Of a stretch of DNA of 64,000 nucleotides, positions 1 through 64,000 are shown in pieces. The position numbers were made by a program, and so were the translations under genes. The stretch is from Candidatus Tumulicola sp. (GTDB lineage Bacteria; Vulcanimicrobiota; Vulcanimicrobiia; Vulcanimicrobiales; Vulcanimicrobiaceae). Within the stretch, counting starts at the first letter, position 1. Each line of letters opens with the position of its first letter. The stretch lies in contig DASXDT010000006.1 in assembly GCA_036490475.1 (NCBI GenBank), positions 1,240,001-1,304,000 on the forward strand. Direction: 5' to 3'. The notes under the pieces were generated by a model, which saw nothing but the letters and a program-made list of their open reading frames with translations, made no database searches and was not told where the DNA came from.

Positions 1-1653
1 GCGGTGGCGGCGATTGTCGGCGGTCTCATCGCGGCCCTCATCGTGTTGCCGGGGCTCGGTCTCGGTACGCTTTGGGACAACAGCGAAACGACGTACGGCG
101 AAGTAGCGCGCGAAATACTGCTCAGACACGACTGGCTGATCATGCACTTCAACGGCTCGAAGTACTTCGTGCAGCCGCCACTGTATTTTTGGCTAGCGGC
201 CTTGTGCGCGAAGGCGTTTGGCGTGAGCGCGTTCTCGCTGCGTTTACCCTCGGCACTGGCAACCATCGCATTGTCGGCCATGACCGGCTATGCGGTCTCG
301 CGTCAAGTCGGCGTACGAGCCGGCGTTTACGCCGCGCTCTTATTGTCGACGTGCGTGATGCAAGCGGTGATCGGCAGGTTGGCGATCATGGACGCATTGC
401 TCGATTTAACGGTCTCGATGGCGATCTTTTGGTGGTTTCGCGGCTTGCAAAGCGGCAGAGCGCGGTATCATGCGTACGGCGCCGCGGCCGCGGGTTTCGG
501 TTTCCTAGCGAAGGGATTCGTCGCTCCCGTCGTAGCGCTGCTCGTCATCATTCCGTACTTTTTTTGGAATCGCCGCCACGAACGGACCATCGCGCCATCC
601 GTGCGCTCGTGTGTCTTGGCTGCTGCGGTATTCCTCGCCGTTTCGTTGCCGTGGCCGGTGCTGCTCTCGTCCACCGAGGGGTTCTCGATGGCACCGCTCG
701 CGATTCTCTTCGGGCAATATACGATCGGGCGCTACACCGGAATCATCGAAAATCAAGGCGGCCCGCTTTGGTATTACCTCCCCGTCATCATCCTCGGCTT
801 TTTTCCGTGGTTCGCATTTTTTCCGATGGCGATCGTTCGAGGAACGCAACTCCTCCGCGGCAGCGTCGACCCCGCGCGAGCCCGGTTGTTGCGCCTCGCA
901 TTCGTATGGATGGTGCTTCCGCTGGCGTTCTTCAGTCTGGCGCAGACGAAGCTACCGAACTATGTTGCTCTCGAATTTCCGGCGCTCGCGCTCCTGACGG
1001 CGCTGTACTTCGACGACATCGTCACCACCGGGCCGAATCGAGCGGCGGTTATCTCGGCGGCGTTCGTGCCGGTAACGATCGGCGGATTGGCGATCGCAAT
1101 CGCGGCGTTCGTAAGCGACAACAAGCTGCACGCCGCCGCCGCGGCGATCCTTCCGGTACTCAGCGCGCTCGGCGCGGCGATATTCCTATTCGCACTGGTG
1201 GTGACGGTTCTGATCGCGTCGCGCTCGACCGCCTGGGCCGCACCGGTCGTGTTGGCTGCCGCCGCCATCGTCGCAATGGATACCGCGGCGATCGTGCTAT
1301 TGCCGGCGGCCGAGGCGTTTAAACCCGTGCCGCGTCTTGCCGCGATCGTGCAACGCGAACGTCTGCCCGGCGACATCGTCGCCATCCAGAATACCAGGGG
1401 CGGAAATGCGTTGTTGTTTTATACCGCGCCGAAAGTCGAGGTTCTGGCGCCTTTCGGATCGCGTGCAAGAAGCGCGGATGGCGTCGATCCGCACGCTGCG
1501 ATTTGCAATGCGCCGCGGGTCTGGGTCGTTGCGCCATTGCCAAAAACCGGCGAGCCGCAAACGTTCGGCCCGACATTCGGGCGTCAGCGCCGCCTGGTCG
1601 CGAGCGATCAGCGCGCCGTGCTGCTGTTATACTACGGCAGCGGTTGCGATTGA
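1..1653 (+). CDS. ArnT/PMT-like glycosyltransferase (GT39 family), 5' end cut by window
   Basis: Integral membrane glycosyltransferase of the GT39/ArnT type, expected to move a sugar from a polyprenyl-phosphate donor to an acceptor on the periplasmic face. From the first in-window GTG (position 4) it is 549 residues with about a dozen hydrophobic segments. The first periplasmic loop carries the acidic motif D25-N-S-E28, and Q57-PPLYFW matches the conserved PPLxYW of ArnT relatives. The frame is open to the left edge and the first membrane helix begins at once, so probably only a few N-terminal residues are missing. The 3' end overlaps the convergent membrane glycosyltransferase gene by 22 bp. 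The acceptor cannot be told from sequence. Confidence 0.85.
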   Translation, partial: AVAAIVGGLIAALIVLPGLGLGTLWDNSETTYGEVAREILLRHDWLIMHFNGSKYFVQPPLYFWLAALCAKAFGVSAFSLRLPSALATIALSAMTGYAVSRQVGVRAGVYAALLLSTCVMQAVIGRLAIMDALLDLTVSMAIFWWFRGLQSGRARYHAYGAAAAGFGFLAKGFVAPVVALLVIIPYFFWNRRHERTIAPSVRSCVLAAAVFLAVSLPWPVLLSSTEGFSMAPLAILFGQYTIGRYTGIIENQGGPLWYYLPVIILGFFPWFAFFPMAIVRGTQLLRGSVDPARARLLRLAFVWMVLPLAFFSLAQTKLPNYVALEFPALALLTALYFDDIVTTGPNRAAVISAAFVPVTIGGLAIAIAAFVSDNKLHAAAAAILPVLSALGAAIFLFALVVTVLIASRSTAWAAPVVLAAAAIVAMDTAAIVLLPAAEAFKPVPRLAAIVQRERLPGDIVAIQNTRGGNALLFYTAPKVEVLAPFGSRARSADGVDPHAAICNAPRVWVVAPLPKTGEPQTFGPTFGRQRRLVASDQRAVLLLYYGSGCD

Positions 1654-3065
1654 AATGTCCGGCCGTACGCAATTCGTACGCCGATCGCAAACACCGCCAT
1701 TAGCGCGCACCACACCGGCAGTTTCGAGATCAGCCATAACGGCTGGTGCGTTTCGAGCCCCGCGATCACGGCATGCCATTCAATTTGCAGCAGCGAATTG
1801 GGTGCAAACGCACCAACCGCGAGCGGCGCCGGATGCGGAAGTTGCGGCGGATTCAGCTCCAACCAATAGATGCCGCCGGCAAATGCGAAGACCATCGCTA
1901 CCGTGGTCCACACTCCGGCGCGTAAACAATACGCACATGCCGTCACGACGAAGACGCTCGCGAGCCATAACTTTTTGATGCCCGCGACGAGAACCCACGG
2001 CACCGCCAACACGGCCGTCGCTACGATCGCCAGCCTGCGCCACCACCCGGGCGCGTAGAGCGCGAACGTCAACGCTGCTGGTATGGCGAAACACATCTCG
2101 ACGACGTGCACGAACACGCCGCCCATCACCGCGGTTGCGGCTGGAAAAAACACCAACAACTCGCGGCGACGAAGGCGCTCGGAAAGGCGCGGGGCCATCA
2201 CCAATCCCGCGAGCGTGAGAACGGCGAATGAAGCGAATCCGGCACCTAACGCGACGCCGTTCGATGCACCGAAGAAATGCAGCGCGTAACTCAGGCTAAA
2301 CTGCAGCGGAAACACGAGTTCGGCGCCGGCCTGAGCCGGCACCACCTGCGTGAGATACACCGCCGACGCGCTCGGACCGACCGCCAACCACGCCGTAATT
2401 GCGAAGAATGCGAGCACCGCAAGCGCGCTTGCGCGGGCCCGCGGAACGAACAGGAGCGTCGCCAGGATGACCGGCGTCCCGAGATGCGGTTCGATTGCCG
2501 TTGCCGCGGCAAAGACGCCTGCCCATGCGTCGCGGCGGCCGGCCAACATCCATCCGCAAACGGCTAACGCAACGAACGCGAACGGCACCACTTGCCCGGC
2601 GTCGATTTCTTCGAAACCAGCCGATAGGATCAACGCGGCAAGAACTGCGCCGAGCGGCAAGCCCAAACGCCATAACGCAAACGACGCCAACGTTAGCGCC
2701 GCAACGATTGCCAGCGACCATAACGCTCGCGCGACCGGATAAGAAACTATTGCGAGCGCCATGAGCGCGGGAAAATCGTACGGCGGCTGCGGAGCCGGCA
2801 TCGCCATCGCCGGATTCGCGCGGAACGACGGCGACGTAACGACGCGATGTTCGCACGTACGCATCGGTTCGTAGCGATACGGATCGTGTCCGGAGTCGAG
2901 CACTTGGCCGGCGCAGTAGAACTCCGGCAGATCGTAGGCGACGTTCCACGGCAGATCGGCCTTGAGTCGCGCGAGGTCGCGCAACGCCGCGATGCCGAGC
3001 AACAACAAAAAAACCGCAATCGCTTTCGACCACCAGGTCGAAGGCGCGCGGCTCGTCGTTTTCAT
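1632..3065 (-). CDS. GT87/DUF2029-type membrane glycosyltransferase
   Basis: A 477-residue polytopic membrane protein. After one N-terminal helix it has a loop with D45-LPEFYCAG and HDPY at 60-63, as in the polyprenyl-phosphate-mannose-dependent mannosyltransferases of GT87. The rest alternates hydrophobic helices and short loops to the C-terminus. It is the last gene of a minus-strand set: secreted protein (4724-4359), propeller lipoprotein (4353-3088), then this gene after 22 bp. The likely role is adding a hexose to a cell-envelope glycan or lipid. Substrate unknown; the family call rests on topology and the loop motif. Confidence 0.75.
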   Translation of the reverse strand: MKTTSRAPSTWWSKAIAVFLLLLGIAALRDLARLKADLPWNVAYDLPEFYCAGQVLDSGHDPYRYEPMRTCEHRVVTSPSFRANPAMAMPAPQPPYDFPALMALAIVSYPVARALWSLAIVAALTLASFALWRLGLPLGAVLAALILSAGFEEIDAGQVVPFAFVALAVCGWMLAGRRDAWAGVFAAATAIEPHLGTPVILATLLFVPRARASALAVLAFFAITAWLAVGPSASAVYLTQVVPAQAGAELVFPLQFSLSYALHFFGASNGVALGAGFASFAVLTLAGLVMAPRLSERLRRRELLVFFPAATAVMGGVFVHVVEMCFAIPAALTFALYAPGWWRRLAIVATAVLAVPWVLVAGIKKLWLASVFVVTACAYCLRAGVWTTVAMVFAFAGGIYWLELNPPQLPHPAPLAVGAFAPNSLLQIEWHAVIAGLETHQPLWLISKLPVWCALMAVFAIGVRIAYGRTFQSQPLP

Positions 3066-3087
3066 CTGACGTTCGTTCGGCTAGCTG

Positions 3088-4353
3088 CTAGAAGTTCGAC
3101 AGGGGCAGAGCGCGTAAGTACTCCGTGTCGGTGACGAACAGCGTCTTGCCGAGAATGACCGGCGGCGACGTGGTGTACGGCCGGTCGTACGGAACCGCGG
3201 CGAGTACGGCGCCGGTGCGGGCATCGAGCCGGTAGAACACCCCTCCCGTGTCGCCGACGTAAACGCTGCCGCGGTCGATCACCGGGCTCATCTTGACGGA
3301 AGCGTTGGTGTGCATGTGCCACTTCACGCGTCCGGTCGCGGCGTCGAACGCGAGCAACTCGGACGTCGCCGGAATCGATTGATAGAGAACGCCGCCGTCG
3401 TACGTGCCGGCGATCGCGCGTTCGTTGGAACCGACTGCGGTGTAGTATCCGGTTGCGCTGGTATAGCGCCAGCGCATTTTGCCGGTCGTTTCATCGAGCG
3501 CGACCACGCTGTTGTTGCCGGTGGCTTCGAGCGGACCTTTCGGGCCGTCTTTGGCCGACTCGACGAACACCATGTTTTGCGCGACCGTCGGCGTGCAGTC
3601 GCCGTTACCGTATGGAGCGCTCCAGCGAATCGCGCCGGTGTGCAAATCCAGCGCGAGCGTATGGCTGCGGCCGATCTCGTAGACCTCCGGTTTGCCCTGC
3701 GTCGCGGCGAGAAACACGACCCCGCGATCGATCATCGCCGACGCCATCGTCGGGACGCCCGGTACCTGCGTCTTCCAAAGCAATCGACCGGTTAGCGCGT
3801 CGACCGCCTGCGCGAAATTATCACCGGTCGCGAATACCAACACGCCATTGTCGTAGGCGGCCGAGGGCATCGCTTCACCGACGGTCGGATACTGCCATAC
3901 CGCCGCACCGCTATCGGCTTTGAAGGCGTACCAGTGATTGCCCGACGGCCGTCCCCATGCCGCCGATCCCTTACGTTCCCACAGTTGGCGGTTCGTCCCG
4001 GAGCCGACGAAGACCATGCCTCCGGCGACGATCGGACTCGACATCAGCACGTCGTCCGCGCGGGTGCGCCATTGCACCGCGCCGTTGGCCGGGTCGATCG
4101 CCAGCAGATCGCCCGCAAACGTTGCCGCATAGAGCCAGCGTCCGTCGTAGGCGAGTCCACCGTTCATCTTGGCTCCCGTGTCGATCGCGTAGGTCGTTTC
4201 GGGAAGTTGCGAAGGAAGCACCGCGTTATGCGTCAAGCCGTTCTGATACATCGTCCAGGTGACCGGCGAAGCGCTCGAGGCCGCATGATTGCAAGCCGAA
4301 AGCGCGAGCGCGACAAAAAGTGCGCCCGCGACGACGGATGATGACCGAAACAA
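3088..4353 (-). CDS. PQQ-like beta-propeller lipoprotein
   Basis: A 421-residue exported propeller protein. The signal ends in a lipobox (LSAC, Cys21), so it should be lipid-anchored outside the cytoplasm. Seven copies of a repeat like (L/A)xAxDxxTGxxxW run along the chain, the hallmark of PQQ-enzyme/BamB-type blades. It lacks obvious PQQ or catalytic residues, so it is more likely a binding or scaffold protein than a quinoprotein dehydrogenase. The start is TTG; no better upstream start exists because the preceding gene ends only 5 bp away. Possible BamB-like assembly factor, but no bam gene is nearby. Confidence 0.8.
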   Translation of the reverse strand: MFRSSSVVAGALFVALALSACNHAASSASPVTWTMYQNGLTHNAVLPSQLPETTYAIDTGAKMNGGLAYDGRWLYAATFAGDLLAIDPANGAVQWRTRADDVLMSSPIVAGGMVFVGSGTNRQLWERKGSAAWGRPSGNHWYAFKADSGAAVWQYPTVGEAMPSAAYDNGVLVFATGDNFAQAVDALTGRLLWKTQVPGVPTMASAMIDRGVVFLAATQGKPEVYEIGRSHTLALDLHTGAIRWSAPYGNGDCTPTVAQNMVFVESAKDGPKGPLEATGNNSVVALDETTGKMRWRYTSATGYYTAVGSNERAIAGTYDGGVLYQSIPATSELLAFDAATGRVKWHMHTNASVKMSPVIDRGSVYVGDTGGVFYRLDARTGAVLAAVPYDRPYTTSPPVILGKTLFVTDTEYLRALPLSNF

Positions 4354-4358
4354 GGGAA

Positions 4359-4724
4359 CTAGTCAGGCATGACGCAGGCGAGTTGGTTGTGCCACTTCGC
4401 CTGCACGTTCTTTGCGGAAACGGTGTGATCGTGACCGTTGGCCGTGACGACGGCCGACGCACCTGAGGAGGAACGCGTGAACGTAATCGTATCGATGCCG
4501 GACGACGACGTGTCGACCTGCTCGGTGACGCCCGCCAAGCTGGACGAGCGTGCGTGTCCGAGCGTGAACGTAACGCTTCCCAGCGCGCCGCTGCACGCCG
4601 CCGCAGCTTGTTTGAACGTGAGCGTTGAGGGCGAAAGCGTCACCGCTGATGCGGCCGGCGCTGCGGTTTGCATTGCCGCTGCCAGCAACGCGAACAGCGC
4701 TAAACGGATGACCGGAGATTTCAT
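4359..4724 (-). CDS. small secreted protein, unknown function
   Basis: A 121-residue protein with a clear signal peptide (about 26 residues, ending APAAS-A). The mature part is Ser/Thr-rich and beta-prone with just two cysteines (C44 and C117) that could form a disulfide. A GAGGAG ribosome-binding site lies about 10 bp before the ATG. It is the first gene of the set that continues into the propeller lipoprotein 5 bp downstream. The divergent gene starts only 34 bp away, so the two promoters must overlap or lie inside coding sequence. I recognise no family. Confidence 0.65.
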   Translation of the reverse strand: MKSPVIRLALFALLAAAMQTAAPAASAVTLSPSTLTFKQAAAACSGALGSVTFTLGHARSSSLAGVTEQVDTSSSGIDTITFTRSSSGASAVVTANGHDHTVSAKNVQAKWHNQLACVMPD

Positions 4725-4758
4725 GCGGTCGATAACTCCTCGATGCTAGGTTGAACGA

Positions 4759-5904
4759 TTGAAAAACTTACGCGACGGCCGCCTAGTCCCTTTAATCGTG
4801 CTGCTGGCGAGCGTGCTCTCTGCGTGCGGTGGACGCGCCTCCGTGCCGGCCTCGACGTCCGCATCGATCGAAACGCCCGGAAGCTCGCGCTGCCACGTCC
4901 GCTTTTACGCGCCGAAGGGCGTGCCGCATCCGCATCTGACCGTCGCGCACGGTCCGGGATTGGTGATCGGGGGCGGCGGAACCGACGTCGACGCGGAGTT
5001 CGTCTGGATGCACGACACCGTGGTTGGATCGCATACGCGGCGGGGCGGCGACGTCGTTGTCTTGCGGGCCGACGGCAGCCAGGACTACGACGACTACATC
5101 TATCGACAGGCGCCATTCTGGTCGGTACGAACGATCAAGTTGCCGCCGTGCGCGACCGCGGGTGACATCGCGCACGCTGCCGCGATTGTTTCGCGATCGA
5201 CGATCGTGTTTTTTGCCGGCGGTAATCAAGCCGAGTACGTCATCTGGAAGAACACGCCGCTGCAGGCGGCCGTACAAAATGTGTACGATCGCGGCGGCGC
5301 AGTCGGAGGCACGAGCGCCGGCGCGTCAATTCTTGGCCGCGACGTCTTCGATGCGGTCGCCGAAGGTGACGAACAAACCACGACCGACAACGCGGTGCAC
5401 GATCCGTACGAGCACACGATTAGCTTCACATACGACTTTCTGCGGTTCGCGCCGCTGCGCGACACGGTTACAGACCCGCATTTCGTCGCTCGTAATCGAT
5501 TTGGGCGCGAGGCGGTATTCGTCGCGCGACAGATCGCCGACGGGCGCGTGGCAAAGCAGCCGCCGGTCGCCTATGGCCTGGGCGTCGACGAAGCGGGCTC
5601 GGTTGTGATCGACAGACGCGGCGTCGGCACGTTGCTCGTCCAGTTTCACTCCGGATCCGCCTTCGCCATCGAAGAGCACGCCGCCAGAAGGATCGTAGCG
5701 GGAAAGCCGTTCGTCTCGTCGGTGCTCCACGTCACGCGCCTGGGCCCGGGCGATCGCTACGATTTCATACGGCACTGCGGCGACGAGCCGTCGTACGATG
5801 TGACCGTCGACGGCGATCGCCCGCATCCGATGATGTACGCGCCGGCCAATCCGTACCGCATTCCGGCGGGCAGCCGGCCGAGGCCGTGCCCGCATCGCGG
5901 CTAG
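4759..5904 (+). CDS. cyanophycinase-like peptidase S51 lipoprotein
   Basis: A 381-residue member of peptidase family S51, whose best-known members hydrolyse cyanophycin (multi-L-arginyl-poly-aspartate) to beta-Asp-Arg. An N-terminal lipobox (LSAC, Cys23) predicts an exported lipoprotein, unlike the cytoplasmic cyanophycinases of producers. The nucleophile motif GGTSAGA is at 183-189 (Ser186), preceded by FAGGNQ near 152-156, both typical of the family. No cyanophycin synthetase is in the window, so the enzyme would act on external polymer or another beta-aspartyl peptide. Start is TTG at 4759; an in-frame GTG further on would cut into the signal peptide. Confidence 0.8.
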   Translation: MKNLRDGRLVPLIVLLASVLSACGGRASVPASTSASIETPGSSRCHVRFYAPKGVPHPHLTVAHGPGLVIGGGGTDVDAEFVWMHDTVVGSHTRRGGDVVVLRADGSQDYDDYIYRQAPFWSVRTIKLPPCATAGDIAHAAAIVSRSTIVFFAGGNQAEYVIWKNTPLQAAVQNVYDRGGAVGGTSAGASILGRDVFDAVAEGDEQTTTDNAVHDPYEHTISFTYDFLRFAPLRDTVTDPHFVARNRFGREAVFVARQIADGRVAKQPPVAYGLGVDEAGSVVIDRRGVGTLLVQFHSGSAFAIEEHAARRIVAGKPFVSSVLHVTRLGPGDRYDFIRHCGDEPSYDVTVDGDRPHPMMYAPANPYRIPAGSRPRPCPHRG

Positions 5905-6092
5905 CTACCGACTTTAAAGTGCGCGACCGAATTCCACAGACCAAAGACTTGCAGCAACCAGACGACGACCGCAATCACAACAACGGCGTTGAGGATCGAT
6001 TTTATTGGTCCGGCCATCGGAATGTAGGTATTGATCAACCACAATAGGACGCCGACCACGATCAGGACGATAACGACTTCTAATAACGGCAT
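5901..6092 (-). CDS. Thivi_2564-type small membrane protein
   Basis: A 63-residue protein, almost all membrane helix: two hydrophobic stretches (about 5-20 and 31-50) around a short IPMAGPIKSI turn. This matches the widespread Thivi_2564 family of small membrane proteins, whose function is unknown. It follows the endonuclease/phosphatase gene by 30 bp on the same strand and overlaps the convergent cyanophycinase gene by 4 bp. Confidence 0.75.
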   Translation of the reverse strand: MPLLEVVIVLIVVGVLLWLINTYIPMAGPIKSILNAVVVIAVVVWLLQVFGLWNSVAHFKVGS

Positions 6093-6122
6093 GCTGCGTT
6101 GTACCCCGCATAGCGCCTGGAT

Positions 6123-6887
6123 TCACATGGCCGGCGGCTCGTTCAGGTCGACGATCAGCGCGGAGTGATCGGTGAGTCGAAGCTCGCGAAACGAGTGGTC
6201 GTATTCCGCCGCGCGAACGGCCGGCAGCAGTGCGGCCGAAACGAAGGCCTTATCGATCCGCCAGCCGCTGCGGCCCACGTACTTGGCATCGCGACGGAAG
6301 GGCTGCCAGCTATAGTCGATTTGACCGGGATGGGCTGAGAGCCACGCCTCGGTCCAATATCGCTCGAGTTGTTCGTAGAGATCGGCGGTGCTAAACTCGT
6401 CGGCCAGGCGTCCGGTCCGGACATTGATCTCGATGTCGGTCTCGTTGCGGCCGGAGTTGAAATCGCCGATGCACAACGCGCGCGCACCGCGTTCGTTGTA
6501 GCGTTGCGCTGTTGCGATCAGCGACCGCAGATGCGGCCGCTTGCGGTCTTGTCCGGGCAGATAGACGCCGAAGATATCGATCGTTTCGAAGCGCGCTCGC
6601 ACAACGGCGTCCGGATATTCGTCCGGTTCCAGCCCGAACGGATTGACGAGTGAGGCGAACGGGGTGCGCGCGGCGATCAACACGCCGTTATCCGCGGCGG
6701 AACCGGACCAGGCAGCATGCTCCAAGCCTCCCGCACGCAAGCCCGATCGCAAAAACTCGCCAGCAGCGGTATCGCGAAACTCGGAATACACCACGACGTC
6801 TGGTCGATGCTCGAGCGTTCCCGCAAGCAGTCCGCCGAGCTTCTTGCGGCTTCCGCCGGCGCGCAGGTTGAGGGCTAGGACGCGCAT
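6123..6887 (-). CDS. endonuclease/exonuclease/phosphatase (EEP) family protein
   Basis: A 254-residue single EEP domain with the metal-dependent phosphodiesterase core: Asn7 in the first strand (ALNLRAGG), Glu36 (YSEFRD), D142-x-N144 (GDFNSG) and D240-H241 (LTDHSAL). The layout resembles exonuclease III/APE-type enzymes, but it lacks clear DNA-lesion motifs and could be a nuclease or a phosphodiesterase. No signal peptide, so cytoplasmic. Small membrane protein 5901-6092 follows on the same strand. Confidence 0.8.
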   Translation of the reverse strand: MRVLALNLRAGGSRKKLGGLLAGTLEHRPDVVVYSEFRDTAAGEFLRSGLRAGGLEHAAWSGSAADNGVLIAARTPFASLVNPFGLEPDEYPDAVVRARFETIDIFGVYLPGQDRKRPHLRSLIATAQRYNERGARALCIGDFNSGRNETDIEINVRTGRLADEFSTADLYEQLERYWTEAWLSAHPGQIDYSWQPFRRDAKYVGRSGWRIDKAFVSAALLPAVRAAEYDHSFRELRLTDHSALIVDLNEPPAM

Positions 6888-6929
6888 CGCGGTTCGATTC
6901 GCGCCGGGCCGGGTATCCCTGCTGTCGAG

Positions 6930-7085
6930 ATGGATGAAACAATAAAACCCGATGTGCCACGGGGCGACAAGCCCCTAACGCCGGCCGAAGCCATTCGCGA
7001 GCAGCGCGATACGTACGGAGATTCGAGTGAGTCTCCGAACCGCCAGGATCAGGAAGACGAGCACGCAGGCGCCGAGAATTCGTAG
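6930..7085 (+). CDS. small acidic hydrophilic protein, hypothetical
   Basis: An ATG-started frame of 51 codons in the 274-bp gap between two larger genes. The product is strongly hydrophilic, rich in Asp/Glu/Arg/Gln, with no Cys or Trp and no membrane segment, and contains the phrase LTPAEAIREQRDTYGDS. Such composition is unlike random frames here, which are Arg/Ala/Pro-rich. No strong Shine-Dalgarno precedes it. It may be a real small disordered protein, transcribed toward the phosphatase gene 76 bp later; unproven. Confidence 0.4.
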   Translation: MDETIKPDVPRGDKPLTPAEAIREQRDTYGDSSESPNRQDQEDEHAGAENS

Positions 7086-7161
7086 TCATTATCGCGCTCG
7101 CCCAGGGAACCGCGCGAGATCGTCGCGGGAACGGCGCAACCCGCGCAGTAACTGACTTGCG

Positions 7162-8715
7162 ATGACGATGCGGCGACCGTTAATACTGCTCTTATTCGTA
7201 TTAGTGGCGATCGTTGTCGGACTCGTGCTCGGCGGCGTTGCGATTCGAAATTCGGTGGCGCAATCGTTCGCGACCGGTCAGCAGATTCGCAGTGCGCGAA
7301 CGCTGGTGTTCGGCGCAATCGAATCGCAGCTGAATGAAGAGACCGGTATCCGCGGTTATGCCGCCACCGGCGACGCGGAGTTCTTGCAGCCTTACAACGT
7401 GGGCCGCGCGAACTTGCCGTCGATCTTCCCAAAGTTGGCGAGCCGTCTCCAGGCGTTGCATATGAGCGATGGGCTGGCAGACGTCGAAGCAGCGCGCGAC
7501 ACGAACGACCTATGGTTGCGTATCGTTGCCGCCCCGACGATTCGCGATCGCCATTACAAGGTGCTGGAGTCTGCGCGTCTCGGCAAGGTGTTGGTGGATC
7601 GTTTCCGATCGCAGATGGCGCGCCTCCAAATCGCGATGGACGCGCAAAACTCGTTGCTGCAGGAAGCCTATCAGCGAGATCTCGTGGAGCTCGGTTTGAT
7701 CGTTGGGCTCTCGGCCCTCTTATTGCTCGCAACCGGATTGATCTTCGCTGACGCGCAAACGCGTGCATGGAATCGGATCGATGTGCAGCGTCGGGAACGA
7801 CTGGAGCAGTCGATGCGCGAACGCGAGTTGCTGGCGACGCAGCGCGGTTTACGGGCTGCCTACGAGGCCGAGAAACGCATCGCCGACACGTTACAAGAAG
7901 CGTTCTCGCACAAACAGTTGCCGGCATCGCCCGCGGTCAGCTTTAGCGCGACATACGTGCCGGCGACCGACGAGGCGCGCGTCGGCGGAGATTGGTACGA
8001 TGCGTTCGACATAGGCAACAATCGCATATTATTCAGCATCGGCGACATCGCGGGTCACGGTTTGTCGGCGGCGGTCGCAATGAGCCGCGTCCGCAATGAG
8101 ATGTTGTCGGGCGCGCTGACGGATCTCAATGCCGAGGCGATTTTGGCTCGCGTGAACCATCGCATCCTAGCACAAGGCCCGCAAGCGCCGATTGCGACGG
8201 CGATTGTCGGAATCGCCGACGCCGAACGGTACGAATTCTTGTATGCGACGGCTGGCCATCCGCCGCCGGTACTGATCGAACCGGGCCGGCCGGCACGACT
8301 GCTCGCCTTCGGCGGATTGCCGTTGGGCGTGTCCGAAAAGAGTTCGTATCAAACGCGTCGCGTTCAGACCGTCCCCGGCGCGCGGTTCATCTTGTATACC
8401 GACGGCGTCATCGAACACACGAGAAATATTTTGGAAGGGGAGCGCTTGTTGCTGCAAGCGGCGAATGCAACGTCCACGGTCGACGACGCGGCCGAAGCAA
8501 TTTATCGCTCGATCTTCAGCGATCACGGCGCATCCGACGACGTCGCCATCCTCACGATCGGCTTTTCGCTGATCCGGCGGCTGGGTATGACTGTTTCCGC
8601 CGAGGACGGAAACGCTTCGTTCCGGGGCGAGGTGCGTGGCGAGCAAACATCTCTCGCCCCGGACGGACCGGGCGTCGCAAATGGCGTTGCCGCATTGTGG
8701 GGATTGGCGTCATGA
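7162..8715 (+). CDS. CHASE3-sensor PP2C/SpoIIE serine phosphatase
   Basis: A 517-residue membrane sensor phosphatase. One helix (about 6-28), a periplasmic four-helix CHASE3-like segment (about 30-170), a second helix (176-196), a short coiled region, then a PPM/SpoIIE phosphatase domain from about 235. Metal-binding acidic residues are visible in GGDWYD (D277, D280), GDIAGHG (D295), a DGV motif and SDDVAIL near the end. It should dephosphorylate the downstream STAS protein in a partner-switching relay controlled by an outside signal. Its stop overlaps the next ATG (ATGA). About 45 C-terminal residues beyond the phosphatase fold are low in predicted structure. Confidence 0.88.
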   Translation: MTMRRPLILLLFVLVAIVVGLVLGGVAIRNSVAQSFATGQQIRSARTLVFGAIESQLNEETGIRGYAATGDAEFLQPYNVGRANLPSIFPKLASRLQALHMSDGLADVEAARDTNDLWLRIVAAPTIRDRHYKVLESARLGKVLVDRFRSQMARLQIAMDAQNSLLQEAYQRDLVELGLIVGLSALLLLATGLIFADAQTRAWNRIDVQRRERLEQSMRERELLATQRGLRAAYEAEKRIADTLQEAFSHKQLPASPAVSFSATYVPATDEARVGGDWYDAFDIGNNRILFSIGDIAGHGLSAAVAMSRVRNEMLSGALTDLNAEAILARVNHRILAQGPQAPIATAIVGIADAERYEFLYATAGHPPPVLIEPGRPARLLAFGGLPLGVSEKSSYQTRRVQTVPGARFILYTDGVIEHTRNILEGERLLLQAANATSTVDDAAEAIYRSIFSDHGASDDVAILTIGFSLIRRLGMTVSAEDGNASFRGEVRGEQTSLAPDGPGVANGVAALWGLAS

Positions 8716-9038
8716 GCGATCGTTCAACGTTCGAAGTGATCAAGTTGGCCGGCGAGCTGGACGTCGCGCGCAAAGACGAGTTGCACGCCGCGCTCGTGAT
8801 CGGCGCATCGGCGCGCGCGATCCTGTTAGATATGAGCGAGGTCACGTACGCCGACTCTACCGCTCTCACCGAGATGCTACGCTTTAGCACGCAGGCCGAA
8901 CGAGAGCGCGTTCCGGTGGCGATCGTCGCGACGAGCCCGCAACTCGATCGCATTATCCATTACGCGGGCCTCAACGAAGTGTTCAAGATCTTTACCGATC
9001 GCGGCGAAGCCCTCAGCTACTTAGAATCGGCATCCTAG
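8712..9038 (+). CDS. STAS-domain anti-sigma factor antagonist
   Basis: A 108-residue single STAS domain like RsbV/SpoIIAA. The phospho-site segment reads YADST, with Ser49 as the likely phosphorylated residue. The ATG at 8712 overlaps the stop of the SpoIIE phosphatase, giving tight coupling, and is preferred over an in-frame GTG 15 bp earlier. It should be phosphorylated by the HATPase that begins 2 bp downstream and reactivated by the upstream phosphatase. The ultimate target (sigma factor or other) is not in the window. Confidence 0.88.
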   Translation: MSDRSTFEVIKLAGELDVARKDELHAALVIGASARAILLDMSEVTYADSTALTEMLRFSTQAERERVPVAIVATSPQLDRIIHYAGLNEVFKIFTDRGEALSYLESAS

Positions 9039-9040
9039 GC

Positions 9041-9433
9041 GTGGTTAGCGGCGAACTGAAGCTTCAGCGTCCGGCGCACGTGCACGCGGCCAAGCCGATG
9101 CGCCATGCGTTGGTGGCCTTTCTATCGGCGCTGGAGGTTCCCGAAGTCGAACAGGTCGACGTGATCACGGCCGTCGGTGAAGCGCTGGCCAATGCCGTCG
9201 AGCATGGGTATCGCGGTTCGCAAATCCCCGACGTGTCGCTACGGGCGCGGCTCGACGCGAATGGAACGCTGGCCGTCGACGTAATCGATGGTGGCCGTCA
9301 CAAGCCGGTCGTGCAGCACATCGATCGAGGTTTCGGTTTGCGGATCGTCCGTTCCATCGCGCAGTCGATCGAGCTGGACGCGGACGAGGCCGATGGAACC
9401 GCGCTCCGGATGTTCTTCAAACTAAGCGCGTAG
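9041..9433 (+). CDS. anti-sigma factor serine kinase (RsbW-like HATPase)
   Basis: A 130-residue GHKL ATPase. The N box reads GEALANAVEHGY (E47, N51), and the later DGG and RGFGLRIVR segments form the lid and ATP pocket. This is the size and layout of RsbW/SpoIIAB kinases, which bind a sigma factor or phosphorylate a STAS partner. GTG start 2 bp after the STAS gene; third gene of the partner-switching operon. A strong hairpin follows directly after its stop codon. Confidence 0.87.
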   Translation: MVSGELKLQRPAHVHAAKPMRHALVAFLSALEVPEVEQVDVITAVGEALANAVEHGYRGSQIPDVSLRARLDANGTLAVDVIDGGRHKPVVQHIDRGFGLRIVRSIAQSIELDADEADGTALRMFFKLSA

Positions 9434-9457
9434 GCGGCGCCGGAAACCCGGCGCCGC
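9434..9457. terminator. bidirectional hairpin between convergent genes
   Basis: Perfect 10-bp GC-rich stem (GCGGCGCCGG / CCGGCGCCGC) with an AAAC loop, placed directly after the HATPase stop and before the end of the convergent PNGase A-like gene. There is no long T-run, so it may act as a weak intrinsic terminator or an RNA 3'-end stabiliser. Confidence 0.6.
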
Positions 9458-9466
9458 ACGGGGTCA

Positions 9467-11287
9467 CTAGCAGCCCTTAATGATATTCTTGAGAACGTAG
9501 TTAACCGACGTGATCGTCTTGGCATAACACGAGCCGTCGACATTCGACGACTTGTATTGCTGGCGGCTCTTGCCGTCGCTCGGCGTGGCGCCCTGGCCGA
9601 TGATGGTCAGCGTATCGGTGGCATTGACGGTATTCTGCTGGAGCCACGTTTGTGCGTTCTTACGCTGTTGGTCGTACCCGCTGCCGGTCCGAGTTTGCAG
9701 AATCGACACGACCTGCTTGGCGCTGTTCTGTCCGACTGTGTAGTTGTAGCCGACGTTGAGCGGCCAACTGAGCTGCGCGTGCGACTGGTACGAGCGCCCA
9801 TTCGTTTGGGTCGAAACGTTCGACGTAAGCGTCATCGTCTGCTTGATGTTTTGCTTGTATTGCGAATCCGTGTCGACGATCGATTGATGGTTGTCGAACG
9901 CGACGCTTTGCGTCACTCGCGTCTGGATGCGCCCCTTCGACGTGACGACGTACCCGTTCAAACTAACCGGATGCGTGGCCGACACCTCGATCGTTCCTTG
10001 CGCGCCACCCGACGGCGTCGACTTCACGTGCTCGGTGACGACTTGGTTTGGGGTTACCGCGGTGCCGTTGGAAATCAACCCGCCGGTCACTTGCGACGAA
10101 CCGTGATCTTCGTAAATCAGCAGCGCGCCGCTGGTTGCGAAGTAATTGTCGTCGTTGAAGACCGACACCGAAACGGTGTGCGGGTTACCGTCGTCGAGCG
10201 TCCCGGCGAACGGCGTCAGGTCGACGCGATACGGCTTGAAGTTGAGCGTGTTGACGCCCGGAATCGGAACCCACAGATTTGGGTCGAAGCCGCCCGTAAA
10301 GATGAACGGATAGATCGGCGCGACGCCTGCCGGCTGTCCGTCGACCGACACTTCACCTTCGCGGAAACCGGTGTTGCCGCAGTTACCCAGCTTCTCGGCC
10401 AAATCGTTGGGGAAACACGAGTACCAAAACTCGTCGTTGCTTTGCGGTTCGAGGAAGACGTCGAGATACGCTGCCTGCACGTTTTGCGGAAACGAGAACG
10501 TGCCGGTGAGCTGATCGGTCGGCGAATCTAAGTACACGTAGCCGCCGGCCGCGCCGGCCGCCATCGGATACACCGCATCGGCGACGTCGGAAGGCGCCGG
10601 ATATTGCTTGGTGGCCGGATAGAAATCCAGCTCGGCGGTACCGTAGATGATGCCGGTGTATTGCGAGTTGACGATGTTATATACCGACGCTTGTGCGGGG
10701 GCGGCATTCGCGAACGCCGGCGCATATTCGGTAACGTCGCGCTCGATGGTCCACGCGGGGCTCATGCCCGGGCCCGGCTCGGAGGTCGTTCCGAAGAAGA
10801 CGTTGGTGCCGCCGATCCACACGGCGCCGGTGCGATCGTATTGAATACCGGCCGTAACGCTGAACTTGATCTTCATAACGATCTTCGCATACGGACCGGG
10901 ACAGTTCGCGGGCGGCGCGTAGTTAAACGGGTGATCGCCGTAGTCTGCAAACGTGCCGACGTCCGAACCGCCGGTCGAGAGCGGAGGCGTGTGCGGGTTG
11001 AACAGTTTATCGACGCACGGCGTTACCGGTGGGTGCGAGATGGGCGGATCGGCCGTCACCGGATAATTGCTCGAGCCTGTAGCGTGCATGCCGCCGCGTC
11101 CGACGATGCCGCGCATTTTTTGTGCGCTGCGAGACAGCGAGAGCGGGCCGGAGAGCGCGGCGCTTTGCGCGCTCGTGCCTTGTGGAAAGAGGGAAGCGCT
11201 GTTGTCGTGGCCGGCACAGGCGGTGCCGGCTGCGGTCAGCGCTATTACGGCCGACCACTGCGCCATACGACGGAAATAATTACGCAT
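9467..11287 (-). CDS. secreted PNGase A-like protein (peptide-N4-asparagine amidase A family)
   Basis: A 606-residue exported protein. The N-terminus has a signal with Cys24 after GTA, possibly a lipobox. Residues about 130-400 match the N-terminal fold of plant peptide-N4-(N-acetyl-beta-glucosaminyl)asparagine amidase A: two-domain beta-sandwich with QSNDEFWYS (282-290), a GGFDPNLWVP segment and YRVDLTPFAG...DGNPHTVSVSV. Family members cut whole N-glycans from glycoproteins, which would suit a scavenger of eukaryotic or plant glycoprotein. The C-terminal third (about 400-606) is Ser/Thr/Gln-rich and beta-prone. The start is set by a perfect AGGAGGT site. Activity is inferred, not proven. Confidence 0.75.
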   Translation of the reverse strand: MRNYFRRMAQWSAVIALTAAGTACAGHDNSASLFPQGTSAQSAALSGPLSLSRSAQKMRGIVGRGGMHATGSSNYPVTADPPISHPPVTPCVDKLFNPHTPPLSTGGSDVGTFADYGDHPFNYAPPANCPGPYAKIVMKIKFSVTAGIQYDRTGAVWIGGTNVFFGTTSEPGPGMSPAWTIERDVTEYAPAFANAAPAQASVYNIVNSQYTGIIYGTAELDFYPATKQYPAPSDVADAVYPMAAGAAGGYVYLDSPTDQLTGTFSFPQNVQAAYLDVFLEPQSNDEFWYSCFPNDLAEKLGNCGNTGFREGEVSVDGQPAGVAPIYPFIFTGGFDPNLWVPIPGVNTLNFKPYRVDLTPFAGTLDDGNPHTVSVSVFNDDNYFATSGALLIYEDHGSSQVTGGLISNGTAVTPNQVVTEHVKSTPSGGAQGTIEVSATHPVSLNGYVVTSKGRIQTRVTQSVAFDNHQSIVDTDSQYKQNIKQTMTLTSNVSTQTNGRSYQSHAQLSWPLNVGYNYTVGQNSAKQVVSILQTRTGSGYDQQRKNAQTWLQQNTVNATDTLTIIGQGATPSDGKSRQQYKSSNVDGSCYAKTITSVNYVLKNIIKGC

Positions 11288-11402
11288 CCGAACCTCCTAG
11301 AGGAAGTGCCAGGGGTTGATGCGTTTCCGCAGGAGCCAAGCGACTCCTCGACGCGCAACGGCGGAGATGCAGTCCGCCGCCACGCGTCGCGTGCGTCCGA
11401 AG

Positions 11403-11969
11403 CTACATTGCCGGGGTGGGCGTCGGTTTCGGTGTGATCGTGCCGCTCGCGAGGTATTGGTTGGCCATCGCGAGATGGGCTTTGAGGGTCGGGAGCGTGT
11501 CGGCTGCAAACGTGCGTAACTGTCCCGATCCGCCGTTTCGGGCTTCGTTTTGGAACAGTGCGATCGCGTCGTTATGCTCTTTGACTTGCAATTGCATGTA
11601 CGAACGCGCCGACGTCGTGGACATCACCGCTCCCGAACCTGAAGCCGGCGGTGGCGTTCCCGCTCCGGTGGAACTGCCGGTCTGAACGTGCGAGTTTGGA
11701 TAGCTGAGATTCAAACTGTGCGCGATGGCACCGAGCGTGCTGCTTGCGGTGGTGTGGTCTTTGATCATCGTGTTCGCGAATAGCCGGACGCTGGCGTTTG
11801 GGTGTTTTGCCAAAATGGCGTGCGCCTGATCGATCTCAGTATTGTTCGACTGCATAGCCATCGTGACGAATTTTTGGTCGAAAGCGTTCGAGCCTTCACC
11901 GGTCTGCGCCAACACCGGTATCGATATGGCCGCCACAGCGACGGCAATGAGTGCGCTGAAAAATTTCAT
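11403..11969 (-). CDS. DUF4142 periplasmic protein
   Basis: A 188-residue exported protein with a 21-residue signal peptide ending LAQ. The mature part is helical and carries the DUF4142 pattern: FDQKFVTMAMQSNNTEIDQAH, then VRLFANTMIKDHTTAS, and a C-terminal helix pair ending in a Thr/Pro tail. DUF4142 proteins are ferritin-like helical bundles of unknown function, often linked to envelope stress. AAGGA site 6 bp before the ATG. Its upstream region holds a strong minus-strand terminator and a repeated 13-mer. Confidence 0.8.
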   Translation of the reverse strand: MKFFSALIAVAVAAISIPVLAQTGEGSNAFDQKFVTMAMQSNNTEIDQAHAILAKHPNASVRLFANTMIKDHTTASSTLGAIAHSLNLSYPNSHVQTGSSTGAGTPPPASGSGAVMSTTSARSYMQLQVKEHNDAIALFQNEARNGGSGQLRTFAADTLPTLKAHLAMANQYLASGTITPKPTPTPAM

Positions 11970-11996
11970 GAGCGTTCCTTATCGGTAAATTGTTGT

Positions 11997-12009
11997 AAGC
12001 ATCGTACCC
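11997..12009. repeat. 13-bp direct repeat, copy 1
   Basis: AAGCATCGTACCC on the plus strand; identical to positions 12142-12154. Located 28 bp upstream of the DUF4142 start codon, where a promoter or regulator site could lie. On the minus strand it reads GGGTACGATGCTT. Confidence 0.6.
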
Positions 12010-12063
12010 ATCGCTTCTCTTTCCGCACATTCCGAGCACCCGCTCGCTTCGTACCGAAAAAAG

Positions 12064-12089
12064 ATCGGGGCCGCGAGTGCGGCCCCGAT
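12064..12089 (-). terminator. strong intrinsic terminator, minus strand
   Basis: Perfect 11-bp stem ATCGGGGCCGC / GCGGCCCCGAT with a 4-nt loop. Read on the minus strand it is followed at once by CTTTTTTC (12055-12061), the classic intrinsic terminator layout. No annotated minus-strand gene ends here, so it either terminates a short untranslated RNA or attenuates the DUF4142 leader. Confidence 0.75.
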
Positions 12090-12141
12090 TCGGGATCACG
12101 GTAAGTTAGTGCATTGGACCGATCCTTTTGCTTTCTTACAC

Positions 12142-12154
12142 AAGCATCGTACCC
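12142..12154. repeat. 13-bp direct repeat, copy 2
   Basis: Second exact copy of AAGCATCGTACCC, 145 bp from copy 1. On the minus strand a TTGACG hexamer lies 17 bp upstream of its GATGCT, so this copy may be the -10 side of a promoter that feeds the terminator at 12064-12089. Confidence 0.55.
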
Positions 12155-12286
12155 TACAGGGGGTTCGTCAAACTTTCGACCGCCGGTTTATGACGTTCGT
12201 TATCTTCCACGTGCGTTCGGCGCCAAAGCGAGGCCGCGGCGCTTGCATTTGAAGGATGCACGGACGGCGACCCGTACTGCAGGCCC

Positions 12287-12937
12287 GTGCTGCTTTCGGA
12301 GCGGGTCATCCGCATTTGGTCGGCAATCGCGACGGCTATGGCAAGCGCTGCCCTGGTGGGTGGCAGCGTCGCCATGCTCTCGAACCTCGGATGGCTCGGC
12401 GGATCTTCCCGTGATTACCACGAGGAAGGCGTCGCTTGGTTTGCCGGCGCGTCCGCCTTCATTCTCATTGCGTTGGCGGTTGCGATCGTCGCGTCGCCTC
12501 GCCGTCGCGCATCGAATTCTCGGATTGCTCGATGGGAACGTGCGGCGATGGTCGCCGGAACGCTGGCGCTCACGTGCGCGATCATCGTCGTGAAAGAAGC
12601 GCTCGAGACGCAGTGCGGCGGAACCGCACCGTTTGACGCCGGCTCGATTCTGATCGAGCACGCCCCGGCGATCCTCGCCGCCTATTGTATCGTCGCGCCG
12701 CTCGTGGCTGCGGTCGTTCGCTTCAGTCTCGGCCTGGCCGTCGCGGCGGGCGAGATTGCAATCGAAACGCTGGTTCGTTTTCTGTCGTTGGTGCGGCATT
12801 CGTTACCGCCGCGCGACTTCGTTTGGGCCTGGCAGTCTCGTGTTGCACGCCGTTCGTTGCTGTTCTCGTTAGGTGTGCTGACGTTTCGTGCGCCGCCGTT
12901 ACGATCGTTCCATTGGACCGATAGCACTGTGACTTAG
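12287..12937 (+). CDS. hypothetical membrane protein
   Basis: A 216-residue protein with four or five hydrophobic helices (about 10-32, 48-68, 87-107, 127-150, possibly 190-203) linked by short loops. GTG start at 12287. I recognise no family. It precedes the TonB-dependent receptor by 28 bp on the same strand and might be cotranscribed with it. The last 30 residues are less certain as coding. Confidence 0.5.
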   Translation: MLLSERVIRIWSAIATAMASAALVGGSVAMLSNLGWLGGSSRDYHEEGVAWFAGASAFILIALAVAIVASPRRRASNSRIARWERAAMVAGTLALTCAIIVVKEALETQCGGTAPFDAGSILIEHAPAILAAYCIVAPLVAAVVRFSLGLAVAAGEIAIETLVRFLSLVRHSLPPRDFVWAWQSRVARRSLLFSLGVLTFRAPPLRSFHWTDSTVT

Positions 12938-12965
12938 GCGGCTGCGGCCGCCGGAAAGGCGGCTC

Positions 12966-15779
12966 ATGCCACCACTCCTGACACGCGCGCGGCGCATTCT
13001 CGCCGTTGTTGCTTTTCTGTTTTTCATACTGCCGATCGCATCGCCGGCTGCCGAATCCACCACCGGCGCGATCCTCGGTAACGTGCTCACCGCTACCGGC
13101 AAACCGGTCGCCGGAGCGCACGTTTTGGCGCAATCACCATCCGGCCGGTATGCGGCGACGACCGATTCGAGCGGGCGATTTTCGCTGCTCAACATCACTC
13201 CCGATACGTACAGCGTCTCGAGCGATGCTGCCGGGTATTCGTCGGCTACGCGCGATGGCGTAACGGTGCTCGCCGGCCAAACGCAGGCCGTCGCGTTCAC
13301 GATGCAGGTAACGCTCAAAACGATCGCTTCCGTTCGCTCGAGTGCCAAAGCGTTTGCAGTCGGTTCCACCGCCGATACGTTTACGGTAACCGGCGATACG
13401 GCGAAGGCGACCTATCCGGTAGCCGGCGCGGCCGGCGTCGCGCAATATACGCAAGGCACCGTTCAGGGTGCCATTGCGACGGTTCCCGGCGTCGATCAGG
13501 ACGCGTTTGCAAATGCCATCTTGCGCGGCACGAAAATCCAGGACGCCGTCTTCGATTACGACTCGGTGCCGATTCCGCAAGGCCTCGTCGCCGAACCCGG
13601 CGGCGCGATCGATAGCGCGCAACTCTTTACCACCGGAGTCGGGTCGACGACCACCACGCTGGCCGGATTCGAAGCCGAAGGTCAAAACGCGCTCGGCGGC
13701 GTGATCGATCAAATCCCCGCCGTCGGTACGTATCCCGGGTCGTCGACGCTCGACGTGTGGGACGGAGTCGGTGCGCTCAACCAGGGATATGAGTTCGATT
13801 ACCTCGGCGCGACGCCGGATCTTCGGTGGCGGTATGCGTTTTCTGCCGGCGGTCAAAACCAGTACCTATCGTACGGCGACGGCACCACGTTCTATCCGGC
13901 CGAAGGTGGATACGGGTTGGCGTTGCAATCGCGTGGCGATTCTACCGCTTCGGGAAACATCCACTTTCAGTTGACGCCGAAAGACGATCTCTCGGTTCTC
14001 GGGGTATGGGGAAACGCCGCCTACGATTATTACATGACTCCATTTGCCGGTGAAACCAACGGGTTTTTAAACGGTAAAGTGACGCAGTTCCCGTGCGGAG
14101 GCTGCGACCAGAACGCGCTGGCGAATACGCCGGGTCGCGTGCTCGGCAACTACAGCGTGCTCAAGGCTCAATGGGTGCATACGGGCGCGCATACCACCGC
14201 GCGTCTCCAGACCTATCTGTCGCAATTCGGTTCGAATAGCGGCGGCGCGTGGTGGGACGACGACAGCTTTCCCGACGGCAGCATTTCGCTGCAAGCCGCT
14301 CAAGGCGGAAAGCTGTTTGGCGCCAGTTACGACGTCGACGACTACGCCAATTCGCGCAACCACATCAAGTACGGCGCGCAGTACACCACCAATAGCAGCT
14401 ACCTGTATCAACTGGTCCCGACCGCCGACGAGTTCATCCACTCGAACCCGACCATCTTTACCGAACTGCTGTACCTCGGCGATACCTATTCGATCGGCAG
14501 CCGGCTCGATGTAACGGGCACCCTGCGAACCGAGTTCAATCACATCGTACCGAGCGGCGGCTATATCTACGATGCGAACTTCATCGACCCGCATCTTGCG
14601 TTTTCATACCGCGTTGGCAGCCAGTACTCGTTTCGAGCCACCTACGACCGCACCAGTGTGGCCCCGCTACCGCTGGAAGCCGACCGCTACGACACCACCA
14701 ATCCGGCGCCGTTCACCGCGCTGGCGCCGGAAACGGGAAATAGCTTTACCTATTCCTTGGAAGGCGGCGGCAAGACGCAGTTCCGCGCTACGTACTACGC
14801 CTATAACGAGGCAAACGTCATCGACGTTTTGCCGGTCAACTTTCGCTCAGCGGTGAACGCCGGGCAGAATCCGCTGGGCGTCGGCGTTCCCACCAACGCG
14901 GGCGAGTTCAGGGCGCATGGTTTCGAACTCTGGGTCAAGCGAGCCGGCTTCACACTCGATACCAACGTGGTGAAAGCGTACTCGGGAAGCGCGGCGCAGT
15001 TTGCGCTGAACAGTCTCAACGCTGCGGCGCAGGCGGCCGGGCATCTCTTTCCGGTCGGGTACGTTCCGGATTTTACAGCGAGCTTATCCTACGAGGCCGA
15101 TTTTATTCACAGGCATTTGCGGATTACTCCGCAGCTTTCGTATGAATCGGGCTATCCGTACGGTAATGGGGCCGACGTTTGGATCTTCAACTCCAAAGGC
15201 GTACCGATCCAAGTCCCCAACGACAACAATCTGAACCCGGGTTACAACTACTACTTCCTAAAAAATCCGAACTGCCCGTTGAATCAAGTGCCGGGGAGGG
15301 TGGGCGGAAAACCCGGATGCGTTGCGGGCGTCAATCCGTATATTGCGAACCTCGGCGGCGGCGAGGGGGCGGATCCGAACTCGCTACGCACGACACCGCA
15401 GCTGATCACGAATCTGCACATCGAAGGCGACCTTTCGCCGCGGCTCATGGCATCGGTCGACATCGTCAACTTGTTCGGCGTCGCCACGCCGCAGCAGCTG
15501 ATCGGAAACCAGTACTTGATCGGGCCGCCCGGCTATACGGGCGGCAATCCGATCTGGTCGCAGTATTATGCCGAACAAGTCTGCGGTGGGAAGTGCCCGA
15601 AAGGCACCTCGTATCCGTACGGAAACGGCATTCCAACCAACTACTTCTACAACACTCCGAAAGGCGAGAATGCGATCCGCCAATCGATTCCTTGGAGCTA
15701 CGGAACGCAGGGCTACATGCCGCTCGGGTATCCGATGGCGCGTACCGTTGAGTTCCGGTTACGCTACCGCCTGAAGTAA
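12966..15779 (+). CDS. TonB-dependent receptor with N-terminal carboxypeptidase-regulatory-like domain
   Basis: A 937-residue outer-membrane protein. After a signal peptide (to about residue 29) comes a CarboxypepD_reg-like beta-sandwich (about 33-115: GAILGNVLTATGKPVAGAHV... YSVSSDAAGYSS), a plug-like segment (about 145-250) and a long region rich in alternating aromatic strands typical of a 22-strand barrel, ending in VEFRLRYRL. The architecture fits receptors for large substrates such as glycans, siderophores or peptides, but the substrate is not evident. A helical-repeat regulator is convergent just downstream. No TonB/ExbBD genes are in the window. Confidence 0.8.
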   Translation: MPPLLTRARRILAVVAFLFFILPIASPAAESTTGAILGNVLTATGKPVAGAHVLAQSPSGRYAATTDSSGRFSLLNITPDTYSVSSDAAGYSSATRDGVTVLAGQTQAVAFTMQVTLKTIASVRSSAKAFAVGSTADTFTVTGDTAKATYPVAGAAGVAQYTQGTVQGAIATVPGVDQDAFANAILRGTKIQDAVFDYDSVPIPQGLVAEPGGAIDSAQLFTTGVGSTTTTLAGFEAEGQNALGGVIDQIPAVGTYPGSSTLDVWDGVGALNQGYEFDYLGATPDLRWRYAFSAGGQNQYLSYGDGTTFYPAEGGYGLALQSRGDSTASGNIHFQLTPKDDLSVLGVWGNAAYDYYMTPFAGETNGFLNGKVTQFPCGGCDQNALANTPGRVLGNYSVLKAQWVHTGAHTTARLQTYLSQFGSNSGGAWWDDDSFPDGSISLQAAQGGKLFGASYDVDDYANSRNHIKYGAQYTTNSSYLYQLVPTADEFIHSNPTIFTELLYLGDTYSIGSRLDVTGTLRTEFNHIVPSGGYIYDANFIDPHLAFSYRVGSQYSFRATYDRTSVAPLPLEADRYDTTNPAPFTALAPETGNSFTYSLEGGGKTQFRATYYAYNEANVIDVLPVNFRSAVNAGQNPLGVGVPTNAGEFRAHGFELWVKRAGFTLDTNVVKAYSGSAAQFALNSLNAAAQAAGHLFPVGYVPDFTASLSYEADFIHRHLRITPQLSYESGYPYGNGADVWIFNSKGVPIQVPNDNNLNPGYNYYFLKNPNCPLNQVPGRVGGKPGCVAGVNPYIANLGGGEGADPNSLRTTPQLITNLHIEGDLSPRLMASVDIVNLFGVATPQQLIGNQYLIGPPGYTGGNPIWSQYYAEQVCGGKCPKGTSYPYGNGIPTNYFYNTPKGENAIRQSIPWSYGTQGYMPLGYPMARTVEFRLRYRLK

Positions 15780-15789
15780 GCTGCGCGAC

Positions 15790-15814
15790 GGCGCGTTCGT
15801 TACGCGGACGCGCC
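15790..15814. terminator. hairpin between convergent genes
   Basis: GGCGCGT and ACGCGCC (7-bp arms, 11-nt loop) between the TonB receptor stop and the end of the convergent regulator gene. No T-run; weak candidate for bidirectional termination. Confidence 0.35.
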
Positions 15815-17368
15815 ATGCAGTGCTGCTTGCAGCATTCGCAGCGAATGCAACGAGCGCGGATTTCCGGTCAGACGCACGTTGAGATCCAATGCGTGCAACT
15901 CGAGTAGCGGACCGGCGTCCCGCGATAACTCAATCGCACGTTCGCTGCAACGCCGGGCTTCGGCGCCCCGCCGCAACCCGCTCAACGCGATCGCCTCGGC
16001 AACTTTGGCTCGGCCGATCACGCGCGGCCAACGTTGCGAGCGCGCTTGCACCTCGCGCGCCAGATCGACTGCCGACTGCGGGCGTCCGGTAAGCGCCAGC
16101 GCTTCGGCGCGCGATACGGACAACGCTTGACGTACGGTAAACGCGTTACAACTCGAACGATCGGCTAACGCGATCCACTCCAGCGCGGCATAGCCGTCGC
16201 GGCGATGCACGTCGATGCGCGCCAAGCTCGAGAGCACGACCAGCCGGTCGAGTTCGCTTCCGAACAGATCGATCAAGGCCCACGCTTCCAACGCTTGGCG
16301 TTTCGCTTCGTCGACGTTTCCGAGCGTCAACAGATGCGACGAGATCGCTTGTAGTCCCAGTCGCAGCGCGCGCACGTCGCCTTGCCGAGCCGCATCGGCG
16401 ACGATGCCGCGCGCGTCGTCCAACGCGGCGCCGACGCGGCCGGCGTCGAGTGCTTTCAAACCCGACGCACGAATACGCACGTCGACTGCGAGCCGGCGGT
16501 CGACGAGCGGAAACTTGCGCGCTAGCGTTCCGGCTTCGTCGACCGCCGATCGTGCCGCTGCGACGTCGCCTTGGCCGAACTGCAGCGACGTCTCTTGAAT
16601 CAACGCTTTTACCAAGACCGGAGCGAGCGAAGCGTTGCCCCGCTCCACGCACCGGCGTAAGCGCGCGATCGCCGCGCGCCGCAGGTCCGGCGATTCGGGC
16701 GATCCCAAACAATACGCCGCTTCGTAGTCGGCCAACTCGCATTCGGCCTCGACCGTTTCGCGCAAGGTGTTATCGGCTCCGTCGACCAGGCGTTTTGCTC
16801 GTCCCGCGGTTTGGCGTGCCGCCAGAAAGTCGCCGCTTTCGATTTCGAGATCGGCGCGTAAACACAACGCGCGCGCCGCGTCTTCGCGGTCGCCGGCGCG
16901 TGCCAGCACGTCGGCCATGGAGGCCGCTCGCGCGTATTGTCCACCGTCACGTAACGCTTCGATGGCGAGAAAGCGTGGATCGATCACCGGGGCCGCGCCG
17001 CCGTTCAGCCGTTCGGCGATCGCGTCGGCGAAGCGTTCGCGTGCTTCGCGCAAATCGCGATAGAACTGGCTTCGCGAAACTCCGACGTCGTCGGCGATCG
17101 CGTCGTGTGGCTCGCGGTCGACGTCGCACCGGCGCAAGACGTCGAAGCGACGCCGGCCGTTCGGTTCGGACGACAGTTGCGTCAACACGTCTTCGATCGC
17201 GGCTGCCAGTTGGTTGGGTGCGTAGCCGTCGTCGCTGCCGGCCAAAGCGAGCAGTGCCGGCTTCGCCCGTCCAAGCGCCGAGCGGCTTTTCAAGCCGCGA
17301 AGCAGGGTGACGGCGGCGCGGCGCTTCACCCGCGAGCTGTCTATCATGCTGTGCGATTCGGTTCGCAT
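15800..17368 (-). CDS. helical-repeat protein with N-terminal HTH-like segment, putative regulator
   Basis: A 522-residue cytoplasmic protein. Residues about 70-125 include DREPHDAIADDVGVSRSQFYRDLREARERFADAI, which looks like a helix-turn-helix of the sigma-region-4 or CRP type. The rest (about 130-520) is a run of Ala/Arg-rich helix pairs of about 35-40 residues, like TPR arrays. Such N-terminal HTH plus TPR proteins act as signal-responsive transcription regulators. It sits between the TonB receptor (convergent) and an NHL-like lipoprotein (divergent), either of which it might control. Two possible ATG starts seven codons apart; neither has a clear ribosome-binding site. Confidence 0.65.
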   Translation of the reverse strand: MRTESHSMIDSSRVKRRAAVTLLRGLKSRSALGRAKPALLALAGSDDGYAPNQLAAAIEDVLTQLSSEPNGRRRFDVLRRCDVDREPHDAIADDVGVSRSQFYRDLREARERFADAIAERLNGGAAPVIDPRFLAIEALRDGGQYARAASMADVLARAGDREDAARALCLRADLEIESGDFLAARQTAGRAKRLVDGADNTLRETVEAECELADYEAAYCLGSPESPDLRRAAIARLRRCVERGNASLAPVLVKALIQETSLQFGQGDVAAARSAVDEAGTLARKFPLVDRRLAVDVRIRASGLKALDAGRVGAALDDARGIVADAARQGDVRALRLGLQAISSHLLTLGNVDEAKRQALEAWALIDLFGSELDRLVVLSSLARIDVHRRDGYAALEWIALADRSSCNAFTVRQALSVSRAEALALTGRPQSAVDLAREVQARSQRWPRVIGRAKVAEAIALSGLRRGAEARRCSERAIELSRDAGPLLELHALDLNVRLTGNPRSLHSLRMLQAALHGASA

Positions 17369-17483
17369 GCGTGCGTTACCCGGCCGGACGTGGGACTAAC
17401 GAGAGACTACAGCGGCTAGTTACTGCGATGCGATCCGGAAGAAGTGCCGTCAACGAAAACGCCGATCCATAGGGAGACCCAGC

Positions 17484-18542
17484 ATGAAACGTTTTTCCGG
17501 TTTGACGCGCGCGGCAAGCGCCGCCAGCGCCGTTACGCTGCTCGCCGCAGGCTGCTCCGGCGGCGCGTCGCAAAGCTCCAGCGGATTCGCTCCGGCCGCC
17601 GCGTCGCGGCCGAGCGCCGCCACCTATCGCCCGATGATCGACGCGCGCGGTGTGATGTCGCAGTGGCCGCAAGGATTTGTCCCGAACGGGCTCCGCCGCG
17701 CGTCGTTGCGTACGGCGCCGGATGCGGTGAAGACTGGCGTCGCGGTCGCTCAGTTCGGCGGTTCGAGCGTGCTCTGGTTCGATAACAGTAACAATAAAAA
17801 GAACGTGCCGCCTAGCAACTGCGTGCCGGCGCAATCGACCAACGGCATCCGCGTGGATCGCCACAAGAATTTGTGGGTGCCCAACGGCATCAACGACACC
17901 GTCACCGAGTACGCCCCCAACTGCGGCGCGGCGTTGCTGACGATTACCGACACCACCGGCGAACCGGCCGACGTCGGCTTCGATCGCAGTAACACCGTCT
18001 ACGTGATGAACATCAACAATCACAGCGGTCCGCCGACGGTCGCGGCATATTCGGCTACCGGCAAATTCAAGCGCACCTTGAGCGATCCGACCTTCAACTC
18101 GTTGTTCGGCGTTAACAGCGATCGCCTCGGCAACGTATACGTGTCGAACCTTACGACGCAGAACGTCGGTACCGTCATCGAGTTTCCTAAGGGCAAGATG
18201 CCGGGAACCGTGCTGTCGGGCATTAACCTCGGCTTACCGGGGGTTCCCGCGTTCGATTCGAAGGGTAACCTGATCATCACCGATTGGGAAGCGCTGACGC
18301 TCGACGTCTACGCGCCGCCGTACACCGGTTCGCCCACGACGTCGCCGATCGAAGGCTCGTCGATTTGGTGTCCGCTCGGCCCGCAAGAGAATCGCGTTTA
18401 TTGCGGCGACGCCGACAATGGCTCGATCGACGTCTTCAAGTATCCGGGCGGAAAGTATCTCTACAGCTATACCGCCGATCTTTCACCGAGCGAACTGGTG
18501 ACCGGAGTGGCGCCGTCTCCGGCGTGGGGATATTGGAAGTAA
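17484..18542 (+). CDS. NHL-like beta-propeller lipoprotein
   Basis: A 352-residue lipoprotein (lipobox AAGC, Cys24). The mature protein has repeated units of the form (G/N)xxVDxxxNLWVxNxxxxTVTEY, as in NHL/SMP-30-type propellers (I-RVDRHKNLWVPNGINDTVTEY, V-GFDRSNTVYVMNI, L-GNVYVSNL). No catalytic site is obvious. This type is common as multicopy surface lipoproteins in Eremiobacterota-like genomes, and a relative is at 32219-33223. GGGAG ribosome-binding site 8 bp before the ATG. Confidence 0.75.
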   Translation: MKRFSGLTRAASAASAVTLLAAGCSGGASQSSSGFAPAAASRPSAATYRPMIDARGVMSQWPQGFVPNGLRRASLRTAPDAVKTGVAVAQFGGSSVLWFDNSNNKKNVPPSNCVPAQSTNGIRVDRHKNLWVPNGINDTVTEYAPNCGAALLTITDTTGEPADVGFDRSNTVYVMNINNHSGPPTVAAYSATGKFKRTLSDPTFNSLFGVNSDRLGNVYVSNLTTQNVGTVIEFPKGKMPGTVLSGINLGLPGVPAFDSKGNLIITDWEALTLDVYAPPYTGSPTTSPIEGSSIWCPLGPQENRVYCGDADNGSIDVFKYPGGKYLYSYTADLSPSELVTGVAPSPAWGYWK

Positions 18543-18591
18543 CGAACGCGTAGGACGGCCGGTACCGGCGGCCGAAGCGGAATCGGTACCG

Positions 18592-20130
18592 ATGTCCGAA
18601 CATAAATCGTACGCCGTCCTCGCTTTGACGTTGCTGCTATGTGCCGGCGCCGCGCCGGCACATCCATCTGCGGCGGCCTCTCCCGAGCCTGCGGCGCCCA
18701 GCGTGCCCGACGCGGTCACGCATCATAGCCTCTCGATCGCCTCTAAAACGTACGACTATACCGCGCGTGTCGGAACGATGGCCTTGTATAACAAACAAGA
18801 GCAGCCGATCGGAACGATGAGCTACGTCGCGTATACGCTCGACGGCGCGGCGCCGGCCAGTCGTCCGGTCACGTTCTTTTATAATGGCGGTCCGGGAAGT
18901 TCGACCATGTGGTTGCACATGGGATCGTTCGGCCCGATGCGCGTGGTGACGCCCAACGGCCAGATGCCGGGGCCTCCGCCGTATCGCATCGTTCCGAACG
19001 AGAGCACGCTGCTCGACCGCACCGACGAAGTGTTTATCGACATGCCGGCTACCGGTTTCGGAAGAATCTCGGGGCAGGGCAAACCGTCGGATTTTTTTGG
19101 GGTCGATAAAGACGCCGATGCGTTCGCGCAATTCGTGGAACGCTACGTTTCGACGTTCGGCCGTTGGAACTCACCGAAGTTTTTGTACGGAGAGAGTTAC
19201 GGAACCACGCGTTCGGCCGCGCTCTCCGACGAGTTAGAACAAGGCGGCATCGCACTGAACGGCGTCGTGCTGCAGTCGTCGATTTTGAATTTCGGCCTCG
19301 ATAATCTCACGAGCGCGGCTGCGATCGGCGGGCCGGACAGCCATTTCATCTTCTATCTGCCGACGATGGCGGCGACCGCGTGGTACCATCACGCGTTGCC
19401 AAATGCGCCGGCCTCGCTCGATGCATTGCTGCCGGCCGTCCAACAGTTCGCCTTGGGTGAATACTCCGACGCGCTGGCGCGCGGTTCGACGCTCGACGCC
19501 GGAACGTACAACGATGTGGTCGCCAAGCTGCACCAGTACACCGGCCTGCCGGAAGCGTTTATTCGCAACTCGAATCTACGCGTACCGTACCCACGCTTTC
19601 AGGCCGAACTGCTGCGCGGTCAAGGTGTCCTGGTCGGACGGCTCGACTCGCGCTTCTCGATGGATACGCTCGACGGTCTCGCCGATCGCGCCGACGACGA
19701 TCCGACCGAGGCCGCGATCAACGGGCCGTTTACCGCAGCCGTCAACGATTATCTGCGGGGGCCGTTGGCGTATCGCACGCCGCTGCTGTACCGTTCGAAC
19801 GCCTACGACATTATTCAAGATGGCGGCGGGTGGGACCACAAACATAACGGCAATCAGGTGACCGATGTCTCGCCGGATCTGGCCCACGCGATGACGTTCG
19901 ATCCGCATTTGCAGATTTTCTCAGCCAACGGCTACTACGATTTCGCGACGCCGTATTTCGCAACGGAGTTCACCTTGAACCATCTCGGAATCGGCCCGAC
20001 CTTACAACGCAACATTACCTATGGCTACTATCCCAGCGGACATATGATGTATTTGGTGCCGTCGGTGCTGACGCAGATGCACGACGATCTCGAACGTTGG
20101 TACGCAGCCGCGCTGAGGCCGGCGTCATGA
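18592..20130 (+). CDS. exported serine carboxypeptidase, peptidase S10 family (copy 1)
   Basis: A 512-residue exported peptidase that should remove C-terminal residues from peptides, typically at acid pH for this family. Signal peptide to about residue 25. Family marks are clear: substrate-binding NGGPGSS (98-104), nucleophile Ser202 in GESYG, Asp450 in SANGYYDFATP and His484 in YPSGHMMYL, the order and spacing expected for the S10 triad. It overlaps the next S10 gene by 4 bp (ATGA). The two are paralogues from an old tandem duplication. Confidence 0.88.
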   Translation: MSEHKSYAVLALTLLLCAGAAPAHPSAAASPEPAAPSVPDAVTHHSLSIASKTYDYTARVGTMALYNKQEQPIGTMSYVAYTLDGAAPASRPVTFFYNGGPGSSTMWLHMGSFGPMRVVTPNGQMPGPPPYRIVPNESTLLDRTDEVFIDMPATGFGRISGQGKPSDFFGVDKDADAFAQFVERYVSTFGRWNSPKFLYGESYGTTRSAALSDELEQGGIALNGVVLQSSILNFGLDNLTSAAAIGGPDSHFIFYLPTMAATAWYHHALPNAPASLDALLPAVQQFALGEYSDALARGSTLDAGTYNDVVAKLHQYTGLPEAFIRNSNLRVPYPRFQAELLRGQGVLVGRLDSRFSMDTLDGLADRADDDPTEAAINGPFTAAVNDYLRGPLAYRTPLLYRSNAYDIIQDGGGWDHKHNGNQVTDVSPDLAHAMTFDPHLQIFSANGYYDFATPYFATEFTLNHLGIGPTLQRNITYGYYPSGHMMYLVPSVLTQMHDDLERWYAAALRPAS

Positions 20131-21671
20131 TGGTACGCAAATATGCGGCCGCGCTGCTGGCGCTGGTCGCGACGCTCGGAGCGGTGCGGCACACCCGCCC
20201 GCCTGCCCAATCGTCCGCGCCGGTTTCGGTGCCGTCGGGTTACGTGATCCCCGACGCGGTCACCCATCATTCGATCGTCTTAAGTGGTAAAACGATTCCG
20301 TACACCGCGCGGGCCGGAACGATCGTGTTACGCGATAGCGACAACCACCCGACGGCGACGATGTTCTATACCGCATACACGCGCGACGGCGTCGATACGC
20401 CCAAGCGTCCGGTGACGTTTTTCTACAACGGCGGCCCGGGAAGCTCGACGATTTGGCTACGCATGGGATCGTTCGGTCCGGTGCGGGCCGTGACCGGAGC
20501 CAACGGCACAATCACGCAGCCGCCGCCGTATCATCTCGTCGCGAACAGTTATTCGTTGCTCGATGCCAGCGACTTGGTGTTCGTCGACATGCCGGCCAGC
20601 GGCTACGGCCGCATCCTGCCGGGCGCCGACGCCAAGAAAATTTTCGGCACCGATAACGATGTCCGCGCGTTCGCCGATTTCGTGGAAGACTACATCACGA
20701 AATTCAACCGTTGGAACTCGCCGAAAGTTCTGTACGGCGAATCCTACGGCACGCCTCGCACGGCGATGCTTGTCGATACGTTGGAGACCGACGGCGTCGG
20801 TATGAACGGCGTGGTGCTGCAGTCGTCGATTCTCAACTACGCACTTGCATCGCGCGAAACGTACGGCGCCACCAGTACCGACGATTGGCAGTACGTGTTC
20901 AGCATGCCGACCGAAGCGGCGACCGCGTGGTACTATCACGCGGTTTCGGGCGCTCCTTCGAGCCTGAGCGCCTACATGCGGGAAGTGAGCGCGTTCGCGA
21001 TGGGCGACTATCGCCGCGCGCTGGACGACGGCGACTCGATCGTGCCGGCCACGTTCGATGCGATCGTCGCAAAGCTGCACCACTACACCGGACTTCCCCA
21101 GCAATACATTCGCGACGCGAAACTGCGCGTCTCCGGCGAGCACTTTTTGATGGAGTTCCGGCGGTCGCAAGGCAAGATCGAAGGCGCTTACGACTCGCGC
21201 TACCAGCTGTTCTCGCTGGATCGCGCCGGAGAATTTCCGGACAACGAGGCGACCGGCGCGACGATGGATGCGCCGTTCATTTCGCTGGCTAACCAATACA
21301 TGCGCGAAACGCTCAACTATCGCACGACGCTTCCATACCTCACCGACGCATACAGCGCGATCCGAAAAGCCGGCCCGTGGGACTTCAAGCATAATGGTTC
21401 GCCGGTGCTCAACACCGCGCCTGATCTGGCCGACGCGATGGTCATCAACCCCTACTTAAAAGTGTACTCGGCCAACGGCTATTACGATTCGGTGACGCCG
21501 TTTCTCGCCACGGTCTACGCGCTGGACCACCTCAATCTTCCGCCGTCGCTGCAGCGTCACATTTCGTACGGATTCTATCCGGCGGGGCACATGATGTACC
21601 TCAATATCAACGCGCTGGCGCGACTACACTCCGATCTCGAGCGCTGGTACGCGCAGTTGCCCCAACGATAA
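20127..21671 (+). CDS. exported serine carboxypeptidase, peptidase S10 family (copy 2)
   Basis: A 514-residue paralogue of the preceding carboxypeptidase, with the same marks: NGGPGSS near 101-107, Ser206 in GESYG, an Asp in SANGYYDSVTP and a His in YPAGHMMYL. The ATG at 20127 overlaps the upstream stop and starts a plausible signal peptide (to about residue 24), so it is preferred over the in-frame TTG 30 bp earlier. The two differ widely in the cap region (about 250-400), which suggests different peptide preference. The stop shares a base with the next start (TAATG). Confidence 0.88.
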   Translation: MMVRKYAAALLALVATLGAVRHTRPPAQSSAPVSVPSGYVIPDAVTHHSIVLSGKTIPYTARAGTIVLRDSDNHPTATMFYTAYTRDGVDTPKRPVTFFYNGGPGSSTIWLRMGSFGPVRAVTGANGTITQPPPYHLVANSYSLLDASDLVFVDMPASGYGRILPGADAKKIFGTDNDVRAFADFVEDYITKFNRWNSPKVLYGESYGTPRTAMLVDTLETDGVGMNGVVLQSSILNYALASRETYGATSTDDWQYVFSMPTEAATAWYYHAVSGAPSSLSAYMREVSAFAMGDYRRALDDGDSIVPATFDAIVAKLHHYTGLPQQYIRDAKLRVSGEHFLMEFRRSQGKIEGAYDSRYQLFSLDRAGEFPDNEATGATMDAPFISLANQYMRETLNYRTTLPYLTDAYSAIRKAGPWDFKHNGSPVLNTAPDLADAMVINPYLKVYSANGYYDSVTPFLATVYALDHLNLPPSLQRHISYGFYPAGHMMYLNINALARLHSDLERWYAQLPQR

Positions 21672-23491
21672 TGCGCCGTTATGCCGCGCTCGCGGCGGTG
21701 CTCGCGACGGCGTTGGCGGCATTGCCGGCCAACGAGGCTCGACTCGAATCGGCGTATCTGCAGATCCCGTCGTCGGCCGGTGCGAGCGCCAGTTCGCGCG
21801 TGTTAAACGAGGTGTATCACTACGCGGGCACGCCGGGCGACTACCGGTTGGCCGTATACATGCGCGACACGATGCGCAAGTACGGATTGAAAGCCTGGAT
21901 CGAATCCTTTCCGGCCTTGATCTATACGCCGCGCGTGCTGCAGCTGCAGCTGCTGACGTCTCCGGCCGTCACATTCGATCTGCACGACCAAAAGATTCCG
22001 GTCGATCCCGACGGCTCGCGTTCCGACGCGGGCTTGCCGTTTAACGCGGGTAGCGGCAATGGCGACGTGCGCGCTCGCGCGGTGTACGTTAGCCGCGGTT
22101 TGGATGCCGATTACGCGACGCTCGCTCGCGCCGGCGTTTCGCTGCGCGGAAAAATCGCGATCGTCCGGTACGGTGCCGAGTTTCGCGGCGGTCTCGCTAA
22201 ACGCGCGCAAGCGCATGGCGCGGCCGGCGTTATCTTCTATACCGATCCGAAAGACGACGGTTACGGCAAGGGAGCCGTTTATCCGAACGGGCCGTACCGT
22301 CCGCTGGGCGTCGTGCAGCGCGGCGTCGTGGCCGGTAGTCACGCGCTATCGATTCCGGTGTTGCCGGTTACGGGCATCACCGCGACGCGACTAATCGCCG
22401 ATACGACAGGCGTGGCCGGTCCACCGGGGTGGGCCGGCGATCTGCACGTACGCTATCCGATTGGAACGACGCGCTCGCTGGTGCATTTGCATGTCGTGCT
22501 GAACCTGCGAAGCACGACGCTATGGAATACGATCGGCGAGATCACCGGAGCGAATCCCGCGCAATCGGTCATTTTGGGCGGCCATCGCGACGCATGGGTA
22601 TATGGCGTGACCGACGACGGTTCGGGAATCTCGGCGCTACTGGAGGTCGCGCGAGGACTCGGACGCTTGAAGCAGAGCGGTTGGGTGCCCAAACGCAGCA
22701 TTCGCATCGCTGGTTGGGACGCAGAAGAAGTCGGTGAGTTGGGCTCGGAAGATTACGTCGCCAAGCATCGTGCCGAATTGCTGGCCGGCTGCATCGCTTA
22801 CGTCAACACCGACGAGGCGGCATCCGGGCCGACGTTGGGCGTTGCCTCGGCGGGCGCGCTTGAAACGGTCGTCGTTCCCGCGGTAACCCAAGTGTTGAAC
22901 GTGCAGCGTCCTGAGATCGACGCGCCGTCCGGCGGCTCCGATTTCACCACGTTCATCTACAAACTCGGCACGCCGATCGTCGATTTGGGATATGGTGGCC
23001 CGCTTGGCACGTATCACTCGCCGTATGACGACTACAGATTCGCTTCGATGTACGCCGATCCGGGATTCGTCCATCACCGTACGATCGCGCAGACCATCGG
23101 AATCATCGCGTTACGCCTGGCGAACTCCGATGGGATTAGCTATCGGTTCAACCCGTACGTGGCGGCCTTGCAAGCCGGTCAAAAAACGTTGGCGAAAGCG
23201 GCCGCGAGCGCAAAGGTAACGCTCGCTCCCGAACTCACCGGCGCCATCGCGCGATTTGCGACGGCGGCGCAAGCCTACGACGCGTCCGGTATCGATGGCG
23301 GGACGCAAGCCCTACAGGCAGCGCAACGCCTCGATTTGGTCGCGTATTCGGCCAACGGTTATGCCAGCGTGGCCTTCCCGGCGATCGCGACGGCGATCGC
23401 GACCGGTTCGCAAACCAACGTCGATGCCGCGGTGCAGTCGACCGCGACCGAGCTCGATGGCGTAACGGGACTGTTGACCGCCGAGAAGTAG
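21671..23491 (+). CDS. exported M28 zinc peptidase with PA domain (glutamate carboxypeptidase II-like)
   Basis: A 606-residue exported metallopeptidase. Signal peptide to about residue 20; PA-type insert (about 130-240, with GKIAIVRYG and AAGVIFYTDP); M28 catalytic core; helical C-terminal dimerisation-like domain from about 480. The two-zinc ligands fall where expected: His305, Asp315, Glu352/Glu353, Asp381 and His449. The His-to-Asp gap of ten residues matches glutamate carboxypeptidase II. It probably trims small acidic or neutral peptides made by the adjacent S10 enzymes. Third gene of a coupled exported-hydrolase operon. Confidence 0.88.
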   Translation: MRRYAALAAVLATALAALPANEARLESAYLQIPSSAGASASSRVLNEVYHYAGTPGDYRLAVYMRDTMRKYGLKAWIESFPALIYTPRVLQLQLLTSPAVTFDLHDQKIPVDPDGSRSDAGLPFNAGSGNGDVRARAVYVSRGLDADYATLARAGVSLRGKIAIVRYGAEFRGGLAKRAQAHGAAGVIFYTDPKDDGYGKGAVYPNGPYRPLGVVQRGVVAGSHALSIPVLPVTGITATRLIADTTGVAGPPGWAGDLHVRYPIGTTRSLVHLHVVLNLRSTTLWNTIGEITGANPAQSVILGGHRDAWVYGVTDDGSGISALLEVARGLGRLKQSGWVPKRSIRIAGWDAEEVGELGSEDYVAKHRAELLAGCIAYVNTDEAASGPTLGVASAGALETVVVPAVTQVLNVQRPEIDAPSGGSDFTTFIYKLGTPIVDLGYGGPLGTYHSPYDDYRFASMYADPGFVHHRTIAQTIGIIALRLANSDGISYRFNPYVAALQAGQKTLAKAAASAKVTLAPELTGAIARFATAAQAYDASGIDGGTQALQAAQRLDLVAYSANGYASVAFPAIATAIATGSQTNVDAAVQSTATELDGVTGLLTAEK

Positions 23492-24477
23492 TGCGCGTGC
23501 GTCGGGCGGTGCTTTGGCTGCTCGTTATGCTGTTCGTGCCGGCCGCCGCACATCCGCAAGCCGCGCCCGGCGTCGCTGCGGCTGCGAAGCCGGCCGAAAT
23601 TGGAATACAACTGACGGCCGTGGGTGGCTCAAACTGGTTCGAGGGCGTTCGAAAGCGCTATTTCACACCTGCGGTGATGCACGACATCCGCGACAATCTG
23701 CACGCGTCGTTCGTCCGTATCGGCTGGTTCCCCAACGACCTGCACATCGAGCGCATTCCGTGGCGGCGCGAGGACGAAGCGCTGGATACGATCTGCGGCG
23801 CGGGCTTGCGAGTGTTGTTTTTGATCCCGAGCCCGAAGGACGATCCTAAGGGCACGTCCGACGATCTGCATTCGACCGGTGCGTTTCTCGATCGCTACAC
23901 GCATCGCGAGTTCGGCTGCATCGAATACGCCGAAGTCGGTAACGAATCGGATCTCCCCGTTAACGGTTTCTCGAGCGTCGACCAATATGCAACGTTTTAC
24001 GAAGCAATGGCTCCGATCGTTGCATCGTACGGCGTGAAAGTTATTACCACCGGAACGTCGGGGGAAGACGTACCGTGGACGCAGCGGCTAGCGGTCCTGT
24101 TACGCTCGGGTAACCCTGCTCCGCCGCTCGACGGATTCGGCTTTCATCCATACGGCGTCGATCCGTCGCAGATGGCGGCCGCGACGCTGTCGGTGCGGCA
24201 AGCCGGTGGTGCGTTCGGAGCGACGCCGTTGCCGGAAGTCTACGTTACCGAGATCGGCGAGCACCGTCCGGACGATTTATATCGGGCGATCGTCGCGCTC
24301 GCGCCGGTGACGCCGATGATAACGATCTACGAGTATTTGCCGCGTCCGAACGAAGACGCGGGCTATGCGATCAAGAGTAATCCGCAACTGTACGACGCGG
24401 TCGTACGTGCGTGGACGACGTTGCACGCCCACGCGTCACGGAGCGAAGTGAATGGCTCCGTAGCAGTGCGACGATGA
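23491..24477 (+). CDS. secreted glycoside-hydrolase-like TIM-barrel protein
   Basis: A 328-residue secreted protein; signal peptide to about residue 21. The fold hints at a clan GH-A beta/alpha barrel: Glu152 within AEVGNESD resembles the acid/base (N-E) motif at the end of strand 4, and Glu254 within VYVTEIGEH resembles the nucleophile at strand 7. I cannot assign a GH family; GH39/GH5-like is possible. It shares a base with the M28 gene end (start and stop touch at 23491) and overlaps the convergent small gene by 42 bp. It is probably the last gene of the exported-hydrolase operon. Confidence 0.65.
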   Translation: MRVRRAVLWLLVMLFVPAAAHPQAAPGVAAAAKPAEIGIQLTAVGGSNWFEGVRKRYFTPAVMHDIRDNLHASFVRIGWFPNDLHIERIPWRREDEALDTICGAGLRVLFLIPSPKDDPKGTSDDLHSTGAFLDRYTHREFGCIEYAEVGNESDLPVNGFSSVDQYATFYEAMAPIVASYGVKVITTGTSGEDVPWTQRLAVLLRSGNPAPPLDGFGFHPYGVDPSQMAAATLSVRQAGGAFGATPLPEVYVTEIGEHRPDDLYRAIVALAPVTPMITIYEYLPRPNEDAGYAIKSNPQLYDAVVRAWTTLHAHASRSEVNGSVAVRR

Positions 24478-24825
24478 ACCCATGTGCATCACCACGTCGT
24501 AGGTCTTCGCGGGCTTTACCGTTATCGCGTGCGAGACCGCGCACTCGCGTTTGATCTGCGCGATTAGTCCGTACGGTCCCGGCTGCATGCCGTGAAACGC
24601 GAACGACCCGTCCGTCGCGGTCGCGGCACCGGCGAACACCGTCTTCGAGAGGATCGAGACGAGCAATACTTGCGCCACGACGATCGGTTTGCCATGCGCG
24701 TCGACCACGCGTCCGCGAACCGTCGATTTCACCGGCTGTCCGGCTTGCGCCGCGTACGCGCCGTTTGCCAGCGCTAGAACGACCAGTGTAGCGGTCGCGA
24801 GGGCGCGCCACACGCGTGCGGTCAC
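24436..24825 (-). CDS. carboxypeptidase-regulatory-like secreted protein
   Basis: A 129-residue exported protein when started at the GTG at 24825, which overlaps the RND transporter stop as GTGA. This start gives a clean signal peptide (VWRALATATLVVLALANGAYA); an upstream ATG would add 37 Arg-rich residues and destroy it. The mature part is one CarboxypepD_reg-like beta-sandwich (VRGRVVDAHGKPIVVAQVLL ... TDGSFAFHGMQPGPYGLIAQ). It might modulate or cap an envelope partner. It overlaps the convergent hydrolase by 42 bp. Confidence 0.65.
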   Translation of the reverse strand: MTARVWRALATATLVVLALANGAYAAQAGQPVKSTVRGRVVDAHGKPIVVAQVLLVSILSKTVFAGAATATDGSFAFHGMQPGPYGLIAQIKRECAVSHAITVKPAKTYDVVMHMGSSSHCYGAIHFAP

Positions 24826-27800
24826 GTTTCTTGAACGAGTGCGGTCGCGTGCTCCGGCAAGCGTCGCGGACCCGGGGGCGGCGCCGTTTCGCCACGCGGA
24901 CGTTTGGCTGCGGGCGCATCTTTGGGCGCCAGCCACATATACACGTTGGGAATCAGCAGCAGCGTCAACACGAGCGAACTGACTACGCCGCCGATGACGA
25001 CGATGCCTAGGCTGGAGCGCGAGCTCGAACCGGGTTCGAGCGCGATGGCCAGCGGAATGTTCCCGGCGACCACCGAGAAGCTGGTCATCACGATCGGACG
25101 GAACCGCGTGTGCGCGCTTTCTACGATTGCGTCGAGTTTCTCCACACCGCGAGATCGCAGCGTATTGGCATAGTCGACCAGTAGAATTCCGTTCTTGGAT
25201 GCGATGCCGATCAACAAGATCGTGCCGATCAGCGAGAACAAGTTCAACGATTTGTGCGTCAGCAGCAACGCGCTGACGGCGCCGATCGCCGCTACCGGCA
25301 CGGAGAAGATGATGATCAACGGCGAGATGTAACTGTTGTACAAGGCGACCATCAGCAGGTATACCAGAATGATCGAAACGATCATCGAGACGCCCATGCC
25401 GACCAGCGTTTGATGCATAAAATCTTGCTGGCCTAACGGTGCCGGTTTCACCGAAACGTTGGGCGGCAAGTGTAGCGACGGCAGGCGCTTCATCAGGCCG
25501 GCCTCGACCGCCGAGAGCGACGACGACGAAGAATAGTTGGCGTCGACGTGCACCACGGTGTTGCGGTTGCTGCGCGTCATGAGCGGCGGCGTCGGCGTCG
25601 AGACGAAACGAGCGATATCGCCTAAGTAGACGATCGAGCCGTTGGACGAACGAATCGGGATCGACTTGAGCGCCAGGATGCTGGTTTGATACGAGTCGGG
25701 ATAGATGACCTGAACTTGCTCCAGGCCCTGCGACGTTTCGAACTGCGTCGCGACGTTGCCACCGAAGGCCGCGCCGGCGGCTTGCGCGGCTTGGCCTAAA
25801 TCGACGCCTAGCGCTTGGGCTTTCTCTCGATCGAACTGTACGGAAATCTCGGGGGCGCGTTGCGTGCCGCTGCTGTTGACGCTGGTCGCGCCGGGTACCG
25901 TCTTGAGCAAGTCCATAACGCGTTGCGCGTAGTCGGTCGGATCTCCGCCCGTCAGGTCGGAAACGAGGAGGTCGATCGGTTGAGAGTTGCCGGCTTGGGT
26001 TCCGGTTGCCGGAACGACGTACGCCTGCACGTTGCTGGGAAGGTAGTCATTCGCGACTTTCTCGAGTTGCGTCACCCAGTATGAGGTGGAACGCTGGTGC
26101 TCGTCTTTGAGCCAGACGTGCACTTGCCCGACGTTGCTTTGCGATACGAATCCGCCGAATGCTGCGGAGTACGCGCCGGCCACGGCCGTGTTTGCGAATA
26201 CGTCTTTTGCGTCGAGGATCTTTTTCTCCAGGCCGAACACGCCTTTTTCAACCGTCGTGATGGGCGTTCCGATCGGGTAGACGACTTGGACGTAGATTTC
26301 GCCGCGGTCGACCGGCGGGATGTATTCTTCGCCGACGAACCCGAGCGCAACCAATCCGATCGCGCCGACGAAACTCAACGCGCAGAGCGCGGCGACTAAT
26401 TTTCCGTGCTTCAAGGCCCATGGCAAGGTCTTCCCGGTGTACCAGTTGCGTAGGTCGTCGAAGCGGTCGCCGAATGCGTCGACGATCTTCGGCGGGTTCC
26501 AATGCGATTTCAGAGACCACAAACCGGCCAGGGTCGGGGTGACGGTAAACGAGACGAAGAGCGACGTGAGGGTCGAAATGACGACCACGATCGCAAACTC
26601 GGCGATTTGTCGTCCGACTTGGCCTTGGATGAACGCGATCGGAAGAAAGACGACGACGTCGACCAACGTAATGACCACGGCCGCCGCGCCGATCTCTTCG
26701 CGCCCGTGAATTGCGGCTTCTTCGGGCGGTTCTTTGAGCTCGGTGAAGTGGCGTTCGATGTTCTCTAAGACGACCGTCGAGTCGTCGACCAAGATGCCGA
26801 TCACCAGCGACATGCCCAGCAGCGACACCGTGTCGATGGTTAGATGGAGTAGTTTCATCGCCGTTACGGCAATCGCGAGCGACGTCGGAATCGATACGCA
26901 AACCACGATGGCGCTGCGCCACGAGCGCAGGAAGAACATCATCGCGAGGCCGGTCAGTAGAATCGCCTCGCTCAGCGTGCGGACGACGGCGTCGATTTGC
27001 TGGCCGGTGAACTTCGACTGAACGTGGATCACACGGAACGCGATTTCCGGGAACTGACGCTGAATTTCGGGCAGCACCTTAATGACGTTATTCGAAGCGT
27101 CGACTTCGCTGCCGGTCGACGCTTTCTGCACCTGCATGAACAACGCCGGTTTGCCGCTGACGTGCGCGAACTGCAAGCGCGGCTCGTAGGCGTCGGTGAC
27201 GGTTGCGACGTCCTCGATGCGCACCACCGAGTTGCTGGCGGTCCAGGGGTTGACGGCGCCGGCGAGCGACGACAGTCCACCGGTGAGGTTTTCGACTTGC
27301 GATGCCAGCGTACCGGGCGATCCGCTGGGTTTGATGATTGCGAGGTTGCGAACCGAGTCGAGGTTTTGAATGTCGCCGCGGATGTCGATGGTCGTTTGGC
27401 GGTTGGTTTCGTAGGCGTATCCACCCGGAACGCGCTGGTTATCGGCCTGCAGCGTGGCGATCACGTCGTTGATCGTCAAGCCGTTCGCGGTCAACTTAGC
27501 CGGATCGACGACCACTTCGTAGGCCGGCGTCACCACGCCACCGACGTTGACGAACGAGATGCCCGGCACTTGTTCGAGGCGCGGCGCGATCACGTTGGTG
27601 GCGTATAACGCCAGCTTAGAAAGCGACAATTTTTGCGAGTAGAGCGCGATCGTGACGACGACCGATTGCGTCGGGTCTTGCAAATTGACCGTCGGCGGCG
27701 TCAAGTTCGTCGGCAAGTACTTAGCGGCGGCTTGCACCGCTTTGTTGGTCAGCGCCAGATCGGTCGCGGTGTCGGATTGCAGGTCGAAGATGCCGGTGAT

Positions 27801-28073
27801 CGACGCCCGGCCCTGTTGCACGACGGCGTTGATCGTCTGCAGGTCCGGCGTGCCGGCCAGATTCTGTTCGATCGGCTGCACGATGCTGTCGCGCATCTCG
27901 GTAACCGACGCGCCGTTGTACTCCACCGAGATCGTGACCGTCGGCTGGCTGACGTCCGGAAAGAGTTCTTTGACGATCGTTGCGGTCGAGACAACGCCGG
28001 CAAACAGCATCAACGAGACTAGCACGAAGACCAGCGTCGGGCGCTTGATGAACAGCCGCGTTAAGCTAAACAT
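24822..28073 (-). CDS. RND efflux permease (AcrB/HAE1 family)
   Basis: A 1083-residue inner-membrane proton/drug antiporter. It has twelve membrane helices in the usual split (helix 1 at about 12-30, six more around 335-560, and the C-terminal set around 860-1050) with two large periplasmic loops. The proton-relay Asp pair D430-D431 lies in VIGILVDDST, and the later SKNGILLVDYAN segment holds the partner Lys. Length and motifs are those of HAE1 multidrug pumps. It follows the periplasmic adaptor gene by 17 bp; no outer-membrane TolC partner is in the window. Confidence 0.92.
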   Translation of the reverse strand: MFSLTRLFIKRPTLVFVLVSLMLFAGVVSTATIVKELFPDVSQPTVTISVEYNGASVTEMRDSIVQPIEQNLAGTPDLQTINAVVQQGRASITGIFDLQSDTATDLALTNKAVQAAAKYLPTNLTPPTVNLQDPTQSVVVTIALYSQKLSLSKLALYATNVIAPRLEQVPGISFVNVGGVVTPAYEVVVDPAKLTANGLTINDVIATLQADNQRVPGGYAYETNRQTTIDIRGDIQNLDSVRNLAIIKPSGSPGTLASQVENLTGGLSSLAGAVNPWTASNSVVRIEDVATVTDAYEPRLQFAHVSGKPALFMQVQKASTGSEVDASNNVIKVLPEIQRQFPEIAFRVIHVQSKFTGQQIDAVVRTLSEAILLTGLAMMFFLRSWRSAIVVCVSIPTSLAIAVTAMKLLHLTIDTVSLLGMSLVIGILVDDSTVVLENIERHFTELKEPPEEAAIHGREEIGAAAVVITLVDVVVFLPIAFIQGQVGRQIAEFAIVVVISTLTSLFVSFTVTPTLAGLWSLKSHWNPPKIVDAFGDRFDDLRNWYTGKTLPWALKHGKLVAALCALSFVGAIGLVALGFVGEEYIPPVDRGEIYVQVVYPIGTPITTVEKGVFGLEKKILDAKDVFANTAVAGAYSAAFGGFVSQSNVGQVHVWLKDEHQRSTSYWVTQLEKVANDYLPSNVQAYVVPATGTQAGNSQPIDLLVSDLTGGDPTDYAQRVMDLLKTVPGATSVNSSGTQRAPEISVQFDREKAQALGVDLGQAAQAAGAAFGGNVATQFETSQGLEQVQVIYPDSYQTSILALKSIPIRSSNGSIVYLGDIARFVSTPTPPLMTRSNRNTVVHVDANYSSSSSLSAVEAGLMKRLPSLHLPPNVSVKPAPLGQQDFMHQTLVGMGVSMIVSIILVYLLMVALYNSYISPLIIIFSVPVAAIGAVSALLLTHKSLNLFSLIGTILLIGIASKNGILLVDYANTLRSRGVEKLDAIVESAHTRFRPIVMTSFSVVAGNIPLAIALEPGSSSRSSLGIVVIGGVVSSLVLTLLLIPNVYMWLAPKDAPAAKRPRGETAPPPGPRRLPEHATALVQET

Positions 28074-28090
28074 TGAAGAAGTACCGCGGC

Positions 28091-29344
28091 TTAATGGAAC
28101 TGCACCGTTTGGCCGTCACCGACGCTCTGTTGGCCGTCTTGCAGAATGCGCGTTCCCGAAACGATGCCGGTCACGATCGAATCCTTCGTGTCTCCGCCGA
28201 TTTCGGTGACCGGAGTGGTCTTGAGCGTTCCGTCCGAACGCACCACCATTACCGCGGTGTGATTGTCGTCGGTAAACGCCGTTTCGGGCACGACGATGCC
28301 GCGAACCGCGGGAAGCGGAACGGTGCCGACGATGGCCATACCGGGGCGCAGCCGGCGGAATGGATTCTGAACGACGACCTTCACTTGAAAGTCGGTCGAG
28401 CCGGGATTGATTTGATTCAGTACGCCGACGACCGTACCGGTAAACGTCGCGTGGTTGCCCAGGTCGGCTACCAGCACGTTCGCGCGCACGCCAGGTTGGA
28501 TGTTGGCCACCTCTGCGCCCGAGCCGTGCAACACCGCATACACCGGATCGACTTGCTGGAGCGTAAAGAGTTGGCGCGTGCCGGGATACTCGCCCGGATT
28601 GAAATTGCGGTTGACGACCACGCCGTCGATCGGCGAAACGATCGTCGCCTTGCCGATCTGCACCTGTACTTGTTCGGCTTGGGCTTGTGCGACGGCGACT
28701 TGGGCCTGCGCTTGCTGTACCGTCGATTGCTGTAAACCACCCGAACCAAGCGTGCCGTTGGCCTGTACGTTCGAGCGGGCCGAGGATAATTGCGAGTTTG
28801 CATTGTCGAGCGCGGCGGAATCGTCGCGGCCGGTGGCTCGATCTTGCTCCACCTGTGCCAGCGATACGTAGCCCTTGTCGTACAAATTTTGATCGCGGGT
28901 GAGCTGGGATGCGTCGCGTTCCTGATTGGCCTTAGCTTGATTGACGGCCGCGTTGGCGGCACGCATGGCGTCGGCGCCCTGTGCGATCGAGAGCGACCCC
29001 TGATAGACCGCGTGGCTGGTCGTGGCGACGTTACTGTTGGCGGTCGCTTGGTCGGCGCGTAACTGCGCCTCCAGATCGGAGGTGTCGAGCACCGAAAGCA
29101 CCTCGCCCTTGTGCACGATGTCGCCTTCTTGCACGTTGACCGAGTCGGCCGGCTCGGATAACGTCGATTGCACCGCGACGTTTTGATATGGAGCGATAAT
29201 TCCGGCAAGCCGGCGGCTTGGCTGGACGGCCCCAATCCGCACAATCGCTGTCGTAACGAATGGAGTTGGCGGTGGTGGTGTCTTGTGCGCGCACGCGGCC
29301 AGCAGCACAACGGGAAGTACTTTACGAATTTTCAAGCATCTCAA
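28091..29344 (-). CDS. RND efflux periplasmic adaptor lipoprotein
   Basis: A 417-residue membrane-fusion protein. A lipobox (LLAAC, Cys18) follows a short hydrophobic signal. It shows the expected order: an N-terminal beta-barrel/lipoyl half (NVAVQSTLSEPADSVNVQEGDIVHKGEVLSVLDT), a long coiled-coil hairpin (about 90-215, rich in Ala/Gln), the second lipoyl half (IVSPIDGVVVNRNFNPGEY) and a beta-barrel. It links the permease that follows by 17 bp to an outer-membrane channel not encoded here. Confidence 0.9.
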   Translation of the reverse strand: MRCLKIRKVLPVVLLAACAHKTPPPPTPFVTTAIVRIGAVQPSRRLAGIIAPYQNVAVQSTLSEPADSVNVQEGDIVHKGEVLSVLDTSDLEAQLRADQATANSNVATTSHAVYQGSLSIAQGADAMRAANAAVNQAKANQERDASQLTRDQNLYDKGYVSLAQVEQDRATGRDDSAALDNANSQLSSARSNVQANGTLGSGGLQQSTVQQAQAQVAVAQAQAEQVQVQIGKATIVSPIDGVVVNRNFNPGEYPGTRQLFTLQQVDPVYAVLHGSGAEVANIQPGVRANVLVADLGNHATFTGTVVGVLNQINPGSTDFQVKVVVQNPFRRLRPGMAIVGTVPLPAVRGIVVPETAFTDDNHTAVMVVRSDGTLKTTPVTEIGGDTKDSIVTGIVSGTRILQDGQQSVGDGQTVQFH

Positions 29345-29401
29345 ACCGTATCCGCCGGTGCTGAGAAATTGACCAACGAGCTCGGTTTGTGGAGAGGGGG
29401 A

Positions 29402-29422
29402 GGGCGGCGACCGGCGCCGCCC
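29402..29422. terminator. hairpin after the YXWGXW gene
   Basis: Perfect 8-bp stem GGGCGGCG / CGCCGCCC with a 5-nt loop in the gap between the small YXWGXW protein (29434) and the adaptor start (29344). No T-run on either side; weak candidate for a minus-strand terminator. Confidence 0.4.
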
Positions 29423-29433
29423 CCGGGTTTACC

Positions 29434-29727
29434 CTAGCACCAGTGGCCTTCGATCCAATAGTATCCGTGCGCCGTATGTGCCCAGTGGCCGCCACACCAC
29501 GCGCCGGCGTGATGGACGTAGCGTCCGCCGTACCAGGCGTAGTTCGAGCCGGTCCAGCGGTAGTGGCCGCCAACCCACACGTATCCGGCACCCGGCCGGG
29601 CGGGAACGCGTTCTACGACGGCAACGGGCGGGGCGGTTGTAACGTAGACCACGGCGGCTTGTGCAGGAGTAGAACTAACAAAAATTCCGGTCGCGACTGC
29701 GACGGCAACGAGAAGATGCTTCAGCAT
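29434..29727 (-). CDS. YXWGXW-repeat secreted small protein
   Basis: A 97-residue exported protein: signal peptide to about residue 23 (STPAQA), then a Tyr/Trp/Gly/His-rich part with repeated Y-x-W-x-G-x-(H/R)-Y units (YVWVGGHYRW, YAWYGGRYVH, YYWIEGHWC), the YXWGXW pattern of small periplasmic or surface proteins of unknown role. AAAGGA site 6 bp before the in-frame ATG. A single Cys near each end of the last repeats may form a disulfide. Confidence 0.75.
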   Translation of the reverse strand: MLKHLLVAVAVATGIFVSSTPAQAAVVYVTTAPPVAVVERVPARPGAGYVWVGGHYRWTGSNYAWYGGRYVHHAGAWCGGHWAHTAHGYYWIEGHWC

Positions 29728-29835
29728 ACGAGTCCTTTCAGTCGGAAGGTAAGCATACGTCGACCTTCATCGGCCATACGCAACGGGCCTTGCAATCACG
29801 CGCGGCACCGATTGCGCTAGAGCGGTCGTCGTGCG

Positions 29836-30285
29836 TTACGCAACCGCAGTCGGATTCGGCACCGGGCGGCCTTCGTCGAGATCGAGCAAATCGAACCACG
29901 TAACGATTCCGGGACGATCGGGTGCGACGCGTTGACGTTCGCTCTCGAAGAACGCGGCGGAATCGGTTCCGGGCTCCGGATGCCATTGCTCTCGTTCGTG
30001 GTTGAAGCGATCGATGTCGGCTTGCGTCTTGCGCGGCAGCGACGAATCGGAACGTAACCATCCGGCGATTGCGTCGTCGGTGTCGAGTTCTTTCACCTTG
30101 CGTGCGAACTCGGGCGCCTCGACGTCCAAGAATGCGAACAGCGGCTTGTCGTGCGGACAATCGTAGTGATAATCGCCCAAGTGCCCTTCGTTATAGGCTT
30201 TGGCCTTATCGATCGTGCGCTTCAGGGAGTCGAGCCCGGCCAGTTTGTCTTTCGCGCTGCGCGGCGCGGCATTCGTTAAATCCAT
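29836..30285 (-). CDS. DUF5069-family protein
   Basis: A 149-residue soluble protein started at the ATG at 30285 (MDLTNAAPRSAKDKLAG). The sequence L-G-LDSLKRTIDKAKAYNEGHLGDYHYDCPHDK is the N-terminal hallmark of DUF5069, with a C-terminal WFDLLDLDEGR segment. The family is of unknown function and often sits near stress genes. The open frame runs upstream as Arg-rich sequence antisense to the next gene, which I treat as non-coding. Confidence 0.75.
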   Translation of the reverse strand: MDLTNAAPRSAKDKLAGLDSLKRTIDKAKAYNEGHLGDYHYDCPHDKPLFAFLDVEAPEFARKVKELDTDDAIAGWLRSDSSLPRKTQADIDRFNHEREQWHPEPGTDSAAFFESERQRVAPDRPGIVTWFDLLDLDEGRPVPNPTAVA

Positions 30286-30363
30286 GGTATGGCGTTCTGC
30301 ACGTGTTTGCCGGTTCCGCCGTATGGTGGAAGGCGCTCGGCTGCCGGTAGCGTACCGAACCGC

Positions 30364-30558
30364 ATGAGTTCGGCCGACGATATCCCCGCAGAACTGGCAT
30401 CGGCGCTGCAAGGTAATCTCGCCGCACGCGACGCGTTTTTTGCATTGCCGCCATCGCATCGTCTCGAATACGTGCGCTGGATCGACGATGCCAAGCAGCC
30501 GCAAACTCGCGTGTCGCGTGCAAACAAAGCGCTTGAAAAGTTGGTACCCAAGAAATGA
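30364..30558 (+). CDS. YdeI/OmpD-associated-like small protein
   Basis: A 64-residue protein from the ATG at 30364. Its core (AELASALQGNLAARDAFFALPPSHRLEYVRWIDDAKQPQTRVSR split over the middle) is the C-terminal module of YdeI/OmpD-associated proteins, with the LPPSHRxEYxxWI signature. It lacks the N-terminal DUF1801-like part, so it is a stand-alone domain. Upstream frame residues are ignored as they have no ribosome-binding site. Overlaps the sedolisin start by 4 bp (ATGA). Confidence 0.7.
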   Translation: MSSADDIPAELASALQGNLAARDAFFALPPSHRLEYVRWIDDAKQPQTRVSRANKALEKLVPKK

Positions 30559-32147
30559 ATTTGGACCGTCATGCAATTCCCGGTAGCGAACGCGAACCGG
30601 TACCCGGCGCGAAAGCCGTCGCACCCGCCGATCCGAATGCGTCGATCGAGGCGACGGTCGTGCTCAAGCGCCGTTCGCCCGACGAGTTCGGCGCGTGCGT
30701 TCGTCGCGCGGTCGATGCGTGGCCCGGCGCCCGCTTAAGCCGGGACGAATTCGCGAACCGCTTCTCGGCCGATCCCGCCGATTGTTCGGCCGTGCGTGCG
30801 TTTGCGAAAGCCAACGGTTTGCAAGTGGCCGGCGAAGATACGGCGGCGCATACGATTCGACTAAGCGGTACCGTCGCTGCGTTCTCGGCCGCATTCGGCG
30901 TCGAACTGCACACCTACGATTACCATGGCGGTTCGTACCGAGGCCGCGTCGGCTCCGTGCACGTGCCCGAGTCGTTAGCGTCGGTCGTGGTGGCCGTGCT
31001 GGGGCTCGACGACCGGCCGCAGGCGTCGCCGCATTTCCGCATACGCAAAGCGCTGGGGAAGGTCGCGCCGCGCGCGCAAGGTGCATCATTCGACCCCGTG
31101 CAGATCGCTAAACTGTACGGCTTCCCCGCGGGAGCGAAGGCGACCGGCCAATGCATCGCGGTTATCGAGCTGGGCGGCGGATACAAAGACGCTGATCTAC
31201 AGGCGTATTTCAGCGGTCTCGGCGTGCCCGTTCCCGAGGTCGTTGCGGTCTCGGTCGATTCCGCGCAGAACGCGCCGACCGGCAGCGTCGACGGTCCGGA
31301 CGGCGAGGTGATGCTCGATATCGAAGTCGCCGGCGCGGTCGCAACCGGCGCCAAGATCGCCGTCTATTTTGCGCCCAATACCGACGCCGGATTTCTCGAC
31401 GCGATCACGGCCGCGATTCACGACACCACCAACAAGCCGTCGGTCATATCGATCAGTTGGGGTTCGGCCGAATCGACCTGGACCAAACAGGCGACGGCGG
31501 CGTTCGACGCAGCTTTTCAAGCCGCGGCAACGCTGGGTATCACGGTGACGGCGGCGTCGGGCGACAGCGGTTCGAGCGACGGCCAGAACAGCGGTAATCA
31601 CGCCGATTTTCCGTGTTCGAGTTCGTACGCGCTGGCGTGCGGCGGCACCAAAGTTGCCGTGTCCGGCCAAACGCTTTCGGGCGAGACGGTGTGGAACGAA
31701 ACGGCCTCCGATGAGGGCGCGACCGGTGGCGGCGTCAGTGCCGTCTTCGCGTTGCCGGCCTGGCAAAAAGGCCTGTCCGCGACGTCGACATCGGGAGTGG
31801 CGACGCCCTTGGCGCATCGCGGCGTTCCCGACGTTGCGGGCAACGCCGATCCCGAGACCGGCTACGCGGTTCGTATCGACGGAACCGATACGGTCCTGGG
31901 TGGCACCAGCGCGGTCGCGCCGCTGTGGGCAGCGCTGATCGCGCTGGCCAACGCGGCCGCCGGGACGAACGCCGGCTTCATCAACGCCAAACTGTATGCC
32001 GATGCGTCGGTCTGCCGCGACATCACGCAAGGCAACAACGGCGCGTTCGAAGCGGTCAAAGGATGGGATGCGTGTACCGGCTTGGGAAGTCCGAACGGTG
32101 CCGCCGTTGTAGGAGCGCTCGCAACGAATAAAAGTACCGTTTTATAG
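30555..32147 (+). CDS. sedolisin (peptidase S53, kumamolisin-like)
   Basis: A 530-residue acid-acting serine-carboxyl peptidase precursor. Residues about 30-165 are the pro-kumamolisin activation domain; the catalytic domain follows. The Ser-Glu-Asp set is complete: Glu251 and Asp255 (GEVMLDIE), Asp337 (SGDSGS) and Ser452 (GGTSAVAP). Spacing (4, 82, 115) almost equals kumamolisin's. A C-terminal Ca-site pattern (CRDITQGNNG ... GWDACTGLG) is present. There is no signal peptide, as in several kumamolisins, so export is uncertain. It shares an ATGA overlap with the small YdeI-like gene. Confidence 0.9.
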   Translation: MNLDRHAIPGSEREPVPGAKAVAPADPNASIEATVVLKRRSPDEFGACVRRAVDAWPGARLSRDEFANRFSADPADCSAVRAFAKANGLQVAGEDTAAHTIRLSGTVAAFSAAFGVELHTYDYHGGSYRGRVGSVHVPESLASVVVAVLGLDDRPQASPHFRIRKALGKVAPRAQGASFDPVQIAKLYGFPAGAKATGQCIAVIELGGGYKDADLQAYFSGLGVPVPEVVAVSVDSAQNAPTGSVDGPDGEVMLDIEVAGAVATGAKIAVYFAPNTDAGFLDAITAAIHDTTNKPSVISISWGSAESTWTKQATAAFDAAFQAAATLGITVTAASGDSGSSDGQNSGNHADFPCSSSYALACGGTKVAVSGQTLSGETVWNETASDEGATGGGVSAVFALPAWQKGLSATSTSGVATPLAHRGVPDVAGNADPETGYAVRIDGTDTVLGGTSAVAPLWAALIALANAAAGTNAGFINAKLYADASVCRDITQGNNGAFEAVKGWDACTGLGSPNGAAVVGALATNKSTVL

Positions 32148-32172
32148 CATTCGTCGTCCACATTACAAAGAA

Positions 32173-32198
32173 GAGGCCTCGGCAAACGCCGCGGCCTC
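32173..32198. terminator. bidirectional hairpin between convergent genes
   Basis: GAGGCC-T-CGGC / GCCG-C-GGCCTC with one mismatch and an AAAC loop, midway between the sedolisin stop and the end of the convergent NHL-like gene. On the minus strand it is followed by a T-rich TTCTTTG stretch. Confidence 0.55.
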
Positions 32199-32218
32199 GT
32201 GTATTCGACTGGTTTCGA

Positions 32219-33223
32219 CTACAGGTTTTTGGGAGCGGGGTACACTGCGACGCCGGCCGGATTTCCAGAAGAAATCGTCGCGTACGGTGAGGTCTTGTTT
32301 TTCTTGAACGCGGTGACATCGCCCGGATAGTGGCCGCTGTTTCCAACGTACAGGCTTGCGTTCTTGCCGAATGCGATGCTGTACGGGCCGGCGAGGTCGT
32401 CGTCGATGCTCGATAACGGCTTGGTGTCACCGATCTTGAACTCGACGGCTAGGCCGGACGAGTAGTTCGCCACCCATAGGTGTCCTTTCGGATCGATTGC
32501 CACGCCGACCGGATCGCTGAGTTCGGTTAAGTTCAGATTCTTCGGAGTCGTCGTGCCTTTCGGAACTTCCCATACTGCATTGGCAACCGCGTCTCCAACG
32601 AACAGATCACCTTTTTTATCGGTCGCAAGACCGACCGGCAATTCGAAACCATTGATCTGTGCGCTCGGGCTGGTGGCGCCCTTCGGGAATACGAGCACAT
32701 AGCATTGGCCGACGTACGCCCCGCTGGTAACGTAGACGGTTCCGGCATTATCTACTGCAACGCCGTTCGGATATACCAGTTCGTCCGAGAGCGTCACGCT
32801 CGGGCTAGTGGACCCGAGCGGATATTCGGTGACGGTGCTGTTGCCGTTGTTGGCAACGTACAACGTACCGGACGCGTCGACTGCATCGTTGACCGGCTCG
32901 TCGATGCCGTCGGTGATCGAACCGCTTTGTTTGGGCTTCTTCGCGTTCGCCGGATAGAGCTCGATCGTTTGCGTGTCGAGATCTGAGATAAATAGCGTCG
33001 CTTGCGTCTTCGCCGACGATGCATCGCCGTGCCCGCGATGGAGTAGCGCGGCATCGAGCTTCGAGCCAGACAATCCGAAGCGGACGTCGGCGCGCACCGA
33101 TGCGATCATGCGGCCTTGCGGAGCCACGGATTGCACGGCTGGGGTCGGAGAGGATGCCGACGAACACGCGGCGAGCAGGGGAAGGACCATCGCTGCGACG
33201 GCCGGGTATGCTCTCTTTTTCAC
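32219..33223 (-). CDS. NHL-like beta-propeller lipoprotein
   Basis: A 334-residue lipoprotein (lipobox LLAAC). The GTG at 33223 is chosen because a perfect AGGAGGT lies 5 bp before it and the true signal peptide begins there; the longer frame lacks both. The mature chain repeats NHL-like units (DASGTLYVANNGNSTVTEYPLGS, VDNAGTVYVTSG, TDKKGDLFVGDAVANAVWEVPKG, IDPKGHLWVANYSSG split across the chain). Similar in build to 17484-18542. Possible surface binding or matrix protein; no enzyme signature. Confidence 0.78.
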   Translation of the reverse strand: MKKRAYPAVAAMVLPLLAACSSASSPTPAVQSVAPQGRMIASVRADVRFGLSGSKLDAALLHRGHGDASSAKTQATLFISDLDTQTIELYPANAKKPKQSGSITDGIDEPVNDAVDASGTLYVANNGNSTVTEYPLGSTSPSVTLSDELVYPNGVAVDNAGTVYVTSGAYVGQCYVLVFPKGATSPSAQINGFELPVGLATDKKGDLFVGDAVANAVWEVPKGTTTPKNLNLTELSDPVGVAIDPKGHLWVANYSSGLAVEFKIGDTKPLSSIDDDLAGPYSIAFGKNASLYVGNSGHYPGDVTAFKKNKTSPYATISSGNPAGVAVYPAPKNL

Positions 33224-33323
33224 GATACCTCCTGAGTAAATGACGTTGAAAAATAAAACATTCGATGGCAGAATCGGGGAGCGAAAGGTTCTCGTAACGA
33301 GAAGGGGCACCTCCGGTACAACT

Positions 33324-34328
33324 ATGTCGGCATTTCTCGATGCTGCCCGCGGAATCGACGCGGCGCGTGCTCCGATCTGGATCATGCGTCAAGCGGGGCG
33401 CTATCTTCCAGAATATCGCGAGATCAAACGGGGCTCGTCGTTTCTCGAGATGACTCGCGATCCGGCGATCGCGGCAGAAATTACGCTGCAGCCGCTAAAG
33501 CGTTTCGAACTCGACGCGGCCATCGTGTTCAGCGACATCATGACGCCGCTCGAAGCGCTCGGAATCGACGTCCGCTTCGATCCGGGTCCGAAATTAGCGG
33601 AGCCCGTGCGCACCGCAGCGGCGGTGGACGCGCTACGCCGTACCGGGCCGCCGGCGCCGTTCGTCGGTGAAGCGCTGCGCCTAGTGCGCCGCGCACTGTC
33701 GCCCGAGAAGGCACTCATCGGCTTCGCCGGCGCACCGTTGACGTTGGCGGCCTACGTCGTTCAGGGCGGCGGCAGCAAAGATTTCGAGGCGTTCCGCGCG
33801 CTGCTGCATGCCGACCCGCAGACGCTGCACCGGTTGCTGGATATGCTTACCGAATTGACGATCGAGTATCTGCAGATGCAAGTTGCATCCGGAGCGGATG
33901 CGATTCAACTATTCGATAGTTGGGCTGGTTTGCACGACGACGCGACGTTTCGTACCTTCGGCCTGCCGTATGCGGCGCGCATCATGCGCGCGCTCGAATC
34001 GACCGGCGTCGCGCGCATCTATTTCGCGCTGGGCGCATCGCATTTGCTCGACGCCGTCGCCGAAATACCGTCGGAGATCGCGGGCGTGGATTGGCGAACC
34101 GGATTACGCGACGCTCGCAGCCGGCTACAGCGTACCGTGCAAGGCAATCTCGATCCGGCGGTGTTGTTCGCCGATCGCGAAACGATCGTCGCGCGTACGC
34201 GTGCCGTGCTCGACGACGGGCGCGGCGGCCCGCACGTGTTCAATCTCGGCCACGGTATCTGGCCCGAGACGCCGATCGACGCGGTACAGCTGATGATCGA
34301 TACCGTGCGCGGATACGACCGGTCGTGA
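33324..34328 (+). CDS. hemE: uroporphyrinogen decarboxylase
   Basis: A 334-residue cytoplasmic enzyme that removes four acetate carboxyls from uroporphyrinogen III to give coproporphyrinogen III. The N-terminal signature WIMRQAGRYLPEYR (19-32) and the catalytic Asp71 in FSDIMTPLEALG are visible, and the length is normal. The ATG at 33324 puts the signature at the usual place; an in-frame ATG at 33240 would add 28 unlike residues. First gene of hemE-hemF-hemH-hemG; its stop overlaps the hemF GTG (GTGA). Confidence 0.93.
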   Translation: MSAFLDAARGIDAARAPIWIMRQAGRYLPEYREIKRGSSFLEMTRDPAIAAEITLQPLKRFELDAAIVFSDIMTPLEALGIDVRFDPGPKLAEPVRTAAAVDALRRTGPPAPFVGEALRLVRRALSPEKALIGFAGAPLTLAAYVVQGGGSKDFEAFRALLHADPQTLHRLLDMLTELTIEYLQMQVASGADAIQLFDSWAGLHDDATFRTFGLPYAARIMRALESTGVARIYFALGASHLLDAVAEIPSEIAGVDWRTGLRDARSRLQRTVQGNLDPAVLFADRETIVARTRAVLDDGRGGPHVFNLGHGIWPETPIDAVQLMIDTVRGYDRS

Positions 34329-35320
34329 GCGTCGCGCCGCACGATGCACGCGAACGCGTCGCGGAGTTCCTTGCGGACGCGCAAACGCTCGCCTGCGAAA
34401 GGTTCGCGGCGCTCGAACCTAGCGCGACATTTGCGATCGACGAATGGGAAAACCCAGTCGGGGGAAAGCTCGCCGGCTCCGGATCGACGCGGACGATCGC
34501 AGGTGGTGCGACGTTTGAGAAGGGCGGCGCGAACACGTCGATCGTGACCGGCGGCGAGTTGCCGCCGAGCGTGGTCGCTCAACGCCCCGAACTGCAGGGA
34601 CACGAATTTTTTGCAGCCGGCATCAGCATCGTGATGCACCCGTGCAATCCGTTCGTGCCGGCCGCACATTGCAACGTCCGCTATTTCGAAACGCGCGCGA
34701 AGGACGGCTCGAGCGGCGCGTGGTGGTTCGGCGGCGGTGCCGATTTAACGCCCTACTATCCCGACCTCGGGGACGTGCGCCTATTTCATTCTAAGCTAAA
34801 ATTGGCGTGCGACCACAACGACGAGCGGTATTATCCGATGTTTAAGGCATGGTGCGATCGATACTTCCGGTTGTCGCACCGCAACGAGGCGCGCGGCGTC
34901 GGTGGCATTTTTTATGACTATCTCGACGAACGCGGCTTTGGTGCGGCCGGCTCGCGAACGACGTTCGAGCAGCCGCTCGCGTTCGACGATGGTTTTGCAT
35001 TGATGCGGGACGTCGCCGAAGCGTTCGTCTCTGCGTATACGGCGATCGTCGCAAAACGCAAGGAAGAGCCGTACGGCGACCGCGAGCGAGCGTTTCAAAC
35101 CCTACGACGCGGGCGATACGTCGAGTTCAACTTGTTGTACGATCGCGGGACGCTGTTCGGCTTGCAGAGCGGCGGGCGCACCGAATCGATCTTGATGTCG
35201 TTGCCGCCCGAGGTTCGCTGGGCCTACGACGAACGTCCGGAGCCGGGGAGCCGCGAAGCCGAACTGGCACCCTTCCTGCAGCCACGCGATTGGCTTTCGG
35301 CGAATCCGTTCGAGACATGA
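34325..35320 (+). CDS. hemF: oxygen-dependent coproporphyrinogen III oxidase
   Basis: A 331-residue enzyme that uses O2 to turn two propionates of coproporphyrinogen III into vinyls, giving protoporphyrinogen IX. Signatures GGGADLTPYY and HRNEARGVGGIFYDYL are present, with the N-terminal W-E-N-P-x-G-G-G pattern. The GTG at 34325 overlaps the hemE stop; the long upstream in-frame extension is a shadow of hemE. Presence of HemF rather than only HemN indicates aerobic haem synthesis. Overlaps hemH by 4 bp. Confidence 0.93.
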   Translation: MSVAPHDARERVAEFLADAQTLACERFAALEPSATFAIDEWENPVGGKLAGSGSTRTIAGGATFEKGGANTSIVTGGELPPSVVAQRPELQGHEFFAAGISIVMHPCNPFVPAAHCNVRYFETRAKDGSSGAWWFGGGADLTPYYPDLGDVRLFHSKLKLACDHNDERYYPMFKAWCDRYFRLSHRNEARGVGGIFYDYLDERGFGAAGSRTTFEQPLAFDDGFALMRDVAEAFVSAYTAIVAKRKEEPYGDRERAFQTLRRGRYVEFNLLYDRGTLFGLQSGGRTESILMSLPPEVRWAYDERPEPGSREAELAPFLQPRDWLSANPFET

Positions 35321-36336
35321 GTTCGAACCCGATTCTGTTGGTCAATCTCGGCTCGCCGGCGTCGACCGAGACCGGCGACGTGCGCCGCTATCTCGACGAG
35401 TTCTTAATGGATCCGTACGTGATCGACGTGCCGTTTCCGATCCGCGCGTTGATCGTGCGCGGGTTTATTCTTCCTCGCCGTCCGGCCGCATCGGCCGAAG
35501 CGTATCGAAAAATTTGGACCGAAGACGGGTCGCCGCTGGTCGTCATTTCGGAGCGCACGCGCGCCGCATTGGAAGAGCGTACGAAGATTCCGGTCGGATT
35601 GGCGATGCGCTATGCCGAGCCGTCGATCGACTCCGGCATCGATGCGTTGCTGGCGCGCTGCGGCAGCGTCGACTCGCTGACCGTCGTTCCGTTGTATCCG
35701 CAGTACGCGATGGCGTCGACCAAGACCGTCGAAGAAGCGGTCGATATCGCGCTGCGCCGGCGCGGGATTCCGTATCGGTTCGTGCCGCCGTTTTTCGACG
35801 ATCCCGGCTATCTCGACGCGATGCAAGCGCGCATCGCTCCCGCCATCGGCGACGCGCAGTACGTGTTGTTCAGTTATCACGGCATTCCAAAACGGCATCT
35901 GCGAAAGATCGATCCCACCGGAAAGCACTGTTTGGGGTCGCCGGACTGTTGCGATGTCGCATCGGCAGCGCACGCGACGTGTTATCGGCATCAATGTATG
36001 ACGACGACTCGCTTGCTGGCCGAGCGATTGAACCTCGAGCCCGGCGGTTACGGGTTGTCGTATCAATCGCGCTTGGGCGGCGGATGGCTGCGTCCCTACA
36101 CGGATTTCGAACTGGCCGAACTTCCGGCGCGCGGTGTCCAGCGCATCGCGGTTGTTTGCCCGGCGTTCGTCGCCGATTGTCTGGAAACGCTCGAAGAGAT
36201 CGATATGCGTGGACGCGACTCGTTTATCGGCGCCGGCGGCACGTCGTTTACGTACGTGCCGTGTCTCAACGACGATCCGCAATGGATCGACGCCTTGGCG
36301 CGATTGTGCGCCGAATCCCACACGTCAACGCAATGA
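35317..36336 (+). CDS. hemH: ferrochelatase with Cys-rich segment
   Basis: A 339-residue enzyme that inserts Fe2+ into porphyrin. Core motifs: LLVNLGSP at the start, SYHGIPKRH with the metal-site His, and SYQSRLGGGWLRPYTD. Between the first two lies an inserted stretch with five or more Cys (HCLGSPDCCDVASAAHATCYRHQC spread over it), known in ferrochelatases of several phyla and possibly binding a metal or Fe-S centre. ATG at 35317 overlaps the hemF stop. It could act on protoporphyrin, since the oxidase that follows makes that substrate, or on coproporphyrin. Confidence 0.92.
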   Translation: MSSNPILLVNLGSPASTETGDVRRYLDEFLMDPYVIDVPFPIRALIVRGFILPRRPAASAEAYRKIWTEDGSPLVVISERTRAALEERTKIPVGLAMRYAEPSIDSGIDALLARCGSVDSLTVVPLYPQYAMASTKTVEEAVDIALRRRGIPYRFVPPFFDDPGYLDAMQARIAPAIGDAQYVLFSYHGIPKRHLRKIDPTGKHCLGSPDCCDVASAAHATCYRHQCMTTTRLLAERLNLEPGGYGLSYQSRLGGGWLRPYTDFELAELPARGVQRIAVVCPAFVADCLETLEEIDMRGRDSFIGAGGTSFTYVPCLNDDPQWIDALARLCAESHTSTQ

Positions 36337-37646
36337 AGATCGCCGTCATCGGCGGCGGTCCGGCGGGCTTGAGTGCGGCCTGGCGCTTGCGCGAACGGCA
36401 CGACGTGACGGTGTTCGAAGCCGCCGAACGTGCCGGCGGTGCCGTGCGTTCGCAGCGCATCGGCGACTACGTTTTCGATTGGGGACCGAACGGTTTCTTG
36501 AGCGGCGCTGCCGGCCTATCGCGGTTAGTGCGCGACGCCGGATTAGACGGCGATGCCGTTCCGGCGGTCGCCGCATCCAAACGCTACGTGTACTGGAACC
36601 GGCGATTGCACGACGTACCGCTCAAACCACCGCACGTTCTATCGACGCGCTTGGTGACGCCGCTCGGCAAATTGTCGGCGTTGCGCGATGTGTTCGCCCG
36701 TCCGGCAGCGGATGGCGAAGACGAAACCGTCGACCGGTTTTTCGCACGGCACTTTGGGCCGCAAGCGGCCGAACGGATCGTCGCGCCGGCGCTGCTCGGC
36801 ATCACCGGCGGGGACTCCAAGCGCATCAGCGTCGCCGCGTTGTTTCCACGCGTTGTGGAGATGGAGCGCGCGCATGGCTCGTTGCTGCGGGCCGCGATGC
36901 GCGCCGGTCGCGCAACGCCGGGCGTGTTGACGAGCTTTCCCGGTGGGATGCAAACGCTGAGTGACGCTCTGGCCACCGGACTCGGAACGCAACTGCGCAC
37001 CTGTGCGGCGGTGGCGCAGATCATCCGCGACGGCACGGGCTGGCGCGTTCGCTTGAATGACGGAGAAGAGGGCGGGTTCGACGAGGTGATGTTGGCGACG
37101 CCGGCATATGCGGCGGCGGCGACCGTCGAGCAGTTCGATCCGGAATTGGCCGGCTTGCTGCGTGAAATCGAATACGTGCCGATGCGCGTGGCCGGCATCG
37201 CGTTTCGCCGTGCCGACGTGCCGAACGCGCTCGACGGATTCGGATTCTTAGCGGCGCGAGGCCAGGGCGTGCGAATCCTCGGCGCGCTGTACACGTCGTC
37301 GTTATTTCCGGCGCAGGCCCCGCCGGACGTTGCGTATCTGCGCGTCTTTCTCGGTGGAGGGGTAGACCCGCAGGCCGCACTGTGCGATCGCGACCAAGCA
37401 GAAACGATTGTGCGCGACGATCTACGTCGCGTGCTCGGCATCCAAGCCGCGCCGGTCGCGTGGCACGACGTCGTGTGGCCGCGCGCGATCCCGCAATACG
37501 CGGTGGGTCACGTCGCTCGCGTTCGTGCTGTCGAAGCGCGCGCCGCGGCTGCGGGCGGATTGTCGTTGATCGGAAATGCGTATCGCGGCGTCGGTATAAC
37601 CGACGTCGTACGGGATGCGTTCGTCACGGCCGAACGCCTAGGTTGA
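36333..37646 (+). CDS. hemG: protoporphyrinogen/coproporphyrinogen oxidase (FAD, HemG/HemY type)
   Basis: A 437-residue flavoprotein that oxidises the porphyrinogen ring by six electrons. The FAD-binding start IAVIGGGPAGLSAAWRL and the motif FEAAERAGGAVRS mark the amine-oxidase-like HemY/PPO family; the rest shows the usual substrate and cap regions, ending with the GVGITDVVRDAF flavin-contact segment. ATG at 36333 overlaps the hemH stop; much of the long upstream frame is a shadow. Last gene of the haem operon; together with hemF it makes the pathway oxygen-linked. Confidence 0.9.
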   Translation: MKIAVIGGGPAGLSAAWRLRERHDVTVFEAAERAGGAVRSQRIGDYVFDWGPNGFLSGAAGLSRLVRDAGLDGDAVPAVAASKRYVYWNRRLHDVPLKPPHVLSTRLVTPLGKLSALRDVFARPAADGEDETVDRFFARHFGPQAAERIVAPALLGITGGDSKRISVAALFPRVVEMERAHGSLLRAAMRAGRATPGVLTSFPGGMQTLSDALATGLGTQLRTCAAVAQIIRDGTGWRVRLNDGEEGGFDEVMLATPAYAAAATVEQFDPELAGLLREIEYVPMRVAGIAFRRADVPNALDGFGFLAARGQGVRILGALYTSSLFPAQAPPDVAYLRVFLGGGVDPQAALCDRDQAETIVRDDLRRVLGIQAAPVAWHDVVWPRAIPQYAVGHVARVRAVEARAAAAGGLSLIGNAYRGVGITDVVRDAFVTAERLG

Positions 37647-37656
37647 GGCCGTCGAG

Positions 37657-39129
37657 CTAGGCGGTTTTTTGATGCATCGTTGCGATCAACGCGGAACGCG
37701 AACGTACCCCGAAGATCGAACGCACCCTGGCCGCGTGATTCTTCACCGTTTCCGGCGAGATCCCGAGCGACTCGGCAATGACCTTATCCGACAGTCCTTC
37801 ACACAGTAGATCGAAGACTCTGCGCTGGGCGCGGGTCATCGAACTCAAGCGCGTGTCGTCGAGTGCGGCGGCGCGTTGTTTGATATCGCGCGCGACCGAA
37901 CTCTCGGAGAACCCGGATACCACTTCGCCGGCACGCTGCAGCCACGTGCGATCGTCGGTGATCGAGTGCAGCAGCATCGCGGCGGCGGCGGCCCGCCATC
38001 CGTACTGGATGGATTCGAATGTGAAGTAGGCTTCGCGTAGCAACTCGATCGCATCGAAGCGGCGCCCGGCCGCGGCGTACACGCCGCCGCGCACGTAGTT
38101 TTCCATCGCCTTCAGGCGGCGGTCGTGCGCCAGGGCCAGCCGCTTGGCCAGCGGTGCGGTGATCTCGTCGTACAGCGTCAGCAATCGCTGCGCGCCTTCG
38201 AGATCGTCATCGACCGTCAGCTCGATCAGGTTGAGGAGCGCGATGCGCTCTTCAGACGTACATTGCCAGTCCATCGCGAGCGCATTCTTGACCGCATGGC
38301 GCAACATCGCTTCCGCGCTGCACTGCTGTCCGGCCATGCGTGCGAGGTAGGCTTGGTCGGCATAACACGCCGTGATCCAACGCTGCGACGGGGCGAGGTC
38401 GCGCGATGCATACGCATACTCGAGCGCCCGTTCGTGCGATCCGCGCAGGGCATTGGCCCATGCCAGACCGCGAAGCGTCAGGAAGCGTTCGGTGTTGAGG
38501 TCGTCCGTCCACGGCAACGTCTCGGCCATCCGCTCGGCAAACGCATAGGCCTCGGGCGCCGCGATTTCACGGATCAGATGCGTCAGAGCCTGAGTGGCGT
38601 GCGCCAAAAGTACGACGTCGCGGGCTTCGGGGTGCTCCAACACGTGCTTGCAGGCGCGCTCGAGCAGGACCACCTGGTCGGAATAGCGCTCTTCGGCGCC
38701 GGCCAACCACGACGATGCGTAGAGCCAGGAACCGTAGAGTGTGGGTTCGCTTTCGACCTCGACGGAAGATAACGCCGTTTCCATAGACTCGATGGAACCT
38801 TGCGACCAGCCGATCAGAAAGCGCGCGTACGCGATCTCAAATTGGACCGTAAGGGGCAATTCTCGCGGCCGCACCTGGGCAAGTACTCTGCGGGCCATCT
38901 CGGTCGAGCCGGCGAGAGAATGGCATACCGACTCGAGGGCGCGCAGAAGCGCGTCCTCGTCACTCGTGGTCGGTTGAAGCTCGACGACTTCGTCGAGGGC
39001 CTGCTCGTACTTGCCAAGCCGCATCAGCGCGCGCACACGCAAAATGCGATCTGTCATAACAGACGAACGTTCCGTCGCCTCTAGACAGTCGGTGAGGCGA
39101 CCTTCGCTATACAGTTCGCGCGGTTCCAA
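37657..39129 (-). CDS. LuxR-family regulator with TPR-like N-terminal domain
   Basis: A 490-residue cytoplasmic regulator. Residues 1-425 are helical repeat pairs of TPR type with no ATPase (STAND) motif, a layout suited to binding a small ligand or peptide. Residues 428-490 are a LuxR/GerE DNA-binding domain, with the HTH in GLSDKVIAESLGISPETVKNHAARVRSIFGV. TTG start with an AGGGAG site 9 bp before. Two inverted repeats lie between it and the small repeat-peptide gene upstream on the same strand, so it may be autoregulated. Function is inferred; its target may be the polysaccharide locus. Confidence 0.85.
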   Translation of the reverse strand: MEPRELYSEGRLTDCLEATERSSVMTDRILRVRALMRLGKYEQALDEVVELQPTTSDEDALLRALESVCHSLAGSTEMARRVLAQVRPRELPLTVQFEIAYARFLIGWSQGSIESMETALSSVEVESEPTLYGSWLYASSWLAGAEERYSDQVVLLERACKHVLEHPEARDVVLLAHATQALTHLIREIAAPEAYAFAERMAETLPWTDDLNTERFLTLRGLAWANALRGSHERALEYAYASRDLAPSQRWITACYADQAYLARMAGQQCSAEAMLRHAVKNALAMDWQCTSEERIALLNLIELTVDDDLEGAQRLLTLYDEITAPLAKRLALAHDRRLKAMENYVRGGVYAAAGRRFDAIELLREAYFTFESIQYGWRAAAAAMLLHSITDDRTWLQRAGEVVSGFSESSVARDIKQRAAALDDTRLSSMTRAQRRVFDLLCEGLSDKVIAESLGISPETVKNHAARVRSIFGVRSRSALIATMHQKTA

Positions 39130-39152
39130 ACGAAATTACTCCCTGCTTGATA

Positions 39153-39167
39153 ATGGCGAAACGCCAT
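39153..39167. promoter_or_regulatory. short inverted repeat before the LuxR-type gene
   Basis: ATGGCG-AAA-CGCCAT, 6-bp perfect arms with a 3-bp spacer, 24 bp upstream of the TTG start. It could be a regulator-binding site or a small RNA hairpin near the ribosome-binding site. Confidence 0.4.
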
Positions 39168-39220
39168 GATCGATGCGACGAGGTTCGTTCAGTGGGCCTT
39201 GCACTTCATACTAAACGATA

Positions 39221-39275
39221 CCTCTCGACGAAACCTCAGGAAAATCAAAGTTCCGTTAAGAGAAACGTCGAGAGG
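39221..39275. promoter_or_regulatory. 10-bp inverted repeat with 35-bp spacing
   Basis: CCTCTCGACG (39221-39230) and its exact complement CGTCGAGAGG (39266-39275), between the repeat-peptide stop and the LuxR-type gene. Likely a spaced pair of binding sites for a dimeric regulator, or a stem ending the peptide transcript. The 10-bp identity is longer than expected by chance in 156 bp. Confidence 0.45.
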
Positions 39276-39285
39276 CCGGGAATCG

Positions 39286-39480
39286 TTAGCGTTTAGCGAT
39301 CGGGATCGGTCCCCCCGGCGTATCGTTCGGCGTTACGCGCGACTGCGACGCAGCGGTGAGCGGAATAGGCCCTCCGGGCGTGTCGGCCGGCTGCATAATT
39401 GCTGCCTTAATGGGGATGGGTCCACCTGGCGTATCGGTGGGGTGAACGATGGCGAAGAGGAATGCAAGCAGAAAATCCAT
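39286..39480 (-). CDS. tandem-repeat peptide precursor, candidate signal peptide
   Basis: A 64-residue protein. Residues 2-12 are hydrophobic (DFLLAFLFAIV) and could direct export; a basic n-region is lacking. Three 11-residue copies follow, P-x-D-T-P-G-G-P-I-P-(I/L), at 14-24, 31-41 and 51-61, spaced 17 and 20 residues apart, separated by variable linkers (KAAIMQ, TAASQSRVT) and a basic AKR end. Nine of the eleven positions are invariant. No Cys, no enzyme motif. A distant AAGGA lies before the ATG. It sits 156 bp upstream of the TPR-LuxR gene on the same strand. It looks like a precursor cleaved to several copies of one peptide; the role is a hypothesis. Confidence 0.6.
   Translation of the reverse strand: MDFLLAFLFAIVHPTDTPGGPIPIKAAIMQPADTPGGPIPLTAASQSRVTPNDTPGGPIPIAKR
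39298..39441. repeat. three diverged coding repeats for one 11-residue motif
   Basis: Copies at 39409-39441, 39358-39390 and 39298-39330 (all minus strand). Of the nine invariant residues only Thr uses the same codon in all copies; the rest differ at synonymous sites, so this is not a recent DNA duplication. Confidence 0.75.
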
Positions 39481-39548
39481 GATGGTTCTTGTGGGTCCTT
39501 TTGTCGGAAGTACGAGCGAGTGTAGTAAAAAGGTACTATAAATGGACT

Positions 39549-39573
39549 CGGGGACCTGCTTGGCGGGTCCCCG
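39549..39573. terminator. hairpin between polysaccharide locus and peptide gene
   Basis: CGGGGACC / GGTCCCCG-type perfect 8-bp arms with a 9-nt loop, 70 bp after the stop of the Wzz/BY-kinase gene and 69 bp before the peptide ATG on the minus strand. No T-run is adjacent. It may end the polysaccharide operon or shape the peptide leader. Confidence 0.5.
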
Positions 39574-39642
39574 GAGTTTGCGGAAATGTAGGCGGTCGCT
39601 TCCTTATATTGCAACCGCCGGACCTCAACGGGGGGCTCGGCT

Positions 39643-41781
39643 CTATCGTAAAGCGAGCGGGCGAGCGGCGGCGGTGAGGTAATAGCCGTTCTCGCCGGGC
39701 GATTCGCGCCTCACTCGGTTAACGATCAAACCGAGCAAGTTGTCGATGCCGATGCTCTTCACGTAGGAGATGACCTCGCGTGTCGAGCGGCTGCCGGTGG
39801 TATCGGCCGAGACGACCAGTACCGTGCCGTCGACTTTGTCGGCCAGCAGGGCCGCATCCACCACCGGCAGCACGGCCGGCAGATCGACGATCACCACGCG
39901 GTATCCGCGCTCCTCGGCTTCCTTGAGCACGGCCTTGAAGTCCGATGTTTGTAGCAGATGGGCCGGCGAACTCACCGGGATTCCGCTCGTGATCACGTCG
40001 AGATTGGGGGTCGAAGTGGCCTTGACGCTCTCGGCAAACTTGGCTTTGCCGCCGAGCAGGTCGGCAAGACCTAGCTCGTTCTCGACGTGCAGCAGCTTGT
40101 GGAGCGACGGACGGCGCAGGTCGCCGTCGATCAACAGAACCGGTCCCTCGAACTCGGCCAGGGTACGGCCCATGTTGACCGCCACGGTGCTCTTGCCGTC
40201 GCCGGCACCCGGGCTGGTGAACGCGATCGAACGGGCGCCGCGGCCGTTGGAGCACTGCAGCGTCCGGACGATTTGCAGCAGCGATTCGAAGGCCATCGCC
40301 TCCAGCGTCGGCCGCGACTGCTGATCGGACCACGAGAGGTCGGGGATGTAACCGAGGATGTGGCGGCCGAAGCTGGCGCGCAGCTCCTCCTCGCCACGCG
40401 GGCGGCGGTCGAGCCACTCGAGCAGTGCGACCAGCGAACCGCCCAGGATGAGGCTAACGATAAAGCCGATCGCCAGGGTCATCACGCGGCTGGGCTTCGC
40501 GACGGCATCGTCGGGAGAGGCTTGTTGCGTGATCGTGACGTCGCCGATCGCAGTGCTCTTGGCGACCAGCGCGTCGCTCATGCGCTGTTGCAGCGCGTCG
40601 TACACGGCTTCGGCTTGTTTGGCATCGCGCTGTAACGCCGAGAAGCGCAACGTGTCGTCGGGCAGCGACTTGGTTTGTGCCAGCAGTTGTTTGCGCTGGA
40701 TGCCGAGCTCCGTCAGACCGGCATCGTCAGCAGCGAGCTGCGTGCGGTAGTTGGCCTCAGCCTGCGAAAGTTGCTGGTAGATCGGATTGGGGACGGTGCT
40801 GGTTCCGGCTACGATTGTCGCCGGCTGCTGCGCAATCTCTTGCAGCAAGCGCGCGTGCTGGGCTTCGAGGCTCACGACCAGCGGATAGCGTTCGGTGTAG
40901 GTTCGGCGTGCCGCGCCGAGTTGCGTCTCGACGTCGGCCAACTGCGTGCGCAGCTGCTGCACGACGGGATTGGGCGCCTGCGATTCCGAGCCGGCCGTCG
41001 TGGCCTGCATGCTCGCCATTTGCGTGTCGTCGGCCTTGAGCTGCGCGCTTTGTTGGCGGCGATCCAGCATCAGCTGGCCGATACGTGCTTCGACGGAGTT
41101 CAGCGAGGCAAGCGTCGCCGTCGCCTGCGCGCCGATATCGGCGGCATGGTGACTCTTTTCGAACTGAACCATCGCCGCTTCGGCGGTTTTCTGACGGCGG
41201 GCGGCGTCGGGCATTTCCTTCGTAAGGAACTGCAGGGCGGAGTCGGCTTGCGAGGTGATCAGGCTGCGTTCGCGATCGACGAACGCGTTGGCGAAACCGT
41301 TGGCGATCTGCGCCGACATTTGCGGCGACGACCACGTGGCCGAGATGCGGATCATCGACGTGTTGTTGATCGGTTCGGCCTTGATGTGGTTCAACAGCTC
41401 TCGCGGGGTCATGTTCAGGTTGAGCGAATCGATGACCGAACGTGCGACCGGCGATTCCGTGAGCAGCTCGGCGTACGTTTCGCCCGATTGCACGCCCGAG
41501 ACCACCATCAATGCGTTGAGAATCGGAAGATTCGTTGCCGAGTCCGCGGTCTGCGTGGGCTGCTTGGCCATGCCGACGATGATGCCGGCATCCGTGGTGT
41601 ACGTTTTCTTCGTTGTGATCGTGAAGAGCAGCAACAACGCCAGCATGGAGCCCATCGCGATTGCGAAGACCTTCCAGCGACGCCGCGCCACCGCGGCAAC
41701 CTCGTTCATCAACGCCGATGCGTTGTTGGAGTGCGACGCCTTGAGCGACGTCGTCAGGGCGGTACGGTAAATGTCAGCCAT
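39643..41781 (-). CDS. Wzz chain-length regulator fused to BY-kinase
   Basis: A 712-residue inner-membrane polysaccharide co-polymerase and bacterial tyrosine kinase. N-terminal Wzz domain with helices near 36-57 and about 440-465 flanking a periplasmic coiled-coil; then a C-terminal kinase with Walker A (GAGDGKST, 525-531), A' (LLIDGDLRRP, D552) and Walker B (VVIVDLP, D633). The C-terminus has only two Tyr (700, 701), fewer than the usual Tyr cluster. It should set chain length and control export of the polymer. The Wza-like exporter gene precedes it by 2 bp. Confidence 0.9.
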   Translation of the reverse strand: MADIYRTALTTSLKASHSNNASALMNEVAAVARRRWKVFAIAMGSMLALLLLFTITTKKTYTTDAGIIVGMAKQPTQTADSATNLPILNALMVVSGVQSGETYAELLTESPVARSVIDSLNLNMTPRELLNHIKAEPINNTSMIRISATWSSPQMSAQIANGFANAFVDRERSLITSQADSALQFLTKEMPDAARRQKTAEAAMVQFEKSHHAADIGAQATATLASLNSVEARIGQLMLDRRQQSAQLKADDTQMASMQATTAGSESQAPNPVVQQLRTQLADVETQLGAARRTYTERYPLVVSLEAQHARLLQEIAQQPATIVAGTSTVPNPIYQQLSQAEANYRTQLAADDAGLTELGIQRKQLLAQTKSLPDDTLRFSALQRDAKQAEAVYDALQQRMSDALVAKSTAIGDVTITQQASPDDAVAKPSRVMTLAIGFIVSLILGGSLVALLEWLDRRPRGEEELRASFGRHILGYIPDLSWSDQQSRPTLEAMAFESLLQIVRTLQCSNGRGARSIAFTSPGAGDGKSTVAVNMGRTLAEFEGPVLLIDGDLRRPSLHKLLHVENELGLADLLGGKAKFAESVKATSTPNLDVITSGIPVSSPAHLLQTSDFKAVLKEAEERGYRVVIVDLPAVLPVVDAALLADKVDGTVLVVSADTTGSRSTREVISYVKSIGIDNLLGLIVNRVRRESPGENGYYLTAAARPLALR

Positions 41782-41783
41782 GG

Positions 41784-42671
41784 TTAGAATCCTACGATCA
41801 TGCGAAGAATGTTGAAGACGTTGCCGGGATTGGTTCCGGGCTTTCTCGCTTGCGGAACGTACACGACGTCGCCGTTTTGCAAGCGCGGATCCGACGCCAG
41901 CTGCCCGTGCTGCAAGGCGTCGTACAGGTTGATTTCCTGCGACGTCGTGCCGGTCGGTGTGGTCCGCGTGACATAGATGTGATTGAGGTCGGCCTGCGCG
42001 TTCACGCTGTTACCGGCTTTGGCGATCGCGACGCTGAGCCGGTCGCCTTCGTGCATCTGGACGTCCCCGGGATGGTCGACGGCGCCGACGACTTCGATTG
42101 CGAAGGTCGAGCGCGATTGTACGTACACCACCGCGTTATCCGACAACGCGAGATCCTCGCTGTCGTCGCCTTGGCGCAGGAGCTTTTCGAGCGAGATCGT
42201 TTGCACGGCGTCGTTGGGGTTCTGCACGCGTGCGATCGGAAGCGGTCCGACCAGCGACGTGTCCAGTCCGCCGGCAGCCGCCAGAGCGTCGGACAGCTTA
42301 CCACTGGAACGCAGCAGGTATTTGCCGGGCGTCTTGACGTCGCCGAGCATCAGCACGCTGATCTGTCCTTGGGTCGTTACTTCGACGGTGACCATCGGCT
42401 TACGGATGTACGAGGCGAGTTTATGCGACAGCATCTGCTCCGACGCCGAGGTGGTGAGCCCACCGAAATGGACGCGTCCAACCAGCGGCAGATCGGCCGA
42501 ACCGTCGGGAAGAACGGTGACGGTTTGCGTTAACGTAGATTCTCCGTAGACCGCTACGGCGAGTTGATCGCCGGGATGGATCACGTACGTGCTCGGACTC
42601 GCGGCGAACGCGGCCGCTTGTGCGGCGGCGAAGGCGATGACGAACGCGGCAGTTCCTATCAGACGACGCAT
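41784..42671 (-). CDS. Wza-like polysaccharide export protein with SLBB domains
   Basis: A 295-residue exported protein: signal peptide to about residue 24, a polysaccharide-biosynthesis/export domain (YVIHPGDQLAVAVYGE ... VLPDGSADLPLVG) and two SLBB-like modules (ISVLMLGDVKTPGKYLL; FAIEVVGAVDHPGDVQM). The chosen ATG has AAGGAG 6 bp before it; longer frames overlap the permease gene. It forms the outer-membrane side of the export channel, next to the Wzz/BY-kinase. Lacks a lipobox, unlike E. coli Wza. Confidence 0.88.
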   Translation of the reverse strand: MRRLIGTAAFVIAFAAAQAAAFAASPSTYVIHPGDQLAVAVYGESTLTQTVTVLPDGSADLPLVGRVHFGGLTTSASEQMLSHKLASYIRKPMVTVEVTTQGQISVLMLGDVKTPGKYLLRSSGKLSDALAAAGGLDTSLVGPLPIARVQNPNDAVQTISLEKLLRQGDDSEDLALSDNAVVYVQSRSTFAIEVVGAVDHPGDVQMHEGDRLSVAIAKAGNSVNAQADLNHIYVTRTTPTGTTSQEINLYDALQHGQLASDPRLQNGDVVYVPQARKPGTNPGNVFNILRMIVGF

Positions 42672-42703
42672 GAAGGACTCCTTATGCATTTGCAAAGTTC
42701 TCC

Positions 42704-43546
42704 TCAGTACTGACCGAGGGTACCGTCGTGACGTCCGCGCTGCACCGTGCGCGCGAAGACCCACAACGAAAGGGGAAGCAAAACGGCCGTCAAGCCGACC
42801 ATCCACAACACTTCGAGGCGCAGGCTCCACAGCGAAGCGCCGTAGATCGCTCCGCGAAAACCGTTGAGCGCGTGCGTGATCGGCAGCATCCAGCCAATGC
42901 CCTGGACCACGAGCGGCAGTTTGGTCAACGGCAAGTATACTCCGCCGAACAAACTGGTTGCGCTGTTCACCGCGAACGCCAGCGGCTGCGTCTTTTTGAA
43001 TACCATGGTCGCAGCCGCTGCTAAGACGCCGAGCGGCGAGACCGCGGCGATCGTCAGCAGAACGAACACGATCCCGGTGAGCCAGTTCATGTGATGCAGG
43101 TTGAGACCGAAGCACATCGCCAGCAAGAAATACGCAACGACGCGAGCCAGCGTCAGCGAGAACGACCACAGGCCGGTGCCCAGCGCGATCAGCGCCAGCG
43201 GCGTCGGCGTTGCGAGCATCGCCTCCAGCGTGCCGGTGGTCTGTCCCTCGCGAATCGATTCGGCGAAACTCAGGATCGCGTTGTTTTGAAACGTCACGAA
43301 CGCGAAGCTCACGACCAGATACGTAAAGTAGCTGCCGGTCTGCCCGTTCGCGCCGAACGACGACGACGGTGCGACGATCATCGACAGGTAATACGCGATG
43401 GTTACTTCGACCGCGATCGCCACCCATTGCGAATGGAAGTAGGCCGGATACGAGATGGCCATTTTCAAATCGCGGGTAAAGATCGCGCCGAGCCTCGTGA
43501 ACGCGATGCCGCCGAACGGCGACCTGGAGCGAACGTTAGTTGCCAT
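42704..43546 (-). CDS. ABC-2 type transporter permease
   Basis: A 280-residue membrane protein with six hydrophobic helices, matching ABC-2 permeases (NodJ/DrrB/polysaccharide-export type). The helix 5-6 region carries PLTKLPLVVQGIGWMLPITHALNGFRG, typical of the family. The ATG overlaps the ATPase gene end by 11 bp, so the two form one transporter. In this locus it most likely moves the glycan or its lipid-linked form across the inner membrane. Confidence 0.87.
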   Translation of the reverse strand: MATNVRSRSPFGGIAFTRLGAIFTRDLKMAISYPAYFHSQWVAIAVEVTIAYYLSMIVAPSSSFGANGQTGSYFTYLVVSFAFVTFQNNAILSFAESIREGQTTGTLEAMLATPTPLALIALGTGLWSFSLTLARVVAYFLLAMCFGLNLHHMNWLTGIVFVLLTIAAVSPLGVLAAAATMVFKKTQPLAFAVNSATSLFGGVYLPLTKLPLVVQGIGWMLPITHALNGFRGAIYGASLWSLRLEVLWMVGLTAVLLPLSLWVFARTVQRGRHDGTLGQY

Positions 43547-44534
43547 GAGTAATCGCCTTGAAGAGTTCGATCGGCGACTGATCGACGACCGAGAAGGAAC
43601 GCATGCGCTCGCGGGCGCCGCCCGTGAGGCGCATCAAATCGTTGAGCGAGCCGTCCTCGACGGCATCCAGCTCGAGCACCGTCGTTCCGTTCACGTGCGT
43701 GGTGGTAACGAAGTGCCCGTTGGCTTGTAAGTCGGCAGTAATGCCGTGCGCGGCTCCTTCGAACTCGATACGGTAGCGCGTCGCGCGCCTGACGGGATCG
43801 AGCTCCGAGGGCGGTCCGATGGCCACGATCGTTCCGTGGTTGACGATCGCGACGCGGGTGCAAATCGCCCACGCTTCTTCCAAAATGTTGGTCGCCAGGA
43901 TCACGGTTTTGCCATCGCGCTTAACTAAATCGTCGCGAATCATTCGGCGAAGTTCGTCGGAGTGAATCGGATCGATGGCGCGCGTCGGTTCGTCGAAAAA
44001 CAAAATCGGCGGCTCGGCCAGCAGCGCGCGCGCGACGATCAAGCGTTGCCGCATGCCGGTCGAGAACGTACCGAAACGCCGGTCGATCGCTTCGGATAAT
44101 CCGACTTGCTCGAGCGTTTCGGCGATGCGGCGTTGCAAGAGTTTTCCTTGCAGGCCGGCCAGCGCGCCGAAGAACTTGAGATTTTCGCGCGCCGACAGGC
44201 GGAAGTAGAAGCTGCGATCGTCGCTCGTACAAAAACCGATCAGCTTGCGGGCGTCGGCCGCGCGGCGCGCGATGTCGAGGCCTTCGACCTCGATGGAACC
44301 GCCGTCGGGCAACGTCAGCGTAGCCATCATCTTGAGCAGCGTGGTCTTGCCGACGCCGTTCGGCCCGAGCAATCCCAACAGTTCGCCGCGCCGCACGTTC
44401 AAGTTGACGTCGTGCAGCACTTGGCGAAACTTCTTGGGGGCGCCGGGCAGCAAATCGCGCACGCTGTTGGCGAGCGGGAAGCTTTTTCCGACGTTGCGGA
44501 CGGCGATCGAAACGCCGTCAGTTCGTTGCGACAT
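43536..44534 (-). CDS. ABC transporter ATP-binding protein
   Basis: A 332-residue ATPase from the ATG at 44534, which has a GAGGT site 5 bp upstream. Walker A GLLGPNGVGKTT, Q-loop GFCTSDDRSFYFRLS, signature FSTGMRQR and Walker B ILFFDEPTRAID are clear. The C-terminal 100 residues form an extra beta domain, as in Wzt-like or DrrA-like proteins. It overlaps both the upstream glycosyltransferase (17 bp) and the permease (11 bp). Pairs with the ABC-2 permease for polysaccharide export. Confidence 0.88.
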   Translation of the reverse strand: MSQRTDGVSIAVRNVGKSFPLANSVRDLLPGAPKKFRQVLHDVNLNVRRGELLGLLGPNGVGKTTLLKMMATLTLPDGGSIEVEGLDIARRAADARKLIGFCTSDDRSFYFRLSARENLKFFGALAGLQGKLLQRRIAETLEQVGLSEAIDRRFGTFSTGMRQRLIVARALLAEPPILFFDEPTRAIDPIHSDELRRMIRDDLVKRDGKTVILATNILEEAWAICTRVAIVNHGTIVAIGPPSELDPVRRATRYRIEFEGAAHGITADLQANGHFVTTTHVNGTTVLELDAVEDGSLNDLMRLTGGARERMRSFSVVDQSPIELFKAITHGN

Positions 44535-45603
44535 GAAACCTCGAATATAGAGCGGCATGTTGGCGCGCGGTCCAACGAATGTCGAAGCGGCTGCGCGCCG
44601 CGGCGTAGGCCGCGTCCACCGCACGCATCGACGACACGCGATCTTCCAGCCAGTCGCCCAATGCGATGGCGACGTCGGCTGGTTCGTAACTTGGAGCGAT
44701 GCAGCCGAAGGCGCCGTCCTCGAGCAGTTCGGATGCGCCGTTCCAGGGGGTCGACACGATCGCCAGCCCCGAGTACATCGCTTCCAGAATCGTGAGCGGC
44801 ATCGCTTCGTTGAGCGACGTCACGAGCAACGCATCGCAGCGGCGCATCAGATCGTCGACATCGTCGCGATATCCCAAGAACCGGATCGAGTCCGCAACCC
44901 CCAGCGAAATCGCCAGATGACGGAGCTGCTCTTCGTCTTCGCCGGCACCCACGAAGGCCAACACGTAGCGATGGTTGGGACGGCGATGCCGCAGTTCGGC
45001 CAGCGCGCGAACCGCGAGCTGTTGATTCTTAACCTTCGCTAACCGGCCGACTTGCACGATCAGCTTGGAGCCTTCGGGCACCGGCGGATCGATTTTGGCC
45101 AGTGCGCGGCGCGAGCGCCGCACCGGGCGCGGAACGCCGTTCGGAATCACGACCACACGATCGGCCGGAACCGCATCTTCAGCGACGAGCCGGCGTGCCA
45201 GGGTGTTGGAAAACGTTACCACCGCGTCGGTAGAGTGGTGCAGCGCGGTGTTCACCGCGCGTTGGATCGGACGGCCTTCGAAGCTGCTATCGTGCTCGGT
45301 GTGCACGATGCTCCGAACGCCGGCCAAACGGGCGGCCAGACGGCCCCAAATCTTTCCGTGATAGCCGTGCGTGTGCACGACCGCCGGCTTGCACTCGCGG
45401 ATCACGCGAACCATTCGCCACAAGAAACCGATGTCGTAGCGCGACTTCCGCGCCACCGTAAGCACTGGAATACGTCCAAAATCCGTCGAGTCGCTCTTGA
45501 TGGTCATTACCGCAACCGGAACGCCGAGCTGATCGAGTTCTTTGGCCAGCGAAAGAACGAAATGTTCGGTGCCGTAATTCTGCGATCCACAGATCACGTG
45601 CAT
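44518..45603 (-). CDS. glycosyltransferase family 4-like (GT-B)
   Basis: A 361-residue GT-B transferase from the ATG at 45603. The N-terminal GT4-like half (VVHTHGYHGKIWGRLAARLAGVRSIVHTEHD) is followed by a group-1 C-terminal half with a GAGEDEEQL segment and the EAMPLTILEAMYSGLAIVSTP donor-site motif. Sixteen bp downstream of the preceding glycosyltransferase; part of the polysaccharide operon. The sugar donor is unknown. Confidence 0.85.
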   Translation of the reverse strand: MHVICGSQNYGTEHFVLSLAKELDQLGVPVAVMTIKSDSTDFGRIPVLTVARKSRYDIGFLWRMVRVIRECKPAVVHTHGYHGKIWGRLAARLAGVRSIVHTEHDSSFEGRPIQRAVNTALHHSTDAVVTFSNTLARRLVAEDAVPADRVVVIPNGVPRPVRRSRRALAKIDPPVPEGSKLIVQVGRLAKVKNQQLAVRALAELRHRRPNHRYVLAFVGAGEDEEQLRHLAISLGVADSIRFLGYRDDVDDLMRRCDALLVTSLNEAMPLTILEAMYSGLAIVSTPWNGASELLEDGAFGCIAPSYEPADVAIALGDWLEDRVSSMRAVDAAYAAARSRFDIRWTARQHAALYSRFHVATN

Positions 45604-45619
45604 GACCGACCCCGATCTA

Positions 45620-46660
45620 CTAAGCGGCATACAAGCCGGTAACCTCATCGACCCAGCGGCGCAGTCCGAAGCGCGCGCGGGCCGGCGCGGTTTCATCGTA
45701 GCGTTGAAAAGCGGCGCTTCCTAACGCGTTGCGAATCTGCAACGGTTCGTTGGGCACCAAGGTGGCTCGGACGCCTGCGCGTACGACCTCTGCGAGCGCG
45801 GGGATGTCGCTGGCGACGATCGGCAATCCGGTCGAAAACGCCTCGAGCATCGTGAACGGCGTCCCTTCGCGGCGGCTCGGCATTGCGAGCACGTCGGACG
45901 CCCAATACAGCGGCGCGCTATCGCTTGCGAACGGCACGTTAACGGTGCGCACGCGTTTGGAAAATTCGGCCGTCGCTTCGTCGGACATTCCGACACCGAG
46001 CAGCGTGATCGACGGTTTCTGATCGAACGCGCGCCACAGCAGATCGGCGCCTTTGACGTCGACGTCGCGGCCAAAGAAGAGCACGACGCGTTCGCGTTCC
46101 GAAATGCCGAACTGGGCGCGCGCCGCCAGGCGTTCTTCGTTCGTAGGCGGCGCAAAGTGTTGCGTATCGACGGCGTTGCGAATCAACGCGATACGATCGC
46201 GCTCGATTCCGAGATCTGCCATCGCCTCGCCCAGGCTGTCGGAAACGACGACGAACTTATGCACGCCCGAACCGAACCAGCGATACTTGGCGACCTGGCG
46301 CAAGCGTCGGACCGTGCCGCCACCTTCGCGCATAGCGCTGTGCAGGTGCCAAATCACTCGCGTTCCCCGTAGATACCCGGCTAACGTCGCGGGCAGCGAC
46401 CAACCGACGAAGTGAACGTGAATCACGTCGGGTTGGGCCTTCCACAAGAAATCGAGCATTTCGCGCGGCGACCCCGCGGCCGCGAAACCATCCAGGGTTT
46501 TGCGGGCACGATCGTACCACACGGCGTTCGACACATTTTTGGAAACCAGCGAACAGCGGTCGGACGTGCGATGCAAATCGTCGGCGACGGCCAAAATCGA
46601 CGGGACGAAACTTCCCGGCGCCGGATTTCCGTAATCGGCAACGTGCACGACGTGTTTCAT
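45620..46660 (-). CDS. glycosyltransferase family 4-like (GT-B)
   Basis: A 346-residue GT-B transferase. The N-terminal half carries PDVIHVHFVGWSLPATLAGYLRGTRVIWHLHSA; the C-terminal half has FGRDVDVKGADLLW and the donor motif REGTPFTMLEAFSTGLPIVASD. The ATG at 46660 overlaps the next gene's stop; an upstream extension of Arg-rich residues is unlikely. Polysaccharide assembly role; donor and acceptor unknown. Confidence 0.85.
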   Translation of the reverse strand: MKHVVHVADYGNPAPGSFVPSILAVADDLHRTSDRCSLVSKNVSNAVWYDRARKTLDGFAAAGSPREMLDFLWKAQPDVIHVHFVGWSLPATLAGYLRGTRVIWHLHSAMREGGGTVRRLRQVAKYRWFGSGVHKFVVVSDSLGEAMADLGIERDRIALIRNAVDTQHFAPPTNEERLAARAQFGISERERVVLFFGRDVDVKGADLLWRAFDQKPSITLLGVGMSDEATAEFSKRVRTVNVPFASDSAPLYWASDVLAMPSRREGTPFTMLEAFSTGLPIVASDIPALAEVVRAGVRATLVPNEPLQIRNALGSAAFQRYDETAPARARFGLRRWVDEVTGLYAA

Positions 46661-47874
46661 GCGATCGCTCCGATCGTCTGCGCCAAGCCGCCCATGATCG
46701 TGTCGCGATCGAAATAGTCGCGCACGAACGTGCGTCCGGCGGCCGAGCGCGCCTCCATCGTTTCGCGCTCGTCGCAACACTTGACGACGCCGCGCGCCAA
46801 CGCAACCGCGTCGTTCGGCTCGACGTGCAGGCCGGTCTGGCTCCGTGCCAGCAGCTCTACGGACTCGCCGCGTGCGCTGAGAATCATTGGACAGCCGATC
46901 GCCAGGGCGTCGAACATCTTCGACGGGATCGCGTCGGTCAAACCTTTGTGGAGCGGAACGATCGTGGCGTCCGCGAGCGCGAGTAGCTCCAGGCTCTCGC
47001 GCCGCGATATGACGCCCCGGAACTCGACGTTGTGCAAACCTTCGGTTTTGATGCGGGCTTGTAGCGTAGCGGCGTCCAACCCGCCGCCGGCCAGCACGAA
47101 CCGAATGTCGTCGCGTTCGCGCAACAGCGCGGCCGCGTCGAGCAGCATGCCGAGTCCGGTCGCCAACCCCATGTTACCGGCGTAGGCGATAGTGAAGGGA
47201 CGGCGTTGCGAACGTTCCGGGCGCGGCACGATGCCTTGCGAAAACGCGAAGCCATTGGGCGCGAGCAACACGCGTTCTTCCGGAACGCCGTGTTCGAGAA
47301 TCGAGCGGCAAGCCGAAGGCGTCACCGCCACCACCAAAGCGGCGTGACGATACAGCATACCGACCCCGGCGCCGAGTGCGCGTACGATCGGGCCGCCGGC
47401 TTTCCAAACGCCTAAGCGCACGCCCATATCCGGAAACACGTCGCGAACGTCGATCACCAAACGGGCGCGATGGCGCCACGCGCCGAGCAGGGCCGGCAGC
47501 GCCATGGTGATCGGGGGCGACGAAACCACGACCGTGTCGAAGCGTTGACGAGAAAAGAGAATCGCGCGCGTCACGGCCAGCGACAGCGAGAGCCAACCGC
47601 GCGCGCGTCCGCCGCGCTCGCCGTTCTCGGCTACAAACGCGCGACGTCGCTCGATGCGCACTCCATCGGCGTACTCGGTGCAGCGTTCCCGTCCGCGATA
47701 GTCGGCGTGCACTTTGCCCCACGGGAAGCTCGGCATACCGGTGAACACCGTTACGCGATGCCCGCGGTCGGCGAGATTCTGCGCCAACGACGAAAGGCGA
47801 TTGCTGGCCGCGCACGGCTCGGGTTCGTAGAACTGCGCGACGATCGCGATCGATTTGCGCGCGTCGAGCTTCAT
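46657..47874 (-). CDS. glycosyltransferase family 4 (WbuB-like GT-B)
   Basis: A 405-residue GT-B transferase. N-terminal QFYEPEPCAASNRLSSLAQNLADRGHRVTVFTGMPSFPWG and VVVSSPPITMALPA resemble WbuB/L-fucosamine transferases; the C-terminal half has the AYAGNMGLATGLGMLL and ALAIGCPMILSARGE motifs. Overlaps the flanking genes by 4 bp each (ATGA). It extends the repeat unit of the exopolysaccharide; sugar not known. Confidence 0.85.
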   Translation of the reverse strand: MKLDARKSIAIVAQFYEPEPCAASNRLSSLAQNLADRGHRVTVFTGMPSFPWGKVHADYRGRERCTEYADGVRIERRRAFVAENGERGGRARGWLSLSLAVTRAILFSRQRFDTVVVSSPPITMALPALLGAWRHRARLVIDVRDVFPDMGVRLGVWKAGGPIVRALGAGVGMLYRHAALVVAVTPSACRSILEHGVPEERVLLAPNGFAFSQGIVPRPERSQRRPFTIAYAGNMGLATGLGMLLDAAALLRERDDIRFVLAGGGLDAATLQARIKTEGLHNVEFRGVISRRESLELLALADATIVPLHKGLTDAIPSKMFDALAIGCPMILSARGESVELLARSQTGLHVEPNDAVALARGVVKCCDERETMEARSAAGRTFVRDYFDRDTIMGGLAQTIGAIA

Positions 47875-48950
47875 GCCGACCGCCGCAAGATGCCGCGCGC
47901 GATGTTCTTGGCGGTGAAGTATCCGTTGCGGCCGGCGTTGACCGCGGCTACGCGCAACGTACGCCGCGTAAGCGTTACGTGGTTGCTGAACCGCGTATCG
48001 GTCGCAAACGACTTCTTGTAGGTTTCCTCGCCGCGCGAAAGATCGTAAAACGCGAAGCCGGTTTCGATCGCGGTGCGGATGCTCAGCGCGACCAGGCTGC
48101 TGCCGGGCGAAACATGCGAATAGGCCGGATCGAAGCCCATCATGTAGGCCAGCAACGTCTTCGAATGACGATCGATGAACGAGCCTTGGCTCGCGACCGT
48201 GAGGTCGCCGATCTTGATCGAACCGATCAAGAAATTGCCGCTGGCGTAGCAGCGGCGGAACAGCTCGCCGAACATTTTCTCACGCTTGCTGTGGCTCTTC
48301 TTCCAGCGAGACGCGTTGAGAAAGAGGAGCCGGTCGATCGCAGCGTCCGCATCGTTGGCGCTCGCGATTTCCCAACGAAACCCCTCGAGTGTTTCCAGCT
48401 TGCGCATTTTGGCTTTCAGGGTGTGGCGCATGTGCCGCCCGCGGCTCTTCATGTACTCGTCCCACGTCGCGGGCAACGTGACGAAGGGGCAAGGCGACGG
48501 CTCGGTGGTTGTCGTGCGATACTTCATTTCGGGAAACTCGGCGATCATCGCCGCGATGCGATCGTCGGGCCAATCGTTGAGCGTGAAGTTATCCCACTTC
48601 AGGCTTTCGATGTAGCGAGCCAGTGCCGGCAGAACGCGGCTTTCGTATCCTTTGGCGAGCAGCATGCCGGTATAATCGGCGCGCGGTATTCCAGCCAGAT
48701 ACAGTTCTCGGTTGAGCGGCGGTCCAACGGCGGGGAAGCGCCCGTCGCCCAGCGGCAAGAACGCGACATAGGGTCCATCGCCATCGCGTACGCCGAGGAC
48801 CATCCACTGGTTGCGCTCGGTCATGAGACACGCGTGCAGCCATTCCCACGACGTAAAGAAGTGTGCGTATTCGTCCTGCTGATGCAACTCAATCCAGCGA
48901 GATTTCAGCGATTCGAGTTGCGGGACGCTTGTTAATCGGTCGACCACCAT
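47871..48950 (-). CDS. GNAT/FemAB-like acyltransferase (CelD/BcsL type)
   Basis: A 359-residue protein with an acyltransferase fold common in polysaccharide loci (CelD/BcsL, FemAB-like). The central part (RHTLKAKMRKLE...) and the C-terminal GNAT half with LLAYMMGFDPAYSHVSPGSSLVALSIRTAIETGFAFYDLSRGEETYKKSF are characteristic. It probably N-acylates or adds an amino acid to a sugar or lipid carrier. ATG at 48950 is preferred to an ATG eight codons upstream; the 49-bp gap to the preceding gene is the longest inside the operon. Confidence 0.75.
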   Translation of the reverse strand: MVVDRLTSVPQLESLKSRWIELHQQDEYAHFFTSWEWLHACLMTERNQWMVLGVRDGDGPYVAFLPLGDGRFPAVGPPLNRELYLAGIPRADYTGMLLAKGYESRVLPALARYIESLKWDNFTLNDWPDDRIAAMIAEFPEMKYRTTTTEPSPCPFVTLPATWDEYMKSRGRHMRHTLKAKMRKLETLEGFRWEIASANDADAAIDRLLFLNASRWKKSHSKREKMFGELFRRCYASGNFLIGSIKIGDLTVASQGSFIDRHSKTLLAYMMGFDPAYSHVSPGSSLVALSIRTAIETGFAFYDLSRGEETYKKSFATDTRFSNHVTLTRRTLRVAAVNAGRNGYFTAKNIARGILRRSA

Positions 48951-48999
48951 CACGTGCAAATGATCCCATAGCACGCGAGCGGGCGTAAGAAGCGAAGGT

Positions 49000-50310
49000 C
49001 TAGCGGACCGATGACTTTCGGACGGAACCCTCGCTCAAAATGAGGGCGCTGACTGGGCCTAATGTCCCGGTCGCTCCCGTGCGCCAGTACGCACGTCCCC
49101 CGGTCGCCGAGCCGTTGGAATCGAGCACCAGGACGCGTGCGTACCGGCGTTTCAGTTTCGGCAGCGGCTGGGCGGACTGCGTGGGATTCACGATTGTGGC
49201 GCAGGCGCCGATCGACGCGCCCCACTGATAGCAGTTGGCGAACTCGCGGACGTAGGTCGCACCGCGTGCTAGATCGCGAACGTGTGCGCCGGCGGACGAC
49301 GACGGTTGCAACGGAACGATGTCGAATTCGGGAAAAATCGTATTACCGGCGGCGTCGGGCGCGATCGGCGCGGCCACCGAATAGCGTGGATCGTAGGTCA
49401 GCCACCACGAGGCGAGCGCGTAGATGCGCGAGTCGGGCGTCGGCGCACCGTTCATCATGCACAGCGAAAATTTTCCGAAGGGCCGGTCGGCGAGCAACCC
49501 GTCGGCTTGCTGTTGCCATAAGCCGCGCGAGTCGTTGACTCGCCCGCCATAGTAAGCGGCGTTGAAGCAACCTTCGTGGTTCGAACCGGCGACGTTGGGG
49601 TTCTTCAAGAACGCTCCGTTGTATGCCGGGCGGAACAAGTCGCCGCCGTTGATGATCAGTTTGCGCGGCGCGGCCGACAGCATCGCGTTTTCGGCCGCGA
49701 TCCACGCCTTGTCGTCGCGGATCTCGACGCCGGCCGCGTTGAAACCGTAGAACGCGCCGGACATCGTCGTTCCTTTCGGCCCGACGAATATCGAGCCCGA
49801 GTCGTCCGAGAAGAAAAAGTCGAGGCGCGGTGACTTTTGCAGGTAGCCGTTCATCCAGGCTACGATCGCCTTGCGGGCGGCCGGCGAGCCGGGGTTCAGA
49901 AACTCCTGATACTGCTTGGTGTAGGAGTCGGCGCGGTTGATGCGCGCGTTATTTGCGTCGTGAAACCAGGCCGATTCGGCCGGATTCAGGTTGCCGATTT
50001 GCCCGGCACACGCACCGGCCGGCGCCGTGAACGGCGGCACGCAATACGGAACGAAGGTCGGATCGATGTAGGTGACGCCGTAGCGTCCGCCGGCGGCCTT
50101 GAACGCGTTCACACCGGCATTATCGAAGCCGCTGGTCTCGATGAAATCGGCGTGCTGCGCCATATACTGCGGGCTCAGCTTGTCGTTGACGCGCGTCGCG
50201 CCGAACGATTGATGGTAATACAGAAACGTCAGAACGTGTTTGGGCGCAGCTGCAGCCGCAACCGGCAGCGCCGCGATCAACGCGGCCGCCGCCGCCGACT
50301 TCAGGTCCAT
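49000..50310 (-). CDS. secreted TIM-barrel-like protein of the polysaccharide locus
   Basis: A 436-residue exported protein from the ATG at 50310. Signal peptide to about residue 22 (APVAAAAAP). A likely beta/alpha barrel follows with FFFSDDSGSIFVGPKG (acidic pair) and a NLNPAESAWFHDANN segment; pattern recalls the putative glycoside-hydrolase-like families (GHL) that often sit in exopolysaccharide clusters to trim polymer. I cannot assign a family or catalytic pair. Overlaps the O-antigen ligase end by 10 bp. Confidence 0.6.
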   Translation of the reverse strand: MDLKSAAAAALIAALPVAAAAAPKHVLTFLYYHQSFGATRVNDKLSPQYMAQHADFIETSGFDNAGVNAFKAAGGRYGVTYIDPTFVPYCVPPFTAPAGACAGQIGNLNPAESAWFHDANNARINRADSYTKQYQEFLNPGSPAARKAIVAWMNGYLQKSPRLDFFFSDDSGSIFVGPKGTTMSGAFYGFNAAGVEIRDDKAWIAAENAMLSAAPRKLIINGGDLFRPAYNGAFLKNPNVAGSNHEGCFNAAYYGGRVNDSRGLWQQQADGLLADRPFGKFSLCMMNGAPTPDSRIYALASWWLTYDPRYSVAAPIAPDAAGNTIFPEFDIVPLQPSSSAGAHVRDLARGATYVREFANCYQWGASIGACATIVNPTQSAQPLPKLKRRYARVLVLDSNGSATGGRAYWRTGATGTLGPVSALILSEGSVRKSSVR

Positions 50311-51692
50311 ACGGGAGCGGTTTCGCGGCGGACCGGCAACAGCGTCGCGCGGGCGCGAACCAGCGCGACCAGCGAAAGCGTCAACCAGAAGATCTTTCCG
50401 CTGGTGAGATCGACGAAGAAACCGGCCACGCACAAGCCGAGCAACGCGCCGGCGATGGCGACTCGGGTGCCGTACAGCGGGTTGCGCTTGTCGATGATCC
50501 GCAGGCTGCAGAACGTCGCGATGACCGCGGTGACCATCAAAAGCGCTCCGATAATGCCGTACTGGACCGAGTTCTGCAGCAGCATGTTGTGCGCGGCGCG
50601 CGACCAGCCCATGTCGTACTGCTGGAAGACTTTTAGATACACGTCGTTATAGGCGGTCGCAAACGAGCCGCTGCCCGATCCGATCAACCAATGTTCGCGG
50701 AACGCCGCGCCGCCCGCGCGCCAAATGTCCAACCTTCCCGAGCCGTCGCTTTCCGACGAGGTCGTGAAGCGGTGCAATAGATTACCGTTGAGGCTTGCCA
50801 ACACGCCGAGAACACCCGCCATCCCCACCAGCTGCCAACGCTCGCGCAGCATGACGATGAAGTACACGAACATGATGGCGACCGCGACGAAGGCTTCGCG
50901 CGATGCCGCTATGCTCATCGCGTACAGTAACACGCCCATGCCGCCCAAACAGGCTGCCTTGAAGAGCAGATTTTTAGCTTGCGCCATCATGACGACCAAG
51001 ATGGCCATCGCGGGCAACAAGCTGTCGGCGAATTCGTTGATGTCCAGTTTCTGGTTGCCGACCAGCAGTGGGATACGGTCGGAGACTTTATTGATCAGCT
51101 GTTGCGCGGCGCTCATGTGCGAGAGTTCGTGAATGCCGAACAGACCTGCGGCGAGTCCGCCGATCACGACGCCCGTAAACACGACGCGCAGATCGCGCGC
51201 CGAAGGCGGCATGACCGAAGCAATGGCATACAGTAAGCCGACCTGCAGTATCGAGAGGAACTCGCGCGTACCGTTGACCGGGTCGAGCGACCAGAGCAGC
51301 GATAAGCCCGCCCAGCCAAGGTAGGCGAACCATGCGGCGAGCGCCCAGCCGGGTTTGACGAAGTTGCGCGTGCGCAGCAGCCAAAACAGCAACGCGACAC
51401 CCGAAAGGGCGCCGCACAAGCGTGCCGCCGTGCCCAGCGCCGGTATCGACAGCAAGAGATCGAAGGGCACTAACACGACGTACGCCGCGTACGGAAACTG
51501 CAACGGGGCGCGGAACATGGCGATCGCCAGCAACGGCAGCGCCGCGATGATGACGGCCTCTGCCGCACCGATCGGACTGGGCGACATGGCCTGCGTCATC
51601 GCAAATGCGAACAGCCCGCACACCACGCACAGAATGACGATGAGCAGCTGAGTCGCGTTCGACGGCGAGGCTTGGCTGCGGCTAACGAGCAT
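50301..51692 (-). CDS. O-antigen ligase/polymerase family membrane protein (Wzy-like)
   Basis: A 463-residue polytopic protein with about 12 helices. The Wzy_C/ligase region has RLDIWRAGGAAFREHWLIGSGSGSFATAYND then AAHNMLLQNSVQYG, the arginine-rich periplasmic loop typical of polymerases and ligases. It should polymerise the undecaprenyl-linked repeat or attach it. ATG at 51692, overlapping the upstream gene by 11 bp. Its presence together with an ABC-2 exporter and no flippase is unusual. Confidence 0.82.
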   Translation of the reverse strand: MLVSRSQASPSNATQLLIVILCVVCGLFAFAMTQAMSPSPIGAAEAVIIAALPLLAIAMFRAPLQFPYAAYVVLVPFDLLLSIPALGTAARLCGALSGVALLFWLLRTRNFVKPGWALAAWFAYLGWAGLSLLWSLDPVNGTREFLSILQVGLLYAIASVMPPSARDLRVVFTGVVIGGLAAGLFGIHELSHMSAAQQLINKVSDRIPLLVGNQKLDINEFADSLLPAMAILVVMMAQAKNLLFKAACLGGMGVLLYAMSIAASREAFVAVAIMFVYFIVMLRERWQLVGMAGVLGVLASLNGNLLHRFTTSSESDGSGRLDIWRAGGAAFREHWLIGSGSGSFATAYNDVYLKVFQQYDMGWSRAAHNMLLQNSVQYGIIGALLMVTAVIATFCSLRIIDKRNPLYGTRVAIAGALLGLCVAGFFVDLTSGKIFWLTLSLVALVRARATLLPVRRETAPVWT

Positions 51693-53214
51693 AACTGAGC
51701 TTCGCAAAGCGGAACGCGCGCGAGGCGGCCCGCAGCAAGCGCTGCCCGATCAATCGCGGCGATGCCCACACGGTGTGTTTGGCGTCGATTGCGACCATAT
51801 CGTTGACATACGAAATGGTGTGCGTTCCGTCCGTCTTCGCGCCGGTCGCCGTGCTATCGAACGTGCTCACCAGCTCCTCACGATATTCGTGCGGTGTCAA
51901 CGTGGCGACGCGGTTGAACGCGATCGCGCTGCCGTATCCGTCGGCACAGTCTTGCCCGGGGCGGTACAGCTCGCCGTCGTGCTCGAACGGCATACCCGCA
52001 GGGCGCGCCGAGCAAATGTCGGTTTTCACCGGATTGGCCATGTGCGCGTGCCACGGGCCGGCGAGATCGTCGGCGTAATAGGCGAATAAATTCAGATTGA
52101 CGTCGCGCGCTTTATCGGTGAAGAACAGCCACCAGCGCCCATCGCGGCGCAGGATCGTGCTGTCGCACGCGGCCACGTTCTCGATCATCGTGGTGACCGG
52201 CTCCCATCGATAGGGTGCATCGACCGCGCGATACAACACGATGTTGCGCTCCTCCGCGCTTTCGGGAACCATGTACCACGTGCCGTCGTGCTCGAACGTA
52301 AACGGGTACGACAGGTGCGTCGGCGCCTGCATCACGTTGCGCTCGTCGACGACGCCACCCTCACCGTCGAGTTCGACGCAGCGGATGAACCCGTTGCGCG
52401 TCGCCGGATCGAGCGCTTCGCCGAGAATGAAATCGCGGCCGTCGCGTTTGAACACGAACGGATCCGCGAGAAAATCGTCGGACTCGCGCGGCAGCCAGCG
52501 GATCGCCGGACGGTAATCTTCGATTAAGAAGCGCGCGGGCGATCCTTGGATCGTGCCGACTTTCCAGCGTGCGTCGGTAAACAAGTTCACGAAAACATGC
52601 CGCACGAATTGGCGCGCGACCGCCATCAAGAAATGCACGGGCCGCAGACGCCGCGGTTGCGCCGCCGGCAAGCTCGAACGTCGTTCGGGCGATCCGCCCA
52701 GCGCCTCGTGCACGCTGGCGAAAATGGTCGGCCAGCGCGCGCATTCGCGCAACGCGACGTCCATCGAACGATGATACAAATACAACGATTTGAAGCGTCC
52801 CGAACGGAGCAGCGAAAATTCGCCGGCTTCGTCGCAGCTTCGAAGCTCGAGCGTGAAGGTCGACGAATCGGCTGCGATTTCGCGCGCGCCCGGAAGTCCG
52901 CACAGCGGCTGCCCGTCGCCGTCGCAGAAGAACCAGCGTCCGAATCTCGCGGCAAGGGACGGCTCGGAGCGCGGGGTTGCGCGAAGATCGAGAATGGTGT
53001 CGACGCCGGCTTTCATTCCAGAATCGTTTGACTGCAGCGGCACGCGCTGCAAGCTGCGTCCACCGAGGGTGAAGGCGAACGCAGCTTCAGCGTGTCCGAA
53101 GGTCGTGGGGCCGATTCTGCAGACGGTCACGTCGTTGCCCTCTCGAAGGAGGTCGACGCAGTCACGCTTCCAGCGCGGTACTCCGCCGCCGTCTACGAGG
53201 ACGAGAAACTTCAC
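51682..53214 (-). CDS. glucosamine inositolphosphorylceramide transferase-like protein (GIPC/GH43-like propeller)
   Basis: A 510-residue protein. Residues about 1-190 resemble a formyltransferase-like Rossmann segment (VKFLVLVDGGGVPRWKRDCVDLL). Residues about 250-510 form a five-bladed GH43/GIPC-transferase-like propeller (FLADPFVFKRDGRDFILGE; APTHLSYPFTFEHDGTWYMVPESAE; ACDSTILRRDGRWWLFFTDKA), the fold seen in bacterial EPS loci beside formyl-sugar enzymes. GTG at 53214 overlaps the dehydrogenase stop. It may transfer a sugar or modify an amino-sugar; the activity is inferred from the fold. Confidence 0.7.
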   Translation of the reverse strand: MKFLVLVDGGGVPRWKRDCVDLLREGNDVTVCRIGPTTFGHAEAAFAFTLGGRSLQRVPLQSNDSGMKAGVDTILDLRATPRSEPSLAARFGRWFFCDGDGQPLCGLPGAREIAADSSTFTLELRSCDEAGEFSLLRSGRFKSLYLYHRSMDVALRECARWPTIFASVHEALGGSPERRSSLPAAQPRRLRPVHFLMAVARQFVRHVFVNLFTDARWKVGTIQGSPARFLIEDYRPAIRWLPRESDDFLADPFVFKRDGRDFILGEALDPATRNGFIRCVELDGEGGVVDERNVMQAPTHLSYPFTFEHDGTWYMVPESAEERNIVLYRAVDAPYRWEPVTTMIENVAACDSTILRRDGRWWLFFTDKARDVNLNLFAYYADDLAGPWHAHMANPVKTDICSARPAGMPFEHDGELYRPGQDCADGYGSAIAFNRVATLTPHEYREELVSTFDSTATGAKTDGTHTISYVNDMVAIDAKHTVWASPRLIGQRLLRAASRAFRFAKLSYAR

Positions 53215-54506
53215 GACAGCGCTTGCGCTACCGCGGCCGGAGCCGGGATCGAGAATTTCTGGGTTCCACGGCCCAAGCCGTAGACTGCAAAGCCGGCATT
53301 GTTCCACGTCGCTTTGTCGTAGAAGTTGCGGGTGTCGATCAGCACGCGCGAGCGCATCAATCCGGCCACCGCGGTCGGATCGAGCGTGCGGAACGCATCG
53401 TGATCGACGGCCAGAACCACCGCGTCGCTATCGCGCAGCGCTTCGGCTAGATCGTGATGTGTGAGTGCGGGATGCGCGACCGGATCGTATACTGCGGTGC
53501 GGTATCCGAGGTCGTCGAGCAGCTCGCGAATGCGCAGCGCCGGGCTTTCGCGGGTATCGTCGACGTTGGCTTTATACGAAGCGCCCAAGATCGTGATCTT
53601 GCGTTCGCCGTCGGCCTCGCCGACTAAATTCGTGACGCGGCGGACGATCAACTGCGGCATGCGCTCGTTGACGCGGCGCGACGCTTGAATGAGTTCGGTC
53701 GCGAACGGATTCAGATCGGCCAAGAACTGCGGATCGATCGGAATGCAGTGGCCGCCGACGCCGGGGCCGGGCTGCATGATGTTCACGCGCGGGTGATTGT
53801 TGGCGAGGTTAATCGCGTTCCAAACGTCGATGTCGATCTCTTCGCAGAACAGCGCGAGTTCGTTGGCCAGCGCGATGTTGACGTCGCGATATGTGTTTTC
53901 GATCACCTTTACGAATTCGGCGGTGCGCAGATCGGTCGTGTGAATGCGCGCATCCACGAACGATGCGTACAGCTCGCGGCCGGCCTCGGCGTCTTCGGGG
54001 GTGCGTCCGCCGACGATGCGATCGTTCTCGCGCAGCTCGCGCAGGATCGCGCCGGGCAGAATACGCTCGGGGGCGTGCACCACACGGACGGGTACGAAAC
54101 TCTTACCGGCGGCGCGCATCGCTTGACGCACGAGCCGTTCGGTGGTGCCGGGCGGCACGGTCGATTCGATTGCGATCAGTTGATCGTCTTGCACGACCTT
54201 GGCCACATCGGCCAGCGCGGAGTTGACGTAGCGCAAGTCGGGGCGGTCGTGCACGCTCGGCGTCGGAACGCACACGATGTATGCGTCGCCGCTTTCCACG
54301 CCGTCGCACACGTGCAGGCGTCCGTGCTGCATCATCTCGACAGCCAGTTCGCACACGTCGGCTTCGCGGCCGCGGACGTATCCGTCGCGTAGCTCTGCGC
54401 GCATCGCCGGATCGCTGTCGTAGCCAAACACCTCGTGTCCGGCTGCGGCCGCCAGCGCGGCCGTCGGAAGTCCTACGTATCCAAGTCCCAATACAACGAT
54501 TTTCAT
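53211..54506 (-). CDS. wecC: UDP-N-acetyl-D-mannosamine dehydrogenase-like enzyme
   Basis: A 431-residue NAD-dependent sugar dehydrogenase that makes UDP-ManNAcA-type uronate from the hexose by a four-electron oxidation. G7-x-G9-x-x-G12 Rossmann start, Lys200 in EFVKVIENTYRDVN, the catalytic Cys254 in GPGVGGHCIPIDP and ASYKANVDDTRESP near the end match the WecC branch better than UDP-glucose dehydrogenase. No UDP-GlcNAc 2-epimerase is in the window, so the substrate must come from elsewhere, or the specificity differs. Overlaps neighbours by 4 bp. Confidence 0.85.
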   Translation of the reverse strand: MKIVVLGLGYVGLPTAALAAAAGHEVFGYDSDPAMRAELRDGYVRGREADVCELAVEMMQHGRLHVCDGVESGDAYIVCVPTPSVHDRPDLRYVNSALADVAKVVQDDQLIAIESTVPPGTTERLVRQAMRAAGKSFVPVRVVHAPERILPGAILRELRENDRIVGGRTPEDAEAGRELYASFVDARIHTTDLRTAEFVKVIENTYRDVNIALANELALFCEEIDIDVWNAINLANNHPRVNIMQPGPGVGGHCIPIDPQFLADLNPFATELIQASRRVNERMPQLIVRRVTNLVGEADGERKITILGASYKANVDDTRESPALRIRELLDDLGYRTAVYDPVAHPALTHHDLAEALRDSDAVVLAVDHDAFRTLDPTAVAGLMRSRVLIDTRNFYDKATWNNAGFAVYGLGRGTQKFSIPAPAAVAQALS

Positions 54507-55639
54507 GATGCCTTCACTAAGTTAGCGAGAGTTGGTATGGTGCGCCGCACGTTGAAATGTTCGGTGACGCGGGCGCGAGCGCGCAGTCCCATCGATGCGC
54601 GGAGTTCGGGTGAATGCGCCAGCCGCAGGATGCCGTCGGCGAATGCCTTCGGATCGTGGGCCGTCGCGACGACGCCGCAATCGGCTTCGATGAGTTCGGG
54701 GATGCCGCCCGAATCGGTGGCGACGCACGGAACGCCCGCAGCCATCGCCTCCATCAGCGCGACCGGGATGCCTTCCATGTATCCACCGCCTTCGTTGCGG
54801 CTGGCTAAGAGTTTGATGTCGTAGTCGCCGCGCCGCAACCGTTCGAGCAGCGTCGCGTGCGCGATGCGTCCCAGCATGAAGATTTTGCGGTCGAGGCCGA
54901 GTTCGGTGATGCGGCGCGCGAGTGCGTTCCACAGCACGCCATCGCCGGCCAGGTCGCAGCGAAAGTCGACGCCGGCGTCCGACACCATCTTCAGCGCTTC
55001 CAGCAGATCCATGTGGCCCTTTTTACCGACCATATTGGCCGCGCACACGAACCGCAGCGGTTGCGGCAAATGCGGTGCGGGCGTTTCGTCGATGTCGACG
55101 CCCACGAAAATGCGCGTAACTTTCTCTGCATCGTTCTTTTCCATGAACTCGCCGAGATCGTGGGCACCGCGATCCGAGATGGCGCGAATGAAGCGCGCCG
55201 TCTTGGCTTTATGCCGGATCAGATTGTTTTCGTAAATATCCCACGCGTGGGCGCTGGCGCTCCACGGCGTTCCGGTCATTTCGGACGCGACGAACGCGAC
55301 CGTGGCCGGCGCCGACAGCCAATAGGCGTGAATGTGGTCGATCTTTTCGCGCTCGATCATGCGAGCGACGGCCAGGGCGCGAGGCATCACGACCAAGTTC
55401 TTTGCCAGCACCGACGGGCGTTTCGAACCGGCGACGACCGTGCGCAGTGTCTTAAAGAACCGTTGCGGGCGCTTGCGCAGCATGGCGGCGGCATCGCGCA
55501 GGGTCGAACGCGAGAAGAGTTCGCCGCGCGCCGGTATCACGCTTACGTCCTCGAAGTGTCCGCGCAGCTCTTTAAGTTCGGTTCCCAAAAACGTTTCGCC
55601 GCGGCCGGGAAAGCGCGAAGAAATGATCGCGACCTTCAT
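54503..55639 (-). CDS. glycosyltransferase family 4 (GT-B)
   Basis: A 378-residue GT-B transferase. N-terminal SSRFPGRGETFLGTELKELRGHF resembles the colanic-acid type (WcaL/AmsD-like); HIHAYWLSAPATVAFVASEMTGTPWSASAHAWDIY follows, and the C-terminal half has the donor motif GGYMEGIPVALMEAMAAGVPCVATD. ATG at 55639; a long upstream frame is antisense-like. Overlaps the sugar transferase and dehydrogenase by 4 bp each. Confidence 0.87.
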   Translation of the reverse strand: MKVAIISSRFPGRGETFLGTELKELRGHFEDVSVIPARGELFSRSTLRDAAAMLRKRPQRFFKTLRTVVAGSKRPSVLAKNLVVMPRALAVARMIEREKIDHIHAYWLSAPATVAFVASEMTGTPWSASAHAWDIYENNLIRHKAKTARFIRAISDRGAHDLGEFMEKNDAEKVTRIFVGVDIDETPAPHLPQPLRFVCAANMVGKKGHMDLLEALKMVSDAGVDFRCDLAGDGVLWNALARRITELGLDRKIFMLGRIAHATLLERLRRGDYDIKLLASRNEGGGYMEGIPVALMEAMAAGVPCVATDSGGIPELIEADCGVVATAHDPKAFADGILRLAHSPELRASMGLRARARVTEHFNVRRTIPTLANLVKAS

Positions 55640-57063
55640 GCGGCGATCCGGTGCATCAGCACTTCGCAGGCGGTCTTGAAGATGATCGTCAGATCCATGA
55701 TCGGCGACCAATGCTCGATGTAAAATAGGTCGTACTCCGTGCGTTTGGGAATCGCCGACGCATCGACGTCGCGCGCCATGTACACGTGCGACAAGCCGGT
55801 GATGCCGGGGCGTACCAGGTGCCGCTCGTCGTAACGCTCGATGTCCCGGTTGAACTGGTCGGTAAAGACTTTGCGCTCGGGGCGCGGACCCACGATCGAC
55901 ATCTCGCGGCGCAGCACGTTGAAAATCTGCGGCAGCTCGTCGAGGCTGGTCTTGCGCATGAACTTGCCCACGCGCGTGGTCCGGTCGTCGTTCGATTTCG
56001 CCCAAACCGCGCCGCTGCTTTGCTCGGCATCGACGCGCATCGAGCGGAACTTCATAATCTTGAAGACCTTACCGTTGCGTCCCACGCGTTCTTGACGGTA
56101 GAAAATCGGACCGCGGGATTCGGCGTAGACGGCCACGGCCGTTATCAGCATCACCGGGCCGAGCACCAGCAGGCCGAGCGTTGCGAACGATAGATCGATA
56201 ATCGTTTTCGGCAGATGCGCTTCGGCTCGAAGAGCTTGCGGAACCAGCGGAATCAGCACCGGTTCGCCGCCTAGATGATCCACCGTGAAGCCGGTCGGAA
56301 AGCCAATTTTCTCGGGCGATGCGAAGGCGACCGGAATGTTGAATCCGGCTGCCATCGCGCTCAGCGCCGCGATGGTCTGCATATCCGGCGGCGTCGTGAA
56401 CACGATTCGGTCGGCGCGCCACGTTTTGGCCGATGCAAACCAGCGTTCGAATTGATGATTCGCACCACCGTTGAGTCCGAAGTCGGTGTCCGGCCAGTTC
56501 GGCGCCGGCAGGATCAGCGTTTCGGTGTTGCCCGGCAAGCCGAACCGGTTGTCGGCGCGCTGTACTTCGACCGGGGTTCCAACGAAGGCGATCCGCGGCT
56601 TGAGCCGCCCGCGGCGGTCCCACCTGCGGCGCACTACCGCACGCCAGGTACCGATCACGAGGACGTTGACGGGAATCGTTATTACCAAAAGTAGCCGCGA
56701 CGACGAAATGTGCGGGATCATGGTGAACACGAGCATCAACGGTACGATCGCCAGTGTCGATACCGCAGCTACCCAGTAGAACTCGTCGCGCCACGAAGCG
56801 GCGAACGAGCGGCGGTAGAAACCGACGTAGTTGAAGATCGCGAACCATAGGGCTCCGGTTACGAGAGCCGACGCGGCCGCCGGCACTGGATCGAAGCTGC
56901 GGTGGCCGAACCGCTCGAGCAATACTGCCGAGACGATGGTTGCCAGAGCGAGCATTGCCAGATCACCGGCAATCAACCGGACCGATAAACGGGCCGGGTA
57001 TCGAACCAGCTGCCTCGCCGCGCTATCGCGGTCGAGTAAATTGCGACGAATCGCTTGCTGCAT
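55636..57063 (-). CDS. undecaprenyl-phosphate sugar phosphotransferase (exopolysaccharide priming)
   Basis: A 475-residue membrane protein. Four or five N-terminal helices and a CoA-binding-like region (about 150-260) precede a C-terminal HPT/bac_transf domain with KVFKIMKFRSMRVDAE, KTSLDELPQIFNVLRREMSIVGPRP and PGITGLSHVYMARD. This family starts repeat-unit synthesis by moving a sugar-1-phosphate to undecaprenyl phosphate. First structural gene of the locus; 103 bp after the regulator. The ATG has no strong ribosome-binding site. Confidence 0.9.
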   Translation of the reverse strand: MQQAIRRNLLDRDSAARQLVRYPARLSVRLIAGDLAMLALATIVSAVLLERFGHRSFDPVPAAASALVTGALWFAIFNYVGFYRRSFAASWRDEFYWVAAVSTLAIVPLMLVFTMIPHISSSRLLLVITIPVNVLVIGTWRAVVRRRWDRRGRLKPRIAFVGTPVEVQRADNRFGLPGNTETLILPAPNWPDTDFGLNGGANHQFERWFASAKTWRADRIVFTTPPDMQTIAALSAMAAGFNIPVAFASPEKIGFPTGFTVDHLGGEPVLIPLVPQALRAEAHLPKTIIDLSFATLGLLVLGPVMLITAVAVYAESRGPIFYRQERVGRNGKVFKIMKFRSMRVDAEQSSGAVWAKSNDDRTTRVGKFMRKTSLDELPQIFNVLRREMSIVGPRPERKVFTDQFNRDIERYDERHLVRPGITGLSHVYMARDVDASAIPKRTEYDLFYIEHWSPIMDLTIIFKTACEVLMHRIAA

Positions 57064-57166
57064 ACTATGACTCTAAAGGGAGAACGTTGGGGACTAAAGA
57101 GTCGGTGGGACCGAGTTTTTGTTCGGATGTACCCCGAGCATTAGAACCTTGGTCCTATTCCGTTGG

Positions 57167-57859
57167 TTATGCGAGCCCGCTACGCATGGCGTAAATGACT
57201 ACTTGGGTGCGTGCGGTTACATTTAATTTTGCGAAGATGTGCGAGATGTGATTCTTAACGGTTTTGTCGGAGAGGCCCAGGCGATCGCTGATTTCGCGAT
57301 TCGAAAGACCGGCCGCGATCAAGCGGACGATATCGGACTCGCGCGGCGACAACTCGTTGGGGTCGCGACGGCCGATGCCGGCGTGCTTGCGCAGAATCAT
57401 TCCAACTAGACGCGGATCGACGTACAGGTTTCCACCCGCCATCGCTTTGACCGCGCCCAACAGTTCGTCGGGCGTGATGTCTTTGAGGATGTAACCGTCG
57501 GCGCCGGCCGACAACACGCGTTGCATCGCTTCAGAGCTAAGATGCTCGGACAGGACGCCAATGCGAGCGCGGGGTGAGGCTAAGCGGCACATGCCGATGG
57601 CATTGCTCAACGCGTCGAAGCTGATGCTGCCGTCGAGCAGGATGAGCGTCGGATTCGCTTTTGAAAGCTGCATGCCGTTGGCTTCGATCGCATCGCCGAC
57701 CACGTTCACGAACGGATCGCGTTGCAGCACGTTGCCGAGGGCTTTCGCCATCAGGGCGTGCGGCTGAATGATGAACACGCGGGCGGGTGCCGTCAGGGTG
57801 GCGGGCGTCGCGGGAAGCGACGTCACCGGCGTACTTGTTACGCCATGTAGGGTCTGCAC
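57167..57859 (-). CDS. NarL/LuxR-type response regulator with atypical receiver
   Basis: A 230-residue regulator from the GTG at 57859 with AAGGAG upstream. Residues about 25-145 form a receiver-like domain: likely phospho-Asp76 (LILLDGSIS) and Lys in GYILKDIT are kept, but the acidic pair that binds Mg is replaced (IIQPHAL), so phosphorylation may be weak or absent. Residues 168-230 are a LuxR HTH (LSPRESDIVRLIAAGLSNREISDRLGLSDKTVKNHISHI). Probably controls the exopolysaccharide genes that follow on the same strand. No histidine kinase is nearby. Confidence 0.85.
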   Translation of the reverse strand: MQTLHGVTSTPVTSLPATPATLTAPARVFIIQPHALMAKALGNVLQRDPFVNVVGDAIEANGMQLSKANPTLILLDGSISFDALSNAIGMCRLASPRARIGVLSEHLSSEAMQRVLSAGADGYILKDITPDELLGAVKAMAGGNLYVDPRLVGMILRKHAGIGRRDPNELSPRESDIVRLIAAGLSNREISDRLGLSDKTVKNHISHIFAKLNVTARTQVVIYAMRSGLA

Positions 57860-58197
57860 GATCGATCTCCTTACTTTCTTGATAACCGCTCACTCGTGAC
57901 GCCCACCCAAGGCATTCGATCGGCGATTGTTTTCCGGTAAACGCAGGTTCGGAGGGCGTCGTTCTGCCGTAATTTTTTTCCGGCCTTGAAATCCCAAACG
58001 CGGCCCCAAATTTCTTTTTTGGCATGGTATAAATTGGGGAGATTTTGGGCCTTTCGTACTACGTGGTTCCGTATTACCGGCGCAGAACAGGCGACACTTC
58101 CGGGCTTATGGTACCCCCGGCGGCGTACAAAATCGTACGGCGGTTCCGCTGCATAACGACGCAGTTCATCAGCCTGCGAAAAGCTCGTTAAGAAAGT
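57860..58197. other. 338-bp AT-enriched intergenic region
   Basis: No gene found. The part at 57970-58060 is richer in A/T than its surroundings, with T runs (AATTTTTTTCC, TTTCTTTTTTGG) and a near-palindrome CCCCAAATTT/AAATTGGGG (58004-58013 and 58031-58039). It is upstream of the regulator and exopolysaccharide genes on the minus strand and of a small signal-peptide frame on the plus strand, so it probably holds promoters and regulator sites. Confidence 0.4.
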
Positions 58198-58431
58198 ATG
58201 AAACGATTCGTTCGCGTCGCGGTTATTACCATTGCTTTGACTAGCTTACCAAGCGTCGCGAACGCGCTTTTACATCGAGCCTCGGTCCATACTATGGTGC
58301 GCGTCGACCGCCCAAATCGCGTCTTCGGTCGTTTCGTTGGGCCAGACGTGCACCATCCATCCAAAGACGAGCGGCACGAACGTGCCACCCGCCTGCGTGC
58401 AAGCCTCAGCTGTTTCGATCGAACCTTTTAA
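58198..58431 (+). CDS. small secreted protein or gene remnant with signal peptide
   Basis: A 77-codon frame whose first 23 residues form a clean signal peptide (MKRFVRVAVITIALTSLPSVANA, AxA cleavage). Beyond the signal it is antisense to the 3' end of the convergent gene and is Arg/His-rich, so only the signal region stands in unshared DNA. It may be a real small exported protein or the leftover of a disrupted gene. Weak ribosome-binding site. Confidence 0.3.
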   Translation: MKRFVRVAVITIALTSLPSVANALLHRASVHTMVRVDRPNRVFGRFVGPDVHHPSKDERHERATRLRASLSCFDRTF

Positions 58432-58971
58432 TCCGAAGCGCGCATTCGGCGCGAGCAGTTCGGAGATCGGCGTGCCTTTCGGCGGCCGGCAGAAATCGAC
58501 GTGGCGGTGCCACGTGCCAAAGCTTAGGGGAACGCGCCGGTCGAGTTCGCTGCGGTCTGCTGCGTTCGACGCGGTATATATCACGCCGACGAGTTTGAGC
58601 GTCGTTCCCGAGCGCTGGAAGATCAGCGACGTGGGATGCATCGGGTCGAAGAGCCCCGACCACCCCTCGAGCGCGTATTTTCGGCTGGTATAATGTTCGA
58701 TCGGCAAGGGAACGTTGGGCAGAAACTTGCTGAAGCCGGCGGCTTCGGCCGCCTGGGCGGTCGGATATTCGGCCATCACCCGTTTGGCGGCGGCGACGAT
58801 CGCATCGGCGCGGGCGCGATCTCCGGGCTGCTGCGCCTGGCGAATCGTCATCTGCATGTGGCCCTGTTGCATCGACGGAATCGCCGAGTCGGTCGCGCTC
58901 GCCACACAGCCCCACAGTAACGCCGGCGTCAGGAAGGCGGCGAGGCAGCGCGTAGCGGTGCGGGCGCTCAT
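58270..58971 (-). CDS. exported hypothetical protein
   Basis: A 233-residue protein from the ATG at 58971 with a lipobox-like LLWGC (Cys near residue 21). The mature part includes EYPTAQAAEAAGFSKFLPNVPLPIEHYTSRKYALEG and a HRHVDFCRPPKGTPISEL segment; four or five His/Cys residues could bind a metal. I recognise no family. The longer frame upstream to 59070 overlaps the next plus-strand gene and lacks a start signal. Confidence 0.55.
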   Translation of the reverse strand: MSARTATRCLAAFLTPALLWGCVASATDSAIPSMQQGHMQMTIRQAQQPGDRARADAIVAAAKRVMAEYPTAQAAEAAGFSKFLPNVPLPIEHYTSRKYALEGWSGLFDPMHPTSLIFQRSGTTLKLVGVIYTASNAADRSELDRRVPLSFGTWHRHVDFCRPPKGTPISELLAPNARFGLKGSIETAEACTQAGGTFVPLVFGWMVHVWPNETTEDAIWAVDAHHSMDRGSM

Positions 58972-59011
58972 TAACGAAAGTATACCCGGCCGCACGCTGA
59001 ATATCCGGCGT

Positions 59012-59377
59012 ATGCCGGCTGCCACGCCCCCACCAATCGTAAGTGCCGCGACGCCTGCGCCGCACCGCACCTACGTCATCGCGCAGCCGGAGCACCCGCG
59101 CGATGCGATTCGCGTGGGCGACGTCTATCTGGTGCCGGTTTACGACGGTAAGGTTTCCTACGTCGCCGGTCCGTTGAAGGACGCCGGTCATGCGACCATC
59201 CCGTATCGCAGCTTTTCGCTCGGATCGGTGCACCTCGGATCGAACCGTGCCGAAGCCTTTCGCGTCACCGGCAGCGGCGATGCCACCGTCCTAGTCGTTT
59301 TAACGGCGGCGGCATACAAACAGGTGTGCGCGAGTTGCCGCACGGTCCATTTCTTCGCCGCTTCTACAAATAAGTAA
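59012..59377 (+). CDS. hypothetical protein upstream of TauE gene
   Basis: A 121-residue protein from the ATG at 59012, ahead of the TauE/SafE gene by 15 bp. It is Pro/Thr/Ala-rich at the start, then beta-prone (RTYVIAQPEHPRDAIRVGDVYLVPVYDGKVSYV ... YRSFSLGSVHLGSNRAEAFRVTGSGD), with two nearby Cys (VCASC) that could bind metal. No family recognised. Divergent from the exported protein. Confidence 0.55.
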   Translation: MPAATPPPIVSAATPAPHRTYVIAQPEHPRDAIRVGDVYLVPVYDGKVSYVAGPLKDAGHATIPYRSFSLGSVHLGSNRAEAFRVTGSGDATVLVVLTAAAYKQVCASCRTVHFFAASTNK

Positions 59378-59392
59378 CGCGCGAGAGCCGCG

Positions 59393-60148
59393 TTGTTGAC
59401 CGGCGTTTGGCTGTTCGTCGCGGGCTTCGTCACCAGCGTCGCGGGCTCGGTCGTCGGACTTGGCGGCGGCTTTTTGCTGGTGCCCGCGCTGCGGTTGTTC
59501 TTCGCGCTGCCGCCGGCGGTGGTCGCGGGCACCTCCCTCGCGTTGGTGGTGACCAACAATGCGACGGCGTCGATCTCGTATGCGATGCAGCGGCGTATTC
59601 GCGTTCGCACCGGTTTGCTCGTCGCGGCGGGCGGCGTTCCGGGAGCGGTCGCCGGCGCCCACGCGGTTCGCGGCATGTCGGCGGTGGCGTTCGATTATCT
59701 ATTGGCCGCACTCACGCTGGCGGTCGCCGTTAACGTGTTGGTGCGCCGCAACGCGCGCGCGGTCGAGAGCGAGCGGCCCAAAGGCGAGCCGTCATGGTGG
59801 GCGATGGGCGGGACCGGCGCGATCGTCGGCGTGCTGTCGGGGCTCTTTGGTGCCGGCGGCGGCGTCATCTTAATTCCCGCGTTGATCTATCTGACCGATC
59901 TGACGCCCCACGAAATCACGGCAACCGCTCAGTTTTCGATCCTGTTCATCGCGATCGCCGGATTGACGATGCACATGTTACAGCACGATCTACGCGTGGA
60001 ATTTGCACTGCCGGTATTGATCGCGGCGCTCGTCGGCGGACCGTTGGGGGCGCGGTTATCGGCCCGATTGCATCCCGCCCGCCTACTCTTATTTGTCGGC
60101 TTGGCGCTGGTCGTAGCGGCGGTAGCGCTGGTCCTGCGCGAGGTGTGA
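59393..60148 (+). CDS. TauE/SafE family sulfite/anion exporter-like permease
   Basis: A 251-residue membrane protein with eight hydrophobic helices. The TauE/SafE pattern repeats in each half: GLGGGFLLVPAL...FFALPPAVVAGTSLA and GLFGAGGGVILIPAL...LTPHEITATAQFS. TTG start. Members export sulfite or organic sulfonates. The next gene, DsrE-like, starts within its stop (TGATG), linking it to sulfur handling. Confidence 0.85.
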   Translation: MLTGVWLFVAGFVTSVAGSVVGLGGGFLLVPALRLFFALPPAVVAGTSLALVVTNNATASISYAMQRRIRVRTGLLVAAGGVPGAVAGAHAVRGMSAVAFDYLLAALTLAVAVNVLVRRNARAVESERPKGEPSWWAMGGTGAIVGVLSGLFGAGGGVILIPALIYLTDLTPHEITATAQFSILFIAIAGLTMHMLQHDLRVEFALPVLIAALVGGPLGARLSARLHPARLLLFVGLALVVAAVALVLREV

Positions 60149-60831
60149 TGAGCGGGCGTCGAACCGGCGGCGACGAAGACGCGAGGATGACCGATCTCGC
60201 CGTCATCGGCCGTCATTTCGTCGCGCGCAACGAAGACTTCGATTGGGAAGCCTTCGGCGCCGCGATCGACGTGTCGGCACCGATACGGCACGTGTGGCAG
60301 GCGTTCGCCTTTCGTCCACAAGTATTCAACAATTTGAAGAACGTCTTAAACGGCTTGCAGTTCGGTTACGGTTACCATCCTTCCGACGTACATTTGGTGT
60401 TCGCGCCGCACGGTCCGTCGAGCGCCTACAACTACACCGATTACGTGTGGAAAAAGTATCGCATCGGCGACGCACTCGATTTGCGCGATCCGGCCGGCAA
60501 ACGCGTCGAATCGAACGCGTTCGTACTTCCGAAGCCGAACATTACGGCATCGACCGATCTCGACGACGAAAACGGCGTGTATCAAGACACCTCGATTCAG
60601 CGCCTGCAAGAACGCGGCATCACGTTCTTGTCGTGCGCGACGGCCTTACAAGAACAGGCGCGCATCGTTCGCAACGGCGGCTTTGCGCCCGACGGCATGA
60701 GCGTCGACGAGATCGCGACCGACATGCTCGAGCACCTGATTCCGAACGCCGTACTGGTGCCGTCGATGGTCGCGACCGTCATCGTGCTCGAGCGCCGGTA
60801 CGGTTATACGTACCTGACGCTCGACACGTAA
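60148..60831 (+). CDS. DsrE-family-like protein
   Basis: A 227-residue soluble protein from the ATG sharing a base with the TauE stop. The C-terminal part (LQERGITFLSCATALQEQARIVRNGG ... LVPSMVATVIVLERRYGYTYLTL) resembles DsrE/DsrF-like sulfur-relay proteins, with a Cys in FLSCATA; an N-terminal part (about 1-110) is of uncertain fold. DsrE proteins often carry a sulfane or sulfide group. The next gene begins within its stop. Confidence 0.6.
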   Translation: MSGRRTGGDEDARMTDLAVIGRHFVARNEDFDWEAFGAAIDVSAPIRHVWQAFAFRPQVFNNLKNVLNGLQFGYGYHPSDVHLVFAPHGPSSAYNYTDYVWKKYRIGDALDLRDPAGKRVESNAFVLPKPNITASTDLDDENGVYQDTSIQRLQERGITFLSCATALQEQARIVRNGGFAPDGMSVDEIATDMLEHLIPNAVLVPSMVATVIVLERRYGYTYLTLDT

Positions 60832-62165
60832 TGCCCGCCGGTCCCTTCGACGTAGACGTCGCCGTTGTCGGCGGCGGATATTGCGGTGGGATGCTGACCG
60901 CCCACCTGAGCGCCGTTCCCGGCCTGCGGATCGCGGCGTTCGAACGCGACGCCTGGGCATTGGGCGTCGCGTATGCGACGCATAATCCGCGCCATCTTTT
61001 GAATTTGCGCGCCGGGCGCATGAGTGCGTTTCCCGACCGCGAGAACGATTTCGTGGAGTGGGCCGGCGATGTTGCGCCCGACGCGTTCGTGCCGCGACGG
61101 CGCTACGGCGCGTATTTACAATCGGTGTTCGAGCGATCGACGCAAGGCGTGGATCGCGTGCACCGCTTACACGCGCAGGTCACCGGCATCGTCGAAGAAG
61201 ATGGTGGTTTTCGACTGACCGCGGCGCACGAGACGGTGCGAGTGGCGTGCGTGGTGTTGGCGTTGGGGACGTTCGCACCGAGCGACGATTTCGTTGGCGA
61301 CGCGGCGCGTTCGTCGCCGCAATACGTCAGCGATCCGTGGAAGGTTCCGTTCGACGACTTGTCCGGCGACGTGATGTTGATTGGAAGCGGCTTGACGGCG
61401 ATCGACGTCGTGGTCGAACTCGAACACCGGCAATATGCCGGCGACGTGCATATGCTGTCGCGTCACGGATTGCTGCCGCAGGTGCATCGTAACTACGGCG
61501 AACCGATCGAGAGCCGGCTCGATACCGGCTCGGCGCTATCGATGCTGCGGTCGGTGCGCGCGGCGATCGCACGCGCCCAGCGCGACGATCTCGATTGGCA
61601 GGCGGTCGTCGACGGAATTCGCCCGTTGACGCAAGGAATTTGGCAGTCGTGGCCGTTGCGCGAGCGCGAGCGCTTTTTGCGCCACCTGCGCGCGTATTGG
61701 GAAACGAGCCGGCGCCGCGTGCCGCCCGAAGTGGAGCAAGCGGTGCGCGACATGCGCGAACGCGGAACGCTGCACCCGATGGCCGCGCGTATCCAAACGA
61801 TCGAGCGTCGCGGCGACGGTTTCCGCGTGACGGCCCGGCATGCCAACGAAATGCTGGTGCGGGACGTCGATTGGCTGATCAACTGCACCGGACCGCGCGG
61901 TGACGTCGCGAAGATCGACGACCCGCTGATCCGCTCGCTGCTCGACAGAGGATTGCTGCGCCCGCACGCAACTCGCATGGGCGTCGATGCCATGCCGGAT
62001 GGGCGCATCATCGATGCGGACGGCAACGTGCGCGATCGTCTGCTCGTGGCCGGCTCGTTTTTGCGCGGCGTGCTCTACGAAAGCGTGTCGGTGCCCGAAC
62101 TGCGCGTCCAAGTGCGCGCGTTGGCCGACCGCGTCGCCGAATCGCTCGCTCGAACACCAGGCTAA
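60831..62165 (+). CDS. FAD/NAD(P)-binding oxidoreductase (PF13454-type)
   Basis: A 444-residue flavoprotein. FAD fingerprint VDVAVVGGGYCGGMLTAHL (9-27), followed by LGVAYATHNPRHLLNLRAGRMSAF, a mark of the PF13454/HpyO-like family. A second dinucleotide-binding site reads VMLIGSGLTAIDVVVEL near 180. Substrate unknown. ATG overlaps the DsrE-like stop (TAATG). The three coupled genes (exporter, DsrE-like, flavoprotein) suggest oxidation and export of a sulfur compound. Confidence 0.78.
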   Translation: MPAGPFDVDVAVVGGGYCGGMLTAHLSAVPGLRIAAFERDAWALGVAYATHNPRHLLNLRAGRMSAFPDRENDFVEWAGDVAPDAFVPRRRYGAYLQSVFERSTQGVDRVHRLHAQVTGIVEEDGGFRLTAAHETVRVACVVLALGTFAPSDDFVGDAARSSPQYVSDPWKVPFDDLSGDVMLIGSGLTAIDVVVELEHRQYAGDVHMLSRHGLLPQVHRNYGEPIESRLDTGSALSMLRSVRAAIARAQRDDLDWQAVVDGIRPLTQGIWQSWPLRERERFLRHLRAYWETSRRRVPPEVEQAVRDMRERGTLHPMAARIQTIERRGDGFRVTARHANEMLVRDVDWLINCTGPRGDVAKIDDPLIRSLLDRGLLRPHATRMGVDAMPDGRIIDADGNVRDRLLVAGSFLRGVLYESVSVPELRVQVRALADRVAESLARTPG

Positions 62166-62193
62166 GCACGGAGCTCGTCGCGAATGTTGCCGG

Positions 62194-63279
62194 ATGGGTG
62201 CGTTCCGACGATGGTTTCGAGCCGTTATGGCTTTTGCGCTGGCAGCGTCGGCCCAAGCGTGCAGCGGCGGTAGTGTTGCCGTGCCCGTTGCGGGAAGTGC
62301 AGTGCCGGTTGGCGCCCAAGCGCCGGCAGCGGTGCACTCGGCCAACGCCCTAGGGCACGCGATCGTCGGATTTCTGGTAGACACGCCGCAACGCGCGGTG
62401 TTGGCAGCGTCGCAAGGCATCGATGCGACGATCTTGTACGGTAATTCGCCGCCGCCGAATTCGGCGCTGGCAAAAGCGCTGCAAGCGCACGGGATCTCGG
62501 AAATCGACGGCGAGATTTCGTCCGAGCTGCAGTATTGGGAATGCCATCGCACGCACACGGTTGCACCACCGCCCGGCGGCCGCAACGATTACTGCCATAA
62601 CGATTATAAGCCGCAAATCGACTCCGAGCGCGTCGTGTTGCACGACGTTTCGATCGAGCTCGATAAGGACGCGACCCGGCCGTACGTGCGTGGATTCTGG
62701 GTGCTCGACGATTGGCCGTATTGGGACTACGGCAGCGCACACGGCCTGCTGCAAAAGATTCACACGTTGATCGCAGCCAAGGCACCGCACGAACCGGCGA
62801 TCTGCGGATTCGGAGCAGAATTGGCACGTCCGGGGCGGCTCAACTGGGAGCCCGGCTTGGCCAAAAACTATTCGAACGATGGCTGCGATATGGTCGGCTG
62901 GTACATCTACGCGCCGTTTGGGCGGCGCAAACCGTCGAACGGCCAGGATCTCGACTGGTCGATGCAATCACTGTTGCCGGCGATGCGCGACAGTCTTGCC
63001 AAGCACGGATGGTCGCTCGACCGCGCGCCCCTCTTGGGCATCGGGCCGGCATGGTCGGGCCGCTACGGCGAGCGCTATTATCAACCGGGATTGAGCCGCA
63101 AGCAAATGCAGACGCAGGCGTCGGCGTTCTGCACGTTCGGCGCGACCTCGATCTCGTGGTGGGCATGGGATGACGGCGCGTACAAACCCAAAACGAAAAC
63201 GCCCGAAACATCAAAGACGATCGCCGCCGGAATCGCCGACGGTATTCAAGCCTGCAAAAACGTGTGGACCTCAGTATAG
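62194..63279 (+). CDS. secreted lipoprotein, TIM-barrel-like
   Basis: A 361-residue lipoprotein (AQAC, Cys near 23). After the signal comes a likely beta/alpha barrel: ATILYGNSPPP, ISEIDGEISSELQYWECHRTHT, YVRGFWVLDDWPYWDYGSAHGLLQKI and SISWWAWDDGAY, resembling GHL-type putative hydrolases. Paired Cys and Asp/Glu residues are many, but I cannot name the catalytic pair. It starts 28 bp after the flavoprotein gene on the same strand. Similar in type, but not clearly homologous, to 49000-50310. Confidence 0.6.
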   Translation: MGAFRRWFRAVMAFALAASAQACSGGSVAVPVAGSAVPVGAQAPAAVHSANALGHAIVGFLVDTPQRAVLAASQGIDATILYGNSPPPNSALAKALQAHGISEIDGEISSELQYWECHRTHTVAPPPGGRNDYCHNDYKPQIDSERVVLHDVSIELDKDATRPYVRGFWVLDDWPYWDYGSAHGLLQKIHTLIAAKAPHEPAICGFGAELARPGRLNWEPGLAKNYSNDGCDMVGWYIYAPFGRRKPSNGQDLDWSMQSLLPAMRDSLAKHGWSLDRAPLLGIGPAWSGRYGERYYQPGLSRKQMQTQASAFCTFGATSISWWAWDDGAYKPKTKTPETSKTIAAGIADGIQACKNVWTSV

Positions 63280-63321
63280 CTTTGGGTCGGGCGGTTCGTA
63301 AGCTGGGTATAACGTCGCGGT

Positions 63322-63687
63322 ATGGTACGAGCGATATACGCGGGGGTCGTGGCCGGGGATCTGGAGCGAGAGCGCGCATGGTACGAAGCGGTGTTCGGCC
63401 GGCCGCCCGACGCCGCGCCGATGGATGGCGTATACGAATGGCATCTGGGTGACAATTTTTTGCAACTCGTCGCCCTTGCAAAGGTGCGCGAGATTCAGAA
63501 ATTGCCATCCTGGGGCGCGACCGGCGTATCGTCGCTAACGCTTACGGTCGACGACGCCGATGCGATGCTCCGCGCTGCGCTCGACGCAGGTGGGTCGCGC
63601 GTTTCGGGCTTTGGCAACGACGCCTTTCGGACGATAACGGTCGCCGATCCTGAGGGTAACCTGGTTACGTTTTTGCAGCGATTGTAA
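63322..63687 (+). CDS. VOC/glyoxalase-like protein
   Basis: A 121-residue single-domain VOC protein. N-terminal YAGVVAGDLERERAWYEAVFGRPP and C-terminal FRTITVADPEGNLVTFLQRL with paired beta-alpha-beta halves are typical. The metal-binding His/Glu set of glyoxalase I is incomplete, so it may bind a ligand rather than catalyse. Alone between the secreted protein and the small lipoprotein. Confidence 0.75.
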   Translation: MVRAIYAGVVAGDLERERAWYEAVFGRPPDAAPMDGVYEWHLGDNFLQLVALAKVREIQKLPSWGATGVSSLTLTVDDADAMLRAALDAGGSRVSGFGNDAFRTITVADPEGNLVTFLQRL

Positions 63688-63710
63688 ACGCGCTCGCAGA
63701 AGTCGGCCGC

Positions 63711-63893
63711 GTGCTGGATCTACGTCTTTTACGGATTCCCGTCTTGACCGGCGCGCTTGCGTGCGCGGTCGTGTCCTGCCAATCGGGAGGCATGCGTCTC
63801 GACGGCACAAGCTGGGCGGCGCACCATCGCGGTTCGATCGAAACGATCGCTTTTCACAACGGCATCGCGGATATCGCTTGGGACATGACCTGA
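63711..63893 (+). CDS. small lipoprotein, apparently ended by an in-frame TGA
   Basis: A 60-residue protein from the GTG at 63711 with a lipobox VVSC (Cys23). After the signal it reads GTSWAAHHRGSIETIAFHNGIADIAWDMT and stops at TGA (63891-63893). The same frame continues after the stop with ATG and a beta-strand pattern that would extend the domain, so this may be a truncated, recoded or mis-sequenced gene. Confidence 0.4.
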   Translation: MLDLRLLRIPVLTGALACAVVSCQSGGMRLDGTSWAAHHRGSIETIAFHNGIADIAWDMT

Positions 63894-64000
63894 ATGTCGG
63901 TGCCGTATCGTTCACACGGCCCAAACGCGATCGAAGTGAACGACGAAGGCGTCCATTGGGTTTTAACGATGAATCCGAACGGCCAGTTGGATGCGGTGGA
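63894..64000 (+). CDS. in-frame continuation after the TGA, open at window end
   Basis: ATG directly after the TGA in the same frame, encoding MSVPYRSHGPNAIEVNDEGVH and a WVLTMNPNG segment, open to the right edge. It fits the second half of a small lipocalin-like or beta-sandwich domain begun by the previous frame. Confidence 0.3.
   Translation, partial: MSVPYRSHGPNAIEVNDEGVHWVLTMNPNGQLDAV

Follow-up and report, generated by a model that had tools for sequence, protein, structure and literature searches.

Two neighbouring genes of the window, the whole 64-kb stretch of DNA analysed here, probably encode a peptide pheromone and its cognate receptor, and belong to a large family of such pairs in Eremiobacterota. 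This reading is supported by the computed pairing of the genes, by coding constraint on the peptide, by the co-inheritance of receptor and motif, by the TPR plus HTH architecture of the receptor and by the enrichment of a palindrome in the peptide promoters. The pair comprises the following features:

37657-39129, minus strand: TPR-LuxR regulator of 490 aa with a TTG start, the proposed cytoplasmic peptide receptor (552 bits to profile A1)
37681-37842, minus strand: C-terminal LuxR/GerE HTH of the regulator, residues 430-483 (Pfam PF00196, E 6.9e-11)
39139-39144, minus strand: AGGGAG preceding the TTG start of the receptor, from the sequence
39286-39480, minus strand: propeptide gene, 64 aa, MDFLLAFLFAIVHPTDTPGGPIPIKAAIMQPADTPGGPIPLTAASQSRVTPNDTPGGPIPIAKR, with homologues beside orthologous receptors and coding constraint across the family
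39445-39480, minus strand: N-terminal leader, hydrophobic and free of basic residues, MDFLLAFLFAIV, from the sequence and of the type common to the DTPGGPI clade
39412-39435, minus strand: motif copy 1, DTPGGPIP, at residue 16 of the 64-aa peptide
39361-39384, minus strand: motif copy 2, DTPGGPIP, at residue 33
39301-39324, minus strand: motif copy 3, DTPGGPIP, at residue 53

The peptide gene lies upstream of the receptor gene, both on the minus strand, with a gap of 156 bp (39130-39285). Pfam identified the LuxR-type HTH of the receptor, and neither an ATPase family nor an autoinducer-binding domain was found by Pfam at E <= 1. RRNPP receptor families gave no Pfam or NCBIfam match to the protein at E <= 1. 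The TPR matches were weak by sequence (Pfam), and the best 60 matches of a profile search of PDB sequences consisted of LuxR-type HTHs and generic TPR proteins alone. Structures were predicted with AlphaFold2 for the window protein and for that of the closest named relative, a Candidatus Eremiobacteria MAG (L164, Eremiobacterota), whose receptor is 51% identical and which places the window in Eremiobacterota (Vulcanimicrobiota); the input was a two-sequence alignment. The window receptor was modelled as a helical superhelix with a C-terminal HTH (mean pLDDT 79.5, pTM 0.68). When this model was compared with the PDB by Foldseek, the first match was Rap with the pheromone CSF (4gyo, E 3.6e-5), and Rap-phi105 with ERPVGT and MalT domain III (1hz4) were found further down, amid many eukaryotic TPR proteins. 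In the model, the N-terminal part of the receptor is a TPR superhelix of the Rap-like general kind, the TM scores of 0.35-0.5 corresponding to a generic TPR fold match and being no proof of a peptide pocket. An earlier note on this DNA had described a 64-residue peptide with a hydrophobic start and three DTPGGPIP copies, 156 bp from a 490-residue regulator on the same strand with a TPR-like N-terminal region, a LuxR HTH and no ATPase motif. All of this was confirmed. At 57197-57541 (minus strand) of the window, a second, shorter LuxR-type regulator (frame of 240 aa) displayed a weak match to the HTH part of the receptor.

The three repeats of the peptide were picked for their identical peptide sequence, and their informative part is the high silent divergence: third codon positions differed in 17 of 24 pairwise comparisons, first and second positions in none. 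Because the third positions have diverged and the other two are unchanged, the repeats are old and kept by amino-acid selection. The strict DTPGGPIP repeat pattern, searched as DNA in 99 genomes of the same taxonomic family, had no match outside the own genome, and a whole-peptide search in relatives returned matches in the own genome alone. Such searches were unproductive owing to the short length and the variability of the peptide; what succeeded was to locate receptor homologues first and to read the DNA before them. With the DTPGGPI DNA pattern, eight matches were obtained in the 99 genomes and none in the reversed control. Seven of them are receptor loci, and the eighth falls within a longer, unrelated frame that looks TetR-like by eye. 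The peptide recurs before the orthologous receptor in the sister species G001 and in other genera; in G001, a small ORF (...VAFLFAIVLLFANMHPADTPGGPLDTPGGPIAHASGPVGSGAHDSR) is placed directly upstream of a receptor 55% identical to that of the window.

For the family survey, starting homologues were picked by receptor similarity alone and their upstream DNA was then read. Profile A1, built from 22 receptors, detected the TPR-LuxR family at E <= 1e-20 in 68 of the 99 genomes, with further matches in another family of the same order and in one family of the class. About 140 distinct receptor loci were read for adjacent peptides. Among high-scoring receptors (above 400 bits), a peptide adjoined 63 of 71, or 41 of 49 outside the profile training set, and a recognised peptide was absent at 8 of 71. 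Receptors with 340-400 bits had a peptide in 3 of 12 cases, and those scoring lower in 6 of 54. Among control genes of the same loci (n = 156), one was preceded by a hydrophobic ORF in which a 5-mer was repeated, and five had the motif. The first scan, restricted to upstream ORFs within 500 bp, missed some peptides, which were recovered farther up or downstream; after curation, 69 of 72 peptides were upstream on the strand of the receptor and 3 were downstream of it. Receptors of the family reach about 570 aa. Membership in the proposed Eremiobacterota TPR-LuxR/repeat-peptide family was defined by a receptor above 400 bits to A1 and an adjoining hydrophobic-leader peptide with the motif class of its clade; the window pair belongs to it, with 552 bits and a place in the DTPGGPI clade (100/100).

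The lower-scoring receptors L119-L162, many from genus g9, form a related TPR-LuxR subfamily with up to 15 copies per genome at E <= 1e-20. They are mostly without a recognisable adjacent peptide and may read other ligands or eavesdrop. On two contigs of G001 (L031 and L032), the near-identical pairs DTLGETTGG and DTLGEATGG occur in one assembly, as either a recent whole-pair duplication or strain variants in one bin.

The family peptides are small ORFs (median 62 aa, range 38-140, n = 72) with a hydrophobic- or lipoprotein-type leader and a short, often repeated motif, mostly of the D-x-x-GG type. The motifs read upstream of receptor homologues include DTSGGPM (three copies), EGSHPPY (three), ADGTLPPY (two), ADSIGGPLT, STHGGAVD (seven) and YGGSAG, and further multi-copy precursors carry DSVGGGPP (seven), VVGGGPTPAG (nine, one of them varied), DTGTTTGK (three) and DSVGGGPVP (five). 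Several precursors end exactly in the motif. The dN/dS values between related peptides were 0.06-0.37, with changes clustering at third codon positions, strongly suggesting that the peptide ORFs are real genes. Hydrophobic WGA motifs, distinct from D-x-x-GG, were seen at L044 (G015), where IASWGAIIVG occurs twice beside the receptor, and at L112 (G085), with ILEGWGAGQLG. In genus g47, six lipoprotein-type peptides (L091, L098, L101, L104, L106 and L107) have one GGG-P motif each and an equally conserved C-terminal tail, C-x-E-x-G/T-CPD-x-TPTP, possibly a second unit or else a disulfide element.

Leaders were hydrophobic in 72 of 72 peptides and lipobox-like in 31 (about 40%). The remaining ones consist of a short hydrophobic stretch in which basic residues are mostly absent, and those of the DTPGGPI clade are uncharged throughout. 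The window leader, an uncharged hydrophobic stretch without a clear signal-peptidase site, differs from a textbook Sec signal. A lipoprotein-like precursor would be held at a membrane, which, like the character of the window leader, counts against the pheromone reading. The pair could instead operate with no re-import loop. The peptide would then be a small protein of the membrane or the periplasm, in many cases a lipoprotein; its precursor, while still unexported, would bind the TPR receptor in the cytoplasm, and the pair would report the secretion or envelope state of the cell itself, not its neighbours. The 31 lipoprotein-like leaders, the character of the window leader and the production of precursors next to their receptor fit this explanation. 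It is nevertheless considered unlikely, as it leaves the repeated motif copies, the exactly C-terminal motifs and the several motif classes per genome unexplained, all of them usual for diffusible pheromones.

A candidate regulatory site was located before the peptide gene:

39523-39538, minus strand: candidate operator, palindrome TAGTACCTTTTTACTA, of the form TAGnnn-N4-nnnCTA, with its centre 50 bp ahead of the start codon of the peptide gene

When TAGTNNNTTTTNACTA was searched with at most one mismatch, this site was the sole match in the 64-kb window (expected 0.01), and it is conserved in the promoter alignment of the DTPGGPI clade. The peptide promoter alignments displayed clade-specific conserved inverted repeats with one shared form, TAGnnn-N4-nnnCTA. 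A TAG/CTA-ended inverted repeat was present in 37 of 72 peptide promoters (4-bp spacer in 30 of the 37, median centre -55) against 5.7 +/- 2.2, maximum 12, in 200 shuffled sets; the form had first been spotted in these promoters and was then tested on them. At receptors without an assigned peptide, the repeat was found in 7 of 73 cases. When the best inverted repeat of each promoter was sought without a set form, most loci were not clearly above shuffles; the signal resides in the fixed TAG...CTA form. Genome-wide, matches to the window palindrome were at background level (6, with 7 for the reversed control), which gives no ground for claiming a wide regulon; the site suggests autoregulation of the peptide gene. 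Its presence also bears on another view of the short ORF, which precedes a regulator in the same orientation and could be an attenuator-type regulatory leader or a frame without function. This is very improbable in view of the palindrome-bearing promoter of its own, the amino-acid selection, the hydrophobic leaders and the three peptide genes situated downstream of the receptor instead.

In a maximum-likelihood tree of 63 receptors, these grouped by motif class across genera, and paralogous receptors of one genome carried different motif classes. The DTPGGPI clade comprised the window, G001, four genomes of another genus and L164, with a support of 100/100. The clades DSGGxMTG, DS[TV]GGM and D[ST][FL]GE each contained one receptor encoded by the genome of the window. 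Sequence identity in the TPR part correlated with motif similarity (Mantel r 0.47, 0/5000 permutations); for pairs from different genera r was 0.41, and motif shuffles within one genus reached the observed value in 0 of 5000 cases. At the level of sequence comparison, motif class tracks receptor clade, not genome. Since each paralogous receptor has its own peptide class, one cell could run several private channels. The earlier note had read the two genes as a peptide/receptor pair and tied this to homologues adjoining the regulator and to a conserved frame; the seven receptor loci among eight pattern matches, the low dN/dS, the modelled TPR superhelix resembling that of known peptide receptors, the 63/71 pairing in the subfamily and the tracking of receptor clade by motif all speak in its favour. 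In the D[ST][FL]GE clade, no peptide was found for the own-genome paralogue L029 (G000:C5, receptor 4103-5815), possibly an orphan or eavesdropping receptor.

Beyond the pair, two genes for polysaccharide export follow upstream:

39643-41781, minus strand: Wzc-type polysaccharide chain-length tyrosine kinase, upstream neighbour and possible target, outside the pair (Pfam/NCBIfam)
41784-42644, minus strand: Wza-type polysaccharide export protein (Poly_export, SLBB; Pfam, tblastn synteny)

Within the DTPGGPI clade, a wza-type gene is linked to the pair in five of six species. In four relatives it directly follows the receptor, whereas the window has wza and wzc just upstream of the peptide. In three species of the clade, a PMT-type glycosyltransferase is found directly upstream of the peptide. 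G052 and the near-identical L164 are without wza or glycosyltransferase linkage. The scanned neighbours of other clades had no shared partner and were diverse (Fic, HNH, enoyl-CoA hydratase, PilZ, HD-GYP, CapD-like, secretin). The use of neighbours as a clue to one common function was dropped, since other clades adjoin different genes. From the gene order, control of exopolysaccharide may fairly be inferred for the DTPGGPI clade only; the link to the exopolysaccharide locus proposed in the earlier note gains support for this clade and not for the others. The adjoining exopolysaccharide genes and the glycine/proline-rich repeats would also suit secreted effectors (antimicrobial, adhesive or matrix-binding), with the TPR-LuxR protein as a local regulator sensing something else, and regulators often neighbour their targets. 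We consider this quite unlikely: motif class co-varies with the TPR part of the receptor over genera, as a mere target gene need not, and no common maturation or transport gene was present among the scanned neighbours. About 7 kb from the peptide gene, an ORF at 30555-32147 (plus strand) resembles, by eye, a secreted sedolisin (S53, pro-kumamolisin type) protease, the kind of enzyme that peptide maturation would need.

According to the pheromone reading, the hydrophobic leader would move the 64-aa propeptide out of the cell, and proteases would cut from it copies of a short mature unit based on DTPGGPI(P). This peptide would re-enter the cytoplasm, probably via an oligopeptide-permease-type importer, and sit in the concave groove of the TPR superhelix. 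Once bound, it would alter the binding of the LuxR-type HTH to the TAG...CTA palindrome before the peptide gene (autoregulation), and the receptor probably also controls the neighbouring exopolysaccharide-export genes. Export, cleavage, re-import, binding, the sign of regulation and the targets are what we infer. The genome of the window encodes ten SBP_bac_5 peptide-importer binding proteins, which makes re-import possible, though such proteins are widespread (11 of 14 control genomes). The phylum Eremiobacterota, whose first isolate is described in PMC9758169, is diderm, and a peptide on its way back would have two membranes to pass, which counts against re-import. Further points against the reading are the generic TPR fold matches, the 8 of 71 high-scoring receptors without a recognised peptide and, for the operator, its having been spotted in the tested promoters and the background level of its genome-wide matches.

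Peptide pheromones read by cytoplasmic TPR receptors have been described from Bacillota and their mobile elements. We lean towards a phylum-wide, independently evolved pheromone family outside Bacillota, with cytoplasmic TPR-LuxR receptors, privately coded, often tandem-copy and mostly D-x-x-GG-type peptides, a shared TAG-N10-CTA operator and parallel channels per cell, one of them governing exopolysaccharide export. If this is true, a second, apparently unrelated family exists in a mostly uncultured diderm phylum, and this mode of signalling has evolved more than once. The family would also provide about 70 pairs of receptor and peptide whose specificity codes can be read and whose operator is predicted, directly testable with synthetic peptides, and a candidate tie of exopolysaccharide to cell-cell signalling in soil bacteria. 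No description of peptide signalling in Eremiobacterota was found in the literature searched, which did not extend to subscription journals and preprints.

Receptors of the LuxR type for acyl-homoserine lactones have an autoinducer-binding domain; in the window receptor none was found, and the N-terminal part is modelled as a TPR-like superhelix. MalT/LAL regulators likewise combine a superhelix of the TPR type with a LuxR HTH behind it at the C-terminus, with MalT domain III among the Foldseek matches (1hz4). In contrast to them, the receptors described here have no NTPase domain (AAA/NB-ARC-type), measure about 490-570 aa instead of about 900, and are adjoined by a peptide gene. Enterococcal lipoprotein-derived sex pheromones are peptide signals tied to lipoprotein-type leaders, the pheromone being cut from the leader itself. 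A connection with lipoprotein-type leaders exists in both cases, but here the repeated motif is in the mature part.

The closest parallel in organization is found in RRNPP systems, in which a small propeptide gene lies beside that of a TPR superhelical receptor, several paralogous pairs occur per genome and some precursors are multi-copy (PMC10075063, PMC11343458, PMC9765709). RRNPPA systems were found in Firmicutes, almost all in Bacilli (PMC9765709), and RRNPP_detector was designed for gram-positive bacteria (PMC10075063). Some Phr precursors contain tandem copies, two of ERPVGT in Phr-phi105 and up to 8 in others (PMC11343458). Like these, the peptides described here have identical, spacer-separated motif copies in one propeptide, often one of them C-terminal; they differ in showing no detectable sequence kinship and in their uncharged or lipoprotein-like family leaders. 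The likeness to RRNPP/RRNPPA systems (Rap-Phr, NprR-NprX, PlcR-PapR, AimR-AimP, Rgg-SHP) extends to the adjacent small propeptide, the TPR superhelix (modelled here), the paralogous pairs and the multi-copy precursors. With 64 and 490 aa, the window peptide and receptor are within the respective ranges of 10-100 and about 250-500 aa, and the genes are adjacent (156 bp). For Sec-secreted propeptides, the counterpart here is a hydrophobic leader in 72/72 cases, lipobox-like in 31 and without a basic n-region in the window's clade, and for peptide-binding TPRs it is a TPR superhelix by model and fold search. On the other hand, the HTH is of the LuxR/GerE type and C-terminal, not an N-terminal HTH or three-helix bundle, and no sequence homology was detected (Pfam and NCBIfam at E <= 1, best 60 of the PDB profile search). 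The phylum is another one and diderm, and motifs and operator differ. RRNPP membership fails because of the HTH position and the lack of sequence homology, and the best reading is that the Eremiobacterota pairs work like RRNPP systems without belonging to them.
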